A stretch of DNA of 64,000 nt, from assembly GCF_022758885.1 (NCBI RefSeq), contig NZ_JALEBH010000001.1, forward strand, positions 1,302,001 through 1,366,000, written 5' to 3'. Shown here one piece after another: positions 1-64,000 of the stretch. Below the pieces are notes generated by a model. The model saw only the letters and a list, made by a program, of their open reading frames with translations, searched no databases and was not told where the DNA came from. Positions within the stretch are counted from its first letter, which is position 1. Every line of letters begins with the position of its first letter. Position numbers and translations under genes: made by a program. Origin of the DNA: Sphingobium sp. BYY-5 (GTDB lineage: Bacteria; Pseudomonadota; Alphaproteobacteria; Sphingomonadales; Sphingomonadaceae).

Positions 1-441
<441 letters not shown>

Positions 442-565
442 TTACCTCTTCTGAGAAATTGCAAAATTTGCGAAGTTCACACCGTTACAGGGTGCTAATT
501 TCCGCCGAAAATCCAAAGATCAGCCAGGTTCGCAGCTTAGCTGACGGCAACCCGGCCCGTCGGCG

Positions 566-853
566 TCAGCCAACGATACCAAGGATGTCCGATTCCTTCA
601 TGATGAGCAGGTCTTCACCGTCGACCTTGACCTCGGTGCCCGACCATTTGCCGAACAGGACGCGATCGCCAGCCTTGACGTCGAGCGGCGTCACCTTGCC
701 GTCTTCGGCCTTGCTGCCGGTGCCGACGGAGACGATTTCGCCTTCCTGCGGCTTTTCCTTGGCGGTGTCGGGGATGATGATGCCACCGGCGGTCTTCTCT
801 TCCGCTTCCACGCGGCGGACGAGAACACGGTCGTGCAACGGACGAAATGCCAT
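566..853 (-). CDS. groS: Co-chaperonin GroES
   Basis: GroES caps the GroEL ring. The 95-residue product starts [14 protein letters not shown] and has the mobile-loop region [11 protein letters not shown] and the C-terminal ILGIVG typical of the family. The open frame extends 21 codons further upstream, but that extension is unlike GroES, so the start at 853 is chosen. It is the first gene of the groES-groEL operon, and a CIRCE inverted repeat lies about 105 bp before its start. Confidence 0.97.
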
Positions 854-958
854 GTTGATTGCCTTTCCCTTCGATGTGGGAGGGGTAGCGCACGGAGCCG
901 GGGCGACGCCCCGCAATACCCTGTCCGCCTGTCCTTCTCCCGATGAACCTTTTGGTTG

Positions 959-985
959 TTAGCACTCCCTGATCGAGAGTGCTAG
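959..985 (-). promoter_or_regulatory. CIRCE operator (HrcA binding site) of groES-groEL
   Basis: TTAGCACTC is separated by exactly nine bases from GAGTGCTAG. This matches the CIRCE consensus TTAGCACTC-N9-GAGTGCTAA with one mismatch at the last base. The site lies in the leader of groES, just downstream of a plausible promoter, where HrcA binding would block initiation. HrcA is not in this window. Confidence 0.95.
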
Positions 986-992
986 CGGCATG

Positions 993-1020
993 AATATGGA
1001 AAAGTCGTTTCGCTGGTCAA
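993..1020 (-). promoter_or_regulatory. Probable groES-groEL promoter
   Basis: Read on the minus strand, TTGACC (plus 1015-1020) and CATATT (plus 993-998) are separated by 16 bases. Transcription would start a few bases before the CIRCE repeat, which is the usual position of CIRCE. A heat-shock sigma-32 reading (CTTG at -35) is also possible. The remaining bases up to the stress-protein gene at 1260 show nothing else I recognise. Confidence 0.55.
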
Positions 1021-1259
1021 GGGCGGGAAGGCAGAAAATTTCCGCCTGCCCCGAACAATGATCCCCAACAGGACTCGCAAGGCGCTGTCACCGATACGCC
1101 CCGCCTGCCCGACCGTCATCCCGACCGCGACGGATTGCGCGGATATTGCGATCATTCCTCTTACATGTCGCTTCGGGAATCTTTGATGACAGCGGCATCC
1201 CGCAGCATCGCCTGCGCCACCCGCGCGTTGATCCGGCATAACAGGAAAAGGACCAGAGG

Positions 1260-1694
1260 ATGCCCTATGCAACGATCATCGCCGCCGTCGATGTCAACGA
1301 TCCCGACCTGGCCCGCGCCGCCATCGCCGGGGCGGCGGAGGTCGCCGGCAAGCAGGGGATCGTCCACATCCTCTATGTCCGCTACCATCTGCCCACCCGC
1401 TATTCGGAATTGCTGGCCAGCGATTTCGACGAGCGGGAGGAAGCGGAAGCGCTGGCCGACATGCAGACATGGGCGGCGGAAGCGGGGCTGGACACGGCCC
1501 GCACCCAGTTCTTCACCCGGCGCGGCCGCGTACGGGACGAGGTGATGATCGAGGCCGATCGCCGCAAGGCCGACCTGATCGTGCTGGGATCGCACCAGCC
1601 TTCCCTCACGTCCCGGCTGCTGGGGTCCAATGCGTCGGCCATCGTCCACCAGTCGCCGGTCAGCGTGCTGGTGGTGCGGACGAATGCGAAATAA
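1260..1694 (+). CDS. Universal stress protein family (UspA domain)
   Basis: A 144-residue single-domain Usp fold with beta strand TIIAAVDV at the N-terminus, the central ADLIVLGSH strand-turn and the C-terminal SPVSVLVV strand. The usual ATP-loop pattern G-x2-G-x9-G-S is imperfect: the second glycine is Gln and the spacing is one short. Tight ATP binding is therefore doubtful. Start at 1260 follows a purine-rich CAGAGG sequence. It stands alone between groES and a glutathione transferase gene. The substrate or partner cannot be told from sequence. Confidence 0.85.
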   Translation: MPYATIIAAVDVNDPDLARAAIAGAAEVAGKQGIVHILYVRYHLPTRYSELLASDFDEREEAEALADMQTWAAEAGLDTARTQFFTRRGRVRDEVMIEADRRKADLIVLGSHQPSLTSRLLGSNASAIVHQSPVSVLVVRTNAK

Positions 1695-1782
1695 TCATCG
1701 ATAGTTGAGAGGCGCTCGGTTGCGGGCGGCAGTGGCGCTTCCTACCTGCGGGCAAGATTTCGCAACATCGGAGCCAGCCCGC

Positions 1783-2652
1783 ATGACCGACAGCTACACC
1801 CCGCCCAAAGTCTGGACCTGGAACAAGGATGATGGCGGCCCCTTCGCCTCCATCAACCGGCCGATCGCCGGACCGACCCATGACAAGATACTGCCCGTCG
1901 GCAAGCATCCGCTCCAGCTCTATTCGCTTGCCACGCCCAATGGACAGAAGGTGACTATCCTGCTGGAGGAGTTGCTGGAGGCCGGGGTCAAGGCGGCGGA
2001 ATATGACGCCTGGCTCATCAAGATCGGCGATGGCGACCAGTTTTCCAGCGGCTTCGTCGACGTGAACCCCAACAGCAAGATCCCCGCGCTGATGGACCAT
2101 AGCGTGTCGCCGCCGCAGCGCGTGTTCGAATCGGGCGCAATCCTGCTCTATCTGGCGGAGAAATTCGGCAAGTTCCTGCCGACCGATCCGGCCAAGCGCG
2201 CCGCGACGCTGAGCTGGCTGTTCTGGCAGATGGGCAGCGCGCCGATACTGGGCGGGGGCTTCGGCCATTTCTTCGCCTATGCGCCGGAGAAGTTCGAATA
2301 TCCGATCAACCGCTACACGATGGAGGCGAAGCGCCAGCTCGACGTGCTGGATCGGCATCTGGCGGAGAATGAATATATCGCGGGCGATGAATATGGCATC
2401 GCCGACATCGCCATCTGGCCCTGGTATGGCGGCGTAGCGCTGGACCGGGCCTATGGCGCGGCGGAGTTTCTGGACGCGCAGAGCTACAAGCATCTGCTGC
2501 GCTGGGCCAACCAGATCGACGCGCGCCCGGCGGCAAAGCGCGGACGCATCGTCAACCGGACCAGCGGGCCGCTGGAAGAACAATTGCACGAGCGCCACGA
2601 CGCCGGCGACTTCGAGACGAAGACGCAGGATAAGTTGGAGGGGGTCGCCTGA
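1783..2652 (+). CDS. yghU: Glutathione S-transferase, YghU-type (Nu class) disulfide-bond oxidoreductase
   Basis: A 289-residue thioredoxin-fold plus alpha-helical GST. The N-terminal YTPPKVWTWNK and INRPIAGPTHDK segments, followed by LATPNGQKVTILLEE and VNPNSKIPAL, are the signature of YghU/YfcG-type Nu-class enzymes. These bind two glutathiones and reduce disulfides or organic peroxides in the cytosol. The open frame runs 26 codons further upstream, but homologues start at MTDSYTP, so 1783 is preferred. It is followed by a 430-bp repeat-rich gap. Confidence 0.88.
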   Translation: MTDSYTPPKVWTWNKDDGGPFASINRPIAGPTHDKILPVGKHPLQLYSLATPNGQKVTILLEELLEAGVKAAEYDAWLIKIGDGDQFSSGFVDVNPNSKIPALMDHSVSPPQRVFESGAILLYLAEKFGKFLPTDPAKRAATLSWLFWQMGSAPILGGGFGHFFAYAPEKFEYPINRYTMEAKRQLDVLDRHLAENEYIAGDEYGIADIAIWPWYGGVALDRAYGAAEFLDAQSYKHLLRWANQIDARPAAKRGRIVNRTSGPLEEQLHERHDAGDFETKTQDKLEGVA

Positions 2653-2714
2653 TAGGGCCAGTCCTAACCTTTCTTCGAGCACCGCCTGAAGACGACCATA
2701 GAGTGGATATCAAT

Positions 2715-2830
2715 ATCCTCCCCTGTAAGGGGAGGGGGACCACGAAGTGGTAGAGGGGTGTCCCGCTATCGTGAGGGTGACACCCCTCCGTCACGCGCTT
2801 CGCGCGCGCCACCTCCCCTTACAGCGGAGG
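2715..2830. repeat. Intergenic palindromic repeat, family R, copy 1
   Basis: About 115 bp starting CCTCCCCTGTAAGGGGAGG and containing a central hairpin with arms related to GGGGTGTC/GACACCCC. The same unit occurs at 7560-7671 in the opposite orientation, down to the CCACGAAGTGG motif. Units of this kind are scattered widely in sphingomonad chromosomes between genes. The copy follows the glutathione transferase gene and may form a terminator-like hairpin in its transcript. Confidence 0.8.
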
Positions 2831-2913
2831 GTGCACTACCGTAACCCACATCCGCCACAGTGCCGCGCCCGTCTATCCTTGTTCCAAAAGTGCCAAACGG
2901 GCGCGCCCCTCTT

Positions 2914-3089
2914 TAGGCCAGATCGACATTTACGGTTTTAGAGGTTTCCTACGCCGTCATGCCGGACTGGGTCCGGCATCCAGGGCCACAACGGGCGGCA
3001 CCTGCGACTCTGGATGCCGGGTCAGGCCCGGCATGACGTTGAAAATGAGGCCAAGGCTTCTGCTTTAACCTGAATGTCGATCCGCCCTA
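2914..3089. repeat. TIR-bounded ~175-bp element, copy A
   Basis: The right end reads inward as TAGGGCGGATCGACATTCAG. The left end, TAGGCCAGATCGACATTTAC, is a diverged inverted copy. The interior has two hairpins of the ATGCCGGA/TCCGGCAT type in inverted orientation, so the whole unit is a large imperfect palindrome. Related copies lie at 34651, 47056 and 51346. The outermost TAG of the right end (minus strand) is the stop codon of the NAD(P)-binding protein gene at 3087. Confidence 0.85.
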
Positions 3090-3698
3090 ATAGCCCACAG
3101 TGAACCGCGCGCGGCTGTGCTGCGGCTTTTCGATCTCGTCCGCCAGCGCGATGGCGTAATCGGCGTAGGAGATGCTGCTATTCCCCTCGGCGTCGACCAG
3201 CAGCGCGTCCTTGCCCAGGCGGAAGCTGCCCTTGCGGTCGCCCACGAAGAACAGGGCGGAGGGGGAGAGGAAGGTCCAGTCGATATCATCGACGCCGCGC
3301 AGGTAATCGAGGAAGTCCGCGCCCCGGCCGGCTTCGGCCTTATAGGCTTCGGGAAATTCGGGGGTGGTGATGAGCGGCACGCCGGGCGCAACCTCCAGGC
3401 TGCCGGCGCCGCCGACCACCAGATAGCGCGGCACGCCGGACGCCCGCACCACGCCGACCAGCGAAGCGGGATCGGTGTCGGAGAACATGACCGCGCTCAC
3501 CACCGCGTCATGGCCGCGGATCGCCTCGGTCAACGCGGCGGGTTGCTGGACATCGCCCGCGACCGCAGTGACGCCTTCGACCTCCACCGCATTCTCGGGA
3601 TGGCGCGAAATGGCCGTCACCTGATGCCCGCGCCGCGCCAGTTCCGCGCTGATTTCCTTACCCGCCCGCCCGCTGCCGCCGATGATCGCTATCTTCAT
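3087..3698 (-). CDS. NAD(P)-binding Rossmann-fold protein (atypical SDR, NAD(P)H-binding family)
   Basis: 203 residues starting MKIAIIGGSGRAG, a textbook dinucleotide-binding glycine loop, followed by GHQVTAISR and VAGDVQQPAAL. This is the layout of small SDR-like NAD(P)H-binding proteins of the YwnB/YesF type. The substrate is unknown. It is divergent from an HxlR regulator, a common pairing for redox- or electrophile-responsive oxidoreductases. The start at 3698 is chosen because the glycine loop begins there. Its stop codon lies within the end of repeat copy A. Confidence 0.82.
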   Translation of the reverse strand: MKIAIIGGSGRAGKEISAELARRGHQVTAISRHPENAVEVEGVTAVAGDVQQPAALTEAIRGHDAVVSAVMFSDTDPASLVGVVRASGVPRYLVVGGAGSLEVAPGVPLITTPEFPEAYKAEAGRGADFLDYLRGVDDIDWTFLSPSALFFVGDRKGSFRLGKDALLVDAEGNSSISYADYAIALADEIEKPQHSRARFTVGY

Positions 3699-3802
3699 GC
3701 CGTGTCTCCTTGTGGTTACTGATGGAAACCAGATAGCGATTGGGATATCATGATCGCAAGAAGGCACTTTGCCTTCACCTGGTTACGCCGAGGATACCGC
3801 TT

Positions 3803-4198
3803 GTGAACGCTCCATCTCCCCAACCGCTCCGCATGGGCGATGCTTATAATCCCGACTGTCCGACCCGTCATGTGCTGGACCGGATCGGCGACAAATGGGC
3901 GGTGTTGGTGCTGCTGACGCTGAAGGACGGGCCGGTGCGGTTCAACGACCTGCGGCGGCGGATCGGCGCCATATCGCAGAAGATGCTGTCCCAGACGTTG
4001 AAGAGCCTGGAGCGCGACGGGCTGGTAAGCCGCGCCGCCTTCCCCACCGTGCCGGTGACGGTCGAATATAGGCTGACCCCGCTGGCCGGCGGGCTGATCG
4101 GCATATTGGACCAGATCACCCGCTGGGCCGAAGCCCATGTCGGCGTCATCATGGCGTCGCGACGGGCGCATGATGGGGATACCGCCCTCGCCGCCTGA
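3803..4198 (+). CDS. HxlR-type transcriptional regulator
   Basis: About 131 residues with the HxlR winged helix: a Cys near the N-terminus (NPDCPTRHVL), DRIGDKWAVLVLLTL, RFNDLRRRIGAISQKMLSQTL as the recognition region, and VEYRLTPLA as the wing. The conserved Cys is the redox or electrophile sensor in characterised family members. The GTG start at 3803 is preferred because GAGG precedes it by nine bases; ATG at 3833 is the alternative. The shared region with the divergent oxidoreductase contains TGGTT-N9-AACCA (3713-3731), a candidate operator. Confidence 0.85.
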   Translation: MNAPSPQPLRMGDAYNPDCPTRHVLDRIGDKWAVLVLLTLKDGPVRFNDLRRRIGAISQKMLSQTLKSLERDGLVSRAAFPTVPVTVEYRLTPLAGGLIGILDQITRWAEAHVGVIMASRRAHDGDTALAA

Positions 4199-4335
4199 TC
4201 CGGCTTGCCGAAATCGCTTGATCCCGTGATGACGCCATCGCATGATATGTCCACGGGGCAAGGCAATCCCCCGTTCAGGCGTTCCCCGCCCAAGCATTGC
4301 GGTTTAATCGGGCTTCATCGCCCAGGGGAACGTGC

Positions 4336-5643
4336 ATGTCGCATACAGGTTTTTCGGAATTGGTCCGCCTTTTCGGCAAGATCGGCTTGTTGAGCTTCGG
4401 CGGGCCGGCCGGGCAGATCGCGCTGATGCATCGCGAACTGGTGGAGGAACGGCGCTGGGTCGAGGAAGGGCCGTTCCTGCGCGCGCTCAATGTCTGCCAC
4501 TTGCTGCCGGGGCCGGAGGCGCAGCAGCTTGCGACCTGGATCGGATGGCGGTTGCACGGCACGAAAGGCGGACTGGCGGCGGGACTGTTGTTCGTGCTGC
4601 CGGGCGCGGCTGTGATGCTGGGGCTGTCGATTCTCTACGCCTATGCCGCCGATCTGAAGCCTGTCGCCGCGCTGTTCCTGGGGATCAAGGCTGCGGTGCT
4701 GGCGATCGTCACGCAGGCGCTGATCCGCATCGGCAGGCGCGCGCTCGATACCGGATTCAAGCGGGCGCTGGCGCTCACCGCCTTCCTTGCTCTCTTCCTG
4801 TTCGCCCTGCCCTTTCCGATCGTCGTGCTGGGCGCGGCGGCGCTGGGATTTCTGCTGGCGCGGTTCAAGCCCACATGGCTGAAGGCGCATGGCGTGGCGG
4901 CGGGGAGCGCGTCGTCCGGCCCGCTGCCCTGGGGGCAGACCGTGCGGACGATCCTGCTGTGGCTGCTGATCTGGGCCGCGCCCATGGCCGCGATCCTGCT
5001 GCTGCTCGGCCCGGACCATGTCCTCTGGAAGATCGGCGCTTTCTTCTCCCAACTGGCGATCGTCACCTTTGGCGGCGCCTATGCGGTGCTGGCCTATATG
5101 GCACAGGAGGCGGTGCAGTCGATGCACTGGCTGTCGGCGGGCGAGATGACCGATGGCCTGGGGCTGGCCGAAACCACGCCGGGGCCGCTGATCCTGGTGA
5201 CGCAGTTCGTCGGTTTCCTGGGCGCCTTCCGCGCACCGGCGCCTTTCCCGCCGCTGGTGGCCGGGATGCTGGGGGCGATTGTCACCTTGTGGGTTACGTT
5301 CTCGCCCTGCTTCCTCTGGATATTCGCCATGGCGCCCTGGATGGAGCGGCTGGAACATGCGCCGCGCCTGCAGGGCGCGCTCGCCGCCCTGACCGCCGCG
5401 ATCGTCGGCGTGATCGCCAACCTGACGCTCTGGTTCGCGCTGCATGTACTCTTCACCCGGCAGCAGCAGGTGGAGGCCGGGGGCCTGCACCTGCTGCTGC
5501 CCGATCCGGCAAGCCTGGACTGGCGGATCGCGCTGATCGCGATCGGCGCGGGCGTGATGATCTTCCGGCTGAAACAGGGCGTCATGACGACGCTGGCCGT
5601 GGCGGCGCTGGCCGGGCTGGCGCTCACCTATCTCGGCGGTTAG
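4336..5643 (+). CDS. chrA: Chromate transporter ChrA (two-domain CHR family)
   Basis: A 435-residue inner-membrane protein with two homologous CHR halves. The first has KIGLLSFGGPAGQIALMHRE and the LLPGPEAQQLATWIG loop near residues 15-75. The second has VTFGGAYAVLAYM and ETTPGPLILVTQFVGF near residues 240-300. Multiple hydrophobic helices fill the rest. ChrA homologues export chromate, and possibly sulfate-like anions, by proton symport or antiport. ATG at 4336 has AGGGGAA seven bases before it. It stands alone, without chrB. Confidence 0.9.
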   Translation: MSHTGFSELVRLFGKIGLLSFGGPAGQIALMHRELVEERRWVEEGPFLRALNVCHLLPGPEAQQLATWIGWRLHGTKGGLAAGLLFVLPGAAVMLGLSILYAYAADLKPVAALFLGIKAAVLAIVTQALIRIGRRALDTGFKRALALTAFLALFLFALPFPIVVLGAAALGFLLARFKPTWLKAHGVAAGSASSGPLPWGQTVRTILLWLLIWAAPMAAILLLLGPDHVLWKIGAFFSQLAIVTFGGAYAVLAYMAQEAVQSMHWLSAGEMTDGLGLAETTPGPLILVTQFVGFLGAFRAPAPFPPLVAGMLGAIVTLWVTFSPCFLWIFAMAPWMERLEHAPRLQGALAALTAAIVGVIANLTLWFALHVLFTRQQQVEAGGLHLLLPDPASLDWRIALIAIGAGVMIFRLKQGVMTTLAVAALAGLALTYLGG

Positions 5644-5743
5644 GCGACGGCGTAATTTTATTACAAGGAACGGGATGGGGGACTGGACGAGCGGCGGTGG
5701 CGGATTAAGACAAGAGCCTGAAAAACATCAGGGAGTCGCCACC

Positions 5744-7555
5744 ATGGACCGCCGCCAGTTTCTTTCCACCGCAGGGGCCGCCGCGCTCGCCACTGCTGCT
5801 CCGCGCGCGCTGGCGCAGGGTGCGGGCAATGACGATGCGCGCCTGTCGGCCGCCTTTGCCGCGATCTTCGAGCGCACGCTCGACCTGTCGCCCAGCTTCG
5901 TCACCAGCCTGGGGCTGGACAAGGGCGCGCGCGCAGGGGCGAAGAGCCAGCTCGACGACAACAGCAAGTCGGGCATGATGAAGAAGCTGGCCGCGACCCA
6001 GGCGGCGATCAAGGAACTGGACGGCTATAAGAGCGCCAGCCTGTCCGACGCGCAGCGGCTGAACCTGGAGGTGGTGCTCTATGCGCTCGACCAGCAGACG
6101 GTGGCTCCGGCGAAATTCGGCCTCAACAGCGTGCAGCGGCCCTATCGCATCTTCCAGCAGGGCGGCAGCTATTTCCAGACGCCCGATTTCCTCAATTCAA
6201 ACCACACCATCAATGTGGCAGCGGATTGCGACGCCTATGTCGCCCGCCTCGACGATTTTGCCCGCAACTTGCGGACGGACACAGCGCTCCAGCGGGACGA
6301 GGCGGCGCGCGGCTATCTGGCGCCGGGCTGGTCGCTGGACCTGACGCTGGGCCAGTTGAAGAAGCTGCGCGGCCAGCCGGCGGCGGACAGCTCCATCGTC
6401 CAGTCGCTGGTCAAGCGCGCCGCCGCCAAGAGCATCGCCGGGGACTGGCAGGGTCAGGCGACCGCGATCGTGGAGAAGGCCATCTATCCCGCGCTGGACG
6501 AGCAGATTGCGGCGATCGAGGCGCTGAAGGGCAAGACGGCGGCGGGCGACGGCGTGTGGCGCACCCCGCGCGGCGACGAAATCTACGCCGCCGCGCTCAG
6601 CCAGGCGACCACCACCGACCTGAGCGCCGACCAGATCCACGCCATGGGCCTGGAGCAGGTCGCCGACCTGAGCGCGCAGCTCGACGTGATCCTGAAGGGC
6701 GCGGGCCGCGCCAACGGAACGATCGGCGAGCGGCTGGCGGCGCTCAATGTCGATCCCTCGCAACTTTATGCTGACAGCGCGGAGGGTCGCACCGCCCTTA
6801 TCGCGCAATTGAATCGCGATCTCGACGCGATGAAGGCGAAACTTCCCAATGCCTTTCAAACCATTCCTGACACCCCGCTGGAAATCCGCGCGGTGCCGGT
6901 GGAGATTCAGGACGGCGCGTCGAACGGCTATTATAACCGCGCGGCGCTCGACGGGTCGCGCCCGGCCATCTACTTCATCAATCTGAAGGATGTCGGCGAC
7001 TGGCCGAAATATGGCCTGCCGTCGCTGACCTATCATGAAGGCGTGCCGGGCCATCACCTCCAGATTTCTACCGCGCAAAATGCGGGCGACGTGCCGATGC
7101 TGCGCAAGACCGCCTTCATGAGCGCCTATACCGAAGGCTGGGCGCTCTATGCCGAGCAACTGGCGGACGAACTGGGCGGCTATGCGACGCCGATCGACCG
7201 GGCGGGCTATCTCCAGTCCTTCCTGTTCCGCGCGGCGCGGCTGGTGGTCGATACCGGCATCCATGCGAAGAAATGGAGCCGCGAGCAGGCGACCGACTAT
7301 ATGATCGAGAAGACCGGCTTCGCCCGTCCCCGCTGCCAGCGCGAGGTCGAGCGTTACTGCACCCAGCCGGGTCAGGCGACCAGCTACAAGGTCGGCCATG
7401 GCGTCTGGAGCAAGGCCCGCGCAGCGGCACAGGCGGAATTGAGGAACAGCTTCGATATCAAGCAGTTCCACGCCATTCTTGAGGAAGGCGCGATGCCGCT
7501 GTCGATGCTGGAGAAGCGCGTGGCGGCGCGGGCGAAGGCGGTGAAGGGAGCGTAA
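5744..7555 (+). CDS. DUF885 family protein, probable exported metallopeptidase
   Basis: 603 residues. The N-terminus MDRRQFLSTAGAAALATAAP looks like a Tat-type signal (RRQFL) with an AQ cleavage site, so the protein is probably periplasmic. The body carries the DUF885 hallmark YHEGVPGHHLQ near residue 430, with HExxxxH-like metal ligands, and the downstream YTEGWALYAEQ motif that supplies a further Glu. Family members have been described as dipeptidases or carboxypeptidase-like enzymes, but the substrate is not known here. A family R repeat follows the stop directly and may end the transcript. Confidence 0.87.
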   Translation: MDRRQFLSTAGAAALATAAPRALAQGAGNDDARLSAAFAAIFERTLDLSPSFVTSLGLDKGARAGAKSQLDDNSKSGMMKKLAATQAAIKELDGYKSASLSDAQRLNLEVVLYALDQQTVAPAKFGLNSVQRPYRIFQQGGSYFQTPDFLNSNHTINVAADCDAYVARLDDFARNLRTDTALQRDEAARGYLAPGWSLDLTLGQLKKLRGQPAADSSIVQSLVKRAAAKSIAGDWQGQATAIVEKAIYPALDEQIAAIEALKGKTAAGDGVWRTPRGDEIYAAALSQATTTDLSADQIHAMGLEQVADLSAQLDVILKGAGRANGTIGERLAALNVDPSQLYADSAEGRTALIAQLNRDLDAMKAKLPNAFQTIPDTPLEIRAVPVEIQDGASNGYYNRAALDGSRPAIYFINLKDVGDWPKYGLPSLTYHEGVPGHHLQISTAQNAGDVPMLRKTAFMSAYTEGWALYAEQLADELGGYATPIDRAGYLQSFLFRAARLVVDTGIHAKKWSREQATDYMIEKTGFARPRCQREVERYCTQPGQATSYKVGHGVWSKARAAAQAELRNSFDIKQFHAILEEGAMPLSMLEKRVAARAKAVKGA

Positions 7556-7559
7556 AAAA

Positions 7560-7671
7560 TCCTCCCCTTGTAGGGGAGGTGGCTGGCCGCAGGTCAGACG
7601 GAGGGGTGTCACCTTATCGATAGGGTGACACCCCTCCACCACTTCGTGGTCCCCCTCCCCTTACAGGGGAC
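7560..7671. repeat. Intergenic palindromic repeat, family R, copy 2
   Basis: Inverted relative to copy 1 at 2715. Its centre is a near-perfect hairpin, GGGGTGTCACC at 7603 pairing with GGGTGACACCCC ending at 7634, around TTATCGATA. The copy lies exactly between the convergent DUF885 and dnaB genes, so it is well placed to act as a bidirectional terminator. Confidence 0.8.
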
Positions 7672-7681
7672 GATGAAGGTG

Positions 7682-9166
7682 TCACTCGTAGCTCAAATCC
7701 TGATAACCATCGTCGGCGATGTCGGAGAAGCGGGTGATCTTGGCGTCGAACTTCATGCGGATGCGGCCGGTGGAACCGTGGCGCTGCTTGGCGATGATGA
7801 CTTCGGCCAGGCCGTAGATGCGCTCCATATTCTCCTTCCACGCGGCATAGGCGGCCTCGTCGTCGGGCTTGGGCTCCCTGGCGGCTTCGTAATAATCCTC
7901 GCGGAACACGAACCAGACCATGTCGGCGTCCTGCTCGATCGAGCCGGATTCGCGCAGGTCGGAAAGCTGGGGACGCTTGTCCTCGCGCTGTTCCACCGCA
8001 CGGCTGAGCTGTGACAGGGCCAAAACCGGAACATGAAGTTCCTTCGCCAAGGTTTTCAAACCACGAGAAATTTCCGAAATTTCGTTGACGCGATTCTCGT
8101 TGCCGCGCCCGGTGCCCTGCAAAAGCTGGAGATAATCGACGACGATGAAGCCGATATCATGTCGCCGCTTCAACCGGCGCGCGCGGGTGCGCAGCGCGGC
8201 GATGGTCAGGCCCGGCGTATCGTCGATGAACAGCGGCAGTTCCTGCAAGTCGCGGGCCGCGCGAGAGAGATTCTGGAAGTCCGCACGGCTGATCTTGCCC
8301 ATGCGCAGCGCTTCACCGCTGATGCCCGACTGTTCGGCCAGGACGCGGGTCGCCAACTGGTCCGCCGACATTTCGAGCGAGAAAAAGGCGGTCTTCGCGC
8401 CCATATTCTTGTCCAGCGGGATGCCGTCGGCATTGTCGCGCAGCCAGCGGGACGCGGCATTATAGGCGATATTGGTCGCCAGCGACGTCTTGCCCATGCC
8501 CGGACGCCCGGCCAGGATCATCAGGTCCGAATTGTGCAGACCACCGATCTTGGCGTTGAGGCTGTTGATGCCGGTGGTGATGCCCGACACATGGCCGCCG
8601 CTGTTGAGCGCGCGTTCGGCCACCTGTACCGCCGCCGTCGACGCCATGAGGAAGCTCTTGACCGAGCCGGTCTCCCCTTCCCCCTCCGACACTTTGTAGA
8701 GCGCGACCTCGGCCGCCTCTATCTGTTCGCGGGGATTGACATCCTCGCTGGTGTCCATTGCATTTTCAACCAGTTCCCGGCCGACAGTGACAAGCTGCCT
8801 GAGCAAGGCAAGGTCGTAAATCTGGGTGGCGAAATCGCGCGCGCCGATCAAGGCCGCGCCATTGCCGGTGAGCTGCGCCAGATAGGCCGCGCCGCCCAGT
8901 TCCTTGAGCGCCGGGTCCTGTTCCAGCATGGGCTTCAGCGTCACCGGATTGGCGACCATGTCCTTGTCCAGCAGCCGCATGATCGCGTCATAGATACGGC
9001 CGTGAAGCGGCTCGAAATAATGTTCGGCCTTCAGCTTCAACTGCACGTCTTCCGCGATGCGGTTGTCGATCATGATCGCGCCCAGAAGCGCGGCTTCGGC
9101 TTCGACATTGCGCGGCAATTCGGTTCCGCCCGTCTCGGCGGCGTTGATTTTCAGCAGTTCGACCAT
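7682..9166 (-). CDS. dnaB: Replicative DNA helicase DnaB
   Basis: 494 residues. The N-terminal domain (RNVEAEAALLGAIM, residues about 18-120) interacts with primase. The C-terminal RecA-like domain shows Walker A AGRPGMGKTS near residue 215, then FSLEMSADQLATR, Walker B FIVVDYLQLL and SQLSRAVEQREDKRPQLSDL. It is the hexameric fork helicase. The frame is open for over 200 codons upstream, but DnaB homology begins just after MVELLKINAAE at 9166. A perfect DnaA box lies 56 bp upstream of this start. Confidence 0.96.
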   Translation of the reverse strand: MVELLKINAAETGGTELPRNVEAEAALLGAIMIDNRIAEDVQLKLKAEHYFEPLHGRIYDAIMRLLDKDMVANPVTLKPMLEQDPALKELGGAAYLAQLTGNGAALIGARDFATQIYDLALLRQLVTVGRELVENAMDTSEDVNPREQIEAAEVALYKVSEGEGETGSVKSFLMASTAAVQVAERALNSGGHVSGITTGINSLNAKIGGLHNSDLMILAGRPGMGKTSLATNIAYNAASRWLRDNADGIPLDKNMGAKTAFFSLEMSADQLATRVLAEQSGISGEALRMGKISRADFQNLSRAARDLQELPLFIDDTPGLTIAALRTRARRLKRRHDIGFIVVDYLQLLQGTGRGNENRVNEISEISRGLKTLAKELHVPVLALSQLSRAVEQREDKRPQLSDLRESGSIEQDADMVWFVFREDYYEAAREPKPDDEAAYAAWKENMERIYGLAEVIIAKQRHGSTGRIRMKFDAKITRFSDIADDGYQDLSYE

Positions 9167-9221
9167 CCACCCTTTTTCCTCTTCCGAAACGATACACGCA
9201 AGGGGTTTGGCGGAACACAAC

Positions 9222-9230
9222 TGTGGATAA
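9222..9230. promoter_or_regulatory. DnaA box between dnaB and the UPF0262 gene
   Basis: TGTGGATAA is the exact complement of the consensus DnaA box TTATCCACA. It lies in the 114-bp divergent promoter region of dnaB and the UPF0262 gene. DnaA acts as a transcription factor at such sites in alphaproteobacteria, so initiator-coupled control of helicase expression is plausible. A single box with no AT-rich stretch does not suggest an origin. Confidence 0.6.
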
Positions 9231-9280
9231 GTCCCGCTTGCTTTTCGGCGCGCACCGCCGCACTGACTGTTCGCTTGCAT

Positions 9281-9763
9281 ATGGCTGATCCGCGCATCAT
9301 AGACATTCAGCTCGACCAGCGCACGATCCTGTGGCGCAACGCCGACGTCGAGCAGGAACGGCGCATCGCCATCTTCGACCTGCTGGAGGATAATCATTTC
9401 GCTCCCCAGCGTGACCATGACGACGGCTATGCCGGTCCCTACAAGGTGTTGCTGCGGGTCGAGGAAGGCCGGCTGGTGATCGAGATCAACCGGGAGGATG
9501 ACAGGCCGCTGGAGGCCATCATCCTGGGCCTGGGCCGTTTCCGCCGGCCGATCCGCGACTATTTCGCCATTTGCGACAGCTATTATCAGGCGATCAGCAA
9601 TGCATCGCCCCAGCAGATCGAAACGGTCGACATGGCCCGCCGCGCCATCCACAATGACGCGGCCGAACAGTTGATCGAACGGCTGGAGGGGAAGATCGCG
9701 GTCGATTTCGATACGGCGCGCCGACTTTTCACGCTCATCTGCGTGTTGCATATCAAGGGGTAA
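9281..9763 (+). CDS. UPF0262 family protein
   Basis: A 160-residue conserved alphaproteobacterial protein of unknown function. It starts MADPRIIDIQLD, with ERRIAIFDLLEDN near residue 26, IREDDRP-like INREDDRP in the middle, and the RPIRDYFAICDSYYQAI block that defines the family. There are no membrane segments. ATG at 9281 matches the usual family start. It is divergent from dnaB and is followed 13 bp later by the GH25-like gene, so it probably heads the run of genes through dcd. Confidence 0.88.
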   Translation: MADPRIIDIQLDQRTILWRNADVEQERRIAIFDLLEDNHFAPQRDHDDGYAGPYKVLLRVEEGRLVIEINREDDRPLEAIILGLGRFRRPIRDYFAICDSYYQAISNASPQQIETVDMARRAIHNDAAEQLIERLEGKIAVDFDTARRLFTLICVLHIKG

Positions 9764-9776
9764 GACGATCAGGGTT

Positions 9777-10460
9777 GTGACTTTGGGGGGCTTGCTGGTC
9801 CGCATCGGGGCGGGACTGGCGGTGGTCGTGGCGCTGGGCCTGGCGCTGTGGCTCTATGCCTGCGCCTGGGCGCCCAGCCGTGCGCAATATCCGGTACAGG
9901 GCGTCACCGTCAGCGCCGATACCGGCCTGGTCGAATGGGGTACGCTGGCGGCGCAGGGGACGGACTTCGCCTATGTCCGCGCCACTTATGGGACCAGCCA
10001 GCGCGATCCCGCCTTCGCCGCCAACTGGCGCGGCGTGCGCACGGCGGGGATGCGCTATGGCGCGCTGATCGAATTCAGCCTCTGCCGCCAGCCGAGCGAC
10101 CAGGCAACCGCCTTCATGACCACGGTGCCGCGCGACAATGCCGCGCTGCCGCCGGTGATCCGCCTGGCCTTCGACCCCGGTTGCAAGGTCCGGCCGGGGC
10201 GCGACCAGTTGCTGTCCGATCTCAACACGCTCGTCAACCTGATCGAAGGACATGCGGGGAAACCCGCGCTGCTCAACGTCAGCAAGGATTTCGACAAATC
10301 CTATGATGTCGGCTCCGGCGTCAACCGGACCTTGTGGCTGGACGGCAATTTCTTCCCGCCCGATTACGCCACGCGGCCATGGGTGATGTGGACAGCCAGC
10401 GACATGCGACATATCGACGGCGTCGACGGTCCGGTCCGATGGAATGTGGTGACGCCCTGA
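9777..10460 (+). CDS. Membrane-anchored GH25 (lysozyme-like) domain protein, catalytic residues absent
   Basis: 227 residues with a single N-terminal membrane helix (about residues 7-28), then a periplasmic domain with the GH25 order GVTVSADTGLVEWGTLAAQG, FAYVRATYG, WRGVRTAGMRYGALIEF and PWVMWTASD. In active GH25 muramidases the first strand carries Asp (GxDVS) and the fourth a DxE pair. Here these positions read GVTVS and VIRLAF, so the acid/base residues are missing. It likely binds peptidoglycan or has another role. Start is GTG at 9777. Its TGA overlaps the ATG of cdd. Confidence 0.75.
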   Translation: MTLGGLLVRIGAGLAVVVALGLALWLYACAWAPSRAQYPVQGVTVSADTGLVEWGTLAAQGTDFAYVRATYGTSQRDPAFAANWRGVRTAGMRYGALIEFSLCRQPSDQATAFMTTVPRDNAALPPVIRLAFDPGCKVRPGRDQLLSDLNTLVNLIEGHAGKPALLNVSKDFDKSYDVGSGVNRTLWLDGNFFPPDYATRPWVMWTASDMRHIDGVDGPVRWNVVTP

Positions 10461-10918
10461 TGTCTGAAAATGATCCAACCCAGCAACTGATCGCCGCCGC
10501 GCGCGGAGCGATGGCGAACGCCCATGCGCCCTATAGCCGCTTCGCCGTGGGCGCGGCGGTGCGCCTGACCGACGGCAGCATCGTCACCGGATGCAATTTC
10601 GAAAATGCCAGCTACGGCCTGTCGCTCTGCGCCGAAACCGTGGCGCTGGCGAGCGTCAACGCGCAGGGCCGCTTCGCCGACGTGGCGGAAATCGCCGTGG
10701 TCGGCGGCGCAATGGACGGGGTGCAGGAAGCGCTCGTCACCCCCTGCGGCCGGTGCCGCCAGATCATGAACGAGGCCGAACAGATGGCGGGCCGTACCCT
10801 CGCCATCTATTGCGCCACCCCCAGCGGCGATCGCTTGCTTGATCTGCGCGTCGCCGACCTCCTCCCCCATGCCTTCGGTCCGGCGGACCTGGGCATCGGC
10901 CCCACGAAAAAGAGCTGA
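10460..10918 (+). CDS. cdd: Cytidine deaminase
   Basis: 152 residues, homotetrameric type. It deaminates cytidine and deoxycytidine to uridine and deoxyuridine in pyrimidine salvage. Visible motifs are HAPYSRFAVGAA at the N-terminus, GCNFENASYG, the zinc/catalytic CAETVAL, and PCGRCRQ with the two further Cys zinc ligands. ATG at 10460 overlaps the preceding stop (TGATG), indicating translational coupling. dcd follows after six bases. Confidence 0.95.
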   Translation: MSENDPTQQLIAAARGAMANAHAPYSRFAVGAAVRLTDGSIVTGCNFENASYGLSLCAETVALASVNAQGRFADVAEIAVVGGAMDGVQEALVTPCGRCRQIMNEAEQMAGRTLAIYCATPSGDRLLDLRVADLLPHAFGPADLGIGPTKKS

Positions 10919-10924
10919 GACCCC

Positions 10925-11479
10925 ATGGCCATTCTTTCCGACAAGTGGATTCGCGAACAGGCACTTTCGACCGGCATGATCGAACCGTTCGTGGAAAGCC
11001 AGAAGCGCGAGGGTTGCATCAGCTACGGCCTGTCCTCCTACGGCTATGACGCGCGGGTGGCGGATGAATTCAAGATCTTCACCAATATCGACAGCGCGGT
11101 GGTGGATCCCAAGGATTTCAACGCCAACAGCTTCGTCGACCGCAAGACCGACTGCTGCATCATCCCGCCCAACAGCTTTGCGCTGGCCCGGACGGTCGAA
11201 TATTTCCGCGTGCCGCGCGACGTGCTGGTCATCTGCCTCGGCAAATCCACCTATGCGCGCTGTGGCATCATCGTCAATGTGACGCCGCTGGAGCCGGGCT
11301 GGGAGGGGCATGTGACGCTGGAATTTTCCAACACGACGCCGCTGCCCGCCAAAATCTACGCCAATGAAGGCGCGTGCCAGTTCCTGTTCCTCCAGGGCAA
11401 TGAGCCGTGCGAGGTCAGCTATGCCGACCGGGCGGGCAAATATATGGGCCAGCAGGGAGTGACTCTGCCCCGCCTGTGA
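10925..11479 (+). CDS. dcd: dCTP deaminase
   Basis: 184 residues starting [13 protein letters not shown]. It converts dCTP to dUTP for dTMP synthesis. The [20 protein letters not shown] block and [28 protein letters not shown] with the catalytic Glu are clear. Together with cdd six bases upstream it forms a pyrimidine deoxynucleotide module. A metallophosphatase gene follows 16 bp later on the same strand. Confidence 0.96.
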
Positions 11480-11495
11480 TGCCAAACTGGTTAAT

Positions 11496-12266
11496 ATGAG
11501 CTTCTGGCGCATCCGAAAGCGGCCGGACATCCAGGCCGCCGGTCGTTCCTCCCCTGATCTGGGCGAGGATATACGCGTCTATGCGGTCGGCGATATCCAT
11601 GGGCGGCTGGACCTGCTGGAGCAATTGCTGCGGCTGATCGCCGACGACAGAGCGGTGCGGGAACCGATGCCCGCGCGCATCCTCTTCCTGGGCGACCTGG
11701 TGGATCGCGGCCCCTCCTCGCGCCAGGTGGTCGATCGGGTGATGGCGCTCGTGGGACAGGGGGATGCGCTCTGCCTCAAGGGCAATCATGAGGAATTGTT
11801 CGTCCATGCGGCCTGTGGTGATATGCGCGTCCTGCCAGTCTTCCGCCGGGTGGGCGGCGCGCAGACGCTGGAGAGCTACGGATTGGCGCCCCGCCTGTTT
11901 CACGCGATGAGGGATGAGGAGGCCAGCGAATGGATGCTGGCCCATATCCCGCGCAGCCATGTCGATTTCCTGGACATGCTGCCCGACAGTCTGGAGATGG
12001 GCGATTATCTGTTCGTCCATGCCGGCATCCGTCCCGGCGTGGCGATCGTCGATCAGGCCCCGGCCGACCTGCGCTGGATCAGGCGCGAATTTCTGGCCTA
12101 TGACCGCCCACATCCGAAGATGATCGTACACGGCCACAACATCGCCGTCGAAATCGACGAGCGCCCCAATCGCATCGGCATCGACACCGGCGCCTATATT
12201 TCGGGACGCCTGACTGCCATCGGCCTGGAGCGCACCGATCGCTGGTTCCTGCAGACCAGCATCTAA
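11496..12266 (+). CDS. Metallophosphoesterase, bacterial PPP-type serine/threonine phosphatase
   Basis: 256 residues with the calcineurin-like metal-binding signature in order: GDIHGRLD near residue 34, GDLVDRGP near residue 68 and GNHEE near residue 97, then a C-terminal VHGHN. This is the layout of single-domain PPP phosphatases (PrpA/PrpB or ApaH-related) that use two metal ions. Whether it acts on phosphoproteins or dinucleoside polyphosphates cannot be decided. It is 16 bp after dcd and may be the last gene of that operon. Confidence 0.88.
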   Translation: MSFWRIRKRPDIQAAGRSSPDLGEDIRVYAVGDIHGRLDLLEQLLRLIADDRAVREPMPARILFLGDLVDRGPSSRQVVDRVMALVGQGDALCLKGNHEELFVHAACGDMRVLPVFRRVGGAQTLESYGLAPRLFHAMRDEEASEWMLAHIPRSHVDFLDMLPDSLEMGDYLFVHAGIRPGVAIVDQAPADLRWIRREFLAYDRPHPKMIVHGHNIAVEIDERPNRIGIDTGAYISGRLTAIGLERTDRWFLQTSI

Positions 12267-12444
12267 TTTTTGCGCCGCAGCATAATATAGCGCCGCCGCC
12301 AAATGAGACGCGCCCTGCACTTCTCATAGCCTTATCAGTAACATTTTATGTCGTAGCACTGTCATCTGCGGTAGCGGAATGACGAGATAGCTTCGTTGCA
12401 GGCAATAGAGTGACATAAAGGTCGCCACATCAGGGGAACGGACA

Positions 12445-15273
12445 ATGGATATTCGTCATGCCATGGCGGGGGCCGCCCTCGCCATATGCCTTGTTTCGCC
12501 TACTCAACTTCTCGCAGCCGCAACAACAGACGCGACATTGGTCCAGCGGCACAAGTTCGACATCCATATCCAGCCGCTGAGCGGCGCGCTGCGACAGCTT
12601 TCCGCGCAGTCGGGCGTGCGCATCCTCTTTCCCTATGATGAGGTTGCGGCCATCCGCAGCCGCCATGTGCAAGGCTGGATGTCCACGAAGGAGGCGCTGG
12701 CGCGCCTGCTGGCGGGAACCAACCTCTCCTCCGCCCCCGCCGGCGCCGGCGTGATCGCGCTGGCTTCCCCCGCCAATCGCAGCATTGCGCGCCGCAGCCC
12801 GCTGGCCCTGCAATATGCCCAGGCGAACATTGCGGGCGCCGAAACGCTGACCATGGCCCCTGCCCCGGAGCCGGTCGAGGATTCCACGCCGATCATCGTC
12901 ACCGGCACCCGCACCACCACCCGCACCGTCGCCGAAAGCCTGGCGCCGATCGACGTGCTGGGCGCCAAGGATCTGGAAACCAGCGGCAAGCAGTCGGTGC
13001 GCGACCTGCTCGGCACGCTGGTCCCGTCGATCAACGTGTCGAACAACGGCGCGGGCGCGAGCTGGGCAGTGCGCACCCTGTCGCTGCGTGGCCTTGGCGG
13101 CGACCAGTTGCTGGTGCTGGTCAACGGCAAGCGGCGGCACAACACGGCCACCCTCTTCATCAACGGATCGGTCCAGAACGGCCAGTCGCCGCCGGACCTG
13201 GACCTGATCCCCGGCAACGCCATCCAGCGGATCGAGGTGCTGCGCGACGGCGCGTCGGCGCAATATGGGTCCGACGCGATCGCCGGCGTGGTCAACGTCA
13301 TCCTGAAGAACGACACGTCCGGCGGCGCGGCGCTGACCATGGGAAGCACCGCCGACAATGGCGGCTGGCAGGGCCGGTGGCAGGTCGACAAGGGATTTTC
13401 GATCGGCCCGGACGGCGGCTATATCCACCTGTCGGCCGACGGCGCGCTACAGGATAATACGATCACCAAGAGCAGCCCGATCACCGGGCAATTCTACCCC
13501 ACAGGCGACCCGCGCAACGCCGATCCCGACCGCATCCGCGCCAAATATGGCCAGCCGCAGGTGATCGGCGGCAATGTCGGCTATGACGCCATGATCCCGG
13601 TGGGCGACGCGCTGGAACTCTACAGCTTCGGCACCTATTCCAAGCGCCATGCCGCCGGCTGGCTGACCTACCGCACGCCCGCCGCGCTCAACAATATCTA
13701 CGAACTTTATCCGGAGGGCTATATCCCGCGCATCCACGTCTATGACGAGGATTTCCAGGTCGCGGGCGGCCTGCGCGGCGAAGTGGGCGGCGGAGTCCAT
13801 TTCGACTTATCCACAACTTATGCACAGGATGCGGTCAAATATTCGCAGACCACTTCGCTCAACCCGTCCATGGGCACGGCCAGCCCGACGCGCTTCTACC
13901 TGGGCAAGATCCGCTTCGACGAATGGACCAGCAATCTGGACCTGAGCAAGGAGCTCGACGTCGGACTGGCCGGACCGCTCGCGCTGGCGGTGGGCGCAGA
14001 ATATAAGAAGAACTGGTTCCTGATCGGCCAGGGCGACCCGGAATCCTATATCGACGGCCGCTATCGATCGCCCGCCGGCACATGGTTGGCAGGCCAGGTT
14101 CGCACCGGCGTCGGATCGCAGGGCGTCACCGGCTTCCTGCCCGAAGGATCGGGCGAATGGAGCCGCGACAATTGGAGCGCCTACGTCAACCTGGAAGGCA
14201 AGATCGTCGAGGGCCTGGAATTCGGCCTGGCCGGGCGGCATGAGGATTATTCGGATTTCGGCACCACCGACACCGGCAAGGCGTCGATCCGCATCGAACC
14301 GACGCGGGGCTTCGCCATTCGCGGCACCGCCAGCACCGGTTTCCGCGCGCCCACGCTGCAACAGCAGCATTATGCGTCGTCCTCCACGATCAACGTGCCG
14401 GTGAACGGCGTCAACCAGTTGCTGCCGGTGCAAGCGTTGCCGGTGGACGGCATCGCCGCCCGCGCGCTGGGGGCTGTGTCGCTCAAGCCGGAAAAATCCA
14501 CCAACTTCTCGGCCGGTATCGTCCTCACGCCCGCGCCGAACCTGAACCTCACGGTCGACGCCTATCAGATCAAGATCAGGGACCGCATCCTGCTGAGCGA
14601 GACGCTGAGCGGCACCGTGGTCATGAACGCGCTGGCCGCAGCGGGCATTCAGGGCGTTGCGGGCGGCCTCATCTTCTCCAACGCCGCCGACACGCGCACG
14701 CGCGGCCTGGACATCGTCAGCACCTATCGCGCGGGGCTGGGCGGCATGGGGACAGCGACGTTCAGCCTGTCAGCCAACTTCAACAAGACCATCTTCACCC
14801 ATATCGACCCGGTGCCAAGCGTGATCGCCGCATCAGGCCTAGCGCTGATCGGTCGCGCCAAGATCGGCGATCTGTCGGAAGGCACGCCGCGCAACAAGTT
14901 CATCGCCAACATCCTGTGGGAAAAGGATGATTTCAACCTGAACCTGCGCGCCACCCGCTTCGGCAAGATTACCCAACGGGCCAGCGCCCGCGTCTATCAC
15001 ACCAGCGACTATGCCGCCTGCACCGCCGGCAGCGCGGGCTGCACGCTCGACTATGTGGACGAGGTGCTGAACCCCAAGACGATCCTCGACCTGGAAGTCG
15101 GTTACAAGCTGGCCAAGGGCGTCAAGCTCTCGGTCGGCGCGAACAACCTACTCAACACCTATCCCAACAAGCTGAAACCGGTGAACCGCACCGCAGGCAG
15201 CCTCTACAACGCCTATGCCCCCTACGGCATCAGCGGCGGCTTCTATTATGGCCGGTTCAACCTGGAATTTTAA
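12445..15273 (+). CDS. TonB-dependent receptor with N-terminal STN signalling domain
   Basis: 942 residues. After the signal peptide (residues about 1-28, ending LLAAA) there is an STN domain (FDIHIQPLSGALRQLSAQSG to about residue 110). It is followed by a linker with a TonB-box-like IIVTGTR, the plug (VRTLSLRGLGGDQLLVLVNG, NAIQRIEVLRDGASAQYGSDAIAGVVNVI) and a 22-strand outer-membrane barrel ending in Phe. It imports an unidentified substrate. STN domains contact anti-sigma factors, and a membrane anti-sigma/ECF pair lies immediately downstream on the other strand. Two DnaA-box-like 9-mers lie inside the gene at 13807-13827. Confidence 0.93.
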   Translation: MDIRHAMAGAALAICLVSPTQLLAAATTDATLVQRHKFDIHIQPLSGALRQLSAQSGVRILFPYDEVAAIRSRHVQGWMSTKEALARLLAGTNLSSAPAGAGVIALASPANRSIARRSPLALQYAQANIAGAETLTMAPAPEPVEDSTPIIVTGTRTTTRTVAESLAPIDVLGAKDLETSGKQSVRDLLGTLVPSINVSNNGAGASWAVRTLSLRGLGGDQLLVLVNGKRRHNTATLFINGSVQNGQSPPDLDLIPGNAIQRIEVLRDGASAQYGSDAIAGVVNVILKNDTSGGAALTMGSTADNGGWQGRWQVDKGFSIGPDGGYIHLSADGALQDNTITKSSPITGQFYPTGDPRNADPDRIRAKYGQPQVIGGNVGYDAMIPVGDALELYSFGTYSKRHAAGWLTYRTPAALNNIYELYPEGYIPRIHVYDEDFQVAGGLRGEVGGGVHFDLSTTYAQDAVKYSQTTSLNPSMGTASPTRFYLGKIRFDEWTSNLDLSKELDVGLAGPLALAVGAEYKKNWFLIGQGDPESYIDGRYRSPAGTWLAGQVRTGVGSQGVTGFLPEGSGEWSRDNWSAYVNLEGKIVEGLEFGLAGRHEDYSDFGTTDTGKASIRIEPTRGFAIRGTASTGFRAPTLQQQHYASSSTINVPVNGVNQLLPVQALPVDGIAARALGAVSLKPEKSTNFSAGIVLTPAPNLNLTVDAYQIKIRDRILLSETLSGTVVMNALAAAGIQGVAGGLIFSNAADTRTRGLDIVSTYRAGLGGMGTATFSLSANFNKTIFTHIDPVPSVIAASGLALIGRAKIGDLSEGTPRNKFIANILWEKDDFNLNLRATRFGKITQRASARVYHTSDYAACTAGSAGCTLDYVDEVLNPKTILDLEVGYKLAKGVKLSVGANNLLNTYPNKLKPVNRTAGSLYNAYAPYGISGGFYYGRFNLEF

Positions 15274-15295
15274 GGGACTGATCCAGGGACGCCCC

Positions 15296-15366
15296 CGTTC
15301 GTTTCGAGTGAAGTCGAGAAATATTGAGCGCCATATCAGTGCTTCTCGACTTCGCTCGATGCGAAC
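15296..15366. repeat. Palindromic repeat, family P (TCGAGNNAAGTCGAG type), copy 1
   Basis: GTTCGTTTCGAGTGAAGTCG at the left pairs with CGACTTCGCTCGATGCGAAC at the right around a 25-bp loop. It sits between the convergent receptor and anti-sigma genes and would form a strong hairpin in either transcript. Related copies lie at 44496 and 62943. Confidence 0.75.
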
Positions 15367-15392
15367 ATATGTTTGATATCTACTCCCTCAGC

Positions 15393-16082
15393 TCAACGCC
15401 ACCCCGCAGCCTGCGCCGCCTTTTCCCCGGCGGCGTCTACCGGTGCACCGTCGATCAGCGTATCCACCGTCGCCATCACCCGCGCATCCGCCGATGATGC
15501 CTGCCGATAGTCCGTGCTTTGTCCGGCGCCGGGCAAAGCCTGCTGCACCTGCCAGCTTTCGCCATCGCGGCAGGCGACGCCCGCGACCATACCCTCAAAG
15601 CTGCGGCACCAGCCGCCGCCCTTGCGCCTGAAACTCAAACCCATGCGGATCGGCGCGCCGTCCTGTGCCGAGGCCAGTTGGCTATCGAGCGCGTCGGCGA
15701 GCGCACCTCGCGCCACCATGACGCCATCGTGCATCCCGATCAGCCCGGCTTCACCGCCCGACATGCGCCCGATGCCAAGGCCCAATACCAGGCTGGCCGC
15801 GACCGCGCCGCCCATCGCCCAGTTCCGCCAGCGCGCAACCGGCCGAACCATCGGCGTCACCTTCGCGCTGTCCTCCAGCAGCGCGCGCAGCCGTTCCGGC
15901 ACAGGCTCTTCCGCCACCGGGCCATAATGGCCGGACAGGCGCGCGCGCAGCCGCCGGTGCGCCTCCACCCGTGTGGCAAGCGCCGGATCGTCCGCCACGG
16001 CTCGCTCAACGCGGCGACGGTTCACCTCGTCCAGTTCGCCGTCGACCAGCGCGATCAGCATCGCTTCATCGATCCCGCTCAT
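15393..16082 (-). CDS. Membrane-anchored anti-sigma factor
   Basis: 229 residues. The short N-terminal cytoplasmic domain (IDEAMLIALVDGELDEVNRRRVE, residues about 4-55) resembles the sigma-binding helices of anti-sigma factors but lacks the zinc-binding HxxxCxxC motif. One transmembrane helix lies around residues 88-108 (MGGAVAASLVLGLGIG), and the remaining 120 residues are periplasmic. It overlaps the upstream ECF sigma gene by four bases (ATGA), the usual sign of a sigma/anti-sigma pair. Confidence 0.83.
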   Translation of the reverse strand: MSGIDEAMLIALVDGELDEVNRRRVERAVADDPALATRVEAHRRLRARLSGHYGPVAEEPVPERLRALLEDSAKVTPMVRPVARWRNWAMGGAVAASLVLGLGIGRMSGGEAGLIGMHDGVMVARGALADALDSQLASAQDGAPIRMGLSFRRKGGGWCRSFEGMVAGVACRDGESWQVQQALPGAGQSTDYRQASSADARVMATVDTLIDGAPVDAAGEKAAQAAGWR

Positions 16083-16567
16083 GCCGCTTCTCCCATCATT
16101 TCGATCAGCGCGCCGCGCCCGCGCACCAGCCGTGACGTCAATGTCCCCATCGGTATGCCCAACGCCTCCGCCGCTTCCTTGTAGGACAGCCCCTCTACCA
16201 GAACGAGCGCGATCGCTTCACGCTGTTCCAGGGGCAGGGCCTGCATCGCCTGGTCGACATCGGACAGAGCGATATGCGCCTCCATATCGCGATCGCCGGC
16301 ATATCCCACGGTCGCTCCCGCCTCTTCCGGCGCGAAAGTCTTCCCCGCGCGTTGCCGCGCGCGTGCCTCGTCGATCCAAAGGTTGCGCATGATCCGGTAC
16401 ATCCAACTGTCCAGACGGGTGCCCGCTTGCCACTGGTCGCGTGCCTTGAGCGCCCGTTCCACCGCCGCCTGGCACAGATCGTCGCCATCGGCGCGATCCC
16501 GCGACAGGCTGGCGGCGAAACGCCGCAGCCGGGGCAGGATCGCCAGTAGGTCGCGCTCGAACGACAT
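16079..16567 (-). CDS. ECF-type RNA polymerase sigma factor
   Basis: 162 residues with region 2 (ADGDDLCQAAVERAL, SWMYRIMRNLWIDEARARQR) and region 4 (ALPLEQREAIALVLVEGLSYKEAAEALGIPMGTLTSRLVRGR), and no region 1 or 3. This is the minimal ECF form. ATG at 16567 is chosen because GGAG lies six bases upstream; an in-frame ATG at 16603 is the alternative. It is translationally coupled to the anti-sigma gene. A perfect 11-bp palindrome upstream is a likely self-recognised promoter. Confidence 0.9.
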   Translation of the reverse strand: MSFERDLLAILPRLRRFAASLSRDRADGDDLCQAAVERALKARDQWQAGTRLDSWMYRIMRNLWIDEARARQRAGKTFAPEEAGATVGYAGDRDMEAHIALSDVDQAMQALPLEQREAIALVLVEGLSYKEAAEALGIPMGTLTSRLVRGRGALIEMMGEAA

Positions 16568-16589
16568 CAGGTCTCCGTCTCTTGTTCCA

Positions 16590-16623
16590 GGGATGAAACG
16601 CATCGGCCCGGCCGTTTCATCCC
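16590..16623. promoter_or_regulatory. Palindromic divergent ECF promoter
   Basis: GGGATGAAACG (16590-16600) and its exact inverse CGTTTCATCCC (16613-16623) flank a 12-bp spacer between the ECF sigma gene and the divergent protease gene. Because of the palindrome, each strand reads GGGATGAAA followed 23 bases later by CGTTTC, which looks like a -35/-10 pair for an ECF sigma. The same pair with the same 23-base step occurs at 17941 before the Gly-rich gene. Confidence 0.6.
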
Positions 16624-16696
16624 TGACGAAGAGAAGACAGATGGAAATTTTTTCGCAATGGATCATCTTGCAGGCGAAAGGACCGGTGAGACGGAA

Positions 16697-17908
16697 ATGA
16701 AGCTGACGCGCCCCTGGATGATCGCCGGGCTGATCCTGATCGCACCGGGCGCGCAGGCACAGTTGCTGCCCCAGGTCGGCCAGGTCGTGCCCGATCTGCT
16801 CGACCGGGTGGAAGGCGCGATCGACGCGACCGGGCTGGATCGCTTGTCCCCCACCCGCCTGGCCGACCGGCTGGCGGCGGCGCGCGCCACGCGCATCACC
16901 GACCTGCTGCGCCAACATGGCGACCGGATCGAACTGGACGACCGGCGCGAACCCGCCCGGCGCGGCCTCATCCTGCTGACCGGCGCGGATGCCGCCACGC
17001 TGACTATGTTACGCGCCGCCGGTTATGGCGTGGCAGGCGAGATGGTCGAGGGGCTGGACCTGGTCATAACACGGCTCACCCCGCCCAAAGGCCGCAACCT
17101 GGCCAGGGCGCTGCGCGAGGTGCGCAGGATCGCCCCGCACGCGCAGGCGAGCGCGGACAATCTGTATTTCCCAAGTGGGCCGACGCTGGCGCTTTCCGCA
17201 AGCGCATTGGCCGATGGCCGGATCGAAGGACGCGCGGCCGGCCTGATCGACGGTGGCGTGGCGCGCCATCCTTCGCTTACCGGCCCGGTCGGACAGCGCG
17301 GTTTTGCCGATGGCGCGCCCCGCGCCAGCGCCCATGGCACCGCCGTCGCCTCGCTCATCAGCGGCGACGGCATGGTTCGGGGCGCGGCGCCGGGCACGCC
17401 GCTGCTGGTCGCCGATGTCTATGGCAATGATCCGGCGGGCGGCAGCGCCTTCGCGATCGTGCGCGCGCTGGGCTGGATGGCGGCGCGCGGGGTGCGCGTA
17501 GTGACGATCAGTCTGGTCGGCCCGGCCAATCCGCTGCTGGACGGCGCGATCCGTCTGGCGCGGGACAAGGGCGTCATGCTGGTTGCAGCGGTGGGCAATG
17601 ACGGTCCCGCCGCCCCACCCGCCTATCCCGCCTCCTATCCCGACGTCGTCGCCGTCACCGGCGTGGATGGTCGTGGCCGCCTTCTCCCCGAAGCCGGGCG
17701 CGCGCTCCACGTCGATTTCGCCGCGCCGGGCGCGGACATGCAGGCCGCAACCATGACCGGCGGCAAGGGCGCGGTGCGCGGCACCAGCTTCGCCGCCCCG
17801 CTGGTCGCCGGCCGCCTCTTCATGCGCGGCAGCCTGGACGCCCTGCGCACCGAAGCGGCAAAAGGAAAACCGCCGCTCATCTGCAAAGATTGCAGAAATA
17901 ATGAATGA
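16697..17908 (+). CDS. Secreted subtilisin-like (S8) serine peptidase
   Basis: 403 residues. The N-terminal signal peptide (residues 1-21, ending GAQAQ) is followed by a pro-region to about residue 175. The catalytic domain has its triad in S8 order: Asp in GLIDGGVARHP, His in AHGTAVASLISG and Ser in RGTSFAAPLVAG, with the oxyanion Asn in AAVGNDGP. It is exported and lies divergent from the ECF sigma gene, sharing its palindromic promoter. It is probably an output of that envelope-stress circuit, or the protease acting on its anti-sigma. The C-terminus ends in a CKDC pair. Confidence 0.88.
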   Translation: MKLTRPWMIAGLILIAPGAQAQLLPQVGQVVPDLLDRVEGAIDATGLDRLSPTRLADRLAAARATRITDLLRQHGDRIELDDRREPARRGLILLTGADAATLTMLRAAGYGVAGEMVEGLDLVITRLTPPKGRNLARALREVRRIAPHAQASADNLYFPSGPTLALSASALADGRIEGRAAGLIDGGVARHPSLTGPVGQRGFADGAPRASAHGTAVASLISGDGMVRGAAPGTPLLVADVYGNDPAGGSAFAIVRALGWMAARGVRVVTISLVGPANPLLDGAIRLARDKGVMLVAAVGNDGPAAPPAYPASYPDVVAVTGVDGRGRLLPEAGRALHVDFAAPGADMQAATMTGGKGAVRGTSFAAPLVAGRLFMRGSLDALRTEAAKGKPPLICKDCRNNE

Positions 17909-17940
17909 GTTTCAATACCTTGTAAAATTTTTTTACCTTC

Positions 17941-17968
17941 GGGATGAAAGCTCCACCTCCTTCCGTTC
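17941..17968 (+). promoter_or_regulatory. Probable ECF promoter of the Gly-rich protein gene
   Basis: GGGATGAAA at 17941 is followed 23 bases later by CGTTC at 17964, reproducing the motif and spacing of the palindromic promoter at 16590. The start codon of the next gene is 39 bp after the putative -10 element, a normal leader length. Confidence 0.5.
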
Positions 17969-18006
17969 TCCTTGCATCGCATCGACACGCATCAAGGAGA
18001 CACGCG

Positions 18007-18642
18007 ATGAAGACGATATTTCTGATTGCCGCCACCTGCCTCACTGCACTGACGACAGTCCCCGCTTCGGCCCAGTTACTAGGCGGCGGAGGCCTTGGCG
18101 GCGCGCTGGGTGGCACGATGGGTGGCCTGGGTGGATCGCTGGGCGGCACGCTCGGCGGTTCGGGTAGCCTCGATCGCAGCATGGACCTGGACAATGGCCG
18201 CGTCAGCGCCAGCGGATCGCGCCGTGGCCGCGCTTCCGCGGAAGGAACGACAAGCCGCAACGGCAAGACGCACGGCGCTTCAGGTTCCGCCGATGGATCG
18301 GCCAGCAGCGCCCTGGCGGTCGACACGCTGGGTGTCAGCGACGCCCGCAACGCCGTGGGCAATGTCCGCGACCGGGCGAGCGATAGCGTCGGCGCAGCGC
18401 AGGAACGGGTTGCCACCACCGCCGCGAGTGCGCGTGATCGGGCCGATAGCGTGGCGAGCGCCACCCGCGACCGCGCCTCCTATGCCGCCAACCAGGCCGG
18501 ATCGGCTGCGGGCAATGCCGCCGGCCGTGCTACAGGCGCGCTCGACAACGCCGCCTCGATCGATGCCAGCGGACAGGTTTCGGGGCAGGCCCAGGGCGCG
18601 ACGTCCTCGTCACCCTCCACCCCGGATCAGGCGAATAACTGA
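18007..18642 (+). CDS. Secreted Gly-rich / LEA-like repeat protein
   Basis: 211 residues with a clear signal peptide (MKTIFLIAATCLTALTTVP, cleaved after ASA). The mature protein begins with a GGxxGG-rich stretch of about 30 residues, followed by Ser/Arg-rich sequence. A segment of Ala/Asp/Arg repeats (VRDRASDSVGAAQERV, SARDRADSVASATRDRA) is reminiscent of amphipathic LEA-type helices. No enzyme motif is seen. AAGGAG seven bases before ATG 18007 fixes the start. A putative ECF promoter precedes it. The function is unknown, but exported protective or structural proteins have this composition. Confidence 0.75.
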   Translation: MKTIFLIAATCLTALTTVPASAQLLGGGGLGGALGGTMGGLGGSLGGTLGGSGSLDRSMDLDNGRVSASGSRRGRASAEGTTSRNGKTHGASGSADGSASSALAVDTLGVSDARNAVGNVRDRASDSVGAAQERVATTAASARDRADSVASATRDRASYAANQAGSAAGNAAGRATGALDNAASIDASGQVSGQAQGATSSSPSTPDQANN

Positions 18643-18711
18643 CCCCCGCGCCATTGCCTGAATGGACCGGCGATCCTTTCATTATCATCGCCCCTCCTTT
18701 CACCACAACGG

Positions 18712-18744
18712 AAAAGGCCGGCGCCCTTTCGGACCCCGGCCTTT
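18712..18744 (-). terminator. Rho-independent terminator of ctrA
   Basis: AAAGGCCGG at 18713 pairs with CCGGCCTTT ending at 18744. On the minus strand the hairpin is followed by TTTTCC. It lies 24 bp after the ctrA stop and 70 bp after the convergent Gly-rich gene, so it may serve both. Confidence 0.75.
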
Positions 18745-18768
18745 CCACCCCTTTCGAACCGACGCGGA

Positions 18769-19476
18769 TCAGGCCACCTTGGCCTGTTCCTCCAGCACCT
18801 CGTCCGGATCGCGCAGTACATAGCCGCGGCCCCAGACGGTCTCGATATAATTGTCGCCGCCGCAGGCCAGCGCCAGTTTCTTGCGCAGCTTGCAGATGAA
18901 AACGTCGATGATCTTGAGTTCCGGCTCATCCATGCCGCCATAGAGATGGTTCAGGAACATCTCCTTGGTCAGCGTGGTGCTCTTGCGGAGCGAGAGCAAC
19001 TCCAGCATCGAATATTCCTTGCCGGTCAGGTGGACGCGATTGCCGTCCACTTCCACGGTCTTGGCGTCCAGATTGACCGCCAGCTTGCCGGTGCGGATGA
19101 CCGATTGCGAATGCCCCTTCGACCGGCGCACCACGGCATGAATGCGGGCGATCAGTTCTTCGCGGTGGAAGGGCTTGGTCACATAATCGTCGGCGCCGAA
19201 GCCGAAGGACCGGACCTTGCTGTCCATTTCGCTGATGCCCGACAGGATCAGGACCGGCGTCTGCACCTTGGCCGCGCGCAGCTTCTTGAGCACGTCATAG
19301 CCATGCATGTCCGGCAGGTTCAGGTCGAGGCAGATGATGTCATAATCATAGAGCTTGCCCAGATCGAGGCCTTCCTCACCCAGGTCGGTCGTATAGACGT
19401 TGAACCCCTCGGTCGTGAGCATAAGCTCGATCGCCTTGGCAGTACTCGGTTCGTCCTCAATCAGCAGCACGCGCAT
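18769..19476 (-). CDS. ctrA: Cell-cycle response regulator CtrA
   Basis: 235 residues. The receiver domain has the phosphoacceptor Asp51 in [10 protein letters not shown], acidic residues at [10 protein letters not shown], and Lys in [10 protein letters not shown]. The C-terminal winged helix has [40 protein letters not shown] and TVWGRGYVL, which identify CtrA among OmpR-family regulators. It is phosphorylated through CckA-ChpT, and chpT is at 47155 in this window. CtrA controls motility, division and, in some species, replication. The long upstream region contains a CtrA-box-like sequence. Confidence 0.96.
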
Positions 19477-19566
19477 GTGAAGCCCCTTCGTGTCGCAGCC
19501 CCCGGTTACCCCAACCAGAATGGGTTCTGCTCCAATTTGTTAACCAAAAAACTTCTGAAGGACAAA

Positions 19567-19585
19567 GGTTAATTTTTTCATAACC
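19567..19585 (-). promoter_or_regulatory. CtrA-box-like sequence upstream of ctrA
   Basis: The minus strand reads TTAT-N7-TTAACC, matching the CtrA consensus TTAA-N7-TTAAC except for one base in the first half-site. A lone TTAAC half-site lies about 30 bp closer to the gene. Autoregulation of ctrA is common in alphaproteobacteria. The rest of the 281-bp gap to the LysR gene is AT-richer than its surroundings and shows nothing else I recognise. Confidence 0.45.
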
Positions 19586-19757
19586 GGCAGGAATCCGCGA
19601 GTCGCTGCAAAACGAATCTGTTTACAAAGAGTTGAGGCGAAAGCGCTCAAATCGGAGTCAAGCGGGATTCATTCGCAAAATAAAGCGTTAGCGGCCACGC
19701 GCCGCCCGGCCCTGCCGCCATCGCCGGCAACTCTTTCACCAATCTTGACGAGTGGGG

Positions 19758-20651
19758 TTAACAGCCGTGATGGCGGATCAGGAAATCGAGCAACGCATCG
19801 ACCCGCGCCGGACGCAGGCGCGACGGCGGCGTCACCAGATGCAGACCAAAGGGTGGCGGCCGCCAGTCGACCAATATCTCCTCCACCTCTCCAGCGGCGA
19901 GCGCGTTGCCGACGATGAAGTCGGGCAACCGCGCAATGCCCACCCCCAGCTTGAGCGCGGGCAGCATCGCCTCCCCACTGTTCACGGTGATGCGGCTGCG
20001 CACCTGCACCACCACATTCTGCTGCCCCGGTCCGGAAAAGCGCCAGACATCGGGCGTCGGGATGTTGGAATAGCAGAAACAGTCATGGCTCCCCAGGTCC
20101 GAGGGATGCTGCGGCCGCCCCCTTGCATCGAGATAGGCAGGCGAGGCGATGGTGTGCATCGTCACATCCGCCAGCCGCCGCGCGCGCAGCGAGCTGTCGG
20201 GCATGTCGGCGATGCGGATCGTCGCGTCCAGCCCCATGTCCACAATGTCTATCTTCGCGTCGGACAGATGCAGGTCGACATCGACCAGCGGATGATCCTT
20301 GGTGAACTGCGCGATCAACGGCGCGATGCGCAGCAGGCCGAAGGTCATCGGCGCGCCCAAGCGCACCACGCCGGAAAGCGCCACCGTTTCGTCGCGCGCT
20401 GCTTCTTCGGCCGCCTGGCCCTCCACCAGGATGCGCTGGGCATGGTCGGCCAGCCGCTTGCCGCTTTCGGTCAGCGCCAGGCGGCGGCTGGTGCGGTTGA
20501 ACAGGCTGGTGTCCAGATGCTCCTCCAGCCGCGTCACCGCCTTGGAGACCGTCGCCTTGGAGACGGAAAGCGCCTTGGCCGCATCGGTGAAACTGCGATG
20601 TTCGACCACCGCGGCGAACATCGCCCAGGCCTCGAAATCAGGTAGTCGCAT
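19758..20651 (-). CDS. LysR-family transcriptional regulator
   Basis: 297 residues. The N-terminal winged helix-turn-helix (FAAVVEHRSFTDAAKALSVS, KATVSKAVTRLEEHLDTSLF) is followed by the periplasmic-binding-like effector domain from about residue 90 (GVVRLGAPMTFGLLRIAPL). It belongs to the CrgA/AaeR-like group of regulators. It is divergent from a pirin gene and a WrbA gene, a recurrent arrangement in proteobacteria in which the LysR protein controls quinone- or electrophile-response genes. The 139-bp intergenic region would hold the operator. Confidence 0.88.
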   Translation of the reverse strand: MRLPDFEAWAMFAAVVEHRSFTDAAKALSVSKATVSKAVTRLEEHLDTSLFNRTSRRLALTESGKRLADHAQRILVEGQAAEEAARDETVALSGVVRLGAPMTFGLLRIAPLIAQFTKDHPLVDVDLHLSDAKIDIVDMGLDATIRIADMPDSSLRARRLADVTMHTIASPAYLDARGRPQHPSDLGSHDCFCYSNIPTPDVWRFSGPGQQNVVVQVRSRITVNSGEAMLPALKLGVGIARLPDFIVGNALAAGEVEEILVDWRPPPFGLHLVTPPSRLRPARVDALLDFLIRHHGC

Positions 20652-20790
20652 CGGGAAACAATCCGTTTCAAAGCTGCTTGTTCAAGAAACGATCCTGATC
20701 GCTAGATTGTCGGAAAGCAAGCGGAAGCATCCGCCTCCGCAACGAAAGCCCCTCGAACCTTCCGGTTCGAAAAACCAAAGGTTAAGACTC

Positions 20791-21510
20791 ATGACCACGA
20801 CCACCGCGAGCCGCATCGAGCGCCGCCCGTTCGCGTCGCTCGGCCATGCCGACCATGGCTGGCTGAATGCACGTCACCATTTTTCCTTCGCCGACTATCA
20901 TGACGAAGAACGTATGCACTGGGGCGCGATCCGGGTGTGGAACGACGATGAGATCGGTCCGCGCTCTGGCTTTCCGCCGCATCCGCACAGCGACATGGAG
21001 ATCATCACCTATGTCCGTACTGGCGCGATCACTCACCAGGACAGCCTGGGCAACAAGGGGCGCACCGAAGCGGGCGACGTTCAGGTCATGTCGGCCGGCA
21101 CGGGCATCCGTCACGCCGAATATAATCTGGAGGATGAGACCACCACCCTGTTCCAGATCTGGATCATTCCCCGCGCTCGCGGCGGCCAGCCCAGTTGGGG
21201 GGCCAAGCCCTTCCCGAAGGGCGACCGCTCCGGCAAGCTGGTGATCCTGGCCAGCGGCTATGACGAGGACAGGGAAGCGCTGCGCATCCGCGCCGATGCC
21301 CGCCTGCTGGGCGGCACGATCAAGGCAGGCGAGAGCGTGACCTATGAAAGCGGCGAAGGACGCCACCTCTATCTGGTCCCGGCGACGGGCCGGATCGAGA
21401 TTGACGGGCAAGGCTTCGAAGCCCGTGACGGCGCGGCAATCATCGGCGGCGGGCCCATCACCATCACCGCCCTGGAGGACGCTGAAATCGTCCTGGTGGA
21501 CAGTCTGTAA
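20791..21510 (+). CDS. Pirin family protein (YhaK/YhhW type)
   Basis: 239-residue bicupin. The N-terminal cupin has the metal-binding signature GFPPHPHSDMEIITYV with two His, later Glu in EAGDVQVMSAGTGIRHAEYN and a further His. The second cupin is degenerate (GRHLYLVPATGRIEIDG). Members of this group show quercetin-2,3-dioxygenase activity in vitro, but the physiological substrate is unknown. The open frame is longer upstream, but homology begins at 20791. It is divergent from the LysR gene and followed by wrbA. Confidence 0.88.
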   Translation: MTTTTASRIERRPFASLGHADHGWLNARHHFSFADYHDEERMHWGAIRVWNDDEIGPRSGFPPHPHSDMEIITYVRTGAITHQDSLGNKGRTEAGDVQVMSAGTGIRHAEYNLEDETTTLFQIWIIPRARGGQPSWGAKPFPKGDRSGKLVILASGYDEDREALRIRADARLLGGTIKAGESVTYESGEGRHLYLVPATGRIEIDGQGFEARDGAAIIGGGPITITALEDAEIVLVDSL

Positions 21511-21636
21511 TCCCTTTGGCTGCACCCCCCTTGGCCCGTCCTCTTCCCCCCTCGGACGGGCCGGGCCGCTCGCATATCCCCCCTCATGCGGGCGGCCACC
21601 CTTTTCTTCGGCAATTTTTAGTAAGGAAGCATGACA

Positions 21637-22236
21637 ATGGCTAAGGTTCTGGTTCTCTATTATTCCTCCTATGGTCATATCGAAACGATGGCCAAGGCCA
21701 TTGCCGAGGGCGCGGCGTCCGCCGGTGCGCAGGTCGACATCAAGCGCGTGCCCGAAACCGCCCCGCTCGAAGTCGCGCAGGCCGCGCATTTCAAGCTGGA
21801 CCAGGACGCGCCCATCGCCACCGTGGCCGAACTGGCGGATTATGACGCGATCGTCGTCGGCACAGGCACGCGCTTTGGCCGCATGTCGAGCCAGATGGCG
21901 GCCTTCCTCGACCAGGCCGGTGGCCTGTGGATGCGCGGCGCGCTCAATGGCAAGGTCGGCGGCGCCTTCACCTCCACCGCGTCACAGCACGGCGGTCAGG
22001 AAGTGACGCTTTTCTCGATCATCACCAACCTGCTGCATTTCGGCATGACCATCGTTGGCCTGGACTATGGCTTTGCGGGCCAGATGGGCGTGGACAAGGT
22101 GCGCGGCGGATCGCCCTATGGCGCGACCACGCTCGCCGACAGCGACGGCAGCCGTCAGCCGAGCGAGGAAGAGCTGGACGGCGCCCGCTACCAGGGTCGC
22201 CGCATCGCCGAAACCGCGATCAAACTGCACGGTTAA
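21637..22236 (+). CDS. wrbA: NAD(P)H:quinone oxidoreductase WrbA
   Basis: 199 residues, flavodoxin-like and FMN-dependent. [16 protein letters not shown] carries the phosphate-binding loop, then [13 protein letters not shown], and [11 protein letters not shown] near residue 118 as in E. coli WrbA. It reduces quinones by two electrons, avoiding semiquinones. Two ATGs occur at 21631 and 21637; the second gives the family's usual start and an eight-base gap from AAGGA. A strong terminator follows. It is likely coregulated with the pirin gene by the LysR protein. Confidence 0.93.
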
Positions 22237-22314
22237 CCGCGCGCCGCACCGTCTATCGGATGCGGCATGATTAGGCCTTTGGGTCGCATCAAGGCTTGAA
22301 ACAGGCCGTAAGGA

Positions 22315-22352
22315 GGGGCTGGCGCATCGGGACTATGCGCCAGCCCCTTTTT
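22315..22352 (+). terminator. Rho-independent terminator of wrbA
   Basis: GGGGCTGGCGCAT pairs perfectly with ATGCGCCAGCCCC around a seven-base loop and is followed by TTTTT. It lies about 80 bp after the wrbA stop. Confidence 0.9.
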
Positions 22353-22370
22353 GCTTGGGGATCAAGGCAA

Positions 22371-22438
22371 AATCTCGTCCTCTCCTGGCAGGGGAGGATT
22401 TTCTCATGGCGTTTGCAAATGCCATAATCGCCTTTTGT
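22371..22438. repeat. Intergenic repeat, family S, copy 1
   Basis: The sequence contains GGGGAGGATTTTC, then GTTTGCAAATGCC and ATAATCGCCTTTTG. The same three blocks recur in order at 45869-45955 with a short insertion. It lies between the wrbA terminator and purS. Function is unknown. Confidence 0.6.
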
Positions 22439-22573
22439 TTGCGCAGGCGGGATGACGGGCGATTCTGTCATAATGGCTTGCCTCAGCGCCGCACCGCGCC
22501 TAGGGGGTGCGGCAACGCCATTTCCCCCGCGCATGAGGCGCGGTATTTGTCGATTCCAAGGAGTCCGCACCCC

Positions 22574-22807
22574 ATGAAAGCCCGCATCTTCGTCACCCTC
22601 AAGGGCGGTGTCCTCGATCCGCAGGGCAAGGCGATCCACCATGCGCTCGAAGGTCTGGGCTTTGGCGGCGTCAACGACGTGCGCGCCGGCAAGCTCATCG
22701 AACTGGACCTGGCCGACGGCACCAGCGACGAGGATATCGACGCCATGTGCCGCAAGCTGCTGGCCAACACCGTGATCGAAAATTACCGCATCGAAAAGGT
22801 GGCCTGA
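22574..22807 (+). CDS. purS: Phosphoribosylformylglycinamidine synthase subunit PurS
   Basis: 77 residues starting MKARIFVTLKGGVLDPQGKA, the small subunit that bridges PurL and PurQ in the three-part FGAM synthase. The ferredoxin-like beta-alpha-beta-beta-alpha pattern ends in NTVIENYRIE, as in the family. purQ begins three bases after the stop. purL is not in this window. Confidence 0.95.
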   Translation: MKARIFVTLKGGVLDPQGKAIHHALEGLGFGGVNDVRAGKLIELDLADGTSDEDIDAMCRKLLANTVIENYRIEKVA

Positions 22808-22810
22808 ATC

Positions 22811-23485
22811 ATGAAGAGCGCCGTCATCGTCTTTCCCGGCAGCAATTGCGACCGCGACCTGGCGGTGGCGTTCGAAGCTGCGACCGGCACCAAGCCAGCC
22901 ATGGTCTGGCACCGCGACACCGAATTGCCCGACGACATCGACCTGATCGGCGTGCCGGGCGGATTTTCCTATGGCGACTATCTGCGTTCCGGCGCGATGG
23001 CCGCGCGTTCGCCGGTGATGCAAGCGGTGGCCAAGGCCGCCGATCGCGGCGCCTTCGTCCTGGGCATCTGCAACGGCTTTCAGGTGCTGACCGAAACCGG
23101 TCTGCTGCCCGGCGCGCTGCTGCGCAACGCCGGCGGCCATTTCGTCTGCCGTGACGTCGCCCTGACGGTCGAAAACGCCCAGAGCGCCTTCACCAGCCGC
23201 TATGACGCGGGTGAGGCGATCAACCTCCCCGTCGCCCATCATGACGGCAATTATTTCGCCGACGCCGCGACGCTGGATCGACTGGAGGGCGAAGGCCGCG
23301 TCGCGCTGCGCTATGCGGAGAGCGTCAACGGATCGGCCCGCAACATCGCGGGCATCCTCAACGAAGCGGGCAATGTGCTGGGCATGATGCCCCATCCCGA
23401 GCGCGTGATCGAACCCGCCCATGGCGCAACCGATGGCAAGCGCCTGTTCCAGGGCTTGGTCGAGGGATTGCTGACACGGGCATAA
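22811..23485 (+). CDS. purQ: Phosphoribosylformylglycinamidine synthase subunit PurQ (glutaminase)
   Basis: 224 residues, class I glutamine amidotransferase that feeds ammonia to PurL. The nucleophile Cys is in [10 protein letters not shown] near residue 85, and the His/Glu pair is in [11 protein letters not shown] near residue 197. The N-terminus [12 protein letters not shown] is characteristic of PurQ. It follows purS by three bases in an operon and ends before a strong terminator. Confidence 0.96.
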
Positions 23486-23510
23486 GTCCGGGCTGTATCG
23501 AGACACAGAA

Positions 23511-23546
23511 AAGGGGCGCTTCCGCGATATGGAAGCGCCCCTTTTT
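23511..23546 (+). terminator. Rho-independent terminator of purSQ
   Basis: GGGGCGCTTCC pairs with GGAAGCGCCCC around seven bases and is followed by TTTTTA. It lies 28 bp after the purQ stop. Confidence 0.92.
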
Positions 23547-23914
23547 ATGTTTTGAGCGGGAAATCAGCGAAGGAATGCGCGGGCATAAAAATTACCCCTT
23601 GTGATGCATGCCTCTACTGAACCTGACAGTTGTGTTGCGCCAATCTCAGTGAAACGCGACACGCCCATTTCCAACCGCGGCGCGGGAGAATGAAGAACAG
23701 TCTTTGGCGAGCCGGTGCCACCGCGATCCTCGACTGCCTTCTTCTCCACAGCCATGGCAGCACGATCCGCAGTGATAGCTATCGATCAAGCGAAAGTGAT
23801 GGGGCGACCCTTTGCAAAGGCCGCTGACCGGCAAACCACAATATACTCTGCCAGATTGCGCCATACACATGGTTCCGCCACCGTGATCCGAGACATGAAT
23901 ATCCAAAATAAAGC
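23547..23914. other. Gene-free, lower-GC stretch at the left edge of the polysaccharide island
   Basis: No convincing coding frame on either strand: the short open frames show no known motif and no good ribosome site. Base composition drops here compared with the purine genes on the left. This is probably the left boundary of the acquired cassette. I see no intact repeat or insertion sequence in it. Confidence 0.5.
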
Positions 23915-25141
23915 TCAGGTGAAGGTGAAAATCTTCGAAATATGAATGCCATGTGCCTGATTGTCTTCGCTGCCGCTTTCCACAGACGGGTACCATGCCT
24001 CAATATCCAGATGCAGTCGCTTGCCGGCATAAGAACGATCGAAAGTCAGGAAATGCCGACCGCTGGGATAACACATGGCGTGCGCCTCGCCAGAGTCTGT
24101 GTGCCATGTCATGTTGATCGGGCGCGGCCGATAATTCTCAAACTGTAAGGTAACCAGTTGCGTGTCCTGTTCGAACATAGGCGTCAGTGCACACTCACCC
24201 GATCCAATAATGTAATCGCCATTACGCCTCAGACCTTGCATCTGCCAGGATGAAACCGCCTCATCAAGCTCAAGCAACCTGCGTCCACGCAGATTGGCCA
24301 CCCATACCTGACCGATATCCGAATCGGCATGATCGAATACTTCTACGTCCAAGCCTGAGCGCTGGAATGCATCAAGCAGGAACGGCTGCGACCAGCCGCT
24401 TTCGAACCAGCCAAATTTGCGGATGCAATAGACCGAAAGCGCATCAAGCCGCAGCCCCCAGTTCTTCCACCAATTCTGGTTGACCGGCTCCCCAGACAAC
24501 ACGATCTTGCCTTCGGGCTTGAGATGCGCGGCCATGCGCTGGATCAACTCCCAAGGCTTCGCAGCGTGGTGGAAGCATTCATAGAACTGGATGACATCAT
24601 ATTGCTCGTCCGCACTGAACGAATCGAAGCTGCTTTGGTGCGCGCTGATCCTGCGGCTGCCCGCAGCAGCGCGCTGATTGATGAGATTCACGAACTGCGG
24701 GTTGATGTCGATGCTGGTGACGTCAAGACCGCTATATGCGGCGATCTCGGACGAGAGGCCCCAGCCGCAGCCCATGTCGAGCATCTTGCCACCCAAAGGC
24801 GGCCGGGCGAATTTCAGCGCGCGCGCCAGCCGCTCGAGATGCACGGCAAGCCCGGAAGGCGAATCATGATTATAGGGATTGGCCGCCGAAATATGTGCAG
24901 CGGTATCGATATCGCCCAGTTCATTCTTGGCCTGTTCGAATTCTCGGTTCGAAAGTTCGTTATAAAGCCCAATCTGTGCCGCATAATACTCATCCGAGAA
25001 TGGATCAAGTTCCTGGTCGACAAAGACAGTCGGCTCATAAGAAAAATCGTGCCAATACTGATTACATTCTGCTGCGCCTGGCCCCCCGAACCTGTCGGAT
25101 AAGCTAACGAATTCATCGAGATCGGGCGCCCGTAACTGCAT
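23915..25141 (-). CDS. SAM-dependent methyltransferase with C-terminal extension, polysaccharide region
   Basis: 408 residues. The class I methyltransferase motif I is KMLDMGCGWGLSS at about residue 120, with the acidic residue after motif II in VTSIDINPQFV and the motif IV region in YDVIQFYECFHH. About 90 residues at the C-terminus (from MFEQDTQLVTLQFENYRP) look like a beta-sandwich rather than part of the catalytic fold. The double glycosyltransferase at 26061 has a comparable tail. It probably methylates a sugar or glycan end. It lies alone, with eroded DNA on both sides. Confidence 0.75.
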   Translation of the reverse strand: MQLRAPDLDEFVSLSDRFGGPGAAECNQYWHDFSYEPTVFVDQELDPFSDEYYAAQIGLYNELSNREFEQAKNELGDIDTAAHISAANPYNHDSPSGLAVHLERLARALKFARPPLGGKMLDMGCGWGLSSEIAAYSGLDVTSIDINPQFVNLINQRAAAGSRRISAHQSSFDSFSADEQYDVIQFYECFHHAAKPWELIQRMAAHLKPEGKIVLSGEPVNQNWWKNWGLRLDALSVYCIRKFGWFESGWSQPFLLDAFQRSGLDVEVFDHADSDIGQVWVANLRGRRLLELDEAVSSWQMQGLRRNGDYIIGSGECALTPMFEQDTQLVTLQFENYRPRPINMTWHTDSGEAHAMCYPSGRHFLTFDRSYAGKRLHLDIEAWYPSVESGSEDNQAHGIHISKIFTFT

Positions 25142-25299
25142 AAAATCTATCCATTATCTTGTTCTTAATGAGAAGGAAAACATCCCTCCGGATCATGGTC
25201 TAGAGCATCGAGCGCAGAAGGAAAAAGCGTTTTTTCATTGAGTGGTGCGAGTGTAGAAACTCATTGCATAGCGCAAAGGAGAGATAACCAGTGTTCCGC

Positions 25300-25790
25300 T
25301 GATACCAAGCTCCTGTGATGCTGACTCATCGGGGACCGAGGACGAAGCCGTCTGGCTTGGGGCAGCTTGACGACCTTCAACGTGATACTGCTGCATCGGC
25401 CAGCCCGCGCACCGATATTAGCCCTGATCGACCTAGCAATGTCCACATGATCGCCCGTGACAGTTTGAATGGTAGCGCGGGCGAGCCTTTCTTTCATTTG
25501 CCGTCGCCATAGTCGGCGCATTCACCACTCTCTGGTGTAGAGCGCAACGTCCCGCTGTCGATTATCACAGCGGTGGTCTCGACCGATCGCCCTCCCACTA
25601 GGCAGCGCACAGCGCGAAGCTCATCGACCAGTGCTTCCGAAGCAGCCCGCCGCTAGTCAGCGCTGAGTCTCCGCTGCCCAAGGTGCCAGGTCGTTCAGCA
25701 TCCAACGCCACGGCGCACCAGTTTTCACCATATGACGCAGACCATTGAACACCTCATGAGGGCCGTGCTCGTGTTGCCACGCATCCTCAC
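25300..25790 (-). pseudogene. Decayed IS5-group transposase
   Basis: Read on the minus strand, fragments in different frames match IS5-type DDE transposases. First comes DAWQHEHGPHEVFNGLRHMV (from about 25784), then KTGAPWRWMLNDLAPW. After a stop and frameshift come TAVIIDSGTLRSTPESGE (near 25540) and finally KVVKLPQA (near 25370). These correspond to the N-terminal EVFNGLRW-VRTGAPWR block, the DSRT-QSTPESG catalytic region and the late EVVKLPEA block of the family. Several stops and frameshifts make it nonfunctional. Terminal repeats are not recognisable. Confidence 0.72.
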
Positions 25791-25896
25791 TCTATAGCGT
25801 CATATTCGGCGCGATTAACTTTCGATGGATAAAGTTTGCGATGAAGTTCCAGTCAAGGTTTCGAATCCATTCGAACTCGCGGGTCCATAACAGCCT

Positions 25897-25972
25897 CTAA
25901 TGGTCCGATTCCGGCATTTGTTACCCTGAATCCACGCTATGAAGCGAATGCCAGAATCATCAGGACCACTAG
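25897..25972. repeat. Small inverted-repeat element M1 (MITE-like)
   Basis: The left arm CTAATGGTCCGATTCCGGCA and the right arm, read inversely as CTAGTGGTCCTGATGATTCT, are imperfect inverted copies about 28 bp long around a 20-bp centre. The 76-bp unit has no coding capacity. It lies next to element M2 in eroded DNA. Confidence 0.55.
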
Positions 25973-25985
25973 CAACTATTTGATT

Positions 25986-26064
25986 CTAGTAGATTGTATG
26001 ATTTTGACATTTGCAGACCCATCCCAACCGCCAGGGGGTGCAGATGTCAAAATCAATCCACTAG
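25986..26064. repeat. Small inverted-repeat element M2 (MITE-like)
   Basis: CTAGTAGATTG ... GATTTTGACATTTGCAG at the left is mirrored by CTAGTGGATTGATTTTGACA read inward from the right. The unit is 79 bp, has no coding capacity and is bounded by CTAG. The right terminal CTA supplies the TAG stop codon of the glycosyltransferase gene on the minus strand. Confidence 0.6.
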
Positions 26065-29000
26065 GACTCTTGCATGACATCGCCCAGCCGCCGAATATCT
26101 ATCGACAGCAGTTCCACCATCATACCCTCATCGAGCATAACGTTCAGTTCCACATCAGAAAAAGACCGGGGCAAGGACATCTTCAGCCTGACATCTTTCT
26201 CTTCCGTTGCCACCTTGCACAGATCCTCGACCCGCTTGTATGCAAAGTCGACCTGACCGCCCTGTCCATAGACCTTGAAATGAGCTTGGCCCTTGGACGC
26301 CCGAAACACCTTCAGGCGGAAATTAACTTCATATTTGCCCGCTGTAAGCGCCAGCCACGGTCCAAACACCAAAGTCCCGCCTTGCCCGCTAGCGACAAGG
26401 CGACCATCGTCCCGCCTTCCAACATGCGAACCCAGGCGCTTGTCAACTGGCTTGATCGAAAAGCTGCGCGGCGCGGAAAGGCTGGAGTGCCATTCGCCGT
26501 CAATAATGCTGGCGAGTATCTGCTTGGCACTGTCGGACCAGTTCTGCGGCAGATGCGACTCCACCGCATCGACGGCAGAGCGGAGCGTCACCGGCGACTT
26601 CTCATCTTGCGCCAGCCATTGTGTGAGCGCTTCCGCGAGGCTCGCGGCATCGGTTCCGGTGAAGAACATCGTACTTTTTGGCGCAACTTCGCGGAAGACA
26701 GGCATGTCGCGCGCCAGAACTGGCAACCCGAACTGCTCAGCTTCCGCCAGCGGCAGACCAAAGCCTTCCCCACGCGACGGCGCAACCAGGCAGTCCGCTG
26801 CTTCATATAGTGCGGCCAGCATGTCATCGTCCGCCGAATCGAACCAGAAGAAGCGTTTCTGGCGTTCGGGATGTGCATCAAAGCGCTTGATCAGATCATC
26901 GACCATCCAGCCCTTTTTGCCAACCAGCACCAGGTAGACGTCCTCACCTTGCCGCCATAGCAGGTCGAAGGCGTCGAGCAATTGAGCCTGCCCCTTACGC
27001 GGTTCGATAGTGCCGACCGAGAGAAAGGTTTTGGCCCTCCGCAAAGTATTGAGCAGGAATGCGTCCGCTCCTTCCAACTTCGCTTGAGCTGGCGCCCGGC
27101 TCGCAAGATCACCTGAATTGTGAAACCAGCCAATCTTGAAATCGTCAGCGATAAATTCATTTTCTGCGACAATATACGCCGCGAATTCCTCGGCCACGGT
27201 TTTCGTCACCGCGATAATGCCGCTCATCTCGGCGACCGTCCGCAACCATTGAGCGTTGTTTTCGACCACCAATGAGGGAAAAAATTCCTTAAACTGTTGC
27301 GGCAACAGATCGTGGACGACGAAATAGGCCGGCACTCCCAACAGGCGCAACTTGCGGAAAACTTCCTTGCGGGCCGGCATAAGGACATCGTGGAAGTCCA
27401 AACCCAAAAAGATATCGCCAGGTTTGGGATCGATCAGATAATTTGTGGTCCGCGCCGCCGTGATATTGCGATATCGGGCCAATATGTCGGTAGCGACATG
27501 ATAATCATTGGTCGCACCAGTATAGACCGGCAATATGTCGAAATCGGCCATTTCCATCGACAGCAACGCATCAAGGATATTGCGCGTAACACGCTGGATG
27601 CCGGTCCCGCTATCGCGCACATATAATTCAGAGATATCCACGAAGATCGCGCGACGCCGAGGCAGTGCCTTGACCACCTGCCGCGCGATATGGATTGCTT
27701 CACTGTCATAACTCAGGCGCGTCGGAGCGACGGCACGGAGATAATCCACCAGCAACTGCCGTTGCTCCGGACGGGGCAGCGTGGAAAAGCGGCTTCGTGT
27801 GAGTTCGCCGCGGGCATATTTGGCCTCGATTGCTTCCAGCGCACGACGCGCGACCTTTTCCCACGAAAATTTCGAAAGTTGTTTCGCACTCGATGCGATC
27901 AGTCGCTGCCGGAATGGCTCGTCCGTCAGCACACGATTGATGCTGCGAGACATGTCGGCCAGAGAATGGGGATCGAATAGCGCCTCCTCCAATTCGATGA
28001 TCTCCGGGACGCTGGCGGCATTGGCACCTATCACGGGAATACCAAATGCCATCGCCTCCAACACCGGCAGGCCGAATCCCTCATGATAGGAGGGAAAGAC
28101 GAATGCCTTGGCATTGCGATATAAGCCAACCATCTCGTCGTCGGTAATCCGATCGGTAAAGACCATGCGGCCGTGCAGGCTCGGGTGGCGTGCCGCACGA
28201 GCCTGCAGATCTTGCATATGCTCATATGGCATGCCGCCAGCCATTACGAGTTGGTGTTTCGACAACACGGCCGGATCGATTTCGGCCATCGCATCGATCA
28301 ACCGGTTCAGATTCTTACGCGCGTCCGTCGCGCCACTGTACATCAGGTAAGGGCCGGTTATACCGAATTTCTTCTTCAGTACATTCAGTGGCGTACCCTG
28401 CGTCGTTGCAAAGGTCTCCGAAATTGCGGCAGAGATGGTGACGATGTCGTCCGGATTCTTCCCGACATATTCGATACCTTCTCGACGAGAGGATTCCGAA
28501 ATGGCAAGCAACAGGTCACATTCACTGAAATGATCCACCTTTTCCATGAACCACTGCAAGAGACGAGCGTCCTGCAGATAGGTGCTCTGATAGATAAGCG
28601 GGATCAGGTCGTAGAAAATCGCCGCGGTGGGAATGTCCTTGATGAATCGGCTAACGGACGTGATCGTCTGATCGCCGGCCCCTTCGGACATGCTCGACAC
28701 AATAACAATATCCGGACTCAAGCCGGCCAGGGCGGCTTCACGGAGTCCCTCGGAGGCGAAGCGATGCTCGTCATTCTCCTCCAGCGCATAATGGGCGATG
28801 CCGCTGGGGTGCCACAGCAAAATGTTTTGCGCGCCGATCTGCCTCTTAAAATGATCGATCATGAACGTCAGTTCGCTGGCGAAATCGGTGTTGAATACGA
28901 GAAACACCTCGTGGCGACCATGACATAGCGCGATAAGCGCCTCGGTAAAGGCGAAGGTGTATCGGCCGATGCCGCGGTAGCGGCTTCCATTCTGCACACC

Positions 29001-29165
29001 CTGCATGTCGATGACGATGCGCAGCTTATGGTCAACCCGATCGGCAACTGGAAGTTTTGCGATCACGCGCTGATCGGCAGCAGAGAGTTTTGTAGTCTCT
29101 TGCCGATCGGCAACAGGAAGCTCTGTGGTCACTTGCCGATCGGCAACAGGGAGTATTGTGGTCAC
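26061..29165 (-). CDS. Double GT4 glycosyltransferase with C-terminal beta-domain
   Basis: 1034 residues with two complete GT-B units. The first has GIGRYTFAFTEAL near residue 65, YSGATDARKNLNRLI near 272 and YHEGFGLPVLEAMAFG near 360. The second has GIQRVTRNIL near 520, GTIEPRKGQAQLL near 713 and SRGEGFGLPLAEAEQFGLPV near 797. Each contains the EGFGLP motif binding the nucleotide-sugar diphosphate. About 140 C-terminal residues (LVFGPWLALTAGKYEVNFRL) look like a beta-sandwich. The N-terminus has four 11-residue repeats around LPVADR. It probably adds two sugars in surface glycan assembly. Start is GTG, overlapping the upstream gene by four bases. Confidence 0.85.
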   Translation of the reverse strand: MTTILPVADRQVTTELPVADRQETTKLSAADQRVIAKLPVADRVDHKLRIVIDMQGVQNGSRYRGIGRYTFAFTEALIALCHGRHEVFLVFNTDFASELTFMIDHFKRQIGAQNILLWHPSGIAHYALEENDEHRFASEGLREAALAGLSPDIVIVSSMSEGAGDQTITSVSRFIKDIPTAAIFYDLIPLIYQSTYLQDARLLQWFMEKVDHFSECDLLLAISESSRREGIEYVGKNPDDIVTISAAISETFATTQGTPLNVLKKKFGITGPYLMYSGATDARKNLNRLIDAMAEIDPAVLSKHQLVMAGGMPYEHMQDLQARAARHPSLHGRMVFTDRITDDEMVGLYRNAKAFVFPSYHEGFGLPVLEAMAFGIPVIGANAASVPEIIELEEALFDPHSLADMSRSINRVLTDEPFRQRLIASSAKQLSKFSWEKVARRALEAIEAKYARGELTRSRFSTLPRPEQRQLLVDYLRAVAPTRLSYDSEAIHIARQVVKALPRRRAIFVDISELYVRDSGTGIQRVTRNILDALLSMEMADFDILPVYTGATNDYHVATDILARYRNITAARTTNYLIDPKPGDIFLGLDFHDVLMPARKEVFRKLRLLGVPAYFVVHDLLPQQFKEFFPSLVVENNAQWLRTVAEMSGIIAVTKTVAEEFAAYIVAENEFIADDFKIGWFHNSGDLASRAPAQAKLEGADAFLLNTLRRAKTFLSVGTIEPRKGQAQLLDAFDLLWRQGEDVYLVLVGKKGWMVDDLIKRFDAHPERQKRFFWFDSADDDMLAALYEAADCLVAPSRGEGFGLPLAEAEQFGLPVLARDMPVFREVAPKSTMFFTGTDAASLAEALTQWLAQDEKSPVTLRSAVDAVESHLPQNWSDSAKQILASIIDGEWHSSLSAPRSFSIKPVDKRLGSHVGRRDDGRLVASGQGGTLVFGPWLALTAGKYEVNFRLKVFRASKGQAHFKVYGQGGQVDFAYKRVEDLCKVATEEKDVRLKMSLPRSFSDVELNVMLDEGMMVELLSIDIRRLGDVMQES

Positions 29166-29168
29166 TTA
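29039..29168. repeat. 33-bp tandem repeat (about four units) at the start of the double glycosyltransferase gene
   Basis: Units beginning GATCGGCA occur at 29039, 29072, 29105 and 29138 with exact 33-bp spacing. The right-hand two are nearly identical. Because 33 is a multiple of three, the array encodes an 11-residue peptide repeat. Its last unit includes the GTG start codon and the stop codon of the upstream DUF4214 gene. Confidence 0.85.
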
Positions 29169-29683
29169 GACCTCTTCAGTAAGGCGTAAACCGCAATCGT
29201 TTCAGCGGACAGATCCTCCTGGCACGTGACGTCCAAGACGGAATATGCCGTGTCGACATGAAACGGTTCAACATGCTGGAAAGAAGGGAAGGACGATAGG
29301 TCCCCTGCCCCCTGTACGGCGTGTCCCGGACCTACGCCCGGGCCGTTGATCGCCAACTGCATTTGCAGCGCGCGGACCTGGCGACTGATTGAATCGTCGC
29401 TCTCGACCTCATAGAATCTCCGCACTATCCAGCCGACGACGGGCATATCCGCCCAGCGCTGGCGAGCGAGATATTGCTTCATACCCTGCACGACCGCGCG
29501 GGTCTTGCGTGCCTCGGCCGATTGCACGAGGGTCGAGATCACCTCATATTTGCGCATACCAGCGAGCATCTTCGCGCAATAATAATTTCGACCGTCGTCA
29601 TCGATATCGCGCTGCAATATAAGCTCATAGGCCGATTGCAAAAACGCAATCCCGTTGAGCGCCAGCAGATCGTTCAGCGACAT
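29162..29683 (-). CDS. DUF4214 domain protein
   Basis: About 173 residues. The N-terminal 60 residues (LNGIAFLQSAYELILQRDID, YYCAKMLAGMRKYEVISTLV) form a DUF4214 module, usually found fused to glycosyltransferases or in surface-protein loci. The remainder is not recognised. ATG 29683 is preferred because AAGG precedes it; an ATG at 29716 would add 11 residues with no ribosome site. Its TGA overlaps the GTG of the glycosyltransferase gene (GTGA), so the two are translationally coupled. Confidence 0.7.
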   Translation of the reverse strand: MSLNDLLALNGIAFLQSAYELILQRDIDDDGRNYYCAKMLAGMRKYEVISTLVQSAEARKTRAVVQGMKQYLARQRWADMPVVGWIVRRFYEVESDDSISRQVRALQMQLAINGPGVGPGHAVQGAGDLSSFPSFQHVEPFHVDTAYSVLDVTCQEDLSAETIAVYALLKRSK

Positions 29684-29716
29684 GGCGCTGCCTTGACGAA
29701 GGTGGCGAGTTGTCAT

Positions 29717-30120
29717 GATTTAACCCAGTTGATTTAGGCGCCCTACTAGATATTTTTACGCTCGTTTCAAAGCTTTTTTGACCCATATCAACCCAGTTCG
29801 AGACTAAACCGCGGCAAGCTGTCCGACATGGACGGGCATCCTGAGCTATTTTGGCTAGCTCCGATATTGGATTTGCAAAGTCAAGAGGGCGGCTTGAGCA
29901 GGAATGTTGCCCCTGCTCACTTTCAGTGCACACCCTGGGCATCGCCGTTATGGCCTCCTCGATGGTGTGGCCCTAGAAGCTGTTACGAACTTACGAGTCC
30001 GAATAAATTCAAAGGCTTGACTAACACGTCCTCGCAAGCTTTATCCGTCCGACGTATCGGACGCTAATCGAGCCATATCCGACGCTGCAGCGTGAGGATG
30101 CGGGGTAACGGGAACACGGC
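29717..30120. other. Gene-free stretch upstream of the glycosyltransferase operon
   Basis: About 400 bp with no supported gene. It must contain the promoter of the DUF4214-glycosyltransferase pair near its left end, but I could not assign -35/-10 elements. A short perfect palindrome, CGTCCGACGTATCGGACG, lies near 30047. The right part grades into an eroded transposase fragment. Confidence 0.5.
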
Positions 30121-30284
30121 ATCCGCGTCACAACGTTTGTGGAAGGCGTCGAGGTCGGCGCTTTCATCGCGGACAAGGCCTTTGACGGCGATGATATCGT
30201 CGCCGCCCTCCTTGAGCGCGGCGCCAAGATCCTCATCTCGTAGCGTTCAGCCGCACCAAGCCGCTCCCGCTCAATGCCGAAGCC

Positions 30285-30287
<3 letters not shown>
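30121..30287 (+). pseudogene. IS5-group transposase C-terminal fragment
   Basis: The plus strand encodes EGVEVGAFIADKAFDGDDIV followed by AALLERGAKILIS, then a stop. After a one-base frameshift it encodes SRTKPLPLNAE. This order (IADKAFDAD, RGAKVVIS, RRTKPLPLNAEMY) is the late part of IS5-family transposases, including the second catalytic Asp. The fragment ends at the stop codon of the Wzc-like gene on the other strand. Confidence 0.68.
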
Positions 30288-32416
<2,129 letters not shown>

Positions 32417-32417
<1 letters not shown>

Positions 32418-33121
32418 TAGCGGCCTCCATCCAGCGCGATAAAGCCCGCCGCAACGACCGGCACCGCGATCAGCGCGCTGCCCAGGATCGCCTTGGCGCG
32501 CGACAGGCCGACGATCACCTGATCGCCGGGCAATATTTCGGGATCGGGCGCCTTGCCCTTGCGGATGGCGGAAAGGTCGAACATCGCCGCCCGGCGCTGC
32601 CCGTCCATCCGGCGCACCACGACCACCTGACTGAGGCCCGCGAGCCGGGTCGGCCCCTTGGCCAGCGCCACGGCCTGCGACAGGGTCAACCGCCCGTCGA
32701 GTGGATAAAGGCCGGGTTCGCGCACCTCGCCGTCCAGCGTGATGCGACGGCCCACCGCCTTCTTCACGAACAACGTCACCTGCGGCGACACCAGATAGCG
32801 TTCGCCCAGTCGCCCCGCGATCACGTCGGCGGCCTCGCTGGCGGTCAGCCCCGCCATCGGCACATCGCCGATCAGGGGCATACGCACCATGCCGGCCGCC
32901 GTAACCTGCGCATCTTCCAGCGACAGGCCAGGCTCATGATAGATCTGGATGCGCAGCACATCGTCAGGGGACAGGCGATAATCCATGCCTACCGCCGGCG
33001 GTGGCGGCACCACCGCATAGGCGGCCTCGCCCCTCGGCGCATCCTCGACCGTCGCGCAGCCCGCCAGCCCCGGCAGGGCCAGGGCAACCATCCAAAGTCG
33101 TGGCGTGCGCCAGCGCTTCAT
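32417..33121 (-). CDS. Polysaccharide export lipoprotein (Wza/GumB type)
   Basis: 234 residues. The lipoprotein signal ends in LAGCA, giving a lipidated Cys at about residue 22. The poly-export domain (YRLSPDDVLRIQIYHEPGLS) and a SLBB-like segment (ITLDGEVREPGLYPLDGRLT) follow. The C-terminal hydrophobic stretch AILGSALIAVPVVAAGFIAL could form the outer-membrane helix seen in Wza. It builds the export channel with the Wzc-like protein encoded next. Confidence 0.9.
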
Positions 33122-33244
33122 GCCTCACGTCCCCCTCTGGCGATTGATCCATGGCGCGGACGAGCGCCGTTGGCCACGGGGGTTAGCGGCGGGACAGAGG
33201 GATGGCAACCGCCAGCGCGACGGGGCGCACCCGTGCGCTGACGG

Positions 33245-34540
33245 TCAGACGGCGATACGGTCGGGTGTGGAGGCCGCGATCCGGCGGGGCTGGTCGGGCC
33301 AGATTCCCCGCGTGTCATAGACCGCCTTGCCGGCGCGTTCGTCGACGGGGACGGATTTGAACATGTCATGATCGACCAGAATGACGAACAGGCCACATTG
33401 TTCCAGAGCCGTATCGAGATCGATCAGTTCGGCGCCGGTTCCGGCGAACTCCATCGGCAGCTCGCGCGCATGGGGTTCGACCAGCTTGATGCGGCGACCG
33501 TAGCGGCGGGCCAGGCGCGCGGCGACCTTCACCGCCGGGCTTTCGCGGAAATCATCGATATTCGCCTTGAAGGCGAGACCCAGGCAGGCGACATCCTCTT
33601 GCGCGAAATCATCGATCATATCGGATGCCCTGGCGACGACATGATCGGTCTTGCCGTCATTCACCTCACGCGCAGTGCGGATGATGCGCGCATTCTCCGG
33701 ATCGCCATGGACGATGAACCAGGGATCGACGGCGATGCAATGACCGCCAACGCCGGGACCGGGATTGAGGATGTTGACGCGCGGATGCCGGTTGGCGAGG
33801 CGAATCACCTCCCACACGTCGATGTCCATATTCTCCGCGATTACCGACAATTCATTGGCGAAGGCGATGTTGACGTCGCGGAAGCTGTTTTCGACCAGCT
33901 TCACCATCTCGGCCGCGCGGGCGGTGGTGGTGATGCAGGCGCCGCGTACGAACTGGCGATAGAAGCCCAACGCTTTGCGCGCGCAGCGCGGCGTGATGCC
34001 ACCGATGCAGCGGTCATTGTCGATCAGTTCGACCAGGATGCGGCCGGGCAGCACCCGCTCCGGGCAATAGGCGATGGCGATATCACCCTGCGCACCTTGC
34101 CCCGGCATCTTCAAATCCGCGCGCAGCGATCCGATCACATCGCGCAGCGCTTCGGTGGTGCCGACGGGGGATGTGGATTCGAGGATCACCGTGTCGCCGC
34201 TTTTCAGCACCGACGCGATCGTCCGCGCGGCCTTGAGTACATAGCTGATGTCGGGCGCGCGATCCTCCGCCACCGGGGTCGGCACCGCGATGATGAAGAC
34301 GTCGCTTTCCTCCACCTCCAGCGATGCACGCAGATTGCCGCGAGCCACCACGCCCTGCACCAGGCCGTCCAGGTCGACTTCCTCGATATGGACGCGGCCC
34401 GAATTGACCGTTTCCACCACATGGGCGGATACGTCCACGCCCACCACCTGACACCCTCCACGCGCGATCAGCGCGGCGGTCGGCAGGCCGATATAGCCAA
34501 GGCCGATGACGGAGACCTTCTGCTTGGTGTCGACGGGCAT
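33245..34540 (-). CDS. wecC: UDP-N-acetyl-D-mannosamine dehydrogenase (WecC/WbpA type)
   Basis: 431 residues, NAD-dependent UDP-sugar 6-dehydrogenase. The N-terminal Rossmann motif is VIGLGYIGLPTA. The central helix has AAEMVKLVENSFRDVNIAFANEL, and the catalytic Cys is in PGVGGHCIAVDPWF near residue 265. The GLPTAALIA and GGHCI signatures favour the UDP-ManNAc/UDP-GlcNAc branch over UDP-glucose dehydrogenase. With WecB (35449) it would make UDP-ManNAcA for the exported glycan. The frame is open 42 codons upstream into a repeat element, so 34540 is taken as the start. Confidence 0.88.
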   Translation of the reverse strand: MPVDTKQKVSVIGLGYIGLPTAALIARGGCQVVGVDVSAHVVETVNSGRVHIEEVDLDGLVQGVVARGNLRASLEVEESDVFIIAVPTPVAEDRAPDISYVLKAARTIASVLKSGDTVILESTSPVGTTEALRDVIGSLRADLKMPGQGAQGDIAIAYCPERVLPGRILVELIDNDRCIGGITPRCARKALGFYRQFVRGACITTTARAAEMVKLVENSFRDVNIAFANELSVIAENMDIDVWEVIRLANRHPRVNILNPGPGVGGHCIAVDPWFIVHGDPENARIIRTAREVNDGKTDHVVARASDMIDDFAQEDVACLGLAFKANIDDFRESPAVKVAARLARRYGRRIKLVEPHARELPMEFAGTGAELIDLDTALEQCGLFVILVDHDMFKSVPVDERAGKAVYDTRGIWPDQPRRIAASTPDRIAV

Positions 34541-34650
34541 GAGGCGGGCAATCCTTTGGGCCGTTTCAATTTGGCCACTTTTCTGCCCGGAAATGCTGAA
34601 GATTTCGGTAACGCTGACCGGCTGCCTTTGTCGCGCCAGCCCAGCCGCCC

Positions 34651-34842
34651 TAGGGCGGATCGACATTCACGGTTTTAGAGGCTTCTTACGCCGTCATGCC
34701 GGACTTGATCCGGCATCCAGGGCCACAAAAGGCGTCGCCTGCGACTCTGGATGCCGGATCAAGCCTGTCCTGAGCGTGTCGAAGGGTCCGGCATGACGTT
34801 GAAAATGAGGCTTCTGCTTTAACCTGAATGTCGATCGGTCCT
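34651..34842. repeat. TIR-bounded ~175-bp element, copy B
   Basis: The left end TAGGGCGGATCGACATTCAC is intact. The right end has decayed to GAATGTCGATCGGTCCT. The interior has the two ATGCCGGA/TCCGGCAT hairpins, with an insertion that reads CCTGAGCGTGTCGAAGGG inside the second one, making this copy longer. It lies in the leader region of wecC rather than at a gene end. Confidence 0.85.
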
Positions 34843-34890
34843 GGCCTGCTGCATTCACCCCATGCAGCCTGCCTCAGTCTCCTGGAGTCT

Positions 34891-35031
34891 GTTTGAAAAT
34901 GCGCGGAAGAGCGCATTTTGAGACCGCACCGGCCCTCTCCCCCACCCGGCCACCCATAGAATATAGCCGTTGGGTGGCCGGGTGGGGGTGTGGGCCGGTG
35001 CCGCAATGCGCCGAATGGCGCATTTTCAAAC
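34891..35031. repeat. Large nested palindrome (140 bp)
   Basis: GTTTGAAAATGCGC at the left end is mirrored by GCGCATTTTCAAAC at the right end. Inside, CCCACCCGGCCACCC is mirrored by GGGTGGCCGGGTGGG around AATATAGC. It begins seven bases beyond the stop of the small gene at 35038 and could act as its terminator. Its size and double nesting exceed a normal terminator. Confidence 0.8.
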
Positions 35032-35037
35032 ACTTCC

Positions 35038-35274
35038 TTAACGATAACGCGGCAGAGGCTGGCGCGCCATGTGCATGGGCGATCGCACCACCTTGGTGGT
35101 GATGATCTTCGTCTTCATCAATGTGCGGATACGATCCGCGCCATCGGGATTGAGCAGAACCACGCGCGTGCCGCCCGATGTGAGCGTCTCGATGGTGGAA
35201 ATGGCGATGGCATGGCGTGCGCACAGCGCTTTCACATCGTCCTGCGACGCATCGAGGTTGATGGCGCGGCTCAT
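35038..35274 (-). CDS. Small conserved-looking protein of unknown function
   Basis: 78 residues, basic at the C-terminus (KIITTKVVRSPMHMARQPL). The N-terminal part (ASQDDVKALCARHAIAISTI, ETLTSGGTRVVLLNPDGAD) has a regular beta-alpha-beta pattern but no motif I can name. AAGGGGCA lies eight bases before ATG 35274, supporting that start over one 60 bp upstream. It sits between wecB and wecC on the same strand but is separated from both by over 170 bp. Confidence 0.6.
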   Translation of the reverse strand: MSRAINLDASQDDVKALCARHAIAISTIETLTSGGTRVVLLNPDGADRIRTLMKTKIITTKVVRSPMHMARQPLPRYR

Positions 35275-35448
35275 GCGGACTGCCCCTTCATGCCGACAAC
35301 CGGGGTAGGACGAAACAAGATGGTCATGAAACACGCTCCTTGCGTTGCAAGCGGGAGCGCGAATTGTCTCTCGGTCGTGGCGAATGCTTGCGGGCAGGAT
35401 TCGCGCGATGCCGTCCGGTAGCAGATAGGTGTCGCAACGTCGCCGCTT

Positions 35449-36567
35449 TTATTGCGGCGCGCGGCCGATCACCTCGGCAATCCGCTCCGCAGCCTTGCCG
35501 TCGCCAAAGGGATTATGCGCCCGCGCCATCGCCTGATAGGCATCCTCATCGTCCAGCAGCCCTAGCACCTCGCTCACGATCCTTTCCCGGTCCGCCCCCA
35601 CCAGTTTCGCCGTGCCCGCCGCCACGCCTTCGGGCCGCTCGGTCGTTTCGCGCATCACCAGCACCGGCTTGCCGAGCGAAGGCGCTTCTTCCTGCACACC
35701 GCCGCTGTCGGTCAGCGCCAGATGGCACAGGTCCAGCAATCGCACGAAATGCGGATAGTCGAGCGGCTCGATCATCGCGACATTGGGCAGCCCGCCCAGC
35801 ACCGCGTCCATCACCGGCCCCACATTGGGATTGGGGTGGACCGGAAAGATCACCGCCACATCCGGCCGCGCGGCGATATCCGCGATCGATCGTGCGATCG
35901 CCTCCATCCCCCCGCCGAAATTCTCCCGCCGATGGCTGGTGACGGCGACAATGCGCTTGCCCGCGAAGCGCGCCGCCAGATCGTCCAGCCCGCTCGCCAG
36001 CGCCGGTTCCGCCAGCACCCGCGCGCGCGTCGCCAGCAGCGCATCGATCACGGTGTTCCCTGTGACATAGATGCTTTCGGCCACGCGATTTTCCGCGAGC
36101 AGCGCATCGGCCGCCGCCTGGGTCGGCGCGAAGTTCATGTCGGCGATGCAGGCGACGACGCGGCGGTTGACCTCCTCCGGCCAGGGATGATGAATGTCGC
36201 CGCTGCGCAGCCCGGCCTCGACATGGGCGACAGGGATCTTGCGATAATAGGCGGCCAGGCTCGCCACCATGGTGGTCAGCGTGTCGCCATGCACGACCAC
36301 GCGGTCGGGCCTTTCCCTGTCGAACGCCTTGCCCAGTTCGACGATCAGCTTTGCCGTCAGGCCGTCCAGCGTCTGGTTGGGCACCATGACGTCCAGGTCA
36401 ATGTCGGGCATGATCCCCGCAATCTCCAGCACCTGATCCAGCAGGCCGCGATGCTGCGCGGTCACGATGACGCGCGTTTCCACGCCGGCCCGCGCCTGCA
36501 AGGCATGGACCACGGGAAACATCTTGATCGCTTCGGGTCGCGTCCCGAACACCACTGCTATCTTCAC
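35449..36567 (-). CDS. wecB: UDP-N-acetylglucosamine 2-epimerase (non-hydrolysing)
   Basis: 372 residues, GT-B-like fold. VVFGTRPEAIKMFPVVHAL at the N-terminus, HVEAGLRSGD near residue 115, EVNRRVVACIAD, TSHRRENFGGG near 210 and LTDSGGVQEEAPSLGKPVL near 283 are all family signatures. It interconverts UDP-GlcNAc and UDP-ManNAc, the substrate of the neighbouring WecC. The GTG start at 36567 is preceded by AAGGAAG at good spacing. Divergent from ugd. Confidence 0.95.
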   Translation of the reverse strand: MKIAVVFGTRPEAIKMFPVVHALQARAGVETRVIVTAQHRGLLDQVLEIAGIMPDIDLDVMVPNQTLDGLTAKLIVELGKAFDRERPDRVVVHGDTLTTMVASLAAYYRKIPVAHVEAGLRSGDIHHPWPEEVNRRVVACIADMNFAPTQAAADALLAENRVAESIYVTGNTVIDALLATRARVLAEPALASGLDDLAARFAGKRIVAVTSHRRENFGGGMEAIARSIADIAARPDVAVIFPVHPNPNVGPVMDAVLGGLPNVAMIEPLDYPHFVRLLDLCHLALTDSGGVQEEAPSLGKPVLVMRETTERPEGVAAGTAKLVGADRERIVSEVLGLLDDEDAYQAMARAHNPFGDGKAAERIAEVIGRAPQ

Positions 36568-36737
36568 GTCTCTTCCTTTTGCCTGCCGCTGCGCTCCGCC
36601 TGTCGCAGAAATTGGTATACAGCCGCTGAATCGCTTGCGCATTTCTTCGCTGCATTGCAGCGAACCAAATGTGCAGCGGCTTTGTGAGAGCCGCGTTGCA
36701 CCCCCCTTTTTCTTTCTATGCGGAGCCGGAGCACCTC

Positions 36738-38051
36738 ATGAAAATCACGATGATCGGCACGGGTTATGTAGGCTTGGTGTCGGGAGCCTGTTTTGCGGAT
36801 TTTGGTCATGATGTTGTGTGCGTCGACAAGGATGCAGGCAAGATCTCGGCGATTGAATCGGGACGGATGCCGATTTTCGAGCCGGGGCTGGACCAGTTGG
36901 TAGGCAGCAATGCGGCAGCCGGTCGGCTGACCTTCACCACCGACCTTGCGGACGGGGTCAAGGGCGCGGACGCGATCTTCATCGCGGTGGGCACGCCTTC
37001 GCGCCGGGGCGATGGCCATGCCGATTTGAGCTATGTCTATGCTGCAGCGCGGGAAATCGTAGAATCGCTCGATGGCCCGGCGGTCATCGTCACCAAGTCG
37101 ACCGTGCCCGTGGGCACCGGCGACGAGGTTGAGCGGATCGCGCGCGACCTGCGCCCGGACCTCGACATCCAGGTCGTTTCCAACCCTGAGTTCCTGCGCG
37201 AGGGCGCAGCGATCGGCGACTTCAAGCGCCCCGACCGCGTCGTTGTGGGCACCACCGGGTCGGAGCGCGCCATTGCGGTGATGAGCCAGGTCTATCGCCC
37301 GCTCAACCTCAACCAGGCGCCGCTGATGTTCACCGGCCGGCGCACCGCCGAACTCATCAAATATGCCGCCAACGCCTTCCTGGCGACCAAGATCACCTTC
37401 ATCAACGAGATGGCGGACCTGTGCGAGGCGGTCGGCGCCGAAGTGCAGGACGTGTCGCGCGGCATTGGCCTGGACAACCGTATCGGCTCCAAATTCCTGC
37501 ACGCAGGGCCGGGCTATGGCGGTTCCTGCTTCCCCAAGGATACGCTCGCCCTGGTCAAGACCGGGCAGGATCATGACGCCCCGATCCGCATCGTCGAGAC
37601 GGTGGTCCAGGTCAACGACCTGCGCAAGCGGGCAATGGGCCGCAAGATCGTCAAGGCGCTGGGCGGCGACGCGCGCGGCAAGACGGTCGCGCTGCTCGGC
37701 CTCACCTTCAAGCCCAACACCGACGACATGCGCGACGCCCCCAGCATCGCCATCGTCCAGGCGCTCGAAGATGCCGGCGCCAAGGTCGTCGCCTATGATC
37801 CCGAAGGCATGGAGGTCGCAGCGCCGCTCGTCCCCGGCGTCACCATGGTCAAGGACGCCTATGAAGCCGCACAGGGCGCAGACGCCCTCGTCCTCGTCAC
37901 CGAATGGGACATCTTCCGCGCCCTCGACCTCAAGCGCCTCGCCACCTCCATGGCCCAGCCCGTCCTCGTCGACCTGCGCAACATATACCCACTCGCAGAA
38001 GCCGCAGACGCTGGCTTCGCCCTCTCCCGCGTCGGCGGAATGGGCATTTGA
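36738..38051 (+). CDS. ugd: UDP-glucose 6-dehydrogenase
   Basis: 437 residues. MKITMIGTGYVGLVSGACFADFG holds the NAD loop, SNPEFLREGAAIGDF near 152 is diagnostic for UDP-Glc dehydrogenases, KYAANAFLATKITFINE follows, and the catalytic Cys is in GGSCFPKDTLAL near 260. It oxidises UDP-glucose twice to UDP-glucuronate for acidic exopolysaccharide. Start 36738 gives the canonical N-terminus. Its stop overlaps a possible TTG-started small membrane protein. Confidence 0.95.
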   Translation: MKITMIGTGYVGLVSGACFADFGHDVVCVDKDAGKISAIESGRMPIFEPGLDQLVGSNAAAGRLTFTTDLADGVKGADAIFIAVGTPSRRGDGHADLSYVYAAAREIVESLDGPAVIVTKSTVPVGTGDEVERIARDLRPDLDIQVVSNPEFLREGAAIGDFKRPDRVVVGTTGSERAIAVMSQVYRPLNLNQAPLMFTGRRTAELIKYAANAFLATKITFINEMADLCEAVGAEVQDVSRGIGLDNRIGSKFLHAGPGYGGSCFPKDTLALVKTGQDHDAPIRIVETVVQVNDLRKRAMGRKIVKALGGDARGKTVALLGLTFKPNTDDMRDAPSIAIVQALEDAGAKVVAYDPEGMEVAAPLVPGVTMVKDAYEAAQGADALVLVTEWDIFRALDLKRLATSMAQPVLVDLRNIYPLAEAADAGFALSRVGGMGI

Positions 38052-38176
38052 ACTGGCCCTGGGAGGAAGGACGCGGCGACGACCGCGTCCTTCCCCGCCT
38101 CCATCACTGGATGATCGCAGCACTGCTGCTGACCGGCATGATGATCGTCATGCCGGTTTTCTTCGCCTTTATCTGA
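38048..38176 (+). CDS. Candidate 42-residue single-helix membrane protein
   Basis: An open frame beginning with TTG inside the ugd stop (TTGA overlap) encodes a polar, Trp-rich start (NWPWEEGRGDDR) and then one hydrophobic helix (MIAALLLTGMMIVMPVFF) ending in FAFI. The overlap suggests translational coupling to ugd. The TTG start and weak ribosome site make it uncertain; ATG 38117 would leave only the helix. No homology assigned. Confidence 0.35.
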   Translation: MNWPWEEGRGDDRVLPRLHHWMIAALLLTGMMIVMPVFFAFI

Positions 38177-38215
38177 GGGGCTTTCGGCGCAATGCCGCAC
38201 CGACCCTCACACCCT

Positions 38216-39088
38216 TCAGGCCTTGATCTTCCAGCCCCGGCGCAGCAGGCCGTAGCACAGGCCGCCTAACACCAGATTGAGCGCCAGCAGCACCAGGCTA
38301 CCCGTCACCACATTGGTGTCCGCCGCCGCGACGAAGCCGTAGCGGAAGCCGGAGATGATGTAGAAGAAGGGGTTGGCGTGGCTGATCCCCTGGAAGAAGG
38401 CCGGCAGCCGGTCGATCGAATAGAAGGTGCCCGACAGCAGGGCGAGCGGGCCGATCACGAAATTGGTGATCGCCGCGCCATGGTCGAACTTGTCCGCCCA
38501 GATCGACGTCAGCACGCCCAGAAACGCGATGAAGCTGGTGCCGAGCAGCCCGAACCACAGCACCGCCCACAGATGGGCCGGCGTCACATGCACGCCCGGC
38601 CAGGCCGCCATCGCCAGCCACAGCGCGAAACCCACGAGCACCGCGCGCGTCACAGAGGAAGCGGCGAGCGCGAACAGCAGTTCGCCCACCGAGATGGGCG
38701 GCATCAGATAATCGACCAGCGTCCCCTGCACCTTGCCCACCATCAGCGCGAAGCTGGCATTGGCGAAGCAGGCGTTGATCATGCCCATGATGATGAGGCC
38801 GGGCGCGATGAAGTCGGCGAAGGGCACCGCCTCCCCGCGCAGCGTGACCGTGCGGCCGCTGCCGCCCAGCGCGACGATGAAGATGACCAGGAACAGCAAG
38901 GTGGTGATCGCCGGCGCCCAGACCGTCTGCAACTGCACCTTCATGAAGCGCCGCACTTCCTTGCGGTACAGCGCCCAGGTGCCGGGCCAGTTGATGTTGC
39001 GAATCTGCGGAACGCCCGGTTCGGCGAACGCCCGGTGGGCGTCGACAGGGGCGACAGAAGGGACGGCAATTTTGGGCTGGTCGTTCAT
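38216..39088 (-). CDS. ABC-2 type transporter permease (orphan)
   Basis: 290 residues with six predicted membrane helices. The ABC-2 signature includes FADFIAPGLIIMGMINACFANASFALM, GTLVDYLMPPISVGELL, and PLALLSGTFYSIDRLP followed by a C-terminal helix. It resembles YadH/NodJ export permeases. No ATPase gene is adjacent, unlike the pair at 55308-57007, so its ATPase must be elsewhere. Position next to ugd and the polysaccharide genes hints at glycan or lipid export, but this is not shown. Confidence 0.85.
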   Translation of the reverse strand: MNDQPKIAVPSVAPVDAHRAFAEPGVPQIRNINWPGTWALYRKEVRRFMKVQLQTVWAPAITTLLFLVIFIVALGGSGRTVTLRGEAVPFADFIAPGLIIMGMINACFANASFALMVGKVQGTLVDYLMPPISVGELLFALAASSVTRAVLVGFALWLAMAAWPGVHVTPAHLWAVLWFGLLGTSFIAFLGVLTSIWADKFDHGAAITNFVIGPLALLSGTFYSIDRLPAFFQGISHANPFFYIISGFRYGFVAAADTNVVTGSLVLLALNLVLGGLCYGLLRRGWKIKA

Positions 39089-39203
39089 GGCTGGATCGAC
39101 TATCGGCTGGTTCGTTGTGCTGCAAGCGCTCAGTTCAAGGATTTGAACCGCCGCGCCTGATCCCCATATAGGATGCACGCAGAGATTTGTGAGGAGTTTT
39201 TCA

Positions 39204-39887
39204 TTGTCCTGGACCGACGAACGTATCGACCAGCTCAAGGCGATGTGGGAACGCGGCCTGACCGCCAGCCAGATTGCGGATGAACTGGGCGGCGTCAGCC
39301 GCAATGCGGTGATCGGCAAGGCGCATCGCCTGGGCCTGCAATCGCGCCCTTCGCCAGTGAAGGCGAACGAGACGCCCAAGAAGGCCGCCGCCCCGCGCAA
39401 GCCCGCGCCCGTCGCGCCCACACCCGCGATCGAGACGCCGCGCGCCGCCGCACCGGTTGCGCCGCCGCACCGCCCGGTCGCGGCACCGATCGCCCCGGCG
39501 GCCCCTGCCGCGCCAGAGGCCGCTGCCGATGCGCCTCCCGCACGGCCGCAGCCGCGCATCGTTTCGGTCGGCCCCGGCGGCTTTCTGCGCCAGGGTCCGG
39601 GCGACCAGCAGGCGCCGATCCCGCCCGCTCCGCCGCGCCGCCTGGTACCGGCCAAGCCCAGCGCGGACATCGCCGACAAGACCAGCCTGCTCGACCTGAC
39701 CGAGCGGATCTGCAAATGGCCGATGGGTCATCCGGGCGAACCGGATTTTCATTTCTGCGGTGAGCAGGTGAACCCCGGCTTCCCCTATTGCGTCGAGCAT
39801 TGCGGCCGCGCCTATCAGGCGCAATTGCCCCGCGGCACGCGCCGCCCGCCGCCGCCCATGCCCTTCGGCGGCCCCCGCGTCCGTTAA
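39204..39887 (+). CDS. gcrA: Cell-cycle regulator GcrA
   Basis: 227 residues. The N-terminal DNA-binding domain (SWTDERIDQLKAMWERGL, then TASQIADELGGVSRNAVIGK and AHRLGL) is the GcrA signature. A long Ala/Pro-rich linker leads to a C-terminal RNA-polymerase-binding domain with Cys/His residues (CKWPMGHPGEPDFHFCG, FPYCVEHCGRAY). GcrA binds sigma-70 at GANTC-methylated promoters. The initiator is most likely TTG at 39204, eight bases after GAGGAG; GTG 39189 overlaps that ribosome site. A terminator follows. Confidence 0.94.
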   Translation: MSWTDERIDQLKAMWERGLTASQIADELGGVSRNAVIGKAHRLGLQSRPSPVKANETPKKAAAPRKPAPVAPTPAIETPRAAAPVAPPHRPVAAPIAPAAPAAPEAAADAPPARPQPRIVSVGPGGFLRQGPGDQQAPIPPAPPRRLVPAKPSADIADKTSLLDLTERICKWPMGHPGEPDFHFCGEQVNPGFPYCVEHCGRAYQAQLPRGTRRPPPPMPFGGPRVR

Positions 39888-39906
39888 CGCCAACCACTGA
39901 TCCAGC

Positions 39907-39937
39907 AAAAAGGCCGCCCCGAAAAGGCGGCCTTTTT
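39907..39937 (+). terminator. Terminator after gcrA
   Basis: AAAAAGGCCGCC pairs with GGCGGCCTTTTT around a short CCGAAAA loop. It lies between the convergent gcrA and M48 protease genes and can work in both directions. A near-identical copy is at 41285. Confidence 0.9.
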
Positions 39938-39943
39938 CTTGTC

Positions 39944-41146
39944 CTATTTTCCCACCAGGTCCGGGTGCTGGGCCTTCCACAGCATGGCGGCATGGATACG
40001 CCGCTCGACGCTGGGATGGTCGTAGAACAATATCTCCTCCAGCCGCGAAGGGGAAGACGCGCGATATTGGATCGTCTTGACCAGCGCCTTGGCAAGCCCG
40101 TCCGGTTCATGCGCGATCTGGAGTGAGAAGCGATCGGCGGCATTTTCGTCATAGCGACTGATGCTGTTCATCAGCGGCACCAGGAACAGGCCGACCACCA
40201 CAGCCACAGCCCAGGCGACCGGCATATGCGCCGGATCACCGATCGCCGCCCCCGCGCCAACCCACCGCGCCACCGTTGGATAGAGGCGGTCGACCAGCCA
40301 GAAGAGCAGCATCGCCAGCAGGCTCATGCCCCCCGCCAGCCACAGGACATGATGTTCGGCATAATGGCCCAGTTCATGGCCCACCACGCCGCGCACTTCG
40401 GCCAGGTCGGCGCCCTGCTTGACCATCGTGTCGCTCATCGCGACGCGGGCGGTGCCGAACAGGCCGGAGACATTGGCGGTATAGCGTTCCGACTGTTTCG
40501 ACCCGTCATAGATGTAGATCTTGTCGCCCGGCACGCCGGCGCGATGCGCCAGTTCCACCGCCGCATCGCGGGTCGGCCCGGCGGGCGCGGGCGTGTATTT
40601 GTTGAACAGTGGCTCGATCGTCACCGGCGCGACCACCACCATCAGGACGATGCCCACGACAACGACCAGCCCCGACCAGGCCCACCACCAGCGCGGCGTC
40701 CGCCGCATCAGCGCGTAGATGGCGATTGCGAGCAACGCCAGCAACGGAATGCTGATCGCGGTCGACATAATATCCTCGCCCAGCCAGTCGCCGAAAGATT
40801 GCGCGGTGAGGCCATAGCTGCGCTCGCGCCACCAGTTGGCATAGATGCTCCATGGCAGTTCGATCGCCCAATCGCACAGGAAGAAAAGGATCGTACACAG
40901 GAACGCCGTCAGATTGGGCCGCGCCTTCACGCCGCTGATCCGCCCCGCGAACCGCGCCAGCAGGCCACTGCGCCAGATCAGCAGCATCGCCGCCACCGTC
41001 ACCAGCGTACCCCAGAGCAGCAGCCAATGCCCGCCCTGGGTATAGGCGATGGCGCGTTCATGCTGGGCCGGGGACAGGGTGGCGAGATAGGCGGCGGTCG
41101 CCGCGTCGGGATCAAAAGGCGCTGCGGACAAAAGGGCATCCCCCAT
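39944..41146 (-). CDS. M48 family metallopeptidase (Ste24/CAAX-protease type)
   Basis: 400-residue integral membrane zinc protease. Several N-terminal helices (residues about 40-180) precede the catalytic HExxH in VVGHELGHYAEHH near residue 270 and the third zinc ligand in YDENAADRFSL near residue 335. The N-terminal SYGLTAQSFGDWLGE block matches the Ste24-like M48A group. It probably degrades misfolded membrane proteins. The gene is bounded on both sides by copies of the gcrA 3' end and terminator. Confidence 0.9.
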   Translation of the reverse strand: MGDALLSAAPFDPDAATAAYLATLSPAQHERAIAYTQGGHWLLLWGTLVTVAAMLLIWRSGLLARFAGRISGVKARPNLTAFLCTILFFLCDWAIELPWSIYANWWRERSYGLTAQSFGDWLGEDIMSTAISIPLLALLAIAIYALMRRTPRWWWAWSGLVVVVGIVLMVVVAPVTIEPLFNKYTPAPAGPTRDAAVELAHRAGVPGDKIYIYDGSKQSERYTANVSGLFGTARVAMSDTMVKQGADLAEVRGVVGHELGHYAEHHVLWLAGGMSLLAMLLFWLVDRLYPTVARWVGAGAAIGDPAHMPVAWAVAVVVGLFLVPLMNSISRYDENAADRFSLQIAHEPDGLAKALVKTIQYRASSPSRLEEILFYDHPSVERRIHAAMLWKAQHPDLVGK

Positions 41147-41245
41147 GGATCGATGAAGAGGCGCAGCCTATCAGCTTGGCATTGCGCGTAAAGCGTTGAT
41201 GAAGGGATGTTAGTCCCGCCGCGCAGCAGGACGCTTGCGCCCACC

Positions 41246-41319
41246 GCGCCATGCCCTTCAGCGGCCCGCGCGTCACCGATCCAGAAAAAAAGGCCGCCCC
41301 GAAAAGGCGGCCTTTTTCT
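41246..41319. repeat. Duplicated gcrA 3' end plus terminator
   Basis: GCCATGCCCTTCAGCGGCCC, followed by GATCCAG and AGGCCGCCCCGAAAAGGCGG, repeats the last gcrA codons and terminator seen at 39858-39937. Differences are a few substitutions and a short deletion. The hairpin at 41285-41317 is intact and can terminate the outer-membrane protein gene that converges on it from the right. Confidence 0.8.
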
Positions 41320-41356
41320 TCTTGCCTGGAAGGAAGGCGGAAAATCCCGCCCCTGC

Positions 41357-42223
41357 TCAGAAGCGATATGCTGCCGTCACGCGGACACTCTGCGTTGTAT
41401 ATTGCTCGTTGCTACGGCCGATCACCGTCTGGCCGGAGGTGCTGGCCGGATTGACGAAGGGGTTGGTCGCCGGCGCACTGCCCTGCGTCACAGTCACGCT
41501 ATAATCGTTCGGGTTGAAGCGGGTATAACGATAGAGCAGGCCTATCGAGAAATTGTCGCTGATCTTCTGGTCGATGCCTCCGCCCACGGTATAGCCCCAG
41601 TCGTCCTCGGTCCGATTATTCTCGGCAAAGGCGTTGGCCGTGTTGGTGGTCAGGAAGCTGTTCTTGAACTTGCCATAAGCCAGACCGCCCGTCGCATAGA
41701 TCAGCGTGCGGTTGAGGCTGTAGCCAGCGCGCAGGCGGGCCGCGGCTTCCCAGTCGAGCCGACGGACCAGCGTATAGCTCGCCGGGGTCGTGCTGAACCC
41801 GGAGACATAGTTGCTGCCATAGGATTGGCCGCCCTCGATCACGCCACCCACGACGATATTGCCGAATTGCCTGTCATAGCCAGCCATGACCGACCAAGCC
41901 GCCTTGCCCTCCCGATCGCCCCTCGAACAGGTGGTGGCGCTGGTCGCCTTGCCGTTGCAGAAGCCCGGCGCAAAGGCGTTACCCCCGGCTGGCGTGCGAA
42001 CGATGTCGCCATATTGGCCATCGCCATTAGTATCGAAATAAACCTGTTCGATATCATTGGCGGTATTGTTGGGCTGCCAGTTATACCCCAGCGATCCGCC
42101 GATATACGGTCCGGTCCAATTGGAACTGCCGGCGTCGTCCTGCGCCGTTGCCGGCGTCGCCAGAACGCCAGCCAGAGCGAATGCAACTGCGGCGCCAAAT
42201 GGCGCGATGCGGTTGAGCTTCAT
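41357..42223 (-). CDS. Outer-membrane beta-barrel protein (Omp25/Omp31-like)
   Basis: 288 residues. A signal peptide (residues 1-27, ending ATPATA) precedes an eight-stranded-barrel pattern: WTGPYIGGSLGYNW at the start, AGYDRQFGNIVVGG, ARLRAGYSLNRTLIYATGGL, YTVGGGIDQKISDNFSIGLL and a C-terminal VRVTAAYRF ending in Phe. It is the porin-like surface antigen common in alphaproteobacteria. It contains a Cys pair (FCNGKATSATTCSRG) in the first long loop. Confidence 0.87.
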   Translation of the reverse strand: MKLNRIAPFGAAVAFALAGVLATPATAQDDAGSSNWTGPYIGGSLGYNWQPNNTANDIEQVYFDTNGDGQYGDIVRTPAGGNAFAPGFCNGKATSATTCSRGDREGKAAWSVMAGYDRQFGNIVVGGVIEGGQSYGSNYVSGFSTTPASYTLVRRLDWEAAARLRAGYSLNRTLIYATGGLAYGKFKNSFLTTNTANAFAENNRTEDDWGYTVGGGIDQKISDNFSIGLLYRYTRFNPNDYSVTVTQGSAPATNPFVNPASTSGQTVIGRSNEQYTTQSVRVTAAYRF

Positions 42224-42466
42224 AAACGTCTCCTCACTGTGAAGGCTTTACACCCCTGTCGGTCGGCTAACGGCTTGACCTTCCTCTTTGTTTCATCGCC
42301 AACCGCAATATATGACAGTGCGTCCCCGGAGACACAGTTTGTATCTGAACGGACAAAAACCCGCCGCAAATGAAGCCGTCTTCCACCCGTCAGGCCATGC
42401 CCGTCAGCGATTATCAGACCGACGCCATGCTTGCGCCCGCCGCAGGCCCCCTTATAGCTTGTCGCC

Positions 42467-44470
42467 ATGTCCGAAGACCTGTTCGCCGCCAACACGCCCG
42501 CCACCCCCGCCTATGACGCGTCCACCATCGAGGTTCTGGAGGGACTGGAACCGGTCCGCCGCCGCCCCGGCATGTATATCGGCGGCACCGACGAGCGCGC
42601 GCTGCATCATCTGGCCAGCGAAGTGCTGGACAACAGCATGGACGAGGCCGTCGCGGGCCATGCGACCCGGATCGAAGTGACGCTGGAGGCGGGCAACCGG
42701 CTGACCATTACCGACAATGGCCGCGGCATCCCGGTCGACCCGCACCCGAAATTTCCCGACAAATCGGCGCTGGAAGTGATCCTCACCACCCTCCATTCGG
42801 GCGGCAAGTTCGAGGGGAAGGCCTATGCCACCTCCGGCGGCCTGCACGGCGTCGGCATCTCCGTGGTCAACGCGCTGTCGACCGGCACCGTCATCGAAGT
42901 GGCGCGCAACAAGGAATTGTTTCGCCAGAGCTTCTCGCAAGGCCTGCCCCAGACGAGCCTGGAAAAGGTCGGCGCCGCCCCCAACCGGCGTGGCACCCTG
43001 GTCAGCTTCATCCCCGACACCGAAATCTTTGGCGAGCAGAAATTCAAGCCCGCCCGCCTCTATCGCCTTGCCCGGTCCAAGGCCTATCTGTTCGCGGGCG
43101 TCGAGATACGCTGGAAATGCGATCCTTCGCTCATCAGCGACGATACGCCCACCGAAGCCGTCTTCCAGTTTCCCGGCGGCCTGGCCGATCATCTGAAGGA
43201 ACAGGTCGGCGATCGCGAATGCGCGACCAGCATCTTCTTCTCAGGCAATCAGGATTTTCCCGGCTCCGCAGGACGGCAGGATTTCCCCGGCTCCGCCGGG
43301 CGGGTCGAATGGGCGGTCGCCTGGCCGCTCTGGTCAGATGGTTCCTACTCCTGGTATTGCAACACCATCCCGACCCCCGATGGCGGCACCCATGAAGCGG
43401 GCCTGCGCACCGCCCTGGTCAAGGGCATTCGCGCCTTCGGCGACCTTGTAGGGCAGAAGAAGGCGAAGGATATCACCGCCGACGACATCATGACCTCTTC
43501 GGAAATCATGCTGTCGGTCTTCATCCGCGATCCCCAGTTCCAGAGCCAGACCAAGGATCGGCTCACCAGCCCCGACGCGGCGCGACTGGTCGAAAACGCC
43601 GTGCGCGACCATTTCGATCATTATCTGACCGACCATATGGACCGGGGCAGGGCACTGCTCGCCTATGTGCTCGACCGCATGGACGAGCGCCTCAAACGCA
43701 AGCAGGAGAAGGAGGTCAAGCGCAAGACCGCGACCAATTCGCGCAAGCTGCGCCTGCCCGGCAAGCTCACCGACTGTTCAAACGACGACCCGGAAGGCGC
43801 TGAAATCTTTCTGGTCGAAGGCGATAGCGCAGGCGGCTCCGCCAAGCAGGCGCGCGACCGCAAGACCCAGGCGATCCTGCCCCTGCGCGGCAAGATTCTC
43901 AATGTCGCTTCGGCCAACACCGCGAAAATCCTGGCCAACCAGGAAATCGCCGACATGATCCTGGCGCTGGGTTGCGGCACGCGCAAGGACTGCAACCCGG
44001 ACAACCTCCGCTATGAACGCATCGTCATCATGACCGACGCGGACGTCGACGGCGCGCATATCGCGACGCTGCTGATGACCTTCTTCTTCCAGGAAATGCC
44101 CGAACTGGTGCGGCGCGGGCATCTTTATCTCGCCCAGCCGCCGCTCTACCGCCTGGTCGCAGGCGGCAAGAGCCTCTACGCCAAGGACGACGCCCATCGC
44201 GAGGAATTGATGGAGAAGGAATTCAAGGGCAAGAAGGTCGAGGTCAGCCGCTTCAAGGGCCTGGGCGAAATGAACCCGATGCAGCTTCGCGAAACCACCA
44301 TGGACCCCAAGACCCGCAGCATGATCCGCATCACCCTGCCCGCCGATGTCGAGGAGCGCGCCGGGGTGCGCGATCTGGTCGACCGGTTGATGGGCACCAA
44401 CCCCGCCCACCGCTTCGCCTTCATCCAGGAAAATGCGGCCGCGGTGGACGAAGAAGCGATTGATGCGTGA
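42467..44470 (+). CDS. parE: DNA topoisomerase IV subunit B
   Basis: 667 residues. The GHKL ATPase domain has LEPVRRRPGMYIGGTDERAL, the ATP-binding Asn/Asp in EVLDNSMDEAV, DNGRGIP and GGLHGVG. The Toprim domain has EIFLVEGDSAGGSAKQARD and DADVDGAHI, and the C-terminus has RFKGLGEMNP. The KQARDRKTQAILPLRGKI and KFPDKSALEVILTTLHSGGKF loops favour ParE over GyrB. It decatenates daughter chromosomes with ParC. A 9-residue tandem duplication is present in the transducer domain. Confidence 0.94.
   Translation: MSEDLFAANTPATPAYDASTIEVLEGLEPVRRRPGMYIGGTDERALHHLASEVLDNSMDEAVAGHATRIEVTLEAGNRLTITDNGRGIPVDPHPKFPDKSALEVILTTLHSGGKFEGKAYATSGGLHGVGISVVNALSTGTVIEVARNKELFRQSFSQGLPQTSLEKVGAAPNRRGTLVSFIPDTEIFGEQKFKPARLYRLARSKAYLFAGVEIRWKCDPSLISDDTPTEAVFQFPGGLADHLKEQVGDRECATSIFFSGNQDFPGSAGRQDFPGSAGRVEWAVAWPLWSDGSYSWYCNTIPTPDGGTHEAGLRTALVKGIRAFGDLVGQKKAKDITADDIMTSSEIMLSVFIRDPQFQSQTKDRLTSPDAARLVENAVRDHFDHYLTDHMDRGRALLAYVLDRMDERLKRKQEKEVKRKTATNSRKLRLPGKLTDCSNDDPEGAEIFLVEGDSAGGSAKQARDRKTQAILPLRGKILNVASANTAKILANQEIADMILALGCGTRKDCNPDNLRYERIVIMTDADVDGAHIATLLMTFFFQEMPELVRRGHLYLAQPPLYRLVAGGKSLYAKDDAHREELMEKEFKGKKVEVSRFKGLGEMNPMQLRETTMDPKTRSMIRITLPADVEERAGVRDLVDRLMGTNPAHRFAFIQENAAAVDEEAIDA
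43250..43303. repeat. 27-bp tandem duplication inside parE
   Basis: Two adjacent 27-bp units (43250-43276 and 43277-43303) differ at only three positions and encode QDFPGSAGR twice. The repeat is in frame and preserves the downstream sequence. Alignment memory of the family suggests a single copy is usual. Confidence 0.85.
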
Positions 44471-44495
44471 AAATGGATATTATCCTTTCGCTCTC

Positions 44496-44582
44496 CGTTC
44501 GCTTCGAGCGAAGTCGAGAAGCGGATAGCGCATCCCATACGTTCGGCTGCGTTGAACTCGACTACGTTCCAAACGAACGGAC
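44496..44582. repeat. Palindromic repeat, family P, copy 2
   Basis: CCGTTCGCTTCGAGCGAAGT at the left is mirrored imperfectly by CGTTCCAAACGAACGG at the right, with GAACTCGACTACG inside. It lies between parE and the serine hydrolase gene, whose GTG start follows eight bases later. Confidence 0.7.
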
Positions 44583-44589
44583 GTGGTAG

Positions 44590-45864
44590 GTGCGCGGCTG
44601 GTCGATCCTGATCGCTCTGATCCTGTTGGCGCTGCCTCCTGCCCGCGCAGCCCCCACCTCCGGATATCAGGCCCGCGCCGAACAGCTTCTCCGCATCCTT
44701 TCCGGCCCCGGTGACGAGACCGATTTTTTTGCTCCCCTCTTCCTAGACGCAGTGCCGGTGGACCGCTGGCGCGCGATCGCGGCGGACCTGCGCGCCCAGC
44801 ATGGCAAGCCCGTGTCGCTGGGCGCCGTGCGCACCGAAAGCGCCACCGCGGGCCAGGTGGAAATCCGCTATGAGCACGCCACCGTCGGCTTCACGCTGGT
44901 CGTCGCGCCGCAGCCGCCGGGTCGGGTGATCGGCCTCCGCATCGTCAGCGCGCGCACCGCCAATGACAGCCTGGACAAGGTGATGGCGGAGATCGCCGCC
45001 CTGCCCGGCAACACTGCCTTCGCCATCGCGAAACTGACCGACACCGGCCCGCAATTCTTGCGCGCCCGTCGCGCCGACGCGCAGATGGCGATCGGCTCCA
45101 GCTTCAAGCTCACCATCCTTGCCGAACTCGCCCGCGCGGTGGCCGCCGGGGAACGTCGCTGGAGCGACGTCATCCCGCTCGGCCCCAAGAGCTTTTCCGG
45201 CCGCCTCATGACCTGGCCTGACCGTGCGCCGATGACGCTCCACAGCCTAGCCACCACGATGATCGCCGAAAGCGACAACAGCGCCAGCGACACGCTGCTG
45301 CTGGCGCTGGGCCGCGACCGGGTGGATGCGATGCTGGATGCGACCGGCCATGCCGACGCGGCGAAGGCGCTGCCGCTCCTCACCACCGCCGAAGCCTTCG
45401 CACTCAAAATGCCGGCCAATGCCGACCTGCGCCGCCGCTACGAGAGCGGATCGCTCGCTGCGCGTCGTGTCCTTCTGCGCGACGCCGCGCCGCGCCTTAC
45501 CGCCGACAAGGTGGACATAGGCAGCGTCGCCGAAGTGCCGATCGCCATCGACAGCGTCGAATGGTTCGCGTCGCCCAGGGACATGATCGCCCAGATCGAC
45601 TGGCTGCGCTTCCACGGCGGGGACGCGCTATCCATCCTGGCCGTCAACCCCGGCATCGCCCCCGCCGACGCGAAACGCTGGCGCTATCTGGGCTTTAAGG
45701 GCGGCAGCGAGCCCGGCGTCATCGCGATGAATTTCCTGGTGCAGGCGCAGGATGGCGGTTGGTACGCCGTCAGCGGAAGCTGGAACAACGCGGCGGCGCG
45801 GGTGGACGACGCGAAGTTCGTCGCGCTGATGACGCGGGCGCTGAATGTGCTGGCGGCGGAATAG
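44590..45864 (+). CDS. Class A beta-lactamase-like serine hydrolase
   Basis: 424 residues with an N-terminal signal peptide (to about residue 20, PARAAP). The active-site SxxK is in IGSSFKLTILAEL near residue 178, the SDN element is in IAESDNSASD near 223, and the KTG equivalent is KGGSEPG near 373. An extra N-terminal domain of about 110 residues resembles DUF3887-type cystatin-like folds. It may be a D,D-peptidase-like or esterase-type enzyme rather than a true resistance enzyme. GTG 44590 is the start. Confidence 0.82.
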   Translation: MRGWSILIALILLALPPARAAPTSGYQARAEQLLRILSGPGDETDFFAPLFLDAVPVDRWRAIAADLRAQHGKPVSLGAVRTESATAGQVEIRYEHATVGFTLVVAPQPPGRVIGLRIVSARTANDSLDKVMAEIAALPGNTAFAIAKLTDTGPQFLRARRADAQMAIGSSFKLTILAELARAVAAGERRWSDVIPLGPKSFSGRLMTWPDRAPMTLHSLATTMIAESDNSASDTLLLALGRDRVDAMLDATGHADAAKALPLLTTAEAFALKMPANADLRRRYESGSLAARRVLLRDAAPRLTADKVDIGSVAEVPIAIDSVEWFASPRDMIAQIDWLRFHGGDALSILAVNPGIAPADAKRWRYLGFKGGSEPGVIAMNFLVQAQDGGWYAVSGSWNNAAARVDDAKFVALMTRALNVLAAE

Positions 45865-45868
45865 CGAA

Positions 45869-45955
45869 GGCATCCTCCCCTTACGGGAGAGGATTTTCAT
45901 CCCTCGATACCGACGTTCAAAAAGCGGGTTTGCAAAGGCGATAATCGCCTTTTCT
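45869..45955. repeat. Intergenic repeat, family S, copy 2
   Basis: GAGAGGATTTTCAT, GGGTTTGCAAAGGCG and ATAATCGCCTTTTCTC occur in the same order as the copy at 22371. It fills most of the gap between the serine hydrolase and the nitronate monooxygenase genes. Confidence 0.6.
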
Positions 45956-46002
45956 CCATGCGGTGATTGCGACGCGGGACGGGACGGTCCACATAAGGCG
46001 GC

Positions 46003-47058
46003 ATGAATCCGCTTGAAGCGCTCCATCTTTCCCTGCCCCTTATCCAGGCGCCGATGGCCGGCGTCTCCACCCCCGACATGGCCGCCGCCGTCAGCAATGC
46101 GGGAGCGCTCGGTTCGATAGCCGTCGGTGCGGTAGAGGCGCCTGCCGCACGGGAGATGATCGCCTCCGTCCGCGCGCGCACGGCCCGCCCCTTCAACGTC
46201 AACCTCTTCGTCCATTCGCCCGCGCAGGCCAGACCGGATGTGGAGGCACGGTGGCTCACCGCGCTGAAACCGCTCTTCGCCCAGTTCGGCGGCGCTCCCC
46301 CCGCCACCTTGCGCGAAATCTATCGCAGCTTCGCGGTGGACGACGCCATGCTTGGCCTTGTCGTCGAAGCCCGCCCCGCGGTCGTCAGCTTCCATTTCGG
46401 CCTGCCGGAAGCCTGGCGGATCGCGACACTCAAGGCGGCGGGATGCATCCTCTTCGCCAGCGTCACCAGCCTGGCCGAGGCCCTCGCCGCGCGCGCGGCC
46501 GGGATCGACATGCTGGTCGCGCAAGGGTTTGAGGCTGGCGGGCATCGCGGCGTCTTCGACCCCGACGCGCCCGACGACCGGCTTGGCGCCATGGCACTCA
46601 CCCGGCTATTGGTGGAGCAGGCCGGCCTTCCCGTCATCGCGGCGGGCGGCATCATGGATGGCCGGGGAGTGCGCGCCGCGCTCGACCTGGGCGCTGTCGC
46701 GGCGCAGCTTGGCACCGCCTTCATCGGCTGTCCCGAAAGCAGCGCCGACGCCGCCTATCGCGCCGCGCTGTTCGGCCCGGCCGCCGCGCATACTGCCATG
46801 ACGCGCGCGATTTCCGGCCGTCCCGCACGCTGCCTGCCCAACCGCTTCGTCGGCTGGGGCGCGGAAACGGACCTGACGCCGCCCGACTATCCCATCGCCT
46901 ATGATGCCGGGAAAGCGCTCCATCAGCTTGCCAAGGCCCATGGCGAAAGCGGCTATGGCGCCCAATGGGCCGGCCAGGGCGCGCCGCTCGCCCGCGCGCT
47001 GCCGGCCGCCGAACTGGTCGACAGGATCAGGACGGAGATGGACGAAGGCGAATATTAG
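46003..47058 (+). CDS. Nitronate monooxygenase / 2-nitropropane dioxygenase family
   Basis: 351-residue FMN-dependent TIM barrel. LPLIQAPMAGVSTPDMAAAVSNAG at the N-terminus and VVSFHFGLPE, LVAQGFEAGGHRG and LPVIAAGGIMDGRGVRAAL in the middle are the flavin-binding signatures of the NMO/NPD family. The AGGHRG motif holds the catalytic His. It probably detoxifies nitronates. Its stop codon TAG coincides with the left end of repeat copy C. Confidence 0.88.
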   Translation: MNPLEALHLSLPLIQAPMAGVSTPDMAAAVSNAGALGSIAVGAVEAPAAREMIASVRARTARPFNVNLFVHSPAQARPDVEARWLTALKPLFAQFGGAPPATLREIYRSFAVDDAMLGLVVEARPAVVSFHFGLPEAWRIATLKAAGCILFASVTSLAEALAARAAGIDMLVAQGFEAGGHRGVFDPDAPDDRLGAMALTRLLVEQAGLPVIAAGGIMDGRGVRAALDLGAVAAQLGTAFIGCPESSADAAYRAALFGPAAAHTAMTRAISGRPARCLPNRFVGWGAETDLTPPDYPIAYDAGKALHQLAKAHGESGYGAQWAGQGAPLARALPAAELVDRIRTEMDEGEY

Positions 47059-47157
47059 CGCCAATCGGCATTCAGTTTAGGGCGGAAGCCTCAGCCTTAT
47101 TTTCAGCGTCATGCCGGCTTGGGAAGCGCTTAAAACTCAGAATGTCGATCCGCCCTA
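47056..47157. repeat. TIR-bounded element, copy C (internally deleted)
   Basis: The left end TAGCGCCAATCGGCATTCAG matches the element terminus at 16 of 20 positions; the right end is a perfect copy. Only about 100 bp long, so one of the two central hairpins has been lost. It fills the whole space between two convergent genes, and both of their TAG stop codons are the outermost bases of the element. Confidence 0.8.
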
Positions 47158-47811
47158 GCGCTCCTGATCCGGTATCACCGCGCCGAACAAGAGGGTCGGC
47201 TCACCTGCCGGCGACAGGACGATATCGCCGCCCGCCTCGGCCACCAGTTGCCGCACCATCCAGGCCGCCGCGGTGCGCGACACCAGCCCTTCGACCGGCA
47301 GCGTCCCCGCCAGCGCCGCGCGCAGATCCGGGTCCAGCACGACCTTCGGCCCTTCGGCGCGCACCACGATTTCCGTCACGCCCGGCCGGCTTTCCGCGCC
47401 GATATCCAGTTGCCCGCCCCGCACCAGCGCGTCGCCCGCGATCAGCGCCAGGTTGAGCAATATCTTGGCCGGCAACTTGCCGAGCATCTTCTCCTCGACC
47501 ATCCAGCCGACCTTGACCCGGCCCGACGCGGCATACATGCCCTCGATCGCGACCCGCGCCTCATGCGGCGGCACCGCCTCGCCAAAACCGCCCGCCGACC
47601 CGAAGGCCAGGCGGAAGAATTTCAGCTTGTTGGCCGATGTCCGCGCGCTGTCTCCCAGCAACTCCAGGCAACGCGCGCGCATTTCCGGGTCATTTTCATC
47701 CGCCATCAGTTCCAGCCCGTTGTTGAGCGCGCCGACCGGACTCAGCAGGTCATGGCACAGGCGCGAACAGAGCAGGCTGGCAAATTCGATGCTGTCGGTC
47801 GGATTGGTCAT
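47155..47811 (-). CDS. chpT: Histidine phosphotransferase ChpT
   Basis: 218 residues. The dimerisation/phosphotransfer helix pair has SLLCSRLCHDLLSPVGALNN with the phosphorylated His20, then GLELMADEND and DSARTSANKLKFFRLAFGSA. The C-terminal ATPase-like domain is degenerate, as in ChpT. ChpT passes phosphate from CckA to CtrA and CpdR, and CtrA is encoded at 18769. The start at 47811 matches the family; the frame is open further upstream. The stop TAG comes from repeat copy C. Confidence 0.9.
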   Translation of the reverse strand: MTNPTDSIEFASLLCSRLCHDLLSPVGALNNGLELMADENDPEMRARCLELLGDSARTSANKLKFFRLAFGSAGGFGEAVPPHEARVAIEGMYAASGRVKVGWMVEEKMLGKLPAKILLNLALIAGDALVRGGQLDIGAESRPGVTEIVVRAEGPKVVLDPDLRAALAGTLPVEGLVSRTAAAWMVRQLVAEAGGDIVLSPAGEPTLLFGAVIPDQER

Positions 47812-47910
47812 GCGGATGTGGATCGCCGAATAAGGGGAGGAGAAAAAAGGATGTTCCCGGCTAATGCGCCGCCGCGTCCCCCGATGCAAGCCCGGCTCGC
47901 CGCCTTTCGA

Positions 47911-48312
47911 TCACCTTATATCGAGCATCGCCTCAGTGAATCCCGCGCCGTCGCCCTCCCCCGGCCCGGCGACCCAGAGCCTGGCGCCACCGGCCGCCAC
48001 GATCAGCCACAGGCTGCCGTCGGGCGCGGCGCTGGCGGCATCGGTCTTCGACGGGACGGCGATGCCCGAAGGGTGGGAATGATAATGGCCGACAATCTGC
48101 GGCCCGCCCGCCCGCGCCGCGCGATGCGCCGCAATCAGCGCCGCCGGGTCCAGATCGAAATGGCGCGCCGGATCGGGGGCGACATTGGCGGCGGGCAGGA
48201 AAGCGTCGATCCGCCCCGCCTGCCCGAACAGCAACCCGCACACCTCATCCCTGCTCGCCGCACCCAGGGCCACGATTTGTTCCACCAGTCCTCTTGATAT
48301 CGCGATCCTCAT
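47911..48312 (-). CDS. JAMM/MPN domain (M67) metallopeptidase
   Basis: 133 residues. A Glu in RDEVCGLLFG and the JAMM signature HYHSHPSGIAVPSKTD (H-x-H-x7-S-x2-D) give the complete zinc site. Bacterial stand-alone JAMM proteins cleave isopeptide- or Cys-linked carriers in sulfur transfer, or have unknown substrates. No ThiS/MoaD-like partner is seen nearby. It lies 100 bp upstream of chpT on the same strand. Confidence 0.83.
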   Translation of the reverse strand: MRIAISRGLVEQIVALGAASRDEVCGLLFGQAGRIDAFLPAANVAPDPARHFDLDPAALIAAHRAARAGGPQIVGHYHSHPSGIAVPSKTDAASAAPDGSLWLIVAAGGARLWVAGPGEGDGAGFTEAMLDIR

Positions 48313-48329
48313 TCCTACATGCGTAGAGC

Positions 48330-49283
48330 ATGATTCCGGGGGATTCCATCATCGAAGCAGCGATCGGCGAAGCGCAGCATGGACTGCGCCTCGATCGCGC
48401 GCTGGCGGACCTGTTGCCCGACCTGTCGCGCGAGCGATTGAAGGTGCTGATCGGCGAGGGCCATGTGCAAAGCGCCCAGGCCGCGAAGATCAACGCATCG
48501 ATGAAGGTCGCGGCGGGCCAGCTTTTCAGCGTGACCCTCCCCGCCCCCACGCCGCTCGACACGGTGGCGCAGGACATACCGCTCACCATCGTCCATGAGG
48601 ATGCCGACCTGATCGTGGTGGACAAGCCTGCGGGCCTGGTCGTCCATCCGGCCGCCGGCAATCTGGACGGGACGCTGGTGAACGCGCTGCTCCATCATTG
48701 CGTCGGGCGGCTGTCGGGCATCGGCGGAGTGGCGCGGCCCGGCATCGTTCATCGCATCGACAAGGATACTTCCGGCCTGTTGGTCGTTGCAAAGACGGAC
48801 AAGGCGCATGAAGGACTCGCGCGCCAGTTCAAAGATCACAGCATCGACCGGCTCTACGCCGCGATCGTCTACGGCGTTCCAGCGCCGGGCAGCGGCACGG
48901 TCGACACCTGGATCGGCCGTTCCGACGCTGATCGAAAGAAAATGGCGGTTCATCGGGAAGGGCGCGGCAAACATGCCGTCACCCATTATCGCACGGTGGA
49001 GCGCCTCAAGGGTGCGGCGATGGTGGAATGTCGGCTGGAAACCGGCCGTACCCATCAGGTCCGCGTCCATATGGCGCATATCGGCCACCCCTTGATCGGG
49101 GACCCGGTTTACGGTAGAGAGAGAAAAGGTTTCAAATCAATACTGGAAACGCTGGGTTTCAAAAGGCAGGCATTGCACGCCAAAACGCTGGGGTTCATAC
49201 ATCCGGTAACGGACAAGCCCCTTTTGTTTCAAAGTGTGATCCCGGCCGACATGCAGGAACTGTTAAGCGAGCTTCACGTATAG
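48330..49283 (+). CDS. rluD: 23S rRNA pseudouridine synthase RluD-type
   Basis: 317 residues. An N-terminal S4 domain (RLDRALADLLPDLSRERLKV, residues about 19-80) precedes the RluA catalytic domain with the nucleophilic Asp in HRIDKDTSGLLV near residue 142. RTHQVRVHMAHIGHPLIGDPVYG near 238 follows. Presence of the S4 domain favours RluD (positions 1911/1915/1917 of 23S rRNA) over RluA. It is divergent from the JAMM gene and followed by rpoH. Confidence 0.9.
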   Translation: MIPGDSIIEAAIGEAQHGLRLDRALADLLPDLSRERLKVLIGEGHVQSAQAAKINASMKVAAGQLFSVTLPAPTPLDTVAQDIPLTIVHEDADLIVVDKPAGLVVHPAAGNLDGTLVNALLHHCVGRLSGIGGVARPGIVHRIDKDTSGLLVVAKTDKAHEGLARQFKDHSIDRLYAAIVYGVPAPGSGTVDTWIGRSDADRKKMAVHREGRGKHAVTHYRTVERLKGAAMVECRLETGRTHQVRVHMAHIGHPLIGDPVYGRERKGFKSILETLGFKRQALHAKTLGFIHPVTDKPLLFQSVIPADMQELLSELHV

Positions 49284-49366
49284 ATTTTTGGGTTTGATGA
49301 TTTTTGCGACGGCGCCTGTGACGCCTCTTCTGGGTCCCGCCGCGCATGAAAGGGAAAGGTGACGAC

Positions 49367-50278
49367 ATGGCCAAGAGCAATGTCCCCGCGGTTCCGACGC
49401 TGGGCGGTGAAGCCAGCCTCAATCGCTATCTGTCGGAAATTCGCAAATTTCCGCTGCTCACGCCTGAGCAGGAATATATGCTGGCGAAGCGCTATGAGGA
49501 GCATCAGGATCCTGAGGCTGCGGCGCAACTCGTCACCTCGCATCTGCGCCTCGTGGCCAAGATCGCCATGGGCTATCGCGGCTACGGCCTGCCGGTCAGC
49601 GAACTGATCAGCGAAGGCAATATCGGCCTGATGCAGGGCGTGAAGAAGTTCGAAGCCGATCGCGGCTTCCGCCTGGCGACCTACGCCATGTGGTGGATTC
49701 GCGCATCGATCCAGGAGTTCATCCTGCGGTCCTGGTCACTGGTGAAGATCGGCACCACCGCCGCGCAGAAGAAGCTTTTCTTCAACCTGCGCCGGATGAA
49801 GAACAATATCGAAGCGTTCGAGGACGGCGACCTGCGCCCGGAGGATGTGACCAAGATCGCGACCGATCTGGGCGTATCCGAAGAGGATGTGGTCTCGATG
49901 AACCGTCGCATGGCAATGGGTGGCGACGCATCGCTCAACGTGCCGATGCGCGAGGATGGCGAAGGTCAGTGGCAGGATTGGCTTGCCGACTCCGACCCGT
50001 TGCAGGACGAACGTGTCGCCGACGAACAGGAAAAGGTCATGCGCCACGACATGCTGGTCGAGGCGATGGACGACCTCAACGATCGCGAGAAGCACATCCT
50101 GGCCGAACGCCGTCTGGCCGAAGAGCCAAAGACGCTGGAGGAACTCTCCCAGGTCTATGGCGTGTCCCGCGAACGTGTCCGCCAGATCGAGGTCCGCGCC
50201 TTCGAAAAGCTGCAAAAGGCGATGATGCGCATCGCCGGCGACAAGCTGGGCCGGATGGCCCGCTTCGCAGCCGCCTGA
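49367..50278 (+). CDS. rpoH: RNA polymerase heat-shock sigma factor RpoH (sigma-32)
   Basis: 303 residues. It has region 2.1-2.4 (LVTSHLRLVAKIAMGYRGYG, SELISEGNIGLMQGVKKFE, YAMWWIRASIQEFILRSW), the RpoH box QKKLFFNLRRMK that distinguishes sigma-32 from other group 2 sigmas, and region 4.2 (YGVSRERVRQIEVRAFEKL). It would drive heat-shock genes such as groESL in this window. ATG 49367 gives the standard N-terminus. A terminator follows. Confidence 0.96.
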   Translation: MAKSNVPAVPTLGGEASLNRYLSEIRKFPLLTPEQEYMLAKRYEEHQDPEAAAQLVTSHLRLVAKIAMGYRGYGLPVSELISEGNIGLMQGVKKFEADRGFRLATYAMWWIRASIQEFILRSWSLVKIGTTAAQKKLFFNLRRMKNNIEAFEDGDLRPEDVTKIATDLGVSEEDVVSMNRRMAMGGDASLNVPMREDGEGQWQDWLADSDPLQDERVADEQEKVMRHDMLVEAMDDLNDREKHILAERRLAEEPKTLEELSQVYGVSRERVRQIEVRAFEKLQKAMMRIAGDKLGRMARFAAA

Positions 50279-50300
50279 TCGGACGCAAGCAACGAAAATG

Positions 50301-50331
50301 AAAAAGCCCCGGAGCGATCTGGGGCTTTTTT
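50301..50331 (+). terminator. Terminator after rpoH
   Basis: AAAAAGCCCC pairs with GGGGCTTTTTT around GGAGCGATCT. It is flanked by A and T runs and can serve both rpoH and the convergent small gene at 50350. Confidence 0.93.
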
Positions 50332-50349
50332 CATGTCATGGCGCCCGCC

Positions 50350-50655
50350 TCACCCATGCGCCCGCTTGCGCCGGGTTTCCCAGCCTTTCTTCGCGGCGAC
50401 GGAGCGGTCGGCCGCTGGTCTCCGTGCGGACGCTGCACCGCCCTTGCGCCCACCCTTGCGCGACGAGACATGGGTATCGGGTTTGCCGCGACCGGAGCCG
50501 GACAGGTTGCCGCCGCCCGAATCCTTGTTCACCGTCGCCCAGGCGCGTCGCTCGGCCTCCTTGTGGCTGACGCCGCGATCCTCATAGCTTTGCTCGATAT
50601 GCTCGGCCTTGCGCTTCTGCTTGTCGGTGTAGCTGCTCTTGTCGCCCTGGGGCAT
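50350..50655 (-). CDS. Small basic stress-type protein (often annotated plasmid stabilization protein)
   Basis: 101 residues, Lys/Arg/Gly-rich. The N-terminal MPQGDKSSYTDKQKRKAEHI, EERG-like EDRGVSHKEAERRAWATVNK and SGGGNLSGSGRGK blocks define a small family common in proteobacteria. The name plasmid stabilization protein is historical and unsupported. The C-terminal RKGGRKGGAASARR is nucleic-acid-binding in character. Convergent with rpoH. Confidence 0.75.
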   Translation of the reverse strand: MPQGDKSSYTDKQKRKAEHIEQSYEDRGVSHKEAERRAWATVNKDSGGGNLSGSGRGKPDTHVSSRKGGRKGGAASARRPAADRSVAAKKGWETRRKRAHG

Positions 50656-50773
50656 GACATCTCTCCTTGCCGTCCTGTTCCCTTCCCAACACGCGGCGCG
50701 CGTGCCGGTTCATATCGATCCGCCATCGTCACGACGATGCGGAACGGCCACCCCCGACGCGCGTTCGGTCATC

Positions 50774-51106
50774 ATGGAAGACCGCACCCTGATCGAAAGG
50801 CTGGCCCGCCATCTCGCCTCGGCGGAGCCGGACCATTGGCCCGTCCGGGTGGAGGACGCCGCCAGCATCCTCGCCCTGCTCAAGGAGCCGGACGACGCCA
50901 TGCGCGAGGCAGGCGATCCCGCCATCTGGCGCGAGATGATCGACGCGGCGCTGCGCGAACGCTGGAACGTCGCCCGGCTTGCCGCCGATGACGAAACGCC
51001 GTCAGGATCGGACGAGGAAGGCGAGATTCGCCTGACGCCCGACACCGTGCGGGGCGACCATGCCGAATGGGTTCATCTTCATCCCAAACCGGAGAAGCGA
51101 GCATGA
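50774..51106 (+). CDS. Hypothetical acidic protein
   Basis: 110 residues, helical and acidic. IERLARHLASAEPDHWP and AIWREMIDAALRERW suggest amphipathic helices; no known motif. No strong ribosome site precedes ATG 50774. It overlaps the next gene by four bases (ATGA), so the two form a coupled pair. Its function is unknown; location among stress-type genes after rpoH is the only hint. Confidence 0.6.
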   Translation: MEDRTLIERLARHLASAEPDHWPVRVEDAASILALLKEPDDAMREAGDPAIWREMIDAALRERWNVARLAADDETPSGSDEEGEIRLTPDTVRGDHAEWVHLHPKPEKRA

Positions 51107-51348
51107 AGGGGCTATTGAAACTGGCCATCGTCACCGGCCTTGGCGCCATTGTGGCCAAGGGCGCGATCAAGGGCTGGCGCGAATGGATGGGCGACGCCAG
51201 CATCGCCGACGATCGCGGGCCGGTGGGTTCTTCAGGGATCGTCCGCGACGCAGGGCCGCAACATGGCATCACGTCCCAGGAATGGGACATGGTCGACGAA
51301 CAGTCGGACGAAAGTTTCCCCGCCAGCGACCCGCCCGGAAACTTCTAG
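51103..51348 (+). CDS. Small protein with C-terminal DESFPASDPP motif
   Basis: 81 residues. A hydrophobic N-terminus (LLKLAIVTGLGAIVAKGAIK) could anchor it in the membrane. The C-terminus has the QSDESFPASDPP signature found at the tails of many small alphaproteobacterial proteins of unknown role. Its stop TAG at 51346 is the first three bases of repeat copy D, so the final residues may have been set by that insertion. Translationally coupled to the gene before it. Confidence 0.65.
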   Translation: MKGLLKLAIVTGLGAIVAKGAIKGWREWMGDASIADDRGPVGSSGIVRDAGPQHGITSQEWDMVDEQSDESFPASDPPGNF

Positions 51349-51520
51349 GGCGGATCGACATTCAGGTTAAAGCAGAATCCTCGGCGTCATTTTCATCGTC
51401 ATGCCGGGCCTGACCCGGCATCCAGAGTCGCAGGTGCCGCCCTTTGTGCCCTGGATGCCGGATCAAGTCCGGCATGACGGCTTAGGAAGCATCTAAAACC
51501 GTGAATGTCGATCCGCCCTA
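51346..51520. repeat. TIR-bounded ~175-bp element, copy D
   Basis: Both ends are perfect: TAGGGCGGATCGACATTCAG at the left and its inverse at the right. The interior carries two hairpins with GCCGGGCCTGACCCGGC and ATGCCGGATCAAGTCCGGCA. It is the best-preserved copy in the window. The left end supplies the stop codon of the upstream small gene. The orientation of the interior is opposite to copies A and B. Confidence 0.9.
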
Positions 51521-51697
51521 ATACCAAGATACATTGATGAGAACTCATGCCGGGGGGACAACAACCAATCGATCTTGATGGGCCATTCTCTACGCAGTTT
51601 GGCATAACCGCCCATTCCTTCCATTGCTCCGCTGAGGCGCGCCCTCTATGAGGCGAGGCCAAGGGCCTGACTGCTCGCAACAGGGGAATGAAAGACT

Positions 51698-52627
51698 ATG
51701 CCTTCGGGGCTGATCGCGCTGCTCGACGATGTGGCGGGCATTGCCAAGCTGACTGCGACCTCGCTGGACGATGTCGCCGCTGCGGCCGGCAGGGCCGGGT
51801 CGAAGGCCGCCGGCGTGGTGATCGACGACGCCGCCGTCACGCCCAAATATGTGATGGGCCTCACCCCGGATCGCGAACTGCCGATCATCTGGAAGATCGC
51901 CAAGGGATCGCTGCGCAATAAGCTGGTCTTCCTGCTGCCCGCCGCATTGCTGCTGTCCGCCTTCGCGCCGTGGCTGCTGCCGCCGCTGCTGATGCTGGGC
52001 GGCGCCTTCCTCTGTTTCGAGGCGGTGGAGAAGCTGCTGGAAGCATTCCAGGGCGGCCATGACGTCGCCGAGGAAGCACTGGAAACCCATAATTCCGTCG
52101 AGCTGGAAAATCAGAAGGTGGCGGGCGCCATCCGCACCGACTTCATCCTGTCGGGTGAAATCATGGCGATCGCGCTGGGCACGGTCGCAACCGAGCCGGT
52201 GTGGGAGCAGGCGATCATCCTAGTGGTCGTCGCCCTGCTCATCACGGCGGGCGTCTATGGCGTGGTCGGCCTGATCGTAAAGATGGACGATATCGGCCTT
52301 CACCTTGCCAAGCGTGAATCCGCCGGGTCGCAGGTGCTGGGCCGCAGCCTGGTGAAGGCGATGCCGATCCTGATGTCGATCCTGGCCGTGGTCGGCACGG
52401 CGGCGATGCTGTGGGTCGGCGGCGGCCTGATCGTCCATGGCCTGCATGAATTTCACTGGGATCTGATCCCCGGCGCGATCCATCATGTGGCGGAGGCCGC
52501 GACCCATGCTGTGCCCGCGATCGGCGGCTTCCTCGACTGGCTGGTCAACGCCGTCGGCGGCGCGATCGTCGGGCTGGGTGTAGGCGGGATCATCGTCGGC
52601 GTGCTGCACCTGTTCAAGAAGCATTGA
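51698..52627 (+). CDS. DUF808 family inner-membrane protein (YedI type)
   Basis: 309 residues. The N-terminal GLIALLDDVAGIAKLTATSLDD is diagnostic of DUF808, followed by IDDAAVTPKYVMGL and at least six membrane helices. The conserved KIAKGSLRNKL and HNSVELENQKVAGAIRTDFILSGE blocks are present. Function of the family is unknown. ATG 51698 is the natural start. A long palindrome follows the stop. Confidence 0.85.
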   Translation: MPSGLIALLDDVAGIAKLTATSLDDVAAAAGRAGSKAAGVVIDDAAVTPKYVMGLTPDRELPIIWKIAKGSLRNKLVFLLPAALLLSAFAPWLLPPLLMLGGAFLCFEAVEKLLEAFQGGHDVAEEALETHNSVELENQKVAGAIRTDFILSGEIMAIALGTVATEPVWEQAIILVVVALLITAGVYGVVGLIVKMDDIGLHLAKRESAGSQVLGRSLVKAMPILMSILAVVGTAAMLWVGGGLIVHGLHEFHWDLIPGAIHHVAEAATHAVPAIGGFLDWLVNAVGGAIVGLGVGGIIVGVLHLFKKH

Positions 52628-52643
52628 GGCATTTATGAGCGCC

Positions 52644-52718
52644 GTGCTCCTGCGAAAGCAGGAGCCCAGGGCGTCGATAGGCGCCCAGCATCCTGGGCTC
52701 CTGCTTTCGCAGGAGCAC
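52644..52718. repeat. Long perfect-arm palindrome (75 bp)
   Basis: GTGCTCCTGCGAAAGCAGGA at the left is exactly mirrored by TCCTGCTTTCGCAGGAGCAC at the right, with further pairing of GCCC(A)GGG inside. Each arm itself contains the hairpin CTCCTGC-GAAA-GCAGGAG. It lies 14 bp after the DUF808 stop and 26 bp before the MATE gene. Confidence 0.85.
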
Positions 52719-52744
52719 TCTATCTTGTTGTTTGGACCATCAAC

Positions 52745-54115
52745 GTGACCCACCCCTCCCCCTGGCGCATTGAGGCCGGCGCGCTGCTGGCGCTGGCGCT
52801 GCCGATGATCGCGGGCAATATCGCCTGGTCGGCGATCGCCGCGAGCGACCTGCTGCTGCTCGGCCGGCGGGGGGCGGAGAGCGTGGCGGCGGGCGCGCTC
52901 GCCATCAACCTGTTCCACGCACTGCTGATCTTCGGCATGGGGCTGGTCACGGCCGCTTCGCCCCTGATCGCCAGCGAACGGGGCCGCCGCCGCCATAGCG
53001 TGCGCGACGTGCGGCGCACCGTCCACCAGACGCTGCGCGCGGTCGTCTTCTTCGTCCTCCCTGCCTGGGCGATCCTGTGGGAATGCGAGACGATCCTGCT
53101 CGCCATGGGGCAACAGCCCGACCTCGCCCATGAAGCGGGGCAGTTGATGCGCGGGCTGCAATGGGCGCTGCTCCCCTTCCTCTGCTTCACCACGCTGCGC
53201 AACTTCATCGCCGCGCTGGAGCGGCCCATCTGGGGCCTGGTCGTCATGCTGGCGGCGATCCCCCTCAACGTGCTGATGGGCTGGGCGCTGATCTTCGGCC
53301 ATCTGGGATTCCCCGCGCTCGGCCTGTTCGGCGCGGGCCTCGCCAGCAGCCTGTCTTCCAGCTTCCTGTTCCTGGGGCTGCTGACCGTCATCCTGGTCGA
53401 CCGCCGCTTCCGCCGTTACAGCCTGATGGGCCGCTTCTGGACCCGTGACCGCGAACGCCACCGGCAGGTCTGGGCGCTGGGCCTGCCCATCGCGATCACG
53501 CTGGGGTTCGAGACGACGGTGTTCAACGCCTCCGCCTTCCTCATGGGCCTCATCAACCGCGATTCGCTCGCCGCCCATGCCGTCGCCATCCAGATCGCCG
53601 CTCTGGTCTTCATGGTGCCGATGGGCATCGGCCAGGCCGCAACGGTGCGCGTCGGCATCGCCTTTGGGCGCAAGGATCGCGCCGGCATCGGCCGCGCCGG
53701 CTGGCTGGCGCTGATGATCGGCACCGGCTTCGCCTTCTGCTCCGGCGCGCTGCTGATCCTGATGCCGCACACATTGGTCTCGGCCTTCCTCGACCTGTCC
53801 GACCCCGGCAATGCCCGCACCATAAGCCTGGCGGTCAGCTTCCTTGCGGTCGCCGCCCTGTTCCAGTTGGTCGATGCCGCACAGGCAGTAGGCGCGGGCG
53901 TGCTGCGTGGGTTGCAGGATACCAAGGTGCCGATGATCTTCGCCCTTATCGGCTATTGGGTGGTGGGCATCGGCGTCGGCACCTTGCTCGCTTTCCCCTT
54001 CGGCATGGAGGGGGTCGGCATCTGGTTCGGCCTCGCCAGCGGCCTGGGCGCGGTGGCGGTGCTGCTCATCATCCGCTGGAGCCTGCGCGAGCGGCTCGGC
54101 CTCGTGCCCGCCTGA
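52745..54115 (+). CDS. MATE family efflux transporter
   Basis: 456 residues, about 12 membrane helices in two six-helix halves. The start RIEAGALLALALPMIAGNIAW, SPLIASERGRR loop after helix 2, and GFETTVFNASAFLMGLI at the start of the second half match NorM-type transporters. VGAGVLRGLQDTKVPM near residue 380 is a strong MATE signature. It exports cationic drugs by Na+ or H+ antiport. GTG 52745 is the likely start. Confidence 0.92.
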   Translation: MTHPSPWRIEAGALLALALPMIAGNIAWSAIAASDLLLLGRRGAESVAAGALAINLFHALLIFGMGLVTAASPLIASERGRRRHSVRDVRRTVHQTLRAVVFFVLPAWAILWECETILLAMGQQPDLAHEAGQLMRGLQWALLPFLCFTTLRNFIAALERPIWGLVVMLAAIPLNVLMGWALIFGHLGFPALGLFGAGLASSLSSSFLFLGLLTVILVDRRFRRYSLMGRFWTRDRERHRQVWALGLPIAITLGFETTVFNASAFLMGLINRDSLAAHAVAIQIAALVFMVPMGIGQAATVRVGIAFGRKDRAGIGRAGWLALMIGTGFAFCSGALLILMPHTLVSAFLDLSDPGNARTISLAVSFLAVAALFQLVDAAQAVGAGVLRGLQDTKVPMIFALIGYWVVGIGVGTLLAFPFGMEGVGIWFGLASGLGAVAVLLIIRWSLRERLGLVPA

Positions 54116-54206
54116 ACGCTTCGTCCCGGCGATTGCACGGCAGGAATATGGTGCAGCGCACAAAGCAATTGAAAGAATCGCGCAAATCGGTCAATAGGGG
54201 CCGATC

Positions 54207-54527
54207 ATGCAAGCCCCGACCGAGATTTTTGAAGCGATCGCGCTCCAGAAGTGCCTGAAGGTGACCTATAACAAGATGGTCGTCACCCTGGCACCCCACA
54301 TCCTCTACACGCGCCATGACGAGCTGTTCATCGACGCCGTGACCACGGATCGCGATGGCCGCCCGCCGCGCGAGTTGAAGCTCGGCACCTTCAAGCTGGT
54401 GGGCCTGTCCGACATCCAGGTGCTGGATGAGCCGTTCGAGGCGATGTACGGCCTCTATAATGACGGCGATGACAAATATAAGGGCGTGACCCTGTTCGCC
54501 GTGGCCCCCGAAAGCGCGGCGGCCTGA
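54207..54527 (+). CDS. Small conserved protein with WYL-like pattern
   Basis: 106 residues. ALQKCLKVTYNKMVVTLAPH, FIDAVTTDRDG, LGTFKLVGLSDIQVLDEPFE resemble the strand order of a stand-alone WYL-type ligand-binding domain (basic/aromatic first strand, xPHxL, FRLDRI-like strand), but the WYL triad itself is absent. I give this only as a resemblance. AGGGG precedes the ATG. It stands between the MATE and bluB genes. Confidence 0.6.
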   Translation: MQAPTEIFEAIALQKCLKVTYNKMVVTLAPHILYTRHDELFIDAVTTDRDGRPPRELKLGTFKLVGLSDIQVLDEPFEAMYGLYNDGDDKYKGVTLFAVAPESAAA

Positions 54528-54583
54528 TCTTCAGAGCATTTGCAGGTCGGCGCATCCACTCTGTCGAAACAGGGATGCGCAGA

Positions 54584-55231
54584 TCATCGCTCGAACAGCC
54601 GGTCGGCCCATGGCTCGCGGGCCTGCCAGCCACGCTGTTCCAGTTCGGGCGTGGCCGATAGCTCGGCCGGGTAGCCGATGCACAGCAGCGCAATCAGCGA
54701 CCAGTGGGCAGGCACATCCAGCATCGTCGTAACGGCCTGCGGGTCCAGTATCGACACCCAGCCGACACCGATGCCGCGAACCCGCGCCGCCAGCCATAGA
54801 TTGTGGATGGCTAGAACCGTCGAATAGCGCAGCATTTCGGGCATAGTGGCGATACCAAGGCCGTGCCCCGCCGATGGATGCCCATCGCAGAAGACCGCCA
54901 TCAGTTCGGGCGCCTCGCGAACACCATGCAATTTGAGGGAGCGATAATGGTCGCGCTGCTCCTGCTCGGCGTAGCGAAGGGACGCCTTCGCACTCTCATC
55001 ATCGATATGGCTGGCGAGCATGGTCCGGATCGCGGCGGAGCGCAGGCGGACAAACCGCCACGGCTGCGAATTTCCGACCGATGGCGCGAGGCAGGCACAG
55101 CGCAGCAGGTCATCCATGTCCGCTTCCGGCACCGCGCGGCGGTCGAAATGGCGAACATCGCGGCGCCAGTGGAGCAGGGATTCCAACTGCGCGGCGAAAG
55201 CCGGATCGAAAAACGGGGCATCCTCGGTCAA
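54584..55231 (-). CDS. bluB: 5,6-dimethylbenzimidazole synthase BluB
   Basis: 215-residue nitroreductase-fold protein. RRDVRHFDRRAVPEADMDDLL, APSVGNSQPWRFV, the AEQEQRDHYRSLKLHGVREAPE lid and VRGIGVGWVSILDP near residue 155 are BluB signatures. It converts reduced FMN and oxygen to dimethylbenzimidazole, the lower ligand of cobalamin. No other cobalamin genes are adjacent. Confidence 0.93.
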   Translation of the reverse strand: MTEDAPFFDPAFAAQLESLLHWRRDVRHFDRRAVPEADMDDLLRCACLAPSVGNSQPWRFVRLRSAAIRTMLASHIDDESAKASLRYAEQEQRDHYRSLKLHGVREAPELMAVFCDGHPSAGHGLGIATMPEMLRYSTVLAIHNLWLAARVRGIGVGWVSILDPQAVTTMLDVPAHWSLIALLCIGYPAELSATPELEQRGWQAREPWADRLFER

Positions 55232-55307
55232 AGTTCGATTCCAGCCTGTTTCCCGAATGCGCCCGAACGAACGAAGGGTCGGGACGGTCGCCCCAACCCT
55301 TCAAATA

Positions 55308-56078
55308 TCACTTCTTCAACCGATATCCCGTCCGGAACATCCAGCCGATGATGCCCAGACACAGCGCCAGCATCCCCGCGACGAAGAGCAGGCTGAACTC
55401 GATTCCCACATCGCCCTGGCCGAAGAAGGTCCAGCGGAAGCCCGATATCAGGTAGACGATCGGGTTGAACAGGGTGATGGTGCGCCACGGTTCGGCCAGC
55501 ATATGCACCGAATAGAAAGCGCCGCCCAAAAAGGTCATCGGCATGATGAGCAGCAGCGGGATCACCTGCAACTGCTCGAAACTCTGCGCCCATATCCCCA
55601 GGATGAAGCCGAACAGGCAGAAGCTGACGGCGATCAGCACCATGAAACCGACCATGGCGAAGGGATGCGCGACCGGCACGTCGACGAACAGATGAGCGGT
55701 CAGGAAGATGATGGTCCCCACGATCAGCGACTTGGTCGCCGCCGCGCCGACATAGGCGATGATCGTCTCCGCCGCGGAAACGGGCGCCGACAATAGTTCA
55801 TAGATGGTGCCGGTGAATTTGGGCATGTAGATGCCGAAACTGGCGTTGAAGATGCTTTCGGTGAACATCGCCATCATGATGAGGCCCGGCACGATGAAGG
55901 CGGCATAGGGAATGCCGTCCACCTCCGTCATGCGCGATCCGATCGCCCCGCCGAACACGACGAAATAGAGCGACGTGGTGATGACCGGCACCAGCAACCC
56001 CGTCAGCAGGGTGCGGCGGAAACGGTGCAGTTCGAACTTGTAGATGGACGCGATGGCGCGCAGATTCTGGAGGCTCAT
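55308..56078 (-). CDS. ABC-2 type transporter permease
   Basis: 256 residues, six membrane helices. [22 protein letters not shown] at the N-terminus, [40 protein letters not shown] and [22 protein letters not shown] are the YadH-type ABC-2 signatures. Its start overlaps the stop of the ATPase gene by four bases (ATGA). The pair forms an exporter of unknown substrate. Confidence 0.92.
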
Positions 56079-57007
56079 GCGGCCTTCTCCTGATGGACCA
56101 GTTCCACGAAAATATCCTCCAGGCTACTCTGCCGCGTGTTCAGATCCTTGTAGCCGATGCCCATGTCGCCCAGCTTGCGCAGCAGCAACGACACGCCGGT
56201 CCGCTCCGCCTGGGTATCGAACACATAGTTCAGCTCATGGCCCTCCGCGCCCAGCGTGACATTCCATTCCGCCAGTTCCGGCGGCACGGCGGCGATCGGA
56301 TCGGCCAGCACCACGGTCAGCGTCTTCTTGCCCAGCTTCTTCATGAGGGCGGTCTTTTCCTCGACCAGCATCAGCTCACCATGGTTGATGACCCCCACCC
56401 GGTCGGCCATTTCCTCGGCCTCCTCGATATAGTGGGTCGTCAGGATGATGGTGACGCCGGTCTGGCGCAGCTCGCCGATCAGCTTCCACATGTCGCGGCG
56501 CAGCTCCACGTCGACACCGGCGGTCGGTTCGTCCAGGAACAGCACGCGCGGTTCGTGGGATAGCGCCTTGGCGATCATCACGCGCCGCTTCATGCCGCCC
56601 GACAGTTCGAGAATCTTGCTGTGACGCTTGTCCCACAGCGACAGGTCGCGCAAAATCTTCTCTATATGGGCGTCGTTGCGCGGCTTTCCGAACAGGCCAC
56701 GACTGAAGTTCACAGTGTCTATGACCCGCTCGAACTGGTCGGTGGCAAGCTCCTGGGGGACGAGGCCGATCGCGGTGCGCGCGCCGCGATAGTCGCGGAC
56801 GATGTCATGCCCCGCCACGGTCACGCTGCCGCCGGTCGGGCGCGCGATGCCGCAGATGATGGAAATCATCGTCGTCTTGCCCGCGCCGTTCGGCCCCAGC
56901 AGCGCGAAAATCTCCCCTTCCTCAATGGTCAGGTCGACGCCCTTCAGCGCCTCGAAACCCGACGCATAGCGTTTCGTCAGGCCCTTGATTTCAATGATGG
57001 ATGCCAT
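56075..57007 (-). CDS. ABC transporter ATP-binding protein
   Basis: 310 residues. Walker [15 protein letters not shown] near residue 38, Q-loop [13 protein letters not shown], signature [17 protein letters not shown] near 136, Walker [13 protein letters not shown] and the switch His in [12 protein letters not shown]. It is YadG/DrrA-like and partners the permease encoded next. The start at 57007 is used because homology begins at [13 protein letters not shown]; the frame is open further upstream. Confidence 0.93.
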
Positions 57008-57137
57008 GGATGGCTCTGCCCCCTTATGCTTGAGCCAGAAGATAGGGTCGCGCCGCCGCGATGCAACCGATGTGAAAAACATTGCTCCGGCAACATGATG
57101 GGCATAGCTTCCGCTTCCCATAAGCGGAGAAGGCTCA

Positions 57138-57755
57138 ATGAAAAAGGCAGTCCTCTTTCTTTCGATCGCGCTCACCGTCGCCCCCGACGTAGCGCTGGCC
57201 CAGCAACAACAAGATCGAATGCAAAGGCCGTCCCAACCGACGACGCGTCCCGCTCCGCCCTCTCGCCCCAATCCACCTCAAACAACCCGGCCTCAACCGC
57301 CGCGCCCCGGCGGCCCTTCCGTACAGCCCGTCCGTCCGGGCGGCCCGTCCGTCCAACCCCCGCGTCCCGGCACGGGTGGACCGGCCATTCAGCCACCGCG
57401 ACCCGGCACCGGCGGGCCAGCCATCCAGCCGCCCCGGCCCGGCAGGCCGCAACCGCCGCGCCCGGTAAAGCCACAGCCGCCGCATCGTCCCGGCGCGGGC
57501 CGTCCGCCGCATTTCAAGCCGATCCACCGGCCCGGCTTCCAATATCCCCAGGGCTATCGCTATCGCCGCTGGACCGTCGGCCTGTTGCTGCCGTCGATCT
57601 TCCTGTCGTCGCGCTATTATTATAACGACTATGCCTATCTGGGCGTCGGCGCGCCGCCCCGCGGCTATCGCTGGGTGCGCTATGGCCCCGACCTGCTGCT
57701 GGTCCGCACCCGCACCCGCAAGGTCGTGGACGTCATCTACGGCGCGTTTTACTAA
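57138..57755 (+). CDS. Secreted Pro-rich protein with RcnB-like C-terminal domain
   Basis: 205 residues. A signal peptide (residues 1-21, ending ALA) is followed by about 90 residues of Pro/Gly repeats ([16 protein letters not shown] and variants). The C-terminal domain ([20 protein letters not shown], then [19 protein letters not shown]) ends in [10 protein letters not shown]. This C-terminal domain matches the RcnB family of periplasmic proteins linked to nickel/cobalt homeostasis in E. coli. Divergent from the ABC ATPase; a strong terminator follows. Confidence 0.82.
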
Positions 57756-57763
57756 GCCCAACG

Positions 57764-57801
57764 AAAAAGGGGGCCGCGTCATCCGACGCGGCCCCCTTTT
57801 T
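57764..57801 (+). terminator. Terminator after the RcnB-like gene
   Basis: AAAAAGGGGGCCGCGTC pairs with GACGCGGCCCCCTTTTT around ATCC. It also lies ten bases beyond the stop of the convergent methyltransferase gene and can serve both. Confidence 0.95.
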
Positions 57802-57811
57802 GTATTCGCGC

Positions 57812-58441
57812 CTATTCGCCGCGACGGAAGAAGCGGAAGACCGTCGCCGGCGGGAAGTTGCGCACCGTCTGCCCGACACGCACCACGTCCAGGTCCAGCG
57901 CGTCCAATATCTCGCGGTTGACGGGCGGACGCAGCGAATAGGTGAATTGCACGAAGCTGCCGCCCGGCTTCAACATGCGGAAGGCTTCGGACAGGATGTC
58001 GACATGCATCCGCCGGTCCATCGCCAGCAGGGGCAGGCCGCTCACCACGCTCTGATAATCGCCCGGTTCGCCCGCCGTCGCGGTCGATACGATCTGCGCC
58101 GGGGTCTCCAGCACGGAAACATAGGGGAAATGACGGCGCAATCCGCGGGCGAAGGCAGGATTGATCTCCACCACCTCCAGCTTTTCGGGCGCCAGGCCGG
58201 TTTCCAGGATCGCGCGGGTGAAGACGCCGGTCCCCCCGCCCAGTTCCAGCACGCGGCCATCCTGCGGATCGATCTGCCCCACCATCAGGCGCGCCAGATA
58301 CCGGCTCGACGGTACGACCGATGCGGTCTGTCGGGGTTTCTTCACCCAGGCGGCCAGGAAATCCAGATATTCGGCCGCGCGCGCGCGAAATTCGCCGCTC
58401 GGCAGGGCAACCGCCCGGCTACGCTTGGGCTTACATTCCAT
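57812..58441 (-). CDS. Class I methyltransferase, PmtA-like (phospholipid N-methyltransferase group)
   Basis: 209 residues. Motif I RVLELGGGTGVFTRAIL near residue 63 binds SAM, followed by KLEVVEINPAFARGLRRHFP and VVSGLPLLAMDRRMH, an order seen in Rhodobacter-type PmtA that methylates phosphatidylethanolamine. An rRNA adenine dimethylase-like alternative is less likely because the SGLP element replaces N-P-P-Y. Start 58441 is chosen over an open upstream extension. Its neighbour upstream is a LysR gene on the same strand. Confidence 0.8.
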   Translation of the reverse strand: MECKPKRSRAVALPSGEFRARAAEYLDFLAAWVKKPRQTASVVPSSRYLARLMVGQIDPQDGRVLELGGGTGVFTRAILETGLAPEKLEVVEINPAFARGLRRHFPYVSVLETPAQIVSTATAGEPGDYQSVVSGLPLLAMDRRMHVDILSEAFRMLKPGGSFVQFTYSLRPPVNREILDALDLDVVRVGQTVRNFPPATVFRFFRRGE

Positions 58442-58479
58442 GCGCGAAATACGACCACTTTCTATCCATCGCGACTCCC

Positions 58480-59382
58480 TTAGCGGGATGAACGGGCCAC
58501 GTCGATTGTCTTTAGCGTATCCACCCTTTCCTGCAGCCAATCGGCGACAGCGGCGATGCGCGCGAGCCGCCGGATGTCGTCCTGCATGACCAGCCAGAAA
58601 CTGCGGACAATCTCCACCCGGTCGGCCATCAGCGGCATCAGGCCTGGGTCGCGGCGCCCGATGAAGTCGGGTAGCACGCCGATCCCCGCCCCTTCGGCGA
58701 TCATCCTTTGCTGCATGATGATGCTGGTCGACCGTAAATTGGCCTCCAGCCCCGCCTCCACCTCATCCAGATAGTCGAGTTCGGGGGAGAAGATGAATTC
58801 CGGCACATAGCCGATCAGGGTGCAGTCGCGCAGGTCGGCGGGCTTTCCGGGCCGCCCGACCCGCTCCAGATAGGCGGGCGAGGCATAGAGGTGCAGCCGA
58901 TAATCGCCCAGCCGCCGCACCGTCAGCCGCCCGCGCTGTGGCCGCGCCAGCATCACCGCCATGTCGGCCTCCCGCTTGGAGGGGTTGAGGAAACCCGACG
59001 CGGTGATGAGGTCCAGCCTTATACCCGGATGCCGTCGGTTGAAATCGCCCATGCCCGGCGCCAATACCCAGGTGCCGAACCCTTCGGCCACCGACAATCG
59101 CACCTGCCCGCTGAGTTTGCTTTCCTGCCCGCTCATCTGCTCGACCGCCGCCAGCGCCGCGCTTTCGGCGGTCTCGGCATGACCCAGCAATTCCTGTCCG
59201 CGCAACGTCAGCGACCGTTCGCCTGCCCCGACCTCGAACAATTCGGCATCGAGCGCCTTTTCCAGCCGCGCCAGCCGCCGCGCGATGGTGGTCGCGTCGA
59301 TCCCCAGCGCCCGCGCCGCCGGCGCCACCTTGCGCGCCCGCGCCACCGCCAGAAACACCCTCAGGTCATCCCAATCGAACAT
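58480..59382 (-). CDS. LysR-family transcriptional regulator, divergent from mmsA
   Basis: 300 residues. The N-terminal wHTH is WDDLRVFLAVARARKVAPAA, RALGIDATTIARRLARLEKA. The effector domain starts near residue 90 (GQVRLSVAEGFGTWVLAPGM). It is divergent from the methylmalonate-semialdehyde dehydrogenase gene with a 106-bp shared region that contains an inverted repeat, so it is the likely regulator of valine/isobutyrate catabolism here. Confidence 0.88.
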   Translation of the reverse strand: MFDWDDLRVFLAVARARKVAPAARALGIDATTIARRLARLEKALDAELFEVGAGERSLTLRGQELLGHAETAESAALAAVEQMSGQESKLSGQVRLSVAEGFGTWVLAPGMGDFNRRHPGIRLDLITASGFLNPSKREADMAVMLARPQRGRLTVRRLGDYRLHLYASPAYLERVGRPGKPADLRDCTLIGYVPEFIFSPELDYLDEVEAGLEANLRSTSIIMQQRMIAEGAGIGVLPDFIGRRDPGLMPLMADRVEIVRSFWLVMQDDIRRLARIAAVADWLQERVDTLKTIDVARSSR

Positions 59383-59402
59383 GTCGCCCCTTGCCCTGCA
59401 TT

Positions 59403-59423
59403 ATTGCAGCAAGGTCATGCAAT
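59403..59423. promoter_or_regulatory. Candidate LysR operator upstream of mmsA
   Basis: ATTGCA-N9-TGCAAT is a perfect interrupted palindrome with the T-N11-A type spacing of LysR sites. A further TTGCTTGCAA lies 20 bp to the right, nearer mmsA. Both lie between the divergent LysR and mmsA genes. Confidence 0.5.
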
Positions 59424-59488
59424 ACTCTCCTGTTGCTTGCAATAACGCCGGATGGCTACAAGAGGACAACCATAGGAGAGGATGTCCC

Positions 59489-60988
59489 ATGCGGGAAATT
59501 TCGCACAAGCTCGCCTTCGCTCACGACGCCGCGCCTACCCGCTACAGCGATGTGTTCGATCCCAATAATGGCGGGGTGCAGGCCCGCGTCGCGCTGGGCG
59601 ACGCCGCGTTGCTCGACCTGGCTGTCGCCGCCGCCAAGAAGGCGCAGCCCGCCTGGGCCGCCATCAACCCGCAACGCCGCGCCCGTGTCATGTTCGCCTT
59701 CAAGGCGCTGGTCGAAAAGCATATGGACGAGCTGGCCCACCTGCTCAGCTCCGAACATGGCAAGGTGATCGCGGATTCGAAGGGCGACATCCAGCGCGGG
59801 CTGGAAGTGATCGAATTCTGCTGCGGCATCCCCCACGTCCTCAAGGGCGAATATACCCAGGGCGCGGGTCCGGGCATCGACGTCTACAGCTTCCGCCAGC
59901 CGATCGGCATCGGCGCGGGCATCACCCCGTTCAACTTCCCCGGCATGATCCCGCTGTGGATGTCGGGCGTCGCCATCGCCACCGGCAACGCCTTCATCCT
60001 GAAACCCTCCGAGCGCGATCCCTCGGTCCCCGTCCGCCTGGCCGAACTGTTCCTGGAAGCAGGCCTGCCCGAAGGCATCCTGCAAGTCGTGCAGGGCGAC
60101 AAGGAAATGGTCGACGCCATCCTCGACCATCCGGACATCGGCGCGATCAGCTTCGTCGGTTCCTCCGACATCGCCCATTATGTCTATAATCGCGGCGTCG
60201 CCGCCGGAAAGCGCGTCCAGGCGATGGGCGGCGCGAAGAATCACGGCATCGTCATGCCCGACGCGGACCTGGACCAGGTGGTGAACGACCTGTCGGGCGC
60301 TGCCTTCGGTTCGGCCGGCGAGCGCTGCATGGCGCTGCCCGTCGTCGTGCCGGTGGGCGAGAAGACCGCGCTCGCGCTGCGCGAAAAGCTGATCCCCGCG
60401 ATCGAGGCGCTGCGCGTCGGCGTCTCCACCGATGCCGAAGCCCATTACGGCCCGGTCGTCACCGCCGCGCACAAGCAGAAGATCGAGAACTGGATTCAGA
60501 CCGGGGTGGACGAAGGCGCCGAACTGGTGGTCGACGGCCGCGGCTTCAAGCTGCAAGGGCATGAGGAAGGCTTCTTCGTCGGCCCGACGCTGTTCGATCA
60601 TGTGACGCCCGAGATGAGCGCGTACAAGGAAGAGATTTTCGGCCCCGTCCTCCAGATGGTCCGCGCCGACAGCTTCGAGGAGGCGATCGCCCTGCCCAGC
60701 AAGCATCAGTACGGCAATGGCGTCGCCCTCTTCACCCGCAACGGCCACGCCGCGCGGGAATTTGCCGCCCGCGTCAATGTCGGCATGGTCGGCATCAACG
60801 TGCCGATCCCGGTGCCGGTCGCCTATCACAGCTTCGGCGGCTGGAAACGCTCCGCCTTCGGCGACACCAACCAGCACGGCATGGAAGGCGTGAAGTTCTG
60901 GACCAAGGTCAAAACGATAACGCAACGCTGGCCCGATGGCGGCGTAGGCGACGCCGCCAACGCCTTCGTCATCCCGACGATGGGGTGA
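59489..60988 (+). CDS. mmsA: Methylmalonate-semialdehyde dehydrogenase (CoA-acylating)
   Basis: 499 residues, ALDH superfamily. The NAD-binding GITPFNFPGMIPLWM block near residue 155, FVGSSDIAHYVYNRGVAAGK near 232, and catalytic Cys in GSAGERCMALPVVVPVG near 288 are MmsA-specific. VNVPIPVPVAYHSFGGWKRS near 448 is also typical. It converts methylmalonate semialdehyde to propionyl-CoA in valine degradation. ATG 59489 follows AGGAGAGG. Confidence 0.95.
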   Translation: MREISHKLAFAHDAAPTRYSDVFDPNNGGVQARVALGDAALLDLAVAAAKKAQPAWAAINPQRRARVMFAFKALVEKHMDELAHLLSSEHGKVIADSKGDIQRGLEVIEFCCGIPHVLKGEYTQGAGPGIDVYSFRQPIGIGAGITPFNFPGMIPLWMSGVAIATGNAFILKPSERDPSVPVRLAELFLEAGLPEGILQVVQGDKEMVDAILDHPDIGAISFVGSSDIAHYVYNRGVAAGKRVQAMGGAKNHGIVMPDADLDQVVNDLSGAAFGSAGERCMALPVVVPVGEKTALALREKLIPAIEALRVGVSTDAEAHYGPVVTAAHKQKIENWIQTGVDEGAELVVDGRGFKLQGHEEGFFVGPTLFDHVTPEMSAYKEEIFGPVLQMVRADSFEEAIALPSKHQYGNGVALFTRNGHAAREFAARVNVGMVGINVPIPVPVAYHSFGGWKRSAFGDTNQHGMEGVKFWTKVKTITQRWPDGGVGDAANAFVIPTMG

Positions 60989-61010
60989 TCCAAGCGATGC
61001 CCTTTCCTTC

Positions 61011-61322
61011 CGTCATCCTGACGAAAGTCAGCATCCAGAGTCCCGCGCTCAATGCGTACGGCCCTGGATGCCGGATCAAGTCCGGCATGACGATGAGGCA
61101 AAGGCAGCGCGTGTCCCCAAACTGCCGTCATCCTGACGAAAGTCAGGATCCAGAGTCCCACGCTCTACGCCTGCGGCCCTGGATGCCGGGTCAAGCCCGG
61201 CATGACGATGAGAGAACGACCGGGAATCATCTGCACATCCGTCATGCTGACGAAAGTCAGCATCCAGGGCGGCAAACACCACACTCCGGAACCCTGGATG
61301 CCGGGTCAAGCCCGGCATGACG
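61011..61322. repeat. Three 82-bp REP-like palindromic units
   Basis: Units at 61011-61092, 61126-61207 and 61240-61322 each begin CGTCATNCTGACGAAAGTCA and end with a hairpin ATGCCGG(A/G)TCAAG(T/C)CCGGCAT then GACG. All three have the same orientation and near-constant length, separated by 32-33 bp. A fourth unit lies at 61678. They surround the GIY-YIG nuclease gene, whose stop codon is eight bases from the third unit. Confidence 0.85.
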
Positions 61323-61330
61323 AAGGGATA

Positions 61331-61633
61331 TCACAAAGGATCAAACCCCAGATCCTCGGCCAGATCGCGCCAGCGGGGATTGCCGGCTTCGATCAGATCA
61401 AGCTTCCATTTCCGCCGCCAGTTCTTCAACTGCTTCTCGCGCATGATGGCCACTTCCATGGCGTCGCACATCTCGAACCACACCAGTCGGCTCGCATCAT
61501 ATCGCGCGGTGAATCCATCCATGGCCTTCGTTCGATGCTGAAAAATGCGCCCCATGAGATCGGACGTGACGCCGACATAGAGCGTCCCGTTGCGATCACT
61601 GGCCATGATATAGACAGCGGGCTGGCGCTCCAT
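61331..61633 (-). CDS. GIY-YIG family endonuclease (small, stand-alone)
   Basis: 100 residues. The GIY-YIG motif reads AVYIMASDRNGTLYVGVTSD (the family pattern is VYIL-x10-YVGVT), the conserved Arg is in DLMGRIFQHR and the catalytic Glu follows in MEVAIMREKQLKNWRRKWK. This group of small predicted nucleases is abundant in alphaproteobacteria and its role is unknown. ATG 61633 is taken as the start. The gene is flanked on both sides by members of one REP-like repeat family. Confidence 0.88.
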   Translation of the reverse strand: MERQPAVYIMASDRNGTLYVGVTSDLMGRIFQHRTKAMDGFTARYDASRLVWFEMCDAMEVAIMREKQLKNWRRKWKLDLIEAGNPRWRDLAEDLGFDPL

Positions 61634-61677
61634 GCGGGAATGATGCGGGGTCCAACATGGTAAATCAAGCCAATCAT

Positions 61678-61759
61678 CGTCATGCTGACGAAAGTCGGGA
61701 TGCAGGGCGACAAACGCCACGACGACAACCCTGGATGCCGGATCGGGTCCGGCATGACG
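61678..61759. repeat. Fourth 82-bp REP-like unit
   Basis: Same ends, length and orientation as the three units left of the GIY-YIG gene (CGTCATGCTGACGAAAGTC ... ATGCCGGATCGGGTCCGGCA). It lies 44 bp from the nuclease start and 21 bp before the acyl-CoA dehydrogenase start, so it forms part of that gene's leader. Confidence 0.85.
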
Positions 61760-61780
61760 CCAGTAAAAGATGAGGTTGCC

Positions 61781-62923
61781 ATGACCCAATTCGACCTGAC
61801 CGAAGACCAGCGCGCTATTCAGGACATGGCGCGCCGCTTCACCGCCGACGCGATCACCCCGCACGCGGCCGAGTGGGACGAACATCATATCTTCCCCCGC
61901 GACACGATCCGCGCGGCGGCGGAGCTGGGTTTCGGCGGCATCTATGTGTCGGAGGAAGCGGGGGGCATCGGTCTTGGCCGCCTGGAGTCCGCGCTCATCA
62001 TGGAAGCCATGGCCTATGGCTGTCCCAGCACCAGCGCCTTCATCTCGATCCACAATATGGCCGCCTGGATGATCGACCGCTTCGGCGCCAGCCAGGTGAA
62101 GGACAAATATCTCCCCGATCTCGTCCCCATGATCCGCATGGCCAGCTATTGCCTGACCGAAGCGGGCGCGGGGTCGGACGCCGCCGCGCTCAAGACCAGG
62201 GCCGTCCGTGACGGCGACCATTATGTCGTCACCGGCTCCAAGCAGTTCATCTCCGGCGGCGGCGAGAATGAACTCTATGTCGTCATGGTCCGCACCGGAG
62301 AAGACGGCCCCAAGGGCATAAGCTGCCTCGTCATCGAAAAGGATATGTCCGGCGTCAGCTTCGGCGCGCAGGAGCGCAAGCTCGGCTGGCATTCGCAGCC
62401 CACCGCCCAGGTCAATTTCGATGCCGTGCGCGTGCCGGTGGAAAACCTCGTCGGCGCGGAGGGCGAAGGCTTCCGCATCGCGATGATGGGCCTTAACGGC
62501 GGCCGCCTCAATATCGGGGCCTGCTCGCTCGGCGGCGCGCAGCGCTGCATCGACGAGGCTGTGCGCTATACCAAGGACCGCAAGCAGTTCGGCCAATCCA
62601 TCGCCGATTTCCAGAACACCCAGTTCACCCTCGCCGACATGCAGACCGAGTTGGAGGCCGCGCGCACGCTGCTCTACGCCGCCGCCGTCAAGGTGACGGA
62701 GAATGCGCCCGACAAGACCCGCTTCGCCGCCATGGCCAAGCGCTTCGCCACCGACACCGGATCGTCGGTGGTCGATCGCGCGCTGCAACTCCATGGCGGC
62801 TACGGCTATCTGATGGATTACCCGATCGAACGCTTCTGGCGCGACCTGCGGGTGCATTCCATCCTGGAAGGCACCAACCAGGTCATGCGGATGATCGTGG
62901 CGCGCGATATGTTGCGGCAATAA
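61781..62923 (+). CDS. Acyl-CoA dehydrogenase, isobutyryl-CoA dehydrogenase type
   Basis: 380 residues. FDLTEDQRAIQDMARRFTAD at the start, MASYCLTEAGAGSDAAALKT with the FAD/substrate loop near residue 125, LGWHSQPTAQVNFD, and the C-terminal catalytic Glu in FRDLRVHSILEGTNQVMRM-like sequence near residue 362. Context between mmsA and 3-hydroxyisobutyryl-CoA hydrolase points to isobutyryl-CoA of the valine pathway as substrate. ATG 61781 gives the standard N-terminus. Confidence 0.9.
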   Translation: MTQFDLTEDQRAIQDMARRFTADAITPHAAEWDEHHIFPRDTIRAAAELGFGGIYVSEEAGGIGLGRLESALIMEAMAYGCPSTSAFISIHNMAAWMIDRFGASQVKDKYLPDLVPMIRMASYCLTEAGAGSDAAALKTRAVRDGDHYVVTGSKQFISGGGENELYVVMVRTGEDGPKGISCLVIEKDMSGVSFGAQERKLGWHSQPTAQVNFDAVRVPVENLVGAEGEGFRIAMMGLNGGRLNIGACSLGGAQRCIDEAVRYTKDRKQFGQSIADFQNTQFTLADMQTELEAARTLLYAAAVKVTENAPDKTRFAAMAKRFATDTGSSVVDRALQLHGGYGYLMDYPIERFWRDLRVHSILEGTNQVMRMIVARDMLRQ

Positions 62924-62942
62924 TGCCAGCCATTCCCCACCT

Positions 62943-63004
62943 CCGTTCGGTTCGAGCTTGTCGAGAACAGCGCGCGGAGTTCTCGACAAGCTCGAACCGA
63001 ACGG
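62943..63004. repeat. Palindromic repeat, family P, copy 3
   Basis: CCGTTCGGTTCGAGCTTGTC is perfectly mirrored by GACAAGCTCGAACCGAACGG, with GAGAAC/GTTCTC continuing the stem. It fills the gap between the acyl-CoA dehydrogenase and hydrolase genes, ending four bases before the next start codon. Confidence 0.85.
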
Positions 63005-63008
63005 AAAC

Positions 63009-64000
63009 ATGATGACCGATCAAGTCCTGACCCTGATCGAAGACGGCCCCGGCGGCAAAGTCGCCCGCATCCGCCTCAACCGGCCCCGAGCGATCCATGC
63101 GCTGACGCCGGAGATGTGCGAGGCGATCAACGACGCGCTGCTGGCCTGGGCGCAGGACGACAGCGTGGTCGCGGTGATGATCGACCATCTTCCCGCACCG
63201 GACGGCGACCCCAAATTCTCGCGCGGCTTTTGCGCGGGCGGCGACATCGCGCTGATCGCCAACAGCGCAAAGGCCGATTGCGTCGAAGCGGAGCGCTTCT
63301 TCACCCTCGAATATCGGATGAACCATCTGCTGTTCGTCTATGAGAAGCCGATCGTCGCCTTCATCGACGGCATCGTCATGGGCGGCGGCGTGGGCATCTC
63401 CCTCCCCGCCCGTTTCCGTGTCGCGACCGAGCGGACGACTTTCGCCATGCCCGAAACCGGCATCGGCCTGTTCCCGGACGTGGGCGGCGGCTGGTTCCTG
63501 CCGCGCCTGCCCGGCCGGGTCGGCGCCTGGCTGGCGGCGACGGGATCGCGGATCGACGGGGCGGATTGCGCCGCCATCGGCATCGCCACCCATTATATTC
63601 CTTCCGACAGGCTGGACGCGATCAAGGCGCGCATCCTGGCCGATCCGATGGGGCTGGGCGAGATATTGGACGAAAATGCGGTAGTCCCGCCGCCCTCCGG
63701 GCTGGAGGCCGCCCGCGCCGACATCGACCGCCTCTTCGCGTCCGACCGGGCGGAGGAGATCGTCGCCGCGCTGCGCGCCGATGGCGGCGAATGGGCGATG
63801 AAGCAACTCACCATACTCGCCACCAAATCGCCCCAGACGATCAAGGTCGCGCTGCGCCAGTTGGTCGAGGGTGCGGCCAAGACCCGCTTCGCCGACAATA
63901 TGGCGATGGAATATGGCCTTGCCTGCGCCGTCATCCGCCGCCCCGATTTTGTCGAGGGCGTCCGCGCCGTGATCTTCGACAAGGATAACGCCCCCGTCTG
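63009..64000 (+). CDS. 3-hydroxyisobutyryl-CoA hydrolase / enoyl-CoA hydratase family, 3' end beyond window
   Basis: At least 330 residues, crotonase fold, cut by the right edge. VARIRLNRPRAIHALTPEMC is the family start, RGFCAGGDIALIA near residue 75 forms the oxyanion hole, and IVMGGGVGISLPARFRVATE near 122 and MPETGIGLFPDVGGGWFLPR near 145 (with the catalytic Glu and Asp of HIBCH) favour the hydrolase over a simple hydratase. It completes the valine-degradation steps with mmsA and the dehydrogenase. ATG 63009 or 63012 is the start. Confidence 0.88.
   Translation, partial: MMTDQVLTLIEDGPGGKVARIRLNRPRAIHALTPEMCEAINDALLAWAQDDSVVAVMIDHLPAPDGDPKFSRGFCAGGDIALIANSAKADCVEAERFFTLEYRMNHLLFVYEKPIVAFIDGIVMGGGVGISLPARFRVATERTTFAMPETGIGLFPDVGGGWFLPRLPGRVGAWLAATGSRIDGADCAAIGIATHYIPSDRLDAIKARILADPMGLGEILDENAVVPPPSGLEAARADIDRLFASDRAEEIVAALRADGGEWAMKQLTILATKSPQTIKVALRQLVEGAAKTRFADNMAMEYGLACAVIRRPDFVEGVRAVIFDKDNAPV

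Follow-up and report, generated by a model that had tools for sequence, protein, structure and literature searches.

A MITE family of Sphingobium with a YTAR target and frequent placement at stop codons

Copies of a short, non-coding repeat family scattered through the genome of Sphingobium sp. BYY-5 frequently begin exactly at the stop codon of the adjacent gene, with the first base of the element completing the codon TAG. The explanation that we favor, and regard as very probably correct, is that an IS5/IS427-like MITE inserts at the motif YTAR, that TAG is rebuilt upon insertion, and that stop codons serve as safe sites for the element. An IS427-like transposase would insert the non-autonomous MITE at YTAR, duplicating the central TA. 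Any YTAR whose T opens a codon is TAA or TAG by definition, and the motif is its own reverse complement, so that it can be a stop codon for either strand or serve two convergent genes simultaneously. With G as its first base and C as its last, the element would, upon insertion there, yield TAG at the gene end from TA and this G, leaving the protein unchanged; as YTA reads TAR on the opposite strand, the rebuilding would work on both strands. Insertion into an in-frame YTAR would thus be silent, and, with insertions into coding sequences and promoters being purged by selection, copies would accumulate at stop codons.

The repeat family and its target

The window, the whole stretch of 64,000 nucleotides that was analyzed (contig NZ_JALEBH010000001.1), contains four copies, for which the initial annotation, made from the sequence alone, had noted common inverted termini (copies at 2914, 34651, 47056 and 51346). 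Inverted ends GGGCGGATCGACATTCA adjoin TA in the family to which all four belong, and the terminal inverted repeat (TIR) was found at seven places in the window (up to three mismatches), compared with 0.01 expected by chance (mean of 100 shuffles). The TIR is exact at four of the eight ends of these copies, has one mismatch at one and three at two, whereas the eighth, the left end of the 47056 copy (TAGCGCCAATCGGCATTCA), is the most diverged.

The focal copy (51346 to 51520, plus strand; 171-bp element at 51348-51518, TA copies at 51346-51347 and 51519-51520) follows the gene for a conserved small protein, the DESFPASDPP protein (51067 to 51348, plus strand, possibly starting at 51103), which ends in DESFPASDPPGNF, has matches in 59 of the 61 genomes searched, the present one included, and owes its stop codon TAG (51346-51348) to the element. 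The right end of a minus-strand copy (2914 to 3089; 172-bp element at 2916-3087, TA copies at 2914-2915 and 3088-3089) likewise gives the minus-strand TAG (3087-3089) of the gene for an NAD(P)-binding protein (3087 to 3698, minus strand, start uncertain; Pfam NAD_binding_10). A short minus-strand copy (47056 to 47157; 98-bp element at 47058-47155) lies between convergent genes and gives TAG at both ends, at 47056-47058 on the plus strand for nitronate monooxygenase (46003 to 47058, plus strand) and at 47155-47157 on the minus strand for a chpT-like histidine phosphotransferase (47155 to 47811, minus strand, with a longer start possible at 47889; Pfam HPTransfase). The remaining copy (34651 to 34843, plus strand; 189-bp element at 34653-34841) is located away from any stop codon, and its right-hand TA has degenerated to TG, as read on the plus strand. 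Of the six window ends that face the 3' end of a gene, four are positioned exactly at the stop, and the four in-frame TAG codons reported initially were all correct. Pfam domains reach within 9-14 residues of the C terminus in three of the four proteins concerned, the fourth having no Pfam match. No Rfam model reached its gathering threshold at the four copies; elsewhere in the window, at 4253-4300, an Rfam chrB-b RNA (RF03086) scores above the gathering score.

In the complete genome (4.70 Mb, two contigs), we identified 151 TIR ends with up to three mismatches, compared with four for the reversed pattern. Curation drew on the best 100 of these, namely, all ends with up to two mismatches and 27 with three (the remaining 51 have three mismatches), and the list was completed with a sequence model (R1) built from eight copies, resulting in 48 copies, 42 of them two-ended and 6 one-ended. 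This count leaves out interior-only matches at C1:326429 and 1363064, a copy with deleted ends at C1:622853, where the upstream frame appears, by eye, to stop at the TAG of the copy, isolated weak TIR matches at 76721, 1498081, 2323795 and 2532594, and further isolated three-mismatch matches. The repeats are short and multicopy, with inverted ends and a target duplication and without a transposase gene, and form a non-coding MITE family with 17-bp inverted ends, a TA duplication and a YTAR target. The sizes of the copies are discrete, the shortest being ~96-98 bp long, whereas longer ones, of 117, 171-172 and ~195 bp, have one or two internal hairpins together with an extra repeat; a 142-bp form has the same ends and a different interior. 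The discrete sizes appear to stem from nested growth, with a CATG-flanked palindrome, CCGGATCAGGTCCGG, and an TCGAAGGG-type repeat found inside longer copies (L001, L002, L003, L004 and others).

TA is kept on both sides in 30 of the 42 two-ended copies. Joining the flanks of these 30 copies yields CTAG in 12 cases, CTAA in 7, TTAG in 6, TTAA in 3, and TTAT and ATAG in one each, that is, YTAR in 28 of the 30, from which it follows that the duplication is TA and the target YTAR, with G as the first and C as the last base of the element. Insertion at TA, as originally proposed, is thus corroborated.

The parent insertion sequence and known repeats

The same ends delimit an 850-bp element in another Sphingobium genome (G019), where it is placed at the TAG of an upstream gene. 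The transposase of this element spans two frames, putatively joined by frameshifting, the two parts of which match NF033580 (transpos_IS5_3) at 4e-48 and 2e-38, and contains the Pfam domains DDE_Tnp_1 and DUF4096. When 94 genomes of the genus were searched, the matches listed included transposases at least 72% identical to it in seven genomes; one locus fetched from each of these carries the TIR, at both ends in five (mismatch penalty 0.5-2.5), and none of the 23 other transposase loci fetched (at most 57% identical) has the TIR, the best penalty being 3.5. The five two-ended parents are 850, 819, 848, 850 and 850 bp long, the 819-bp copy falling below the range of ~830-865 bp expected of IS427-like elements; all five have TA on both sides, and two of them are located at a stop codon. 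Since these seven other genomes carry IS5-type transposase genes bounded by the same ends, the parent is, as judged from its sequence, an IS5-family, IS427-like insertion sequence rather than a member of IS630. A parent of the Tc1/IS630 type, suggested in the initial annotation, would fit the TA duplication, yet the transposase found with matching TIRs is of the IS5 type and the target is YTAR, so that this candidate was rejected. The search for a transposase with matching TIRs that had been recommended along with it was successful in relatives (the seven genomes, among the matches listed) but not in the present genome, which has five weaker transposase matches (best 3e-29) and no recognizable ~850-bp parent among the best 100 of its 151 TIR ends. 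Copies of the MITE would have been moved in trans by such a parent. A YTAR target is known for the IS427 group.

Elements of the IS427 group (IS5 family), for example ISPaes1 and ISPpa6 of Paracoccus, are 832-865 bp long, with inverted repeats of 13-21 bp and duplications of 2 bp (4 bp in one), and some members of the group have two overlapping frames (PMC3281130). The parent identified here resembles these elements: three of its five two-ended copies are 850 bp long, the inverted ends match, TA lies on either side, and NF033580 covers both parts of a two-frame transposase. The term "stop codon" occurs zero times in that paper, the available text of which does not describe rebuilding of stop codons on both strands. 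The Correia/NEMIS, RUP and ERIC repeats, for one of which, RUP, movement by an IS transposase has been proposed, are similar to the present MITE in being small repeats with inverted ends and terminal TA, but belong to other hosts and families; in this comparison, made by description, the available text mentions stop codons inside the repeats and not as targets (PMC2229807). The CIR repeats of Caulobacter are also alphaproteobacterial, intergenic and stem-loop forming, but differ from the present MITE in having a GANTC methylation motif and in being tabulated as repeats that lack terminal inverted repeats, according to the available text of the same source (PMC2229807). No report of stop-codon-regenerating MITEs was found in the literature searched, the coverage of which extends to few subscription journals.

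Placement at stop codons and empty sites

Genes around the copies were called with a home-made codon-usage model trained on the copy loci. Among the 66 ends that face the 3' end of a gene, the stop codon lies exactly at TA+G in 28 and at least three bases upstream in 38, and no frame runs into the element, so the claim that the first G of the element recreates TAG extends well beyond the window. TA is kept at 27 of the 28 stop ends, the stop being TGA at the single changed end, compared with 47 of the 62 other ends (p = 0.018, a difference to which the definition of the class contributes); in relatives, the corresponding counts are 40 of 40 and 68 of 78. In total, 22 of the 48 copies have at least one stop end, and 6 have both ends at stops, between convergent genes. 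Where TA is present on both sides of a copy, the codon that a stop end occupied before insertion reconstructs to TAA or TAG in 22 of 23 cases in this genome and in 34 of 35 in relatives; one of the two stop ends of copy 1 reconstructs to TAT.

The same placement was observed in 24 other genomes of the genus, in which 37 of 59 copies and 40 of 90 facing ends are at a stop and one end is read through. The 59 copies comprise 34 of the 142-bp type and 25 paired copies among the matches listed, leaving out G018:C11 (at a contig edge) and G017:C1:548-715; one insertion is common to two genomes (G016 and G022), so that 58 of the 59 are independent, and the edges of one copy (L217) are poorly resolved. 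Beyond Sphingobium and the MAG M0605, an exact TIR search in other alphaproteobacteria placed 28 of 44 facing ends at a stop, the search pattern including TAG and hence favoring ends that kept it. The set of named genomes consists of 80 of 120 loci, with 6 of 87 exact TIR matches having too little flank. Among all ends with enough flank, whether or not they face the 3' end of a gene, stop ends account for 5 of 9 in Novosphingobium, 6 of 9 in Caulobacter, 4 of 6 in Sphingosinicella, 7 of 17 in Sphingomonas and 2 of 2 in Phenylobacterium, as well as 0 of 2 in Agrobacterium and 0 of 1 each in Aureimonas, Azorhizobium and Rhizobium. The enrichment at stop codons that had been predicted therefore holds in this genome, in the 24 other Sphingobium genomes and in other genera, although much of it is expected from the positions of YTAR, with about twofold odds left locally.

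Comparison with insert-free loci in relatives provides a view of the sites themselves. At the nitronate monooxygenase/chpT junction, 4 of the 19 relatives with both genes are insert-free and have stops that overlap as one YTAR (TTAG or TTAA); the other relatives differ in spacing, and the three closest ones do not have double stops. In one genome (G063, locus L111), another repeat, GTCATTGCGAGCG..., lies between the two stops of this junction, which may be an insertion hot spot. Of 14 relatives, 5, which include the three closest, show CTAG, TTAG or CTAA double stops at the site of copy 34. In G020 (L190), the two stops at this site are both TAG and are separated by another, different short insert with inverted repeats, GGCCGGATCGATTTTGACATTCG..., which may be a diverged relative that settled at the same position. 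At the site of copy 31, TTAA double stops are found in 2 of 27 relatives and stops 3-30 bases apart in 20 of 27; the alignments extend to the final residue of the left gene in 26 of 27 relatives and to that of the right gene in 27 of 27. The prediction that empty sites would show stop codons is accordingly upheld, TAA or TAG being found at reconstructed or real empty sites.

The C termini are conserved as well. The NAD(P)-binding protein gene (copy 14) ends at the same last residue in 29 of 29 fetched orthologues, and 26 of 29 fetched orthologues of the focal small gene (copy 17) end with GN[FY] and the stop, the other 3 being a few residues longer. Most orthologues of these two genes, including those in the closest relatives, have TGA as the stop, so that a prior change to TAA or TAG must be assumed for both. 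The orthologue of the focal gene in G017 ends at a copy with a different interior, which suggests, from the sequences compared, an independent landing on the same stop.

Directly next to the focal copy lies a second, unrelated MITE, TACCAAGATACATTG... (51522-51604), which occupies, with its TAA duplication (51519-51521 and 51605-51607), positions 51519 to 51607 on the plus strand. This family, with TACCAAGATACATTGATGAGAA ends, has 18 ends in the present genome (G000), two of which belong to a single copy, and 3-bp duplications that are mostly TAA or TTA; TAA is itself a stop codon. Of the 17 distinct copies, 3 are at a stop codon, compared with 22 of 48 for the main family, but the target differs, so that it offers a rough control only. 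With the focal element removed, the left TAA of the second MITE would fall on the stop of the small gene, making it the fourth such copy.

Strength of the stop preference and its implications

Could the coincidence of element ends and stop codons arise trivially? Random insertion could truncate the 3' parts of genes, TAG being merely the place where the truncated frames end. An intact copy offers TAG at both ends, so that about one-third of random frames would stop there, and one end of copy 1 may be an example. The remaining frames, however, should enter the element, yet this is seen for 0 of 66 ends here, 1 of 90 in relatives and 0 of 63 in the named genomes, and most orthologues share the same last residue; truncation was rejected as a general explanation and has a vanishingly small probability. 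It is also very improbable that spurious frames called in error happen to end at the element: the caller was home-made and based on codon usage, and a few of the genes are short (54, 63 and 81 aa), but 23 of the 28 stop-end genes match a Pfam family, and the 81-aa gene is conserved in the genus.

A more demanding question is how far the availability of the target accounts for the pattern. At the loci of this genome, YTAR sites outside the elements number 40 at stops, 228 in intergenic regions and 104 in coding sequences, these background loci being the ones that surround element copies. Copies at stops make up 15 of 23 in the convergent class (background 19 of 48) and 6 of 15 in the tandem class (background 21 of 155) in this genome, and 27 of 35 (15 of 59) and 10 of 20 (18 of 86), respectively, in relatives; for stops versus intergenic YTAR of the same gene orientation, the Mantel-Haenszel pooled odds ratio is 4.8 (p = 1e-9). 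In a local comparison of the stop with the region 3-60 nt downstream, the ends are distributed 28:19 and the YTAR sites 39:56 here (odds ratio 2.1, p = 0.029), and 40:22 and 30:39 in relatives (odds ratio 2.4, p = 0.012). YTAR positions and gene architecture hence explain much of the spike at stops, and a modest excess stays, twofold in odds under the local null and fivefold under the class null, which a simple model of YTAR availability leaves unexplained.

The excess might signify that the transposase, or the context of gene ends (terminators, transcription), actively favors stops beyond YTAR, which we consider unlikely. The over-use of stops just described speaks for it, as does the frequency of double-stop copies: 9 of the 58 copies between convergent genes have a stop at each end, versus 1 overlapping YTAR stop pair among 57 unoccupied convergent gene pairs (p = 0.016, or 0.032 once one orthologous pair is removed), although, among the nine copies, copy 1 yields a stop on only one strand when reconstructed and copy 38 is not reconstructable. 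Yet, when YTAR sites are counted from the stop out to 60 nt, 41-43% of them are already the stop codon itself (39 of 95 and 30 of 69), selection against insertions into terminators or promoters could yield the same excess, and any genes missed by the caller would inflate the non-stop background, which was taken from the loci around the copies. Alternatively, selection might keep copies because the hairpin serves usefully as a 3' end or, between convergent genes, as an insulator in both directions, to which we assign a similarly low probability. The fold of the focal copy reaches -106.5 kcal/mol (z = -11 versus shuffles), convergent genes flank 58 of the 100 classifiable copies, the insertion that looks common to G016 and G022 sits at the same double stop, and the focal-gene orthologue of G017 also ends at a copy; but avoidance of promoters alone predicts the convergent bias, and the two copies scanned are without a T-tract terminator, the three terminator-like sites in 46900-51700 all falling outside the 47056 and 51346 copies, strong as the stem is. 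A study of the non-random placement of intergenic insertion sequences by Plague, from 2010, reportedly described an orientation bias of surviving insertions and dealt with orientation, not with exact placement at stops; such an orientation bias is seen here too. The further proposal that the element specializes in stop codons, with a target motif and a terminal base matched so as to make them, chiefly the overlapping stops of convergent genes, its main habitat, that it is attracted to or retained at them beyond the availability of targets, and that it would separate overlapping gene ends by a hairpin, is doubtful.

The favored explanation, insertion at YTAR with rebuilding of TAG and survival at stops as safe sites, would amount to a rule for damage-free entry into a gene-dense genome: the target motif is itself a stop on either strand, and the end base of the element rebuilds that stop. 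Under this rule, which lends itself to testing in any genome with IS5/IS427-type elements, an element could settle between tightly packed genes while the proteins remain unaltered. Such insertion would explain why repeats are found exactly at the ends of genes and would constitute one source of TAG stop codons and of newly separated convergent genes.
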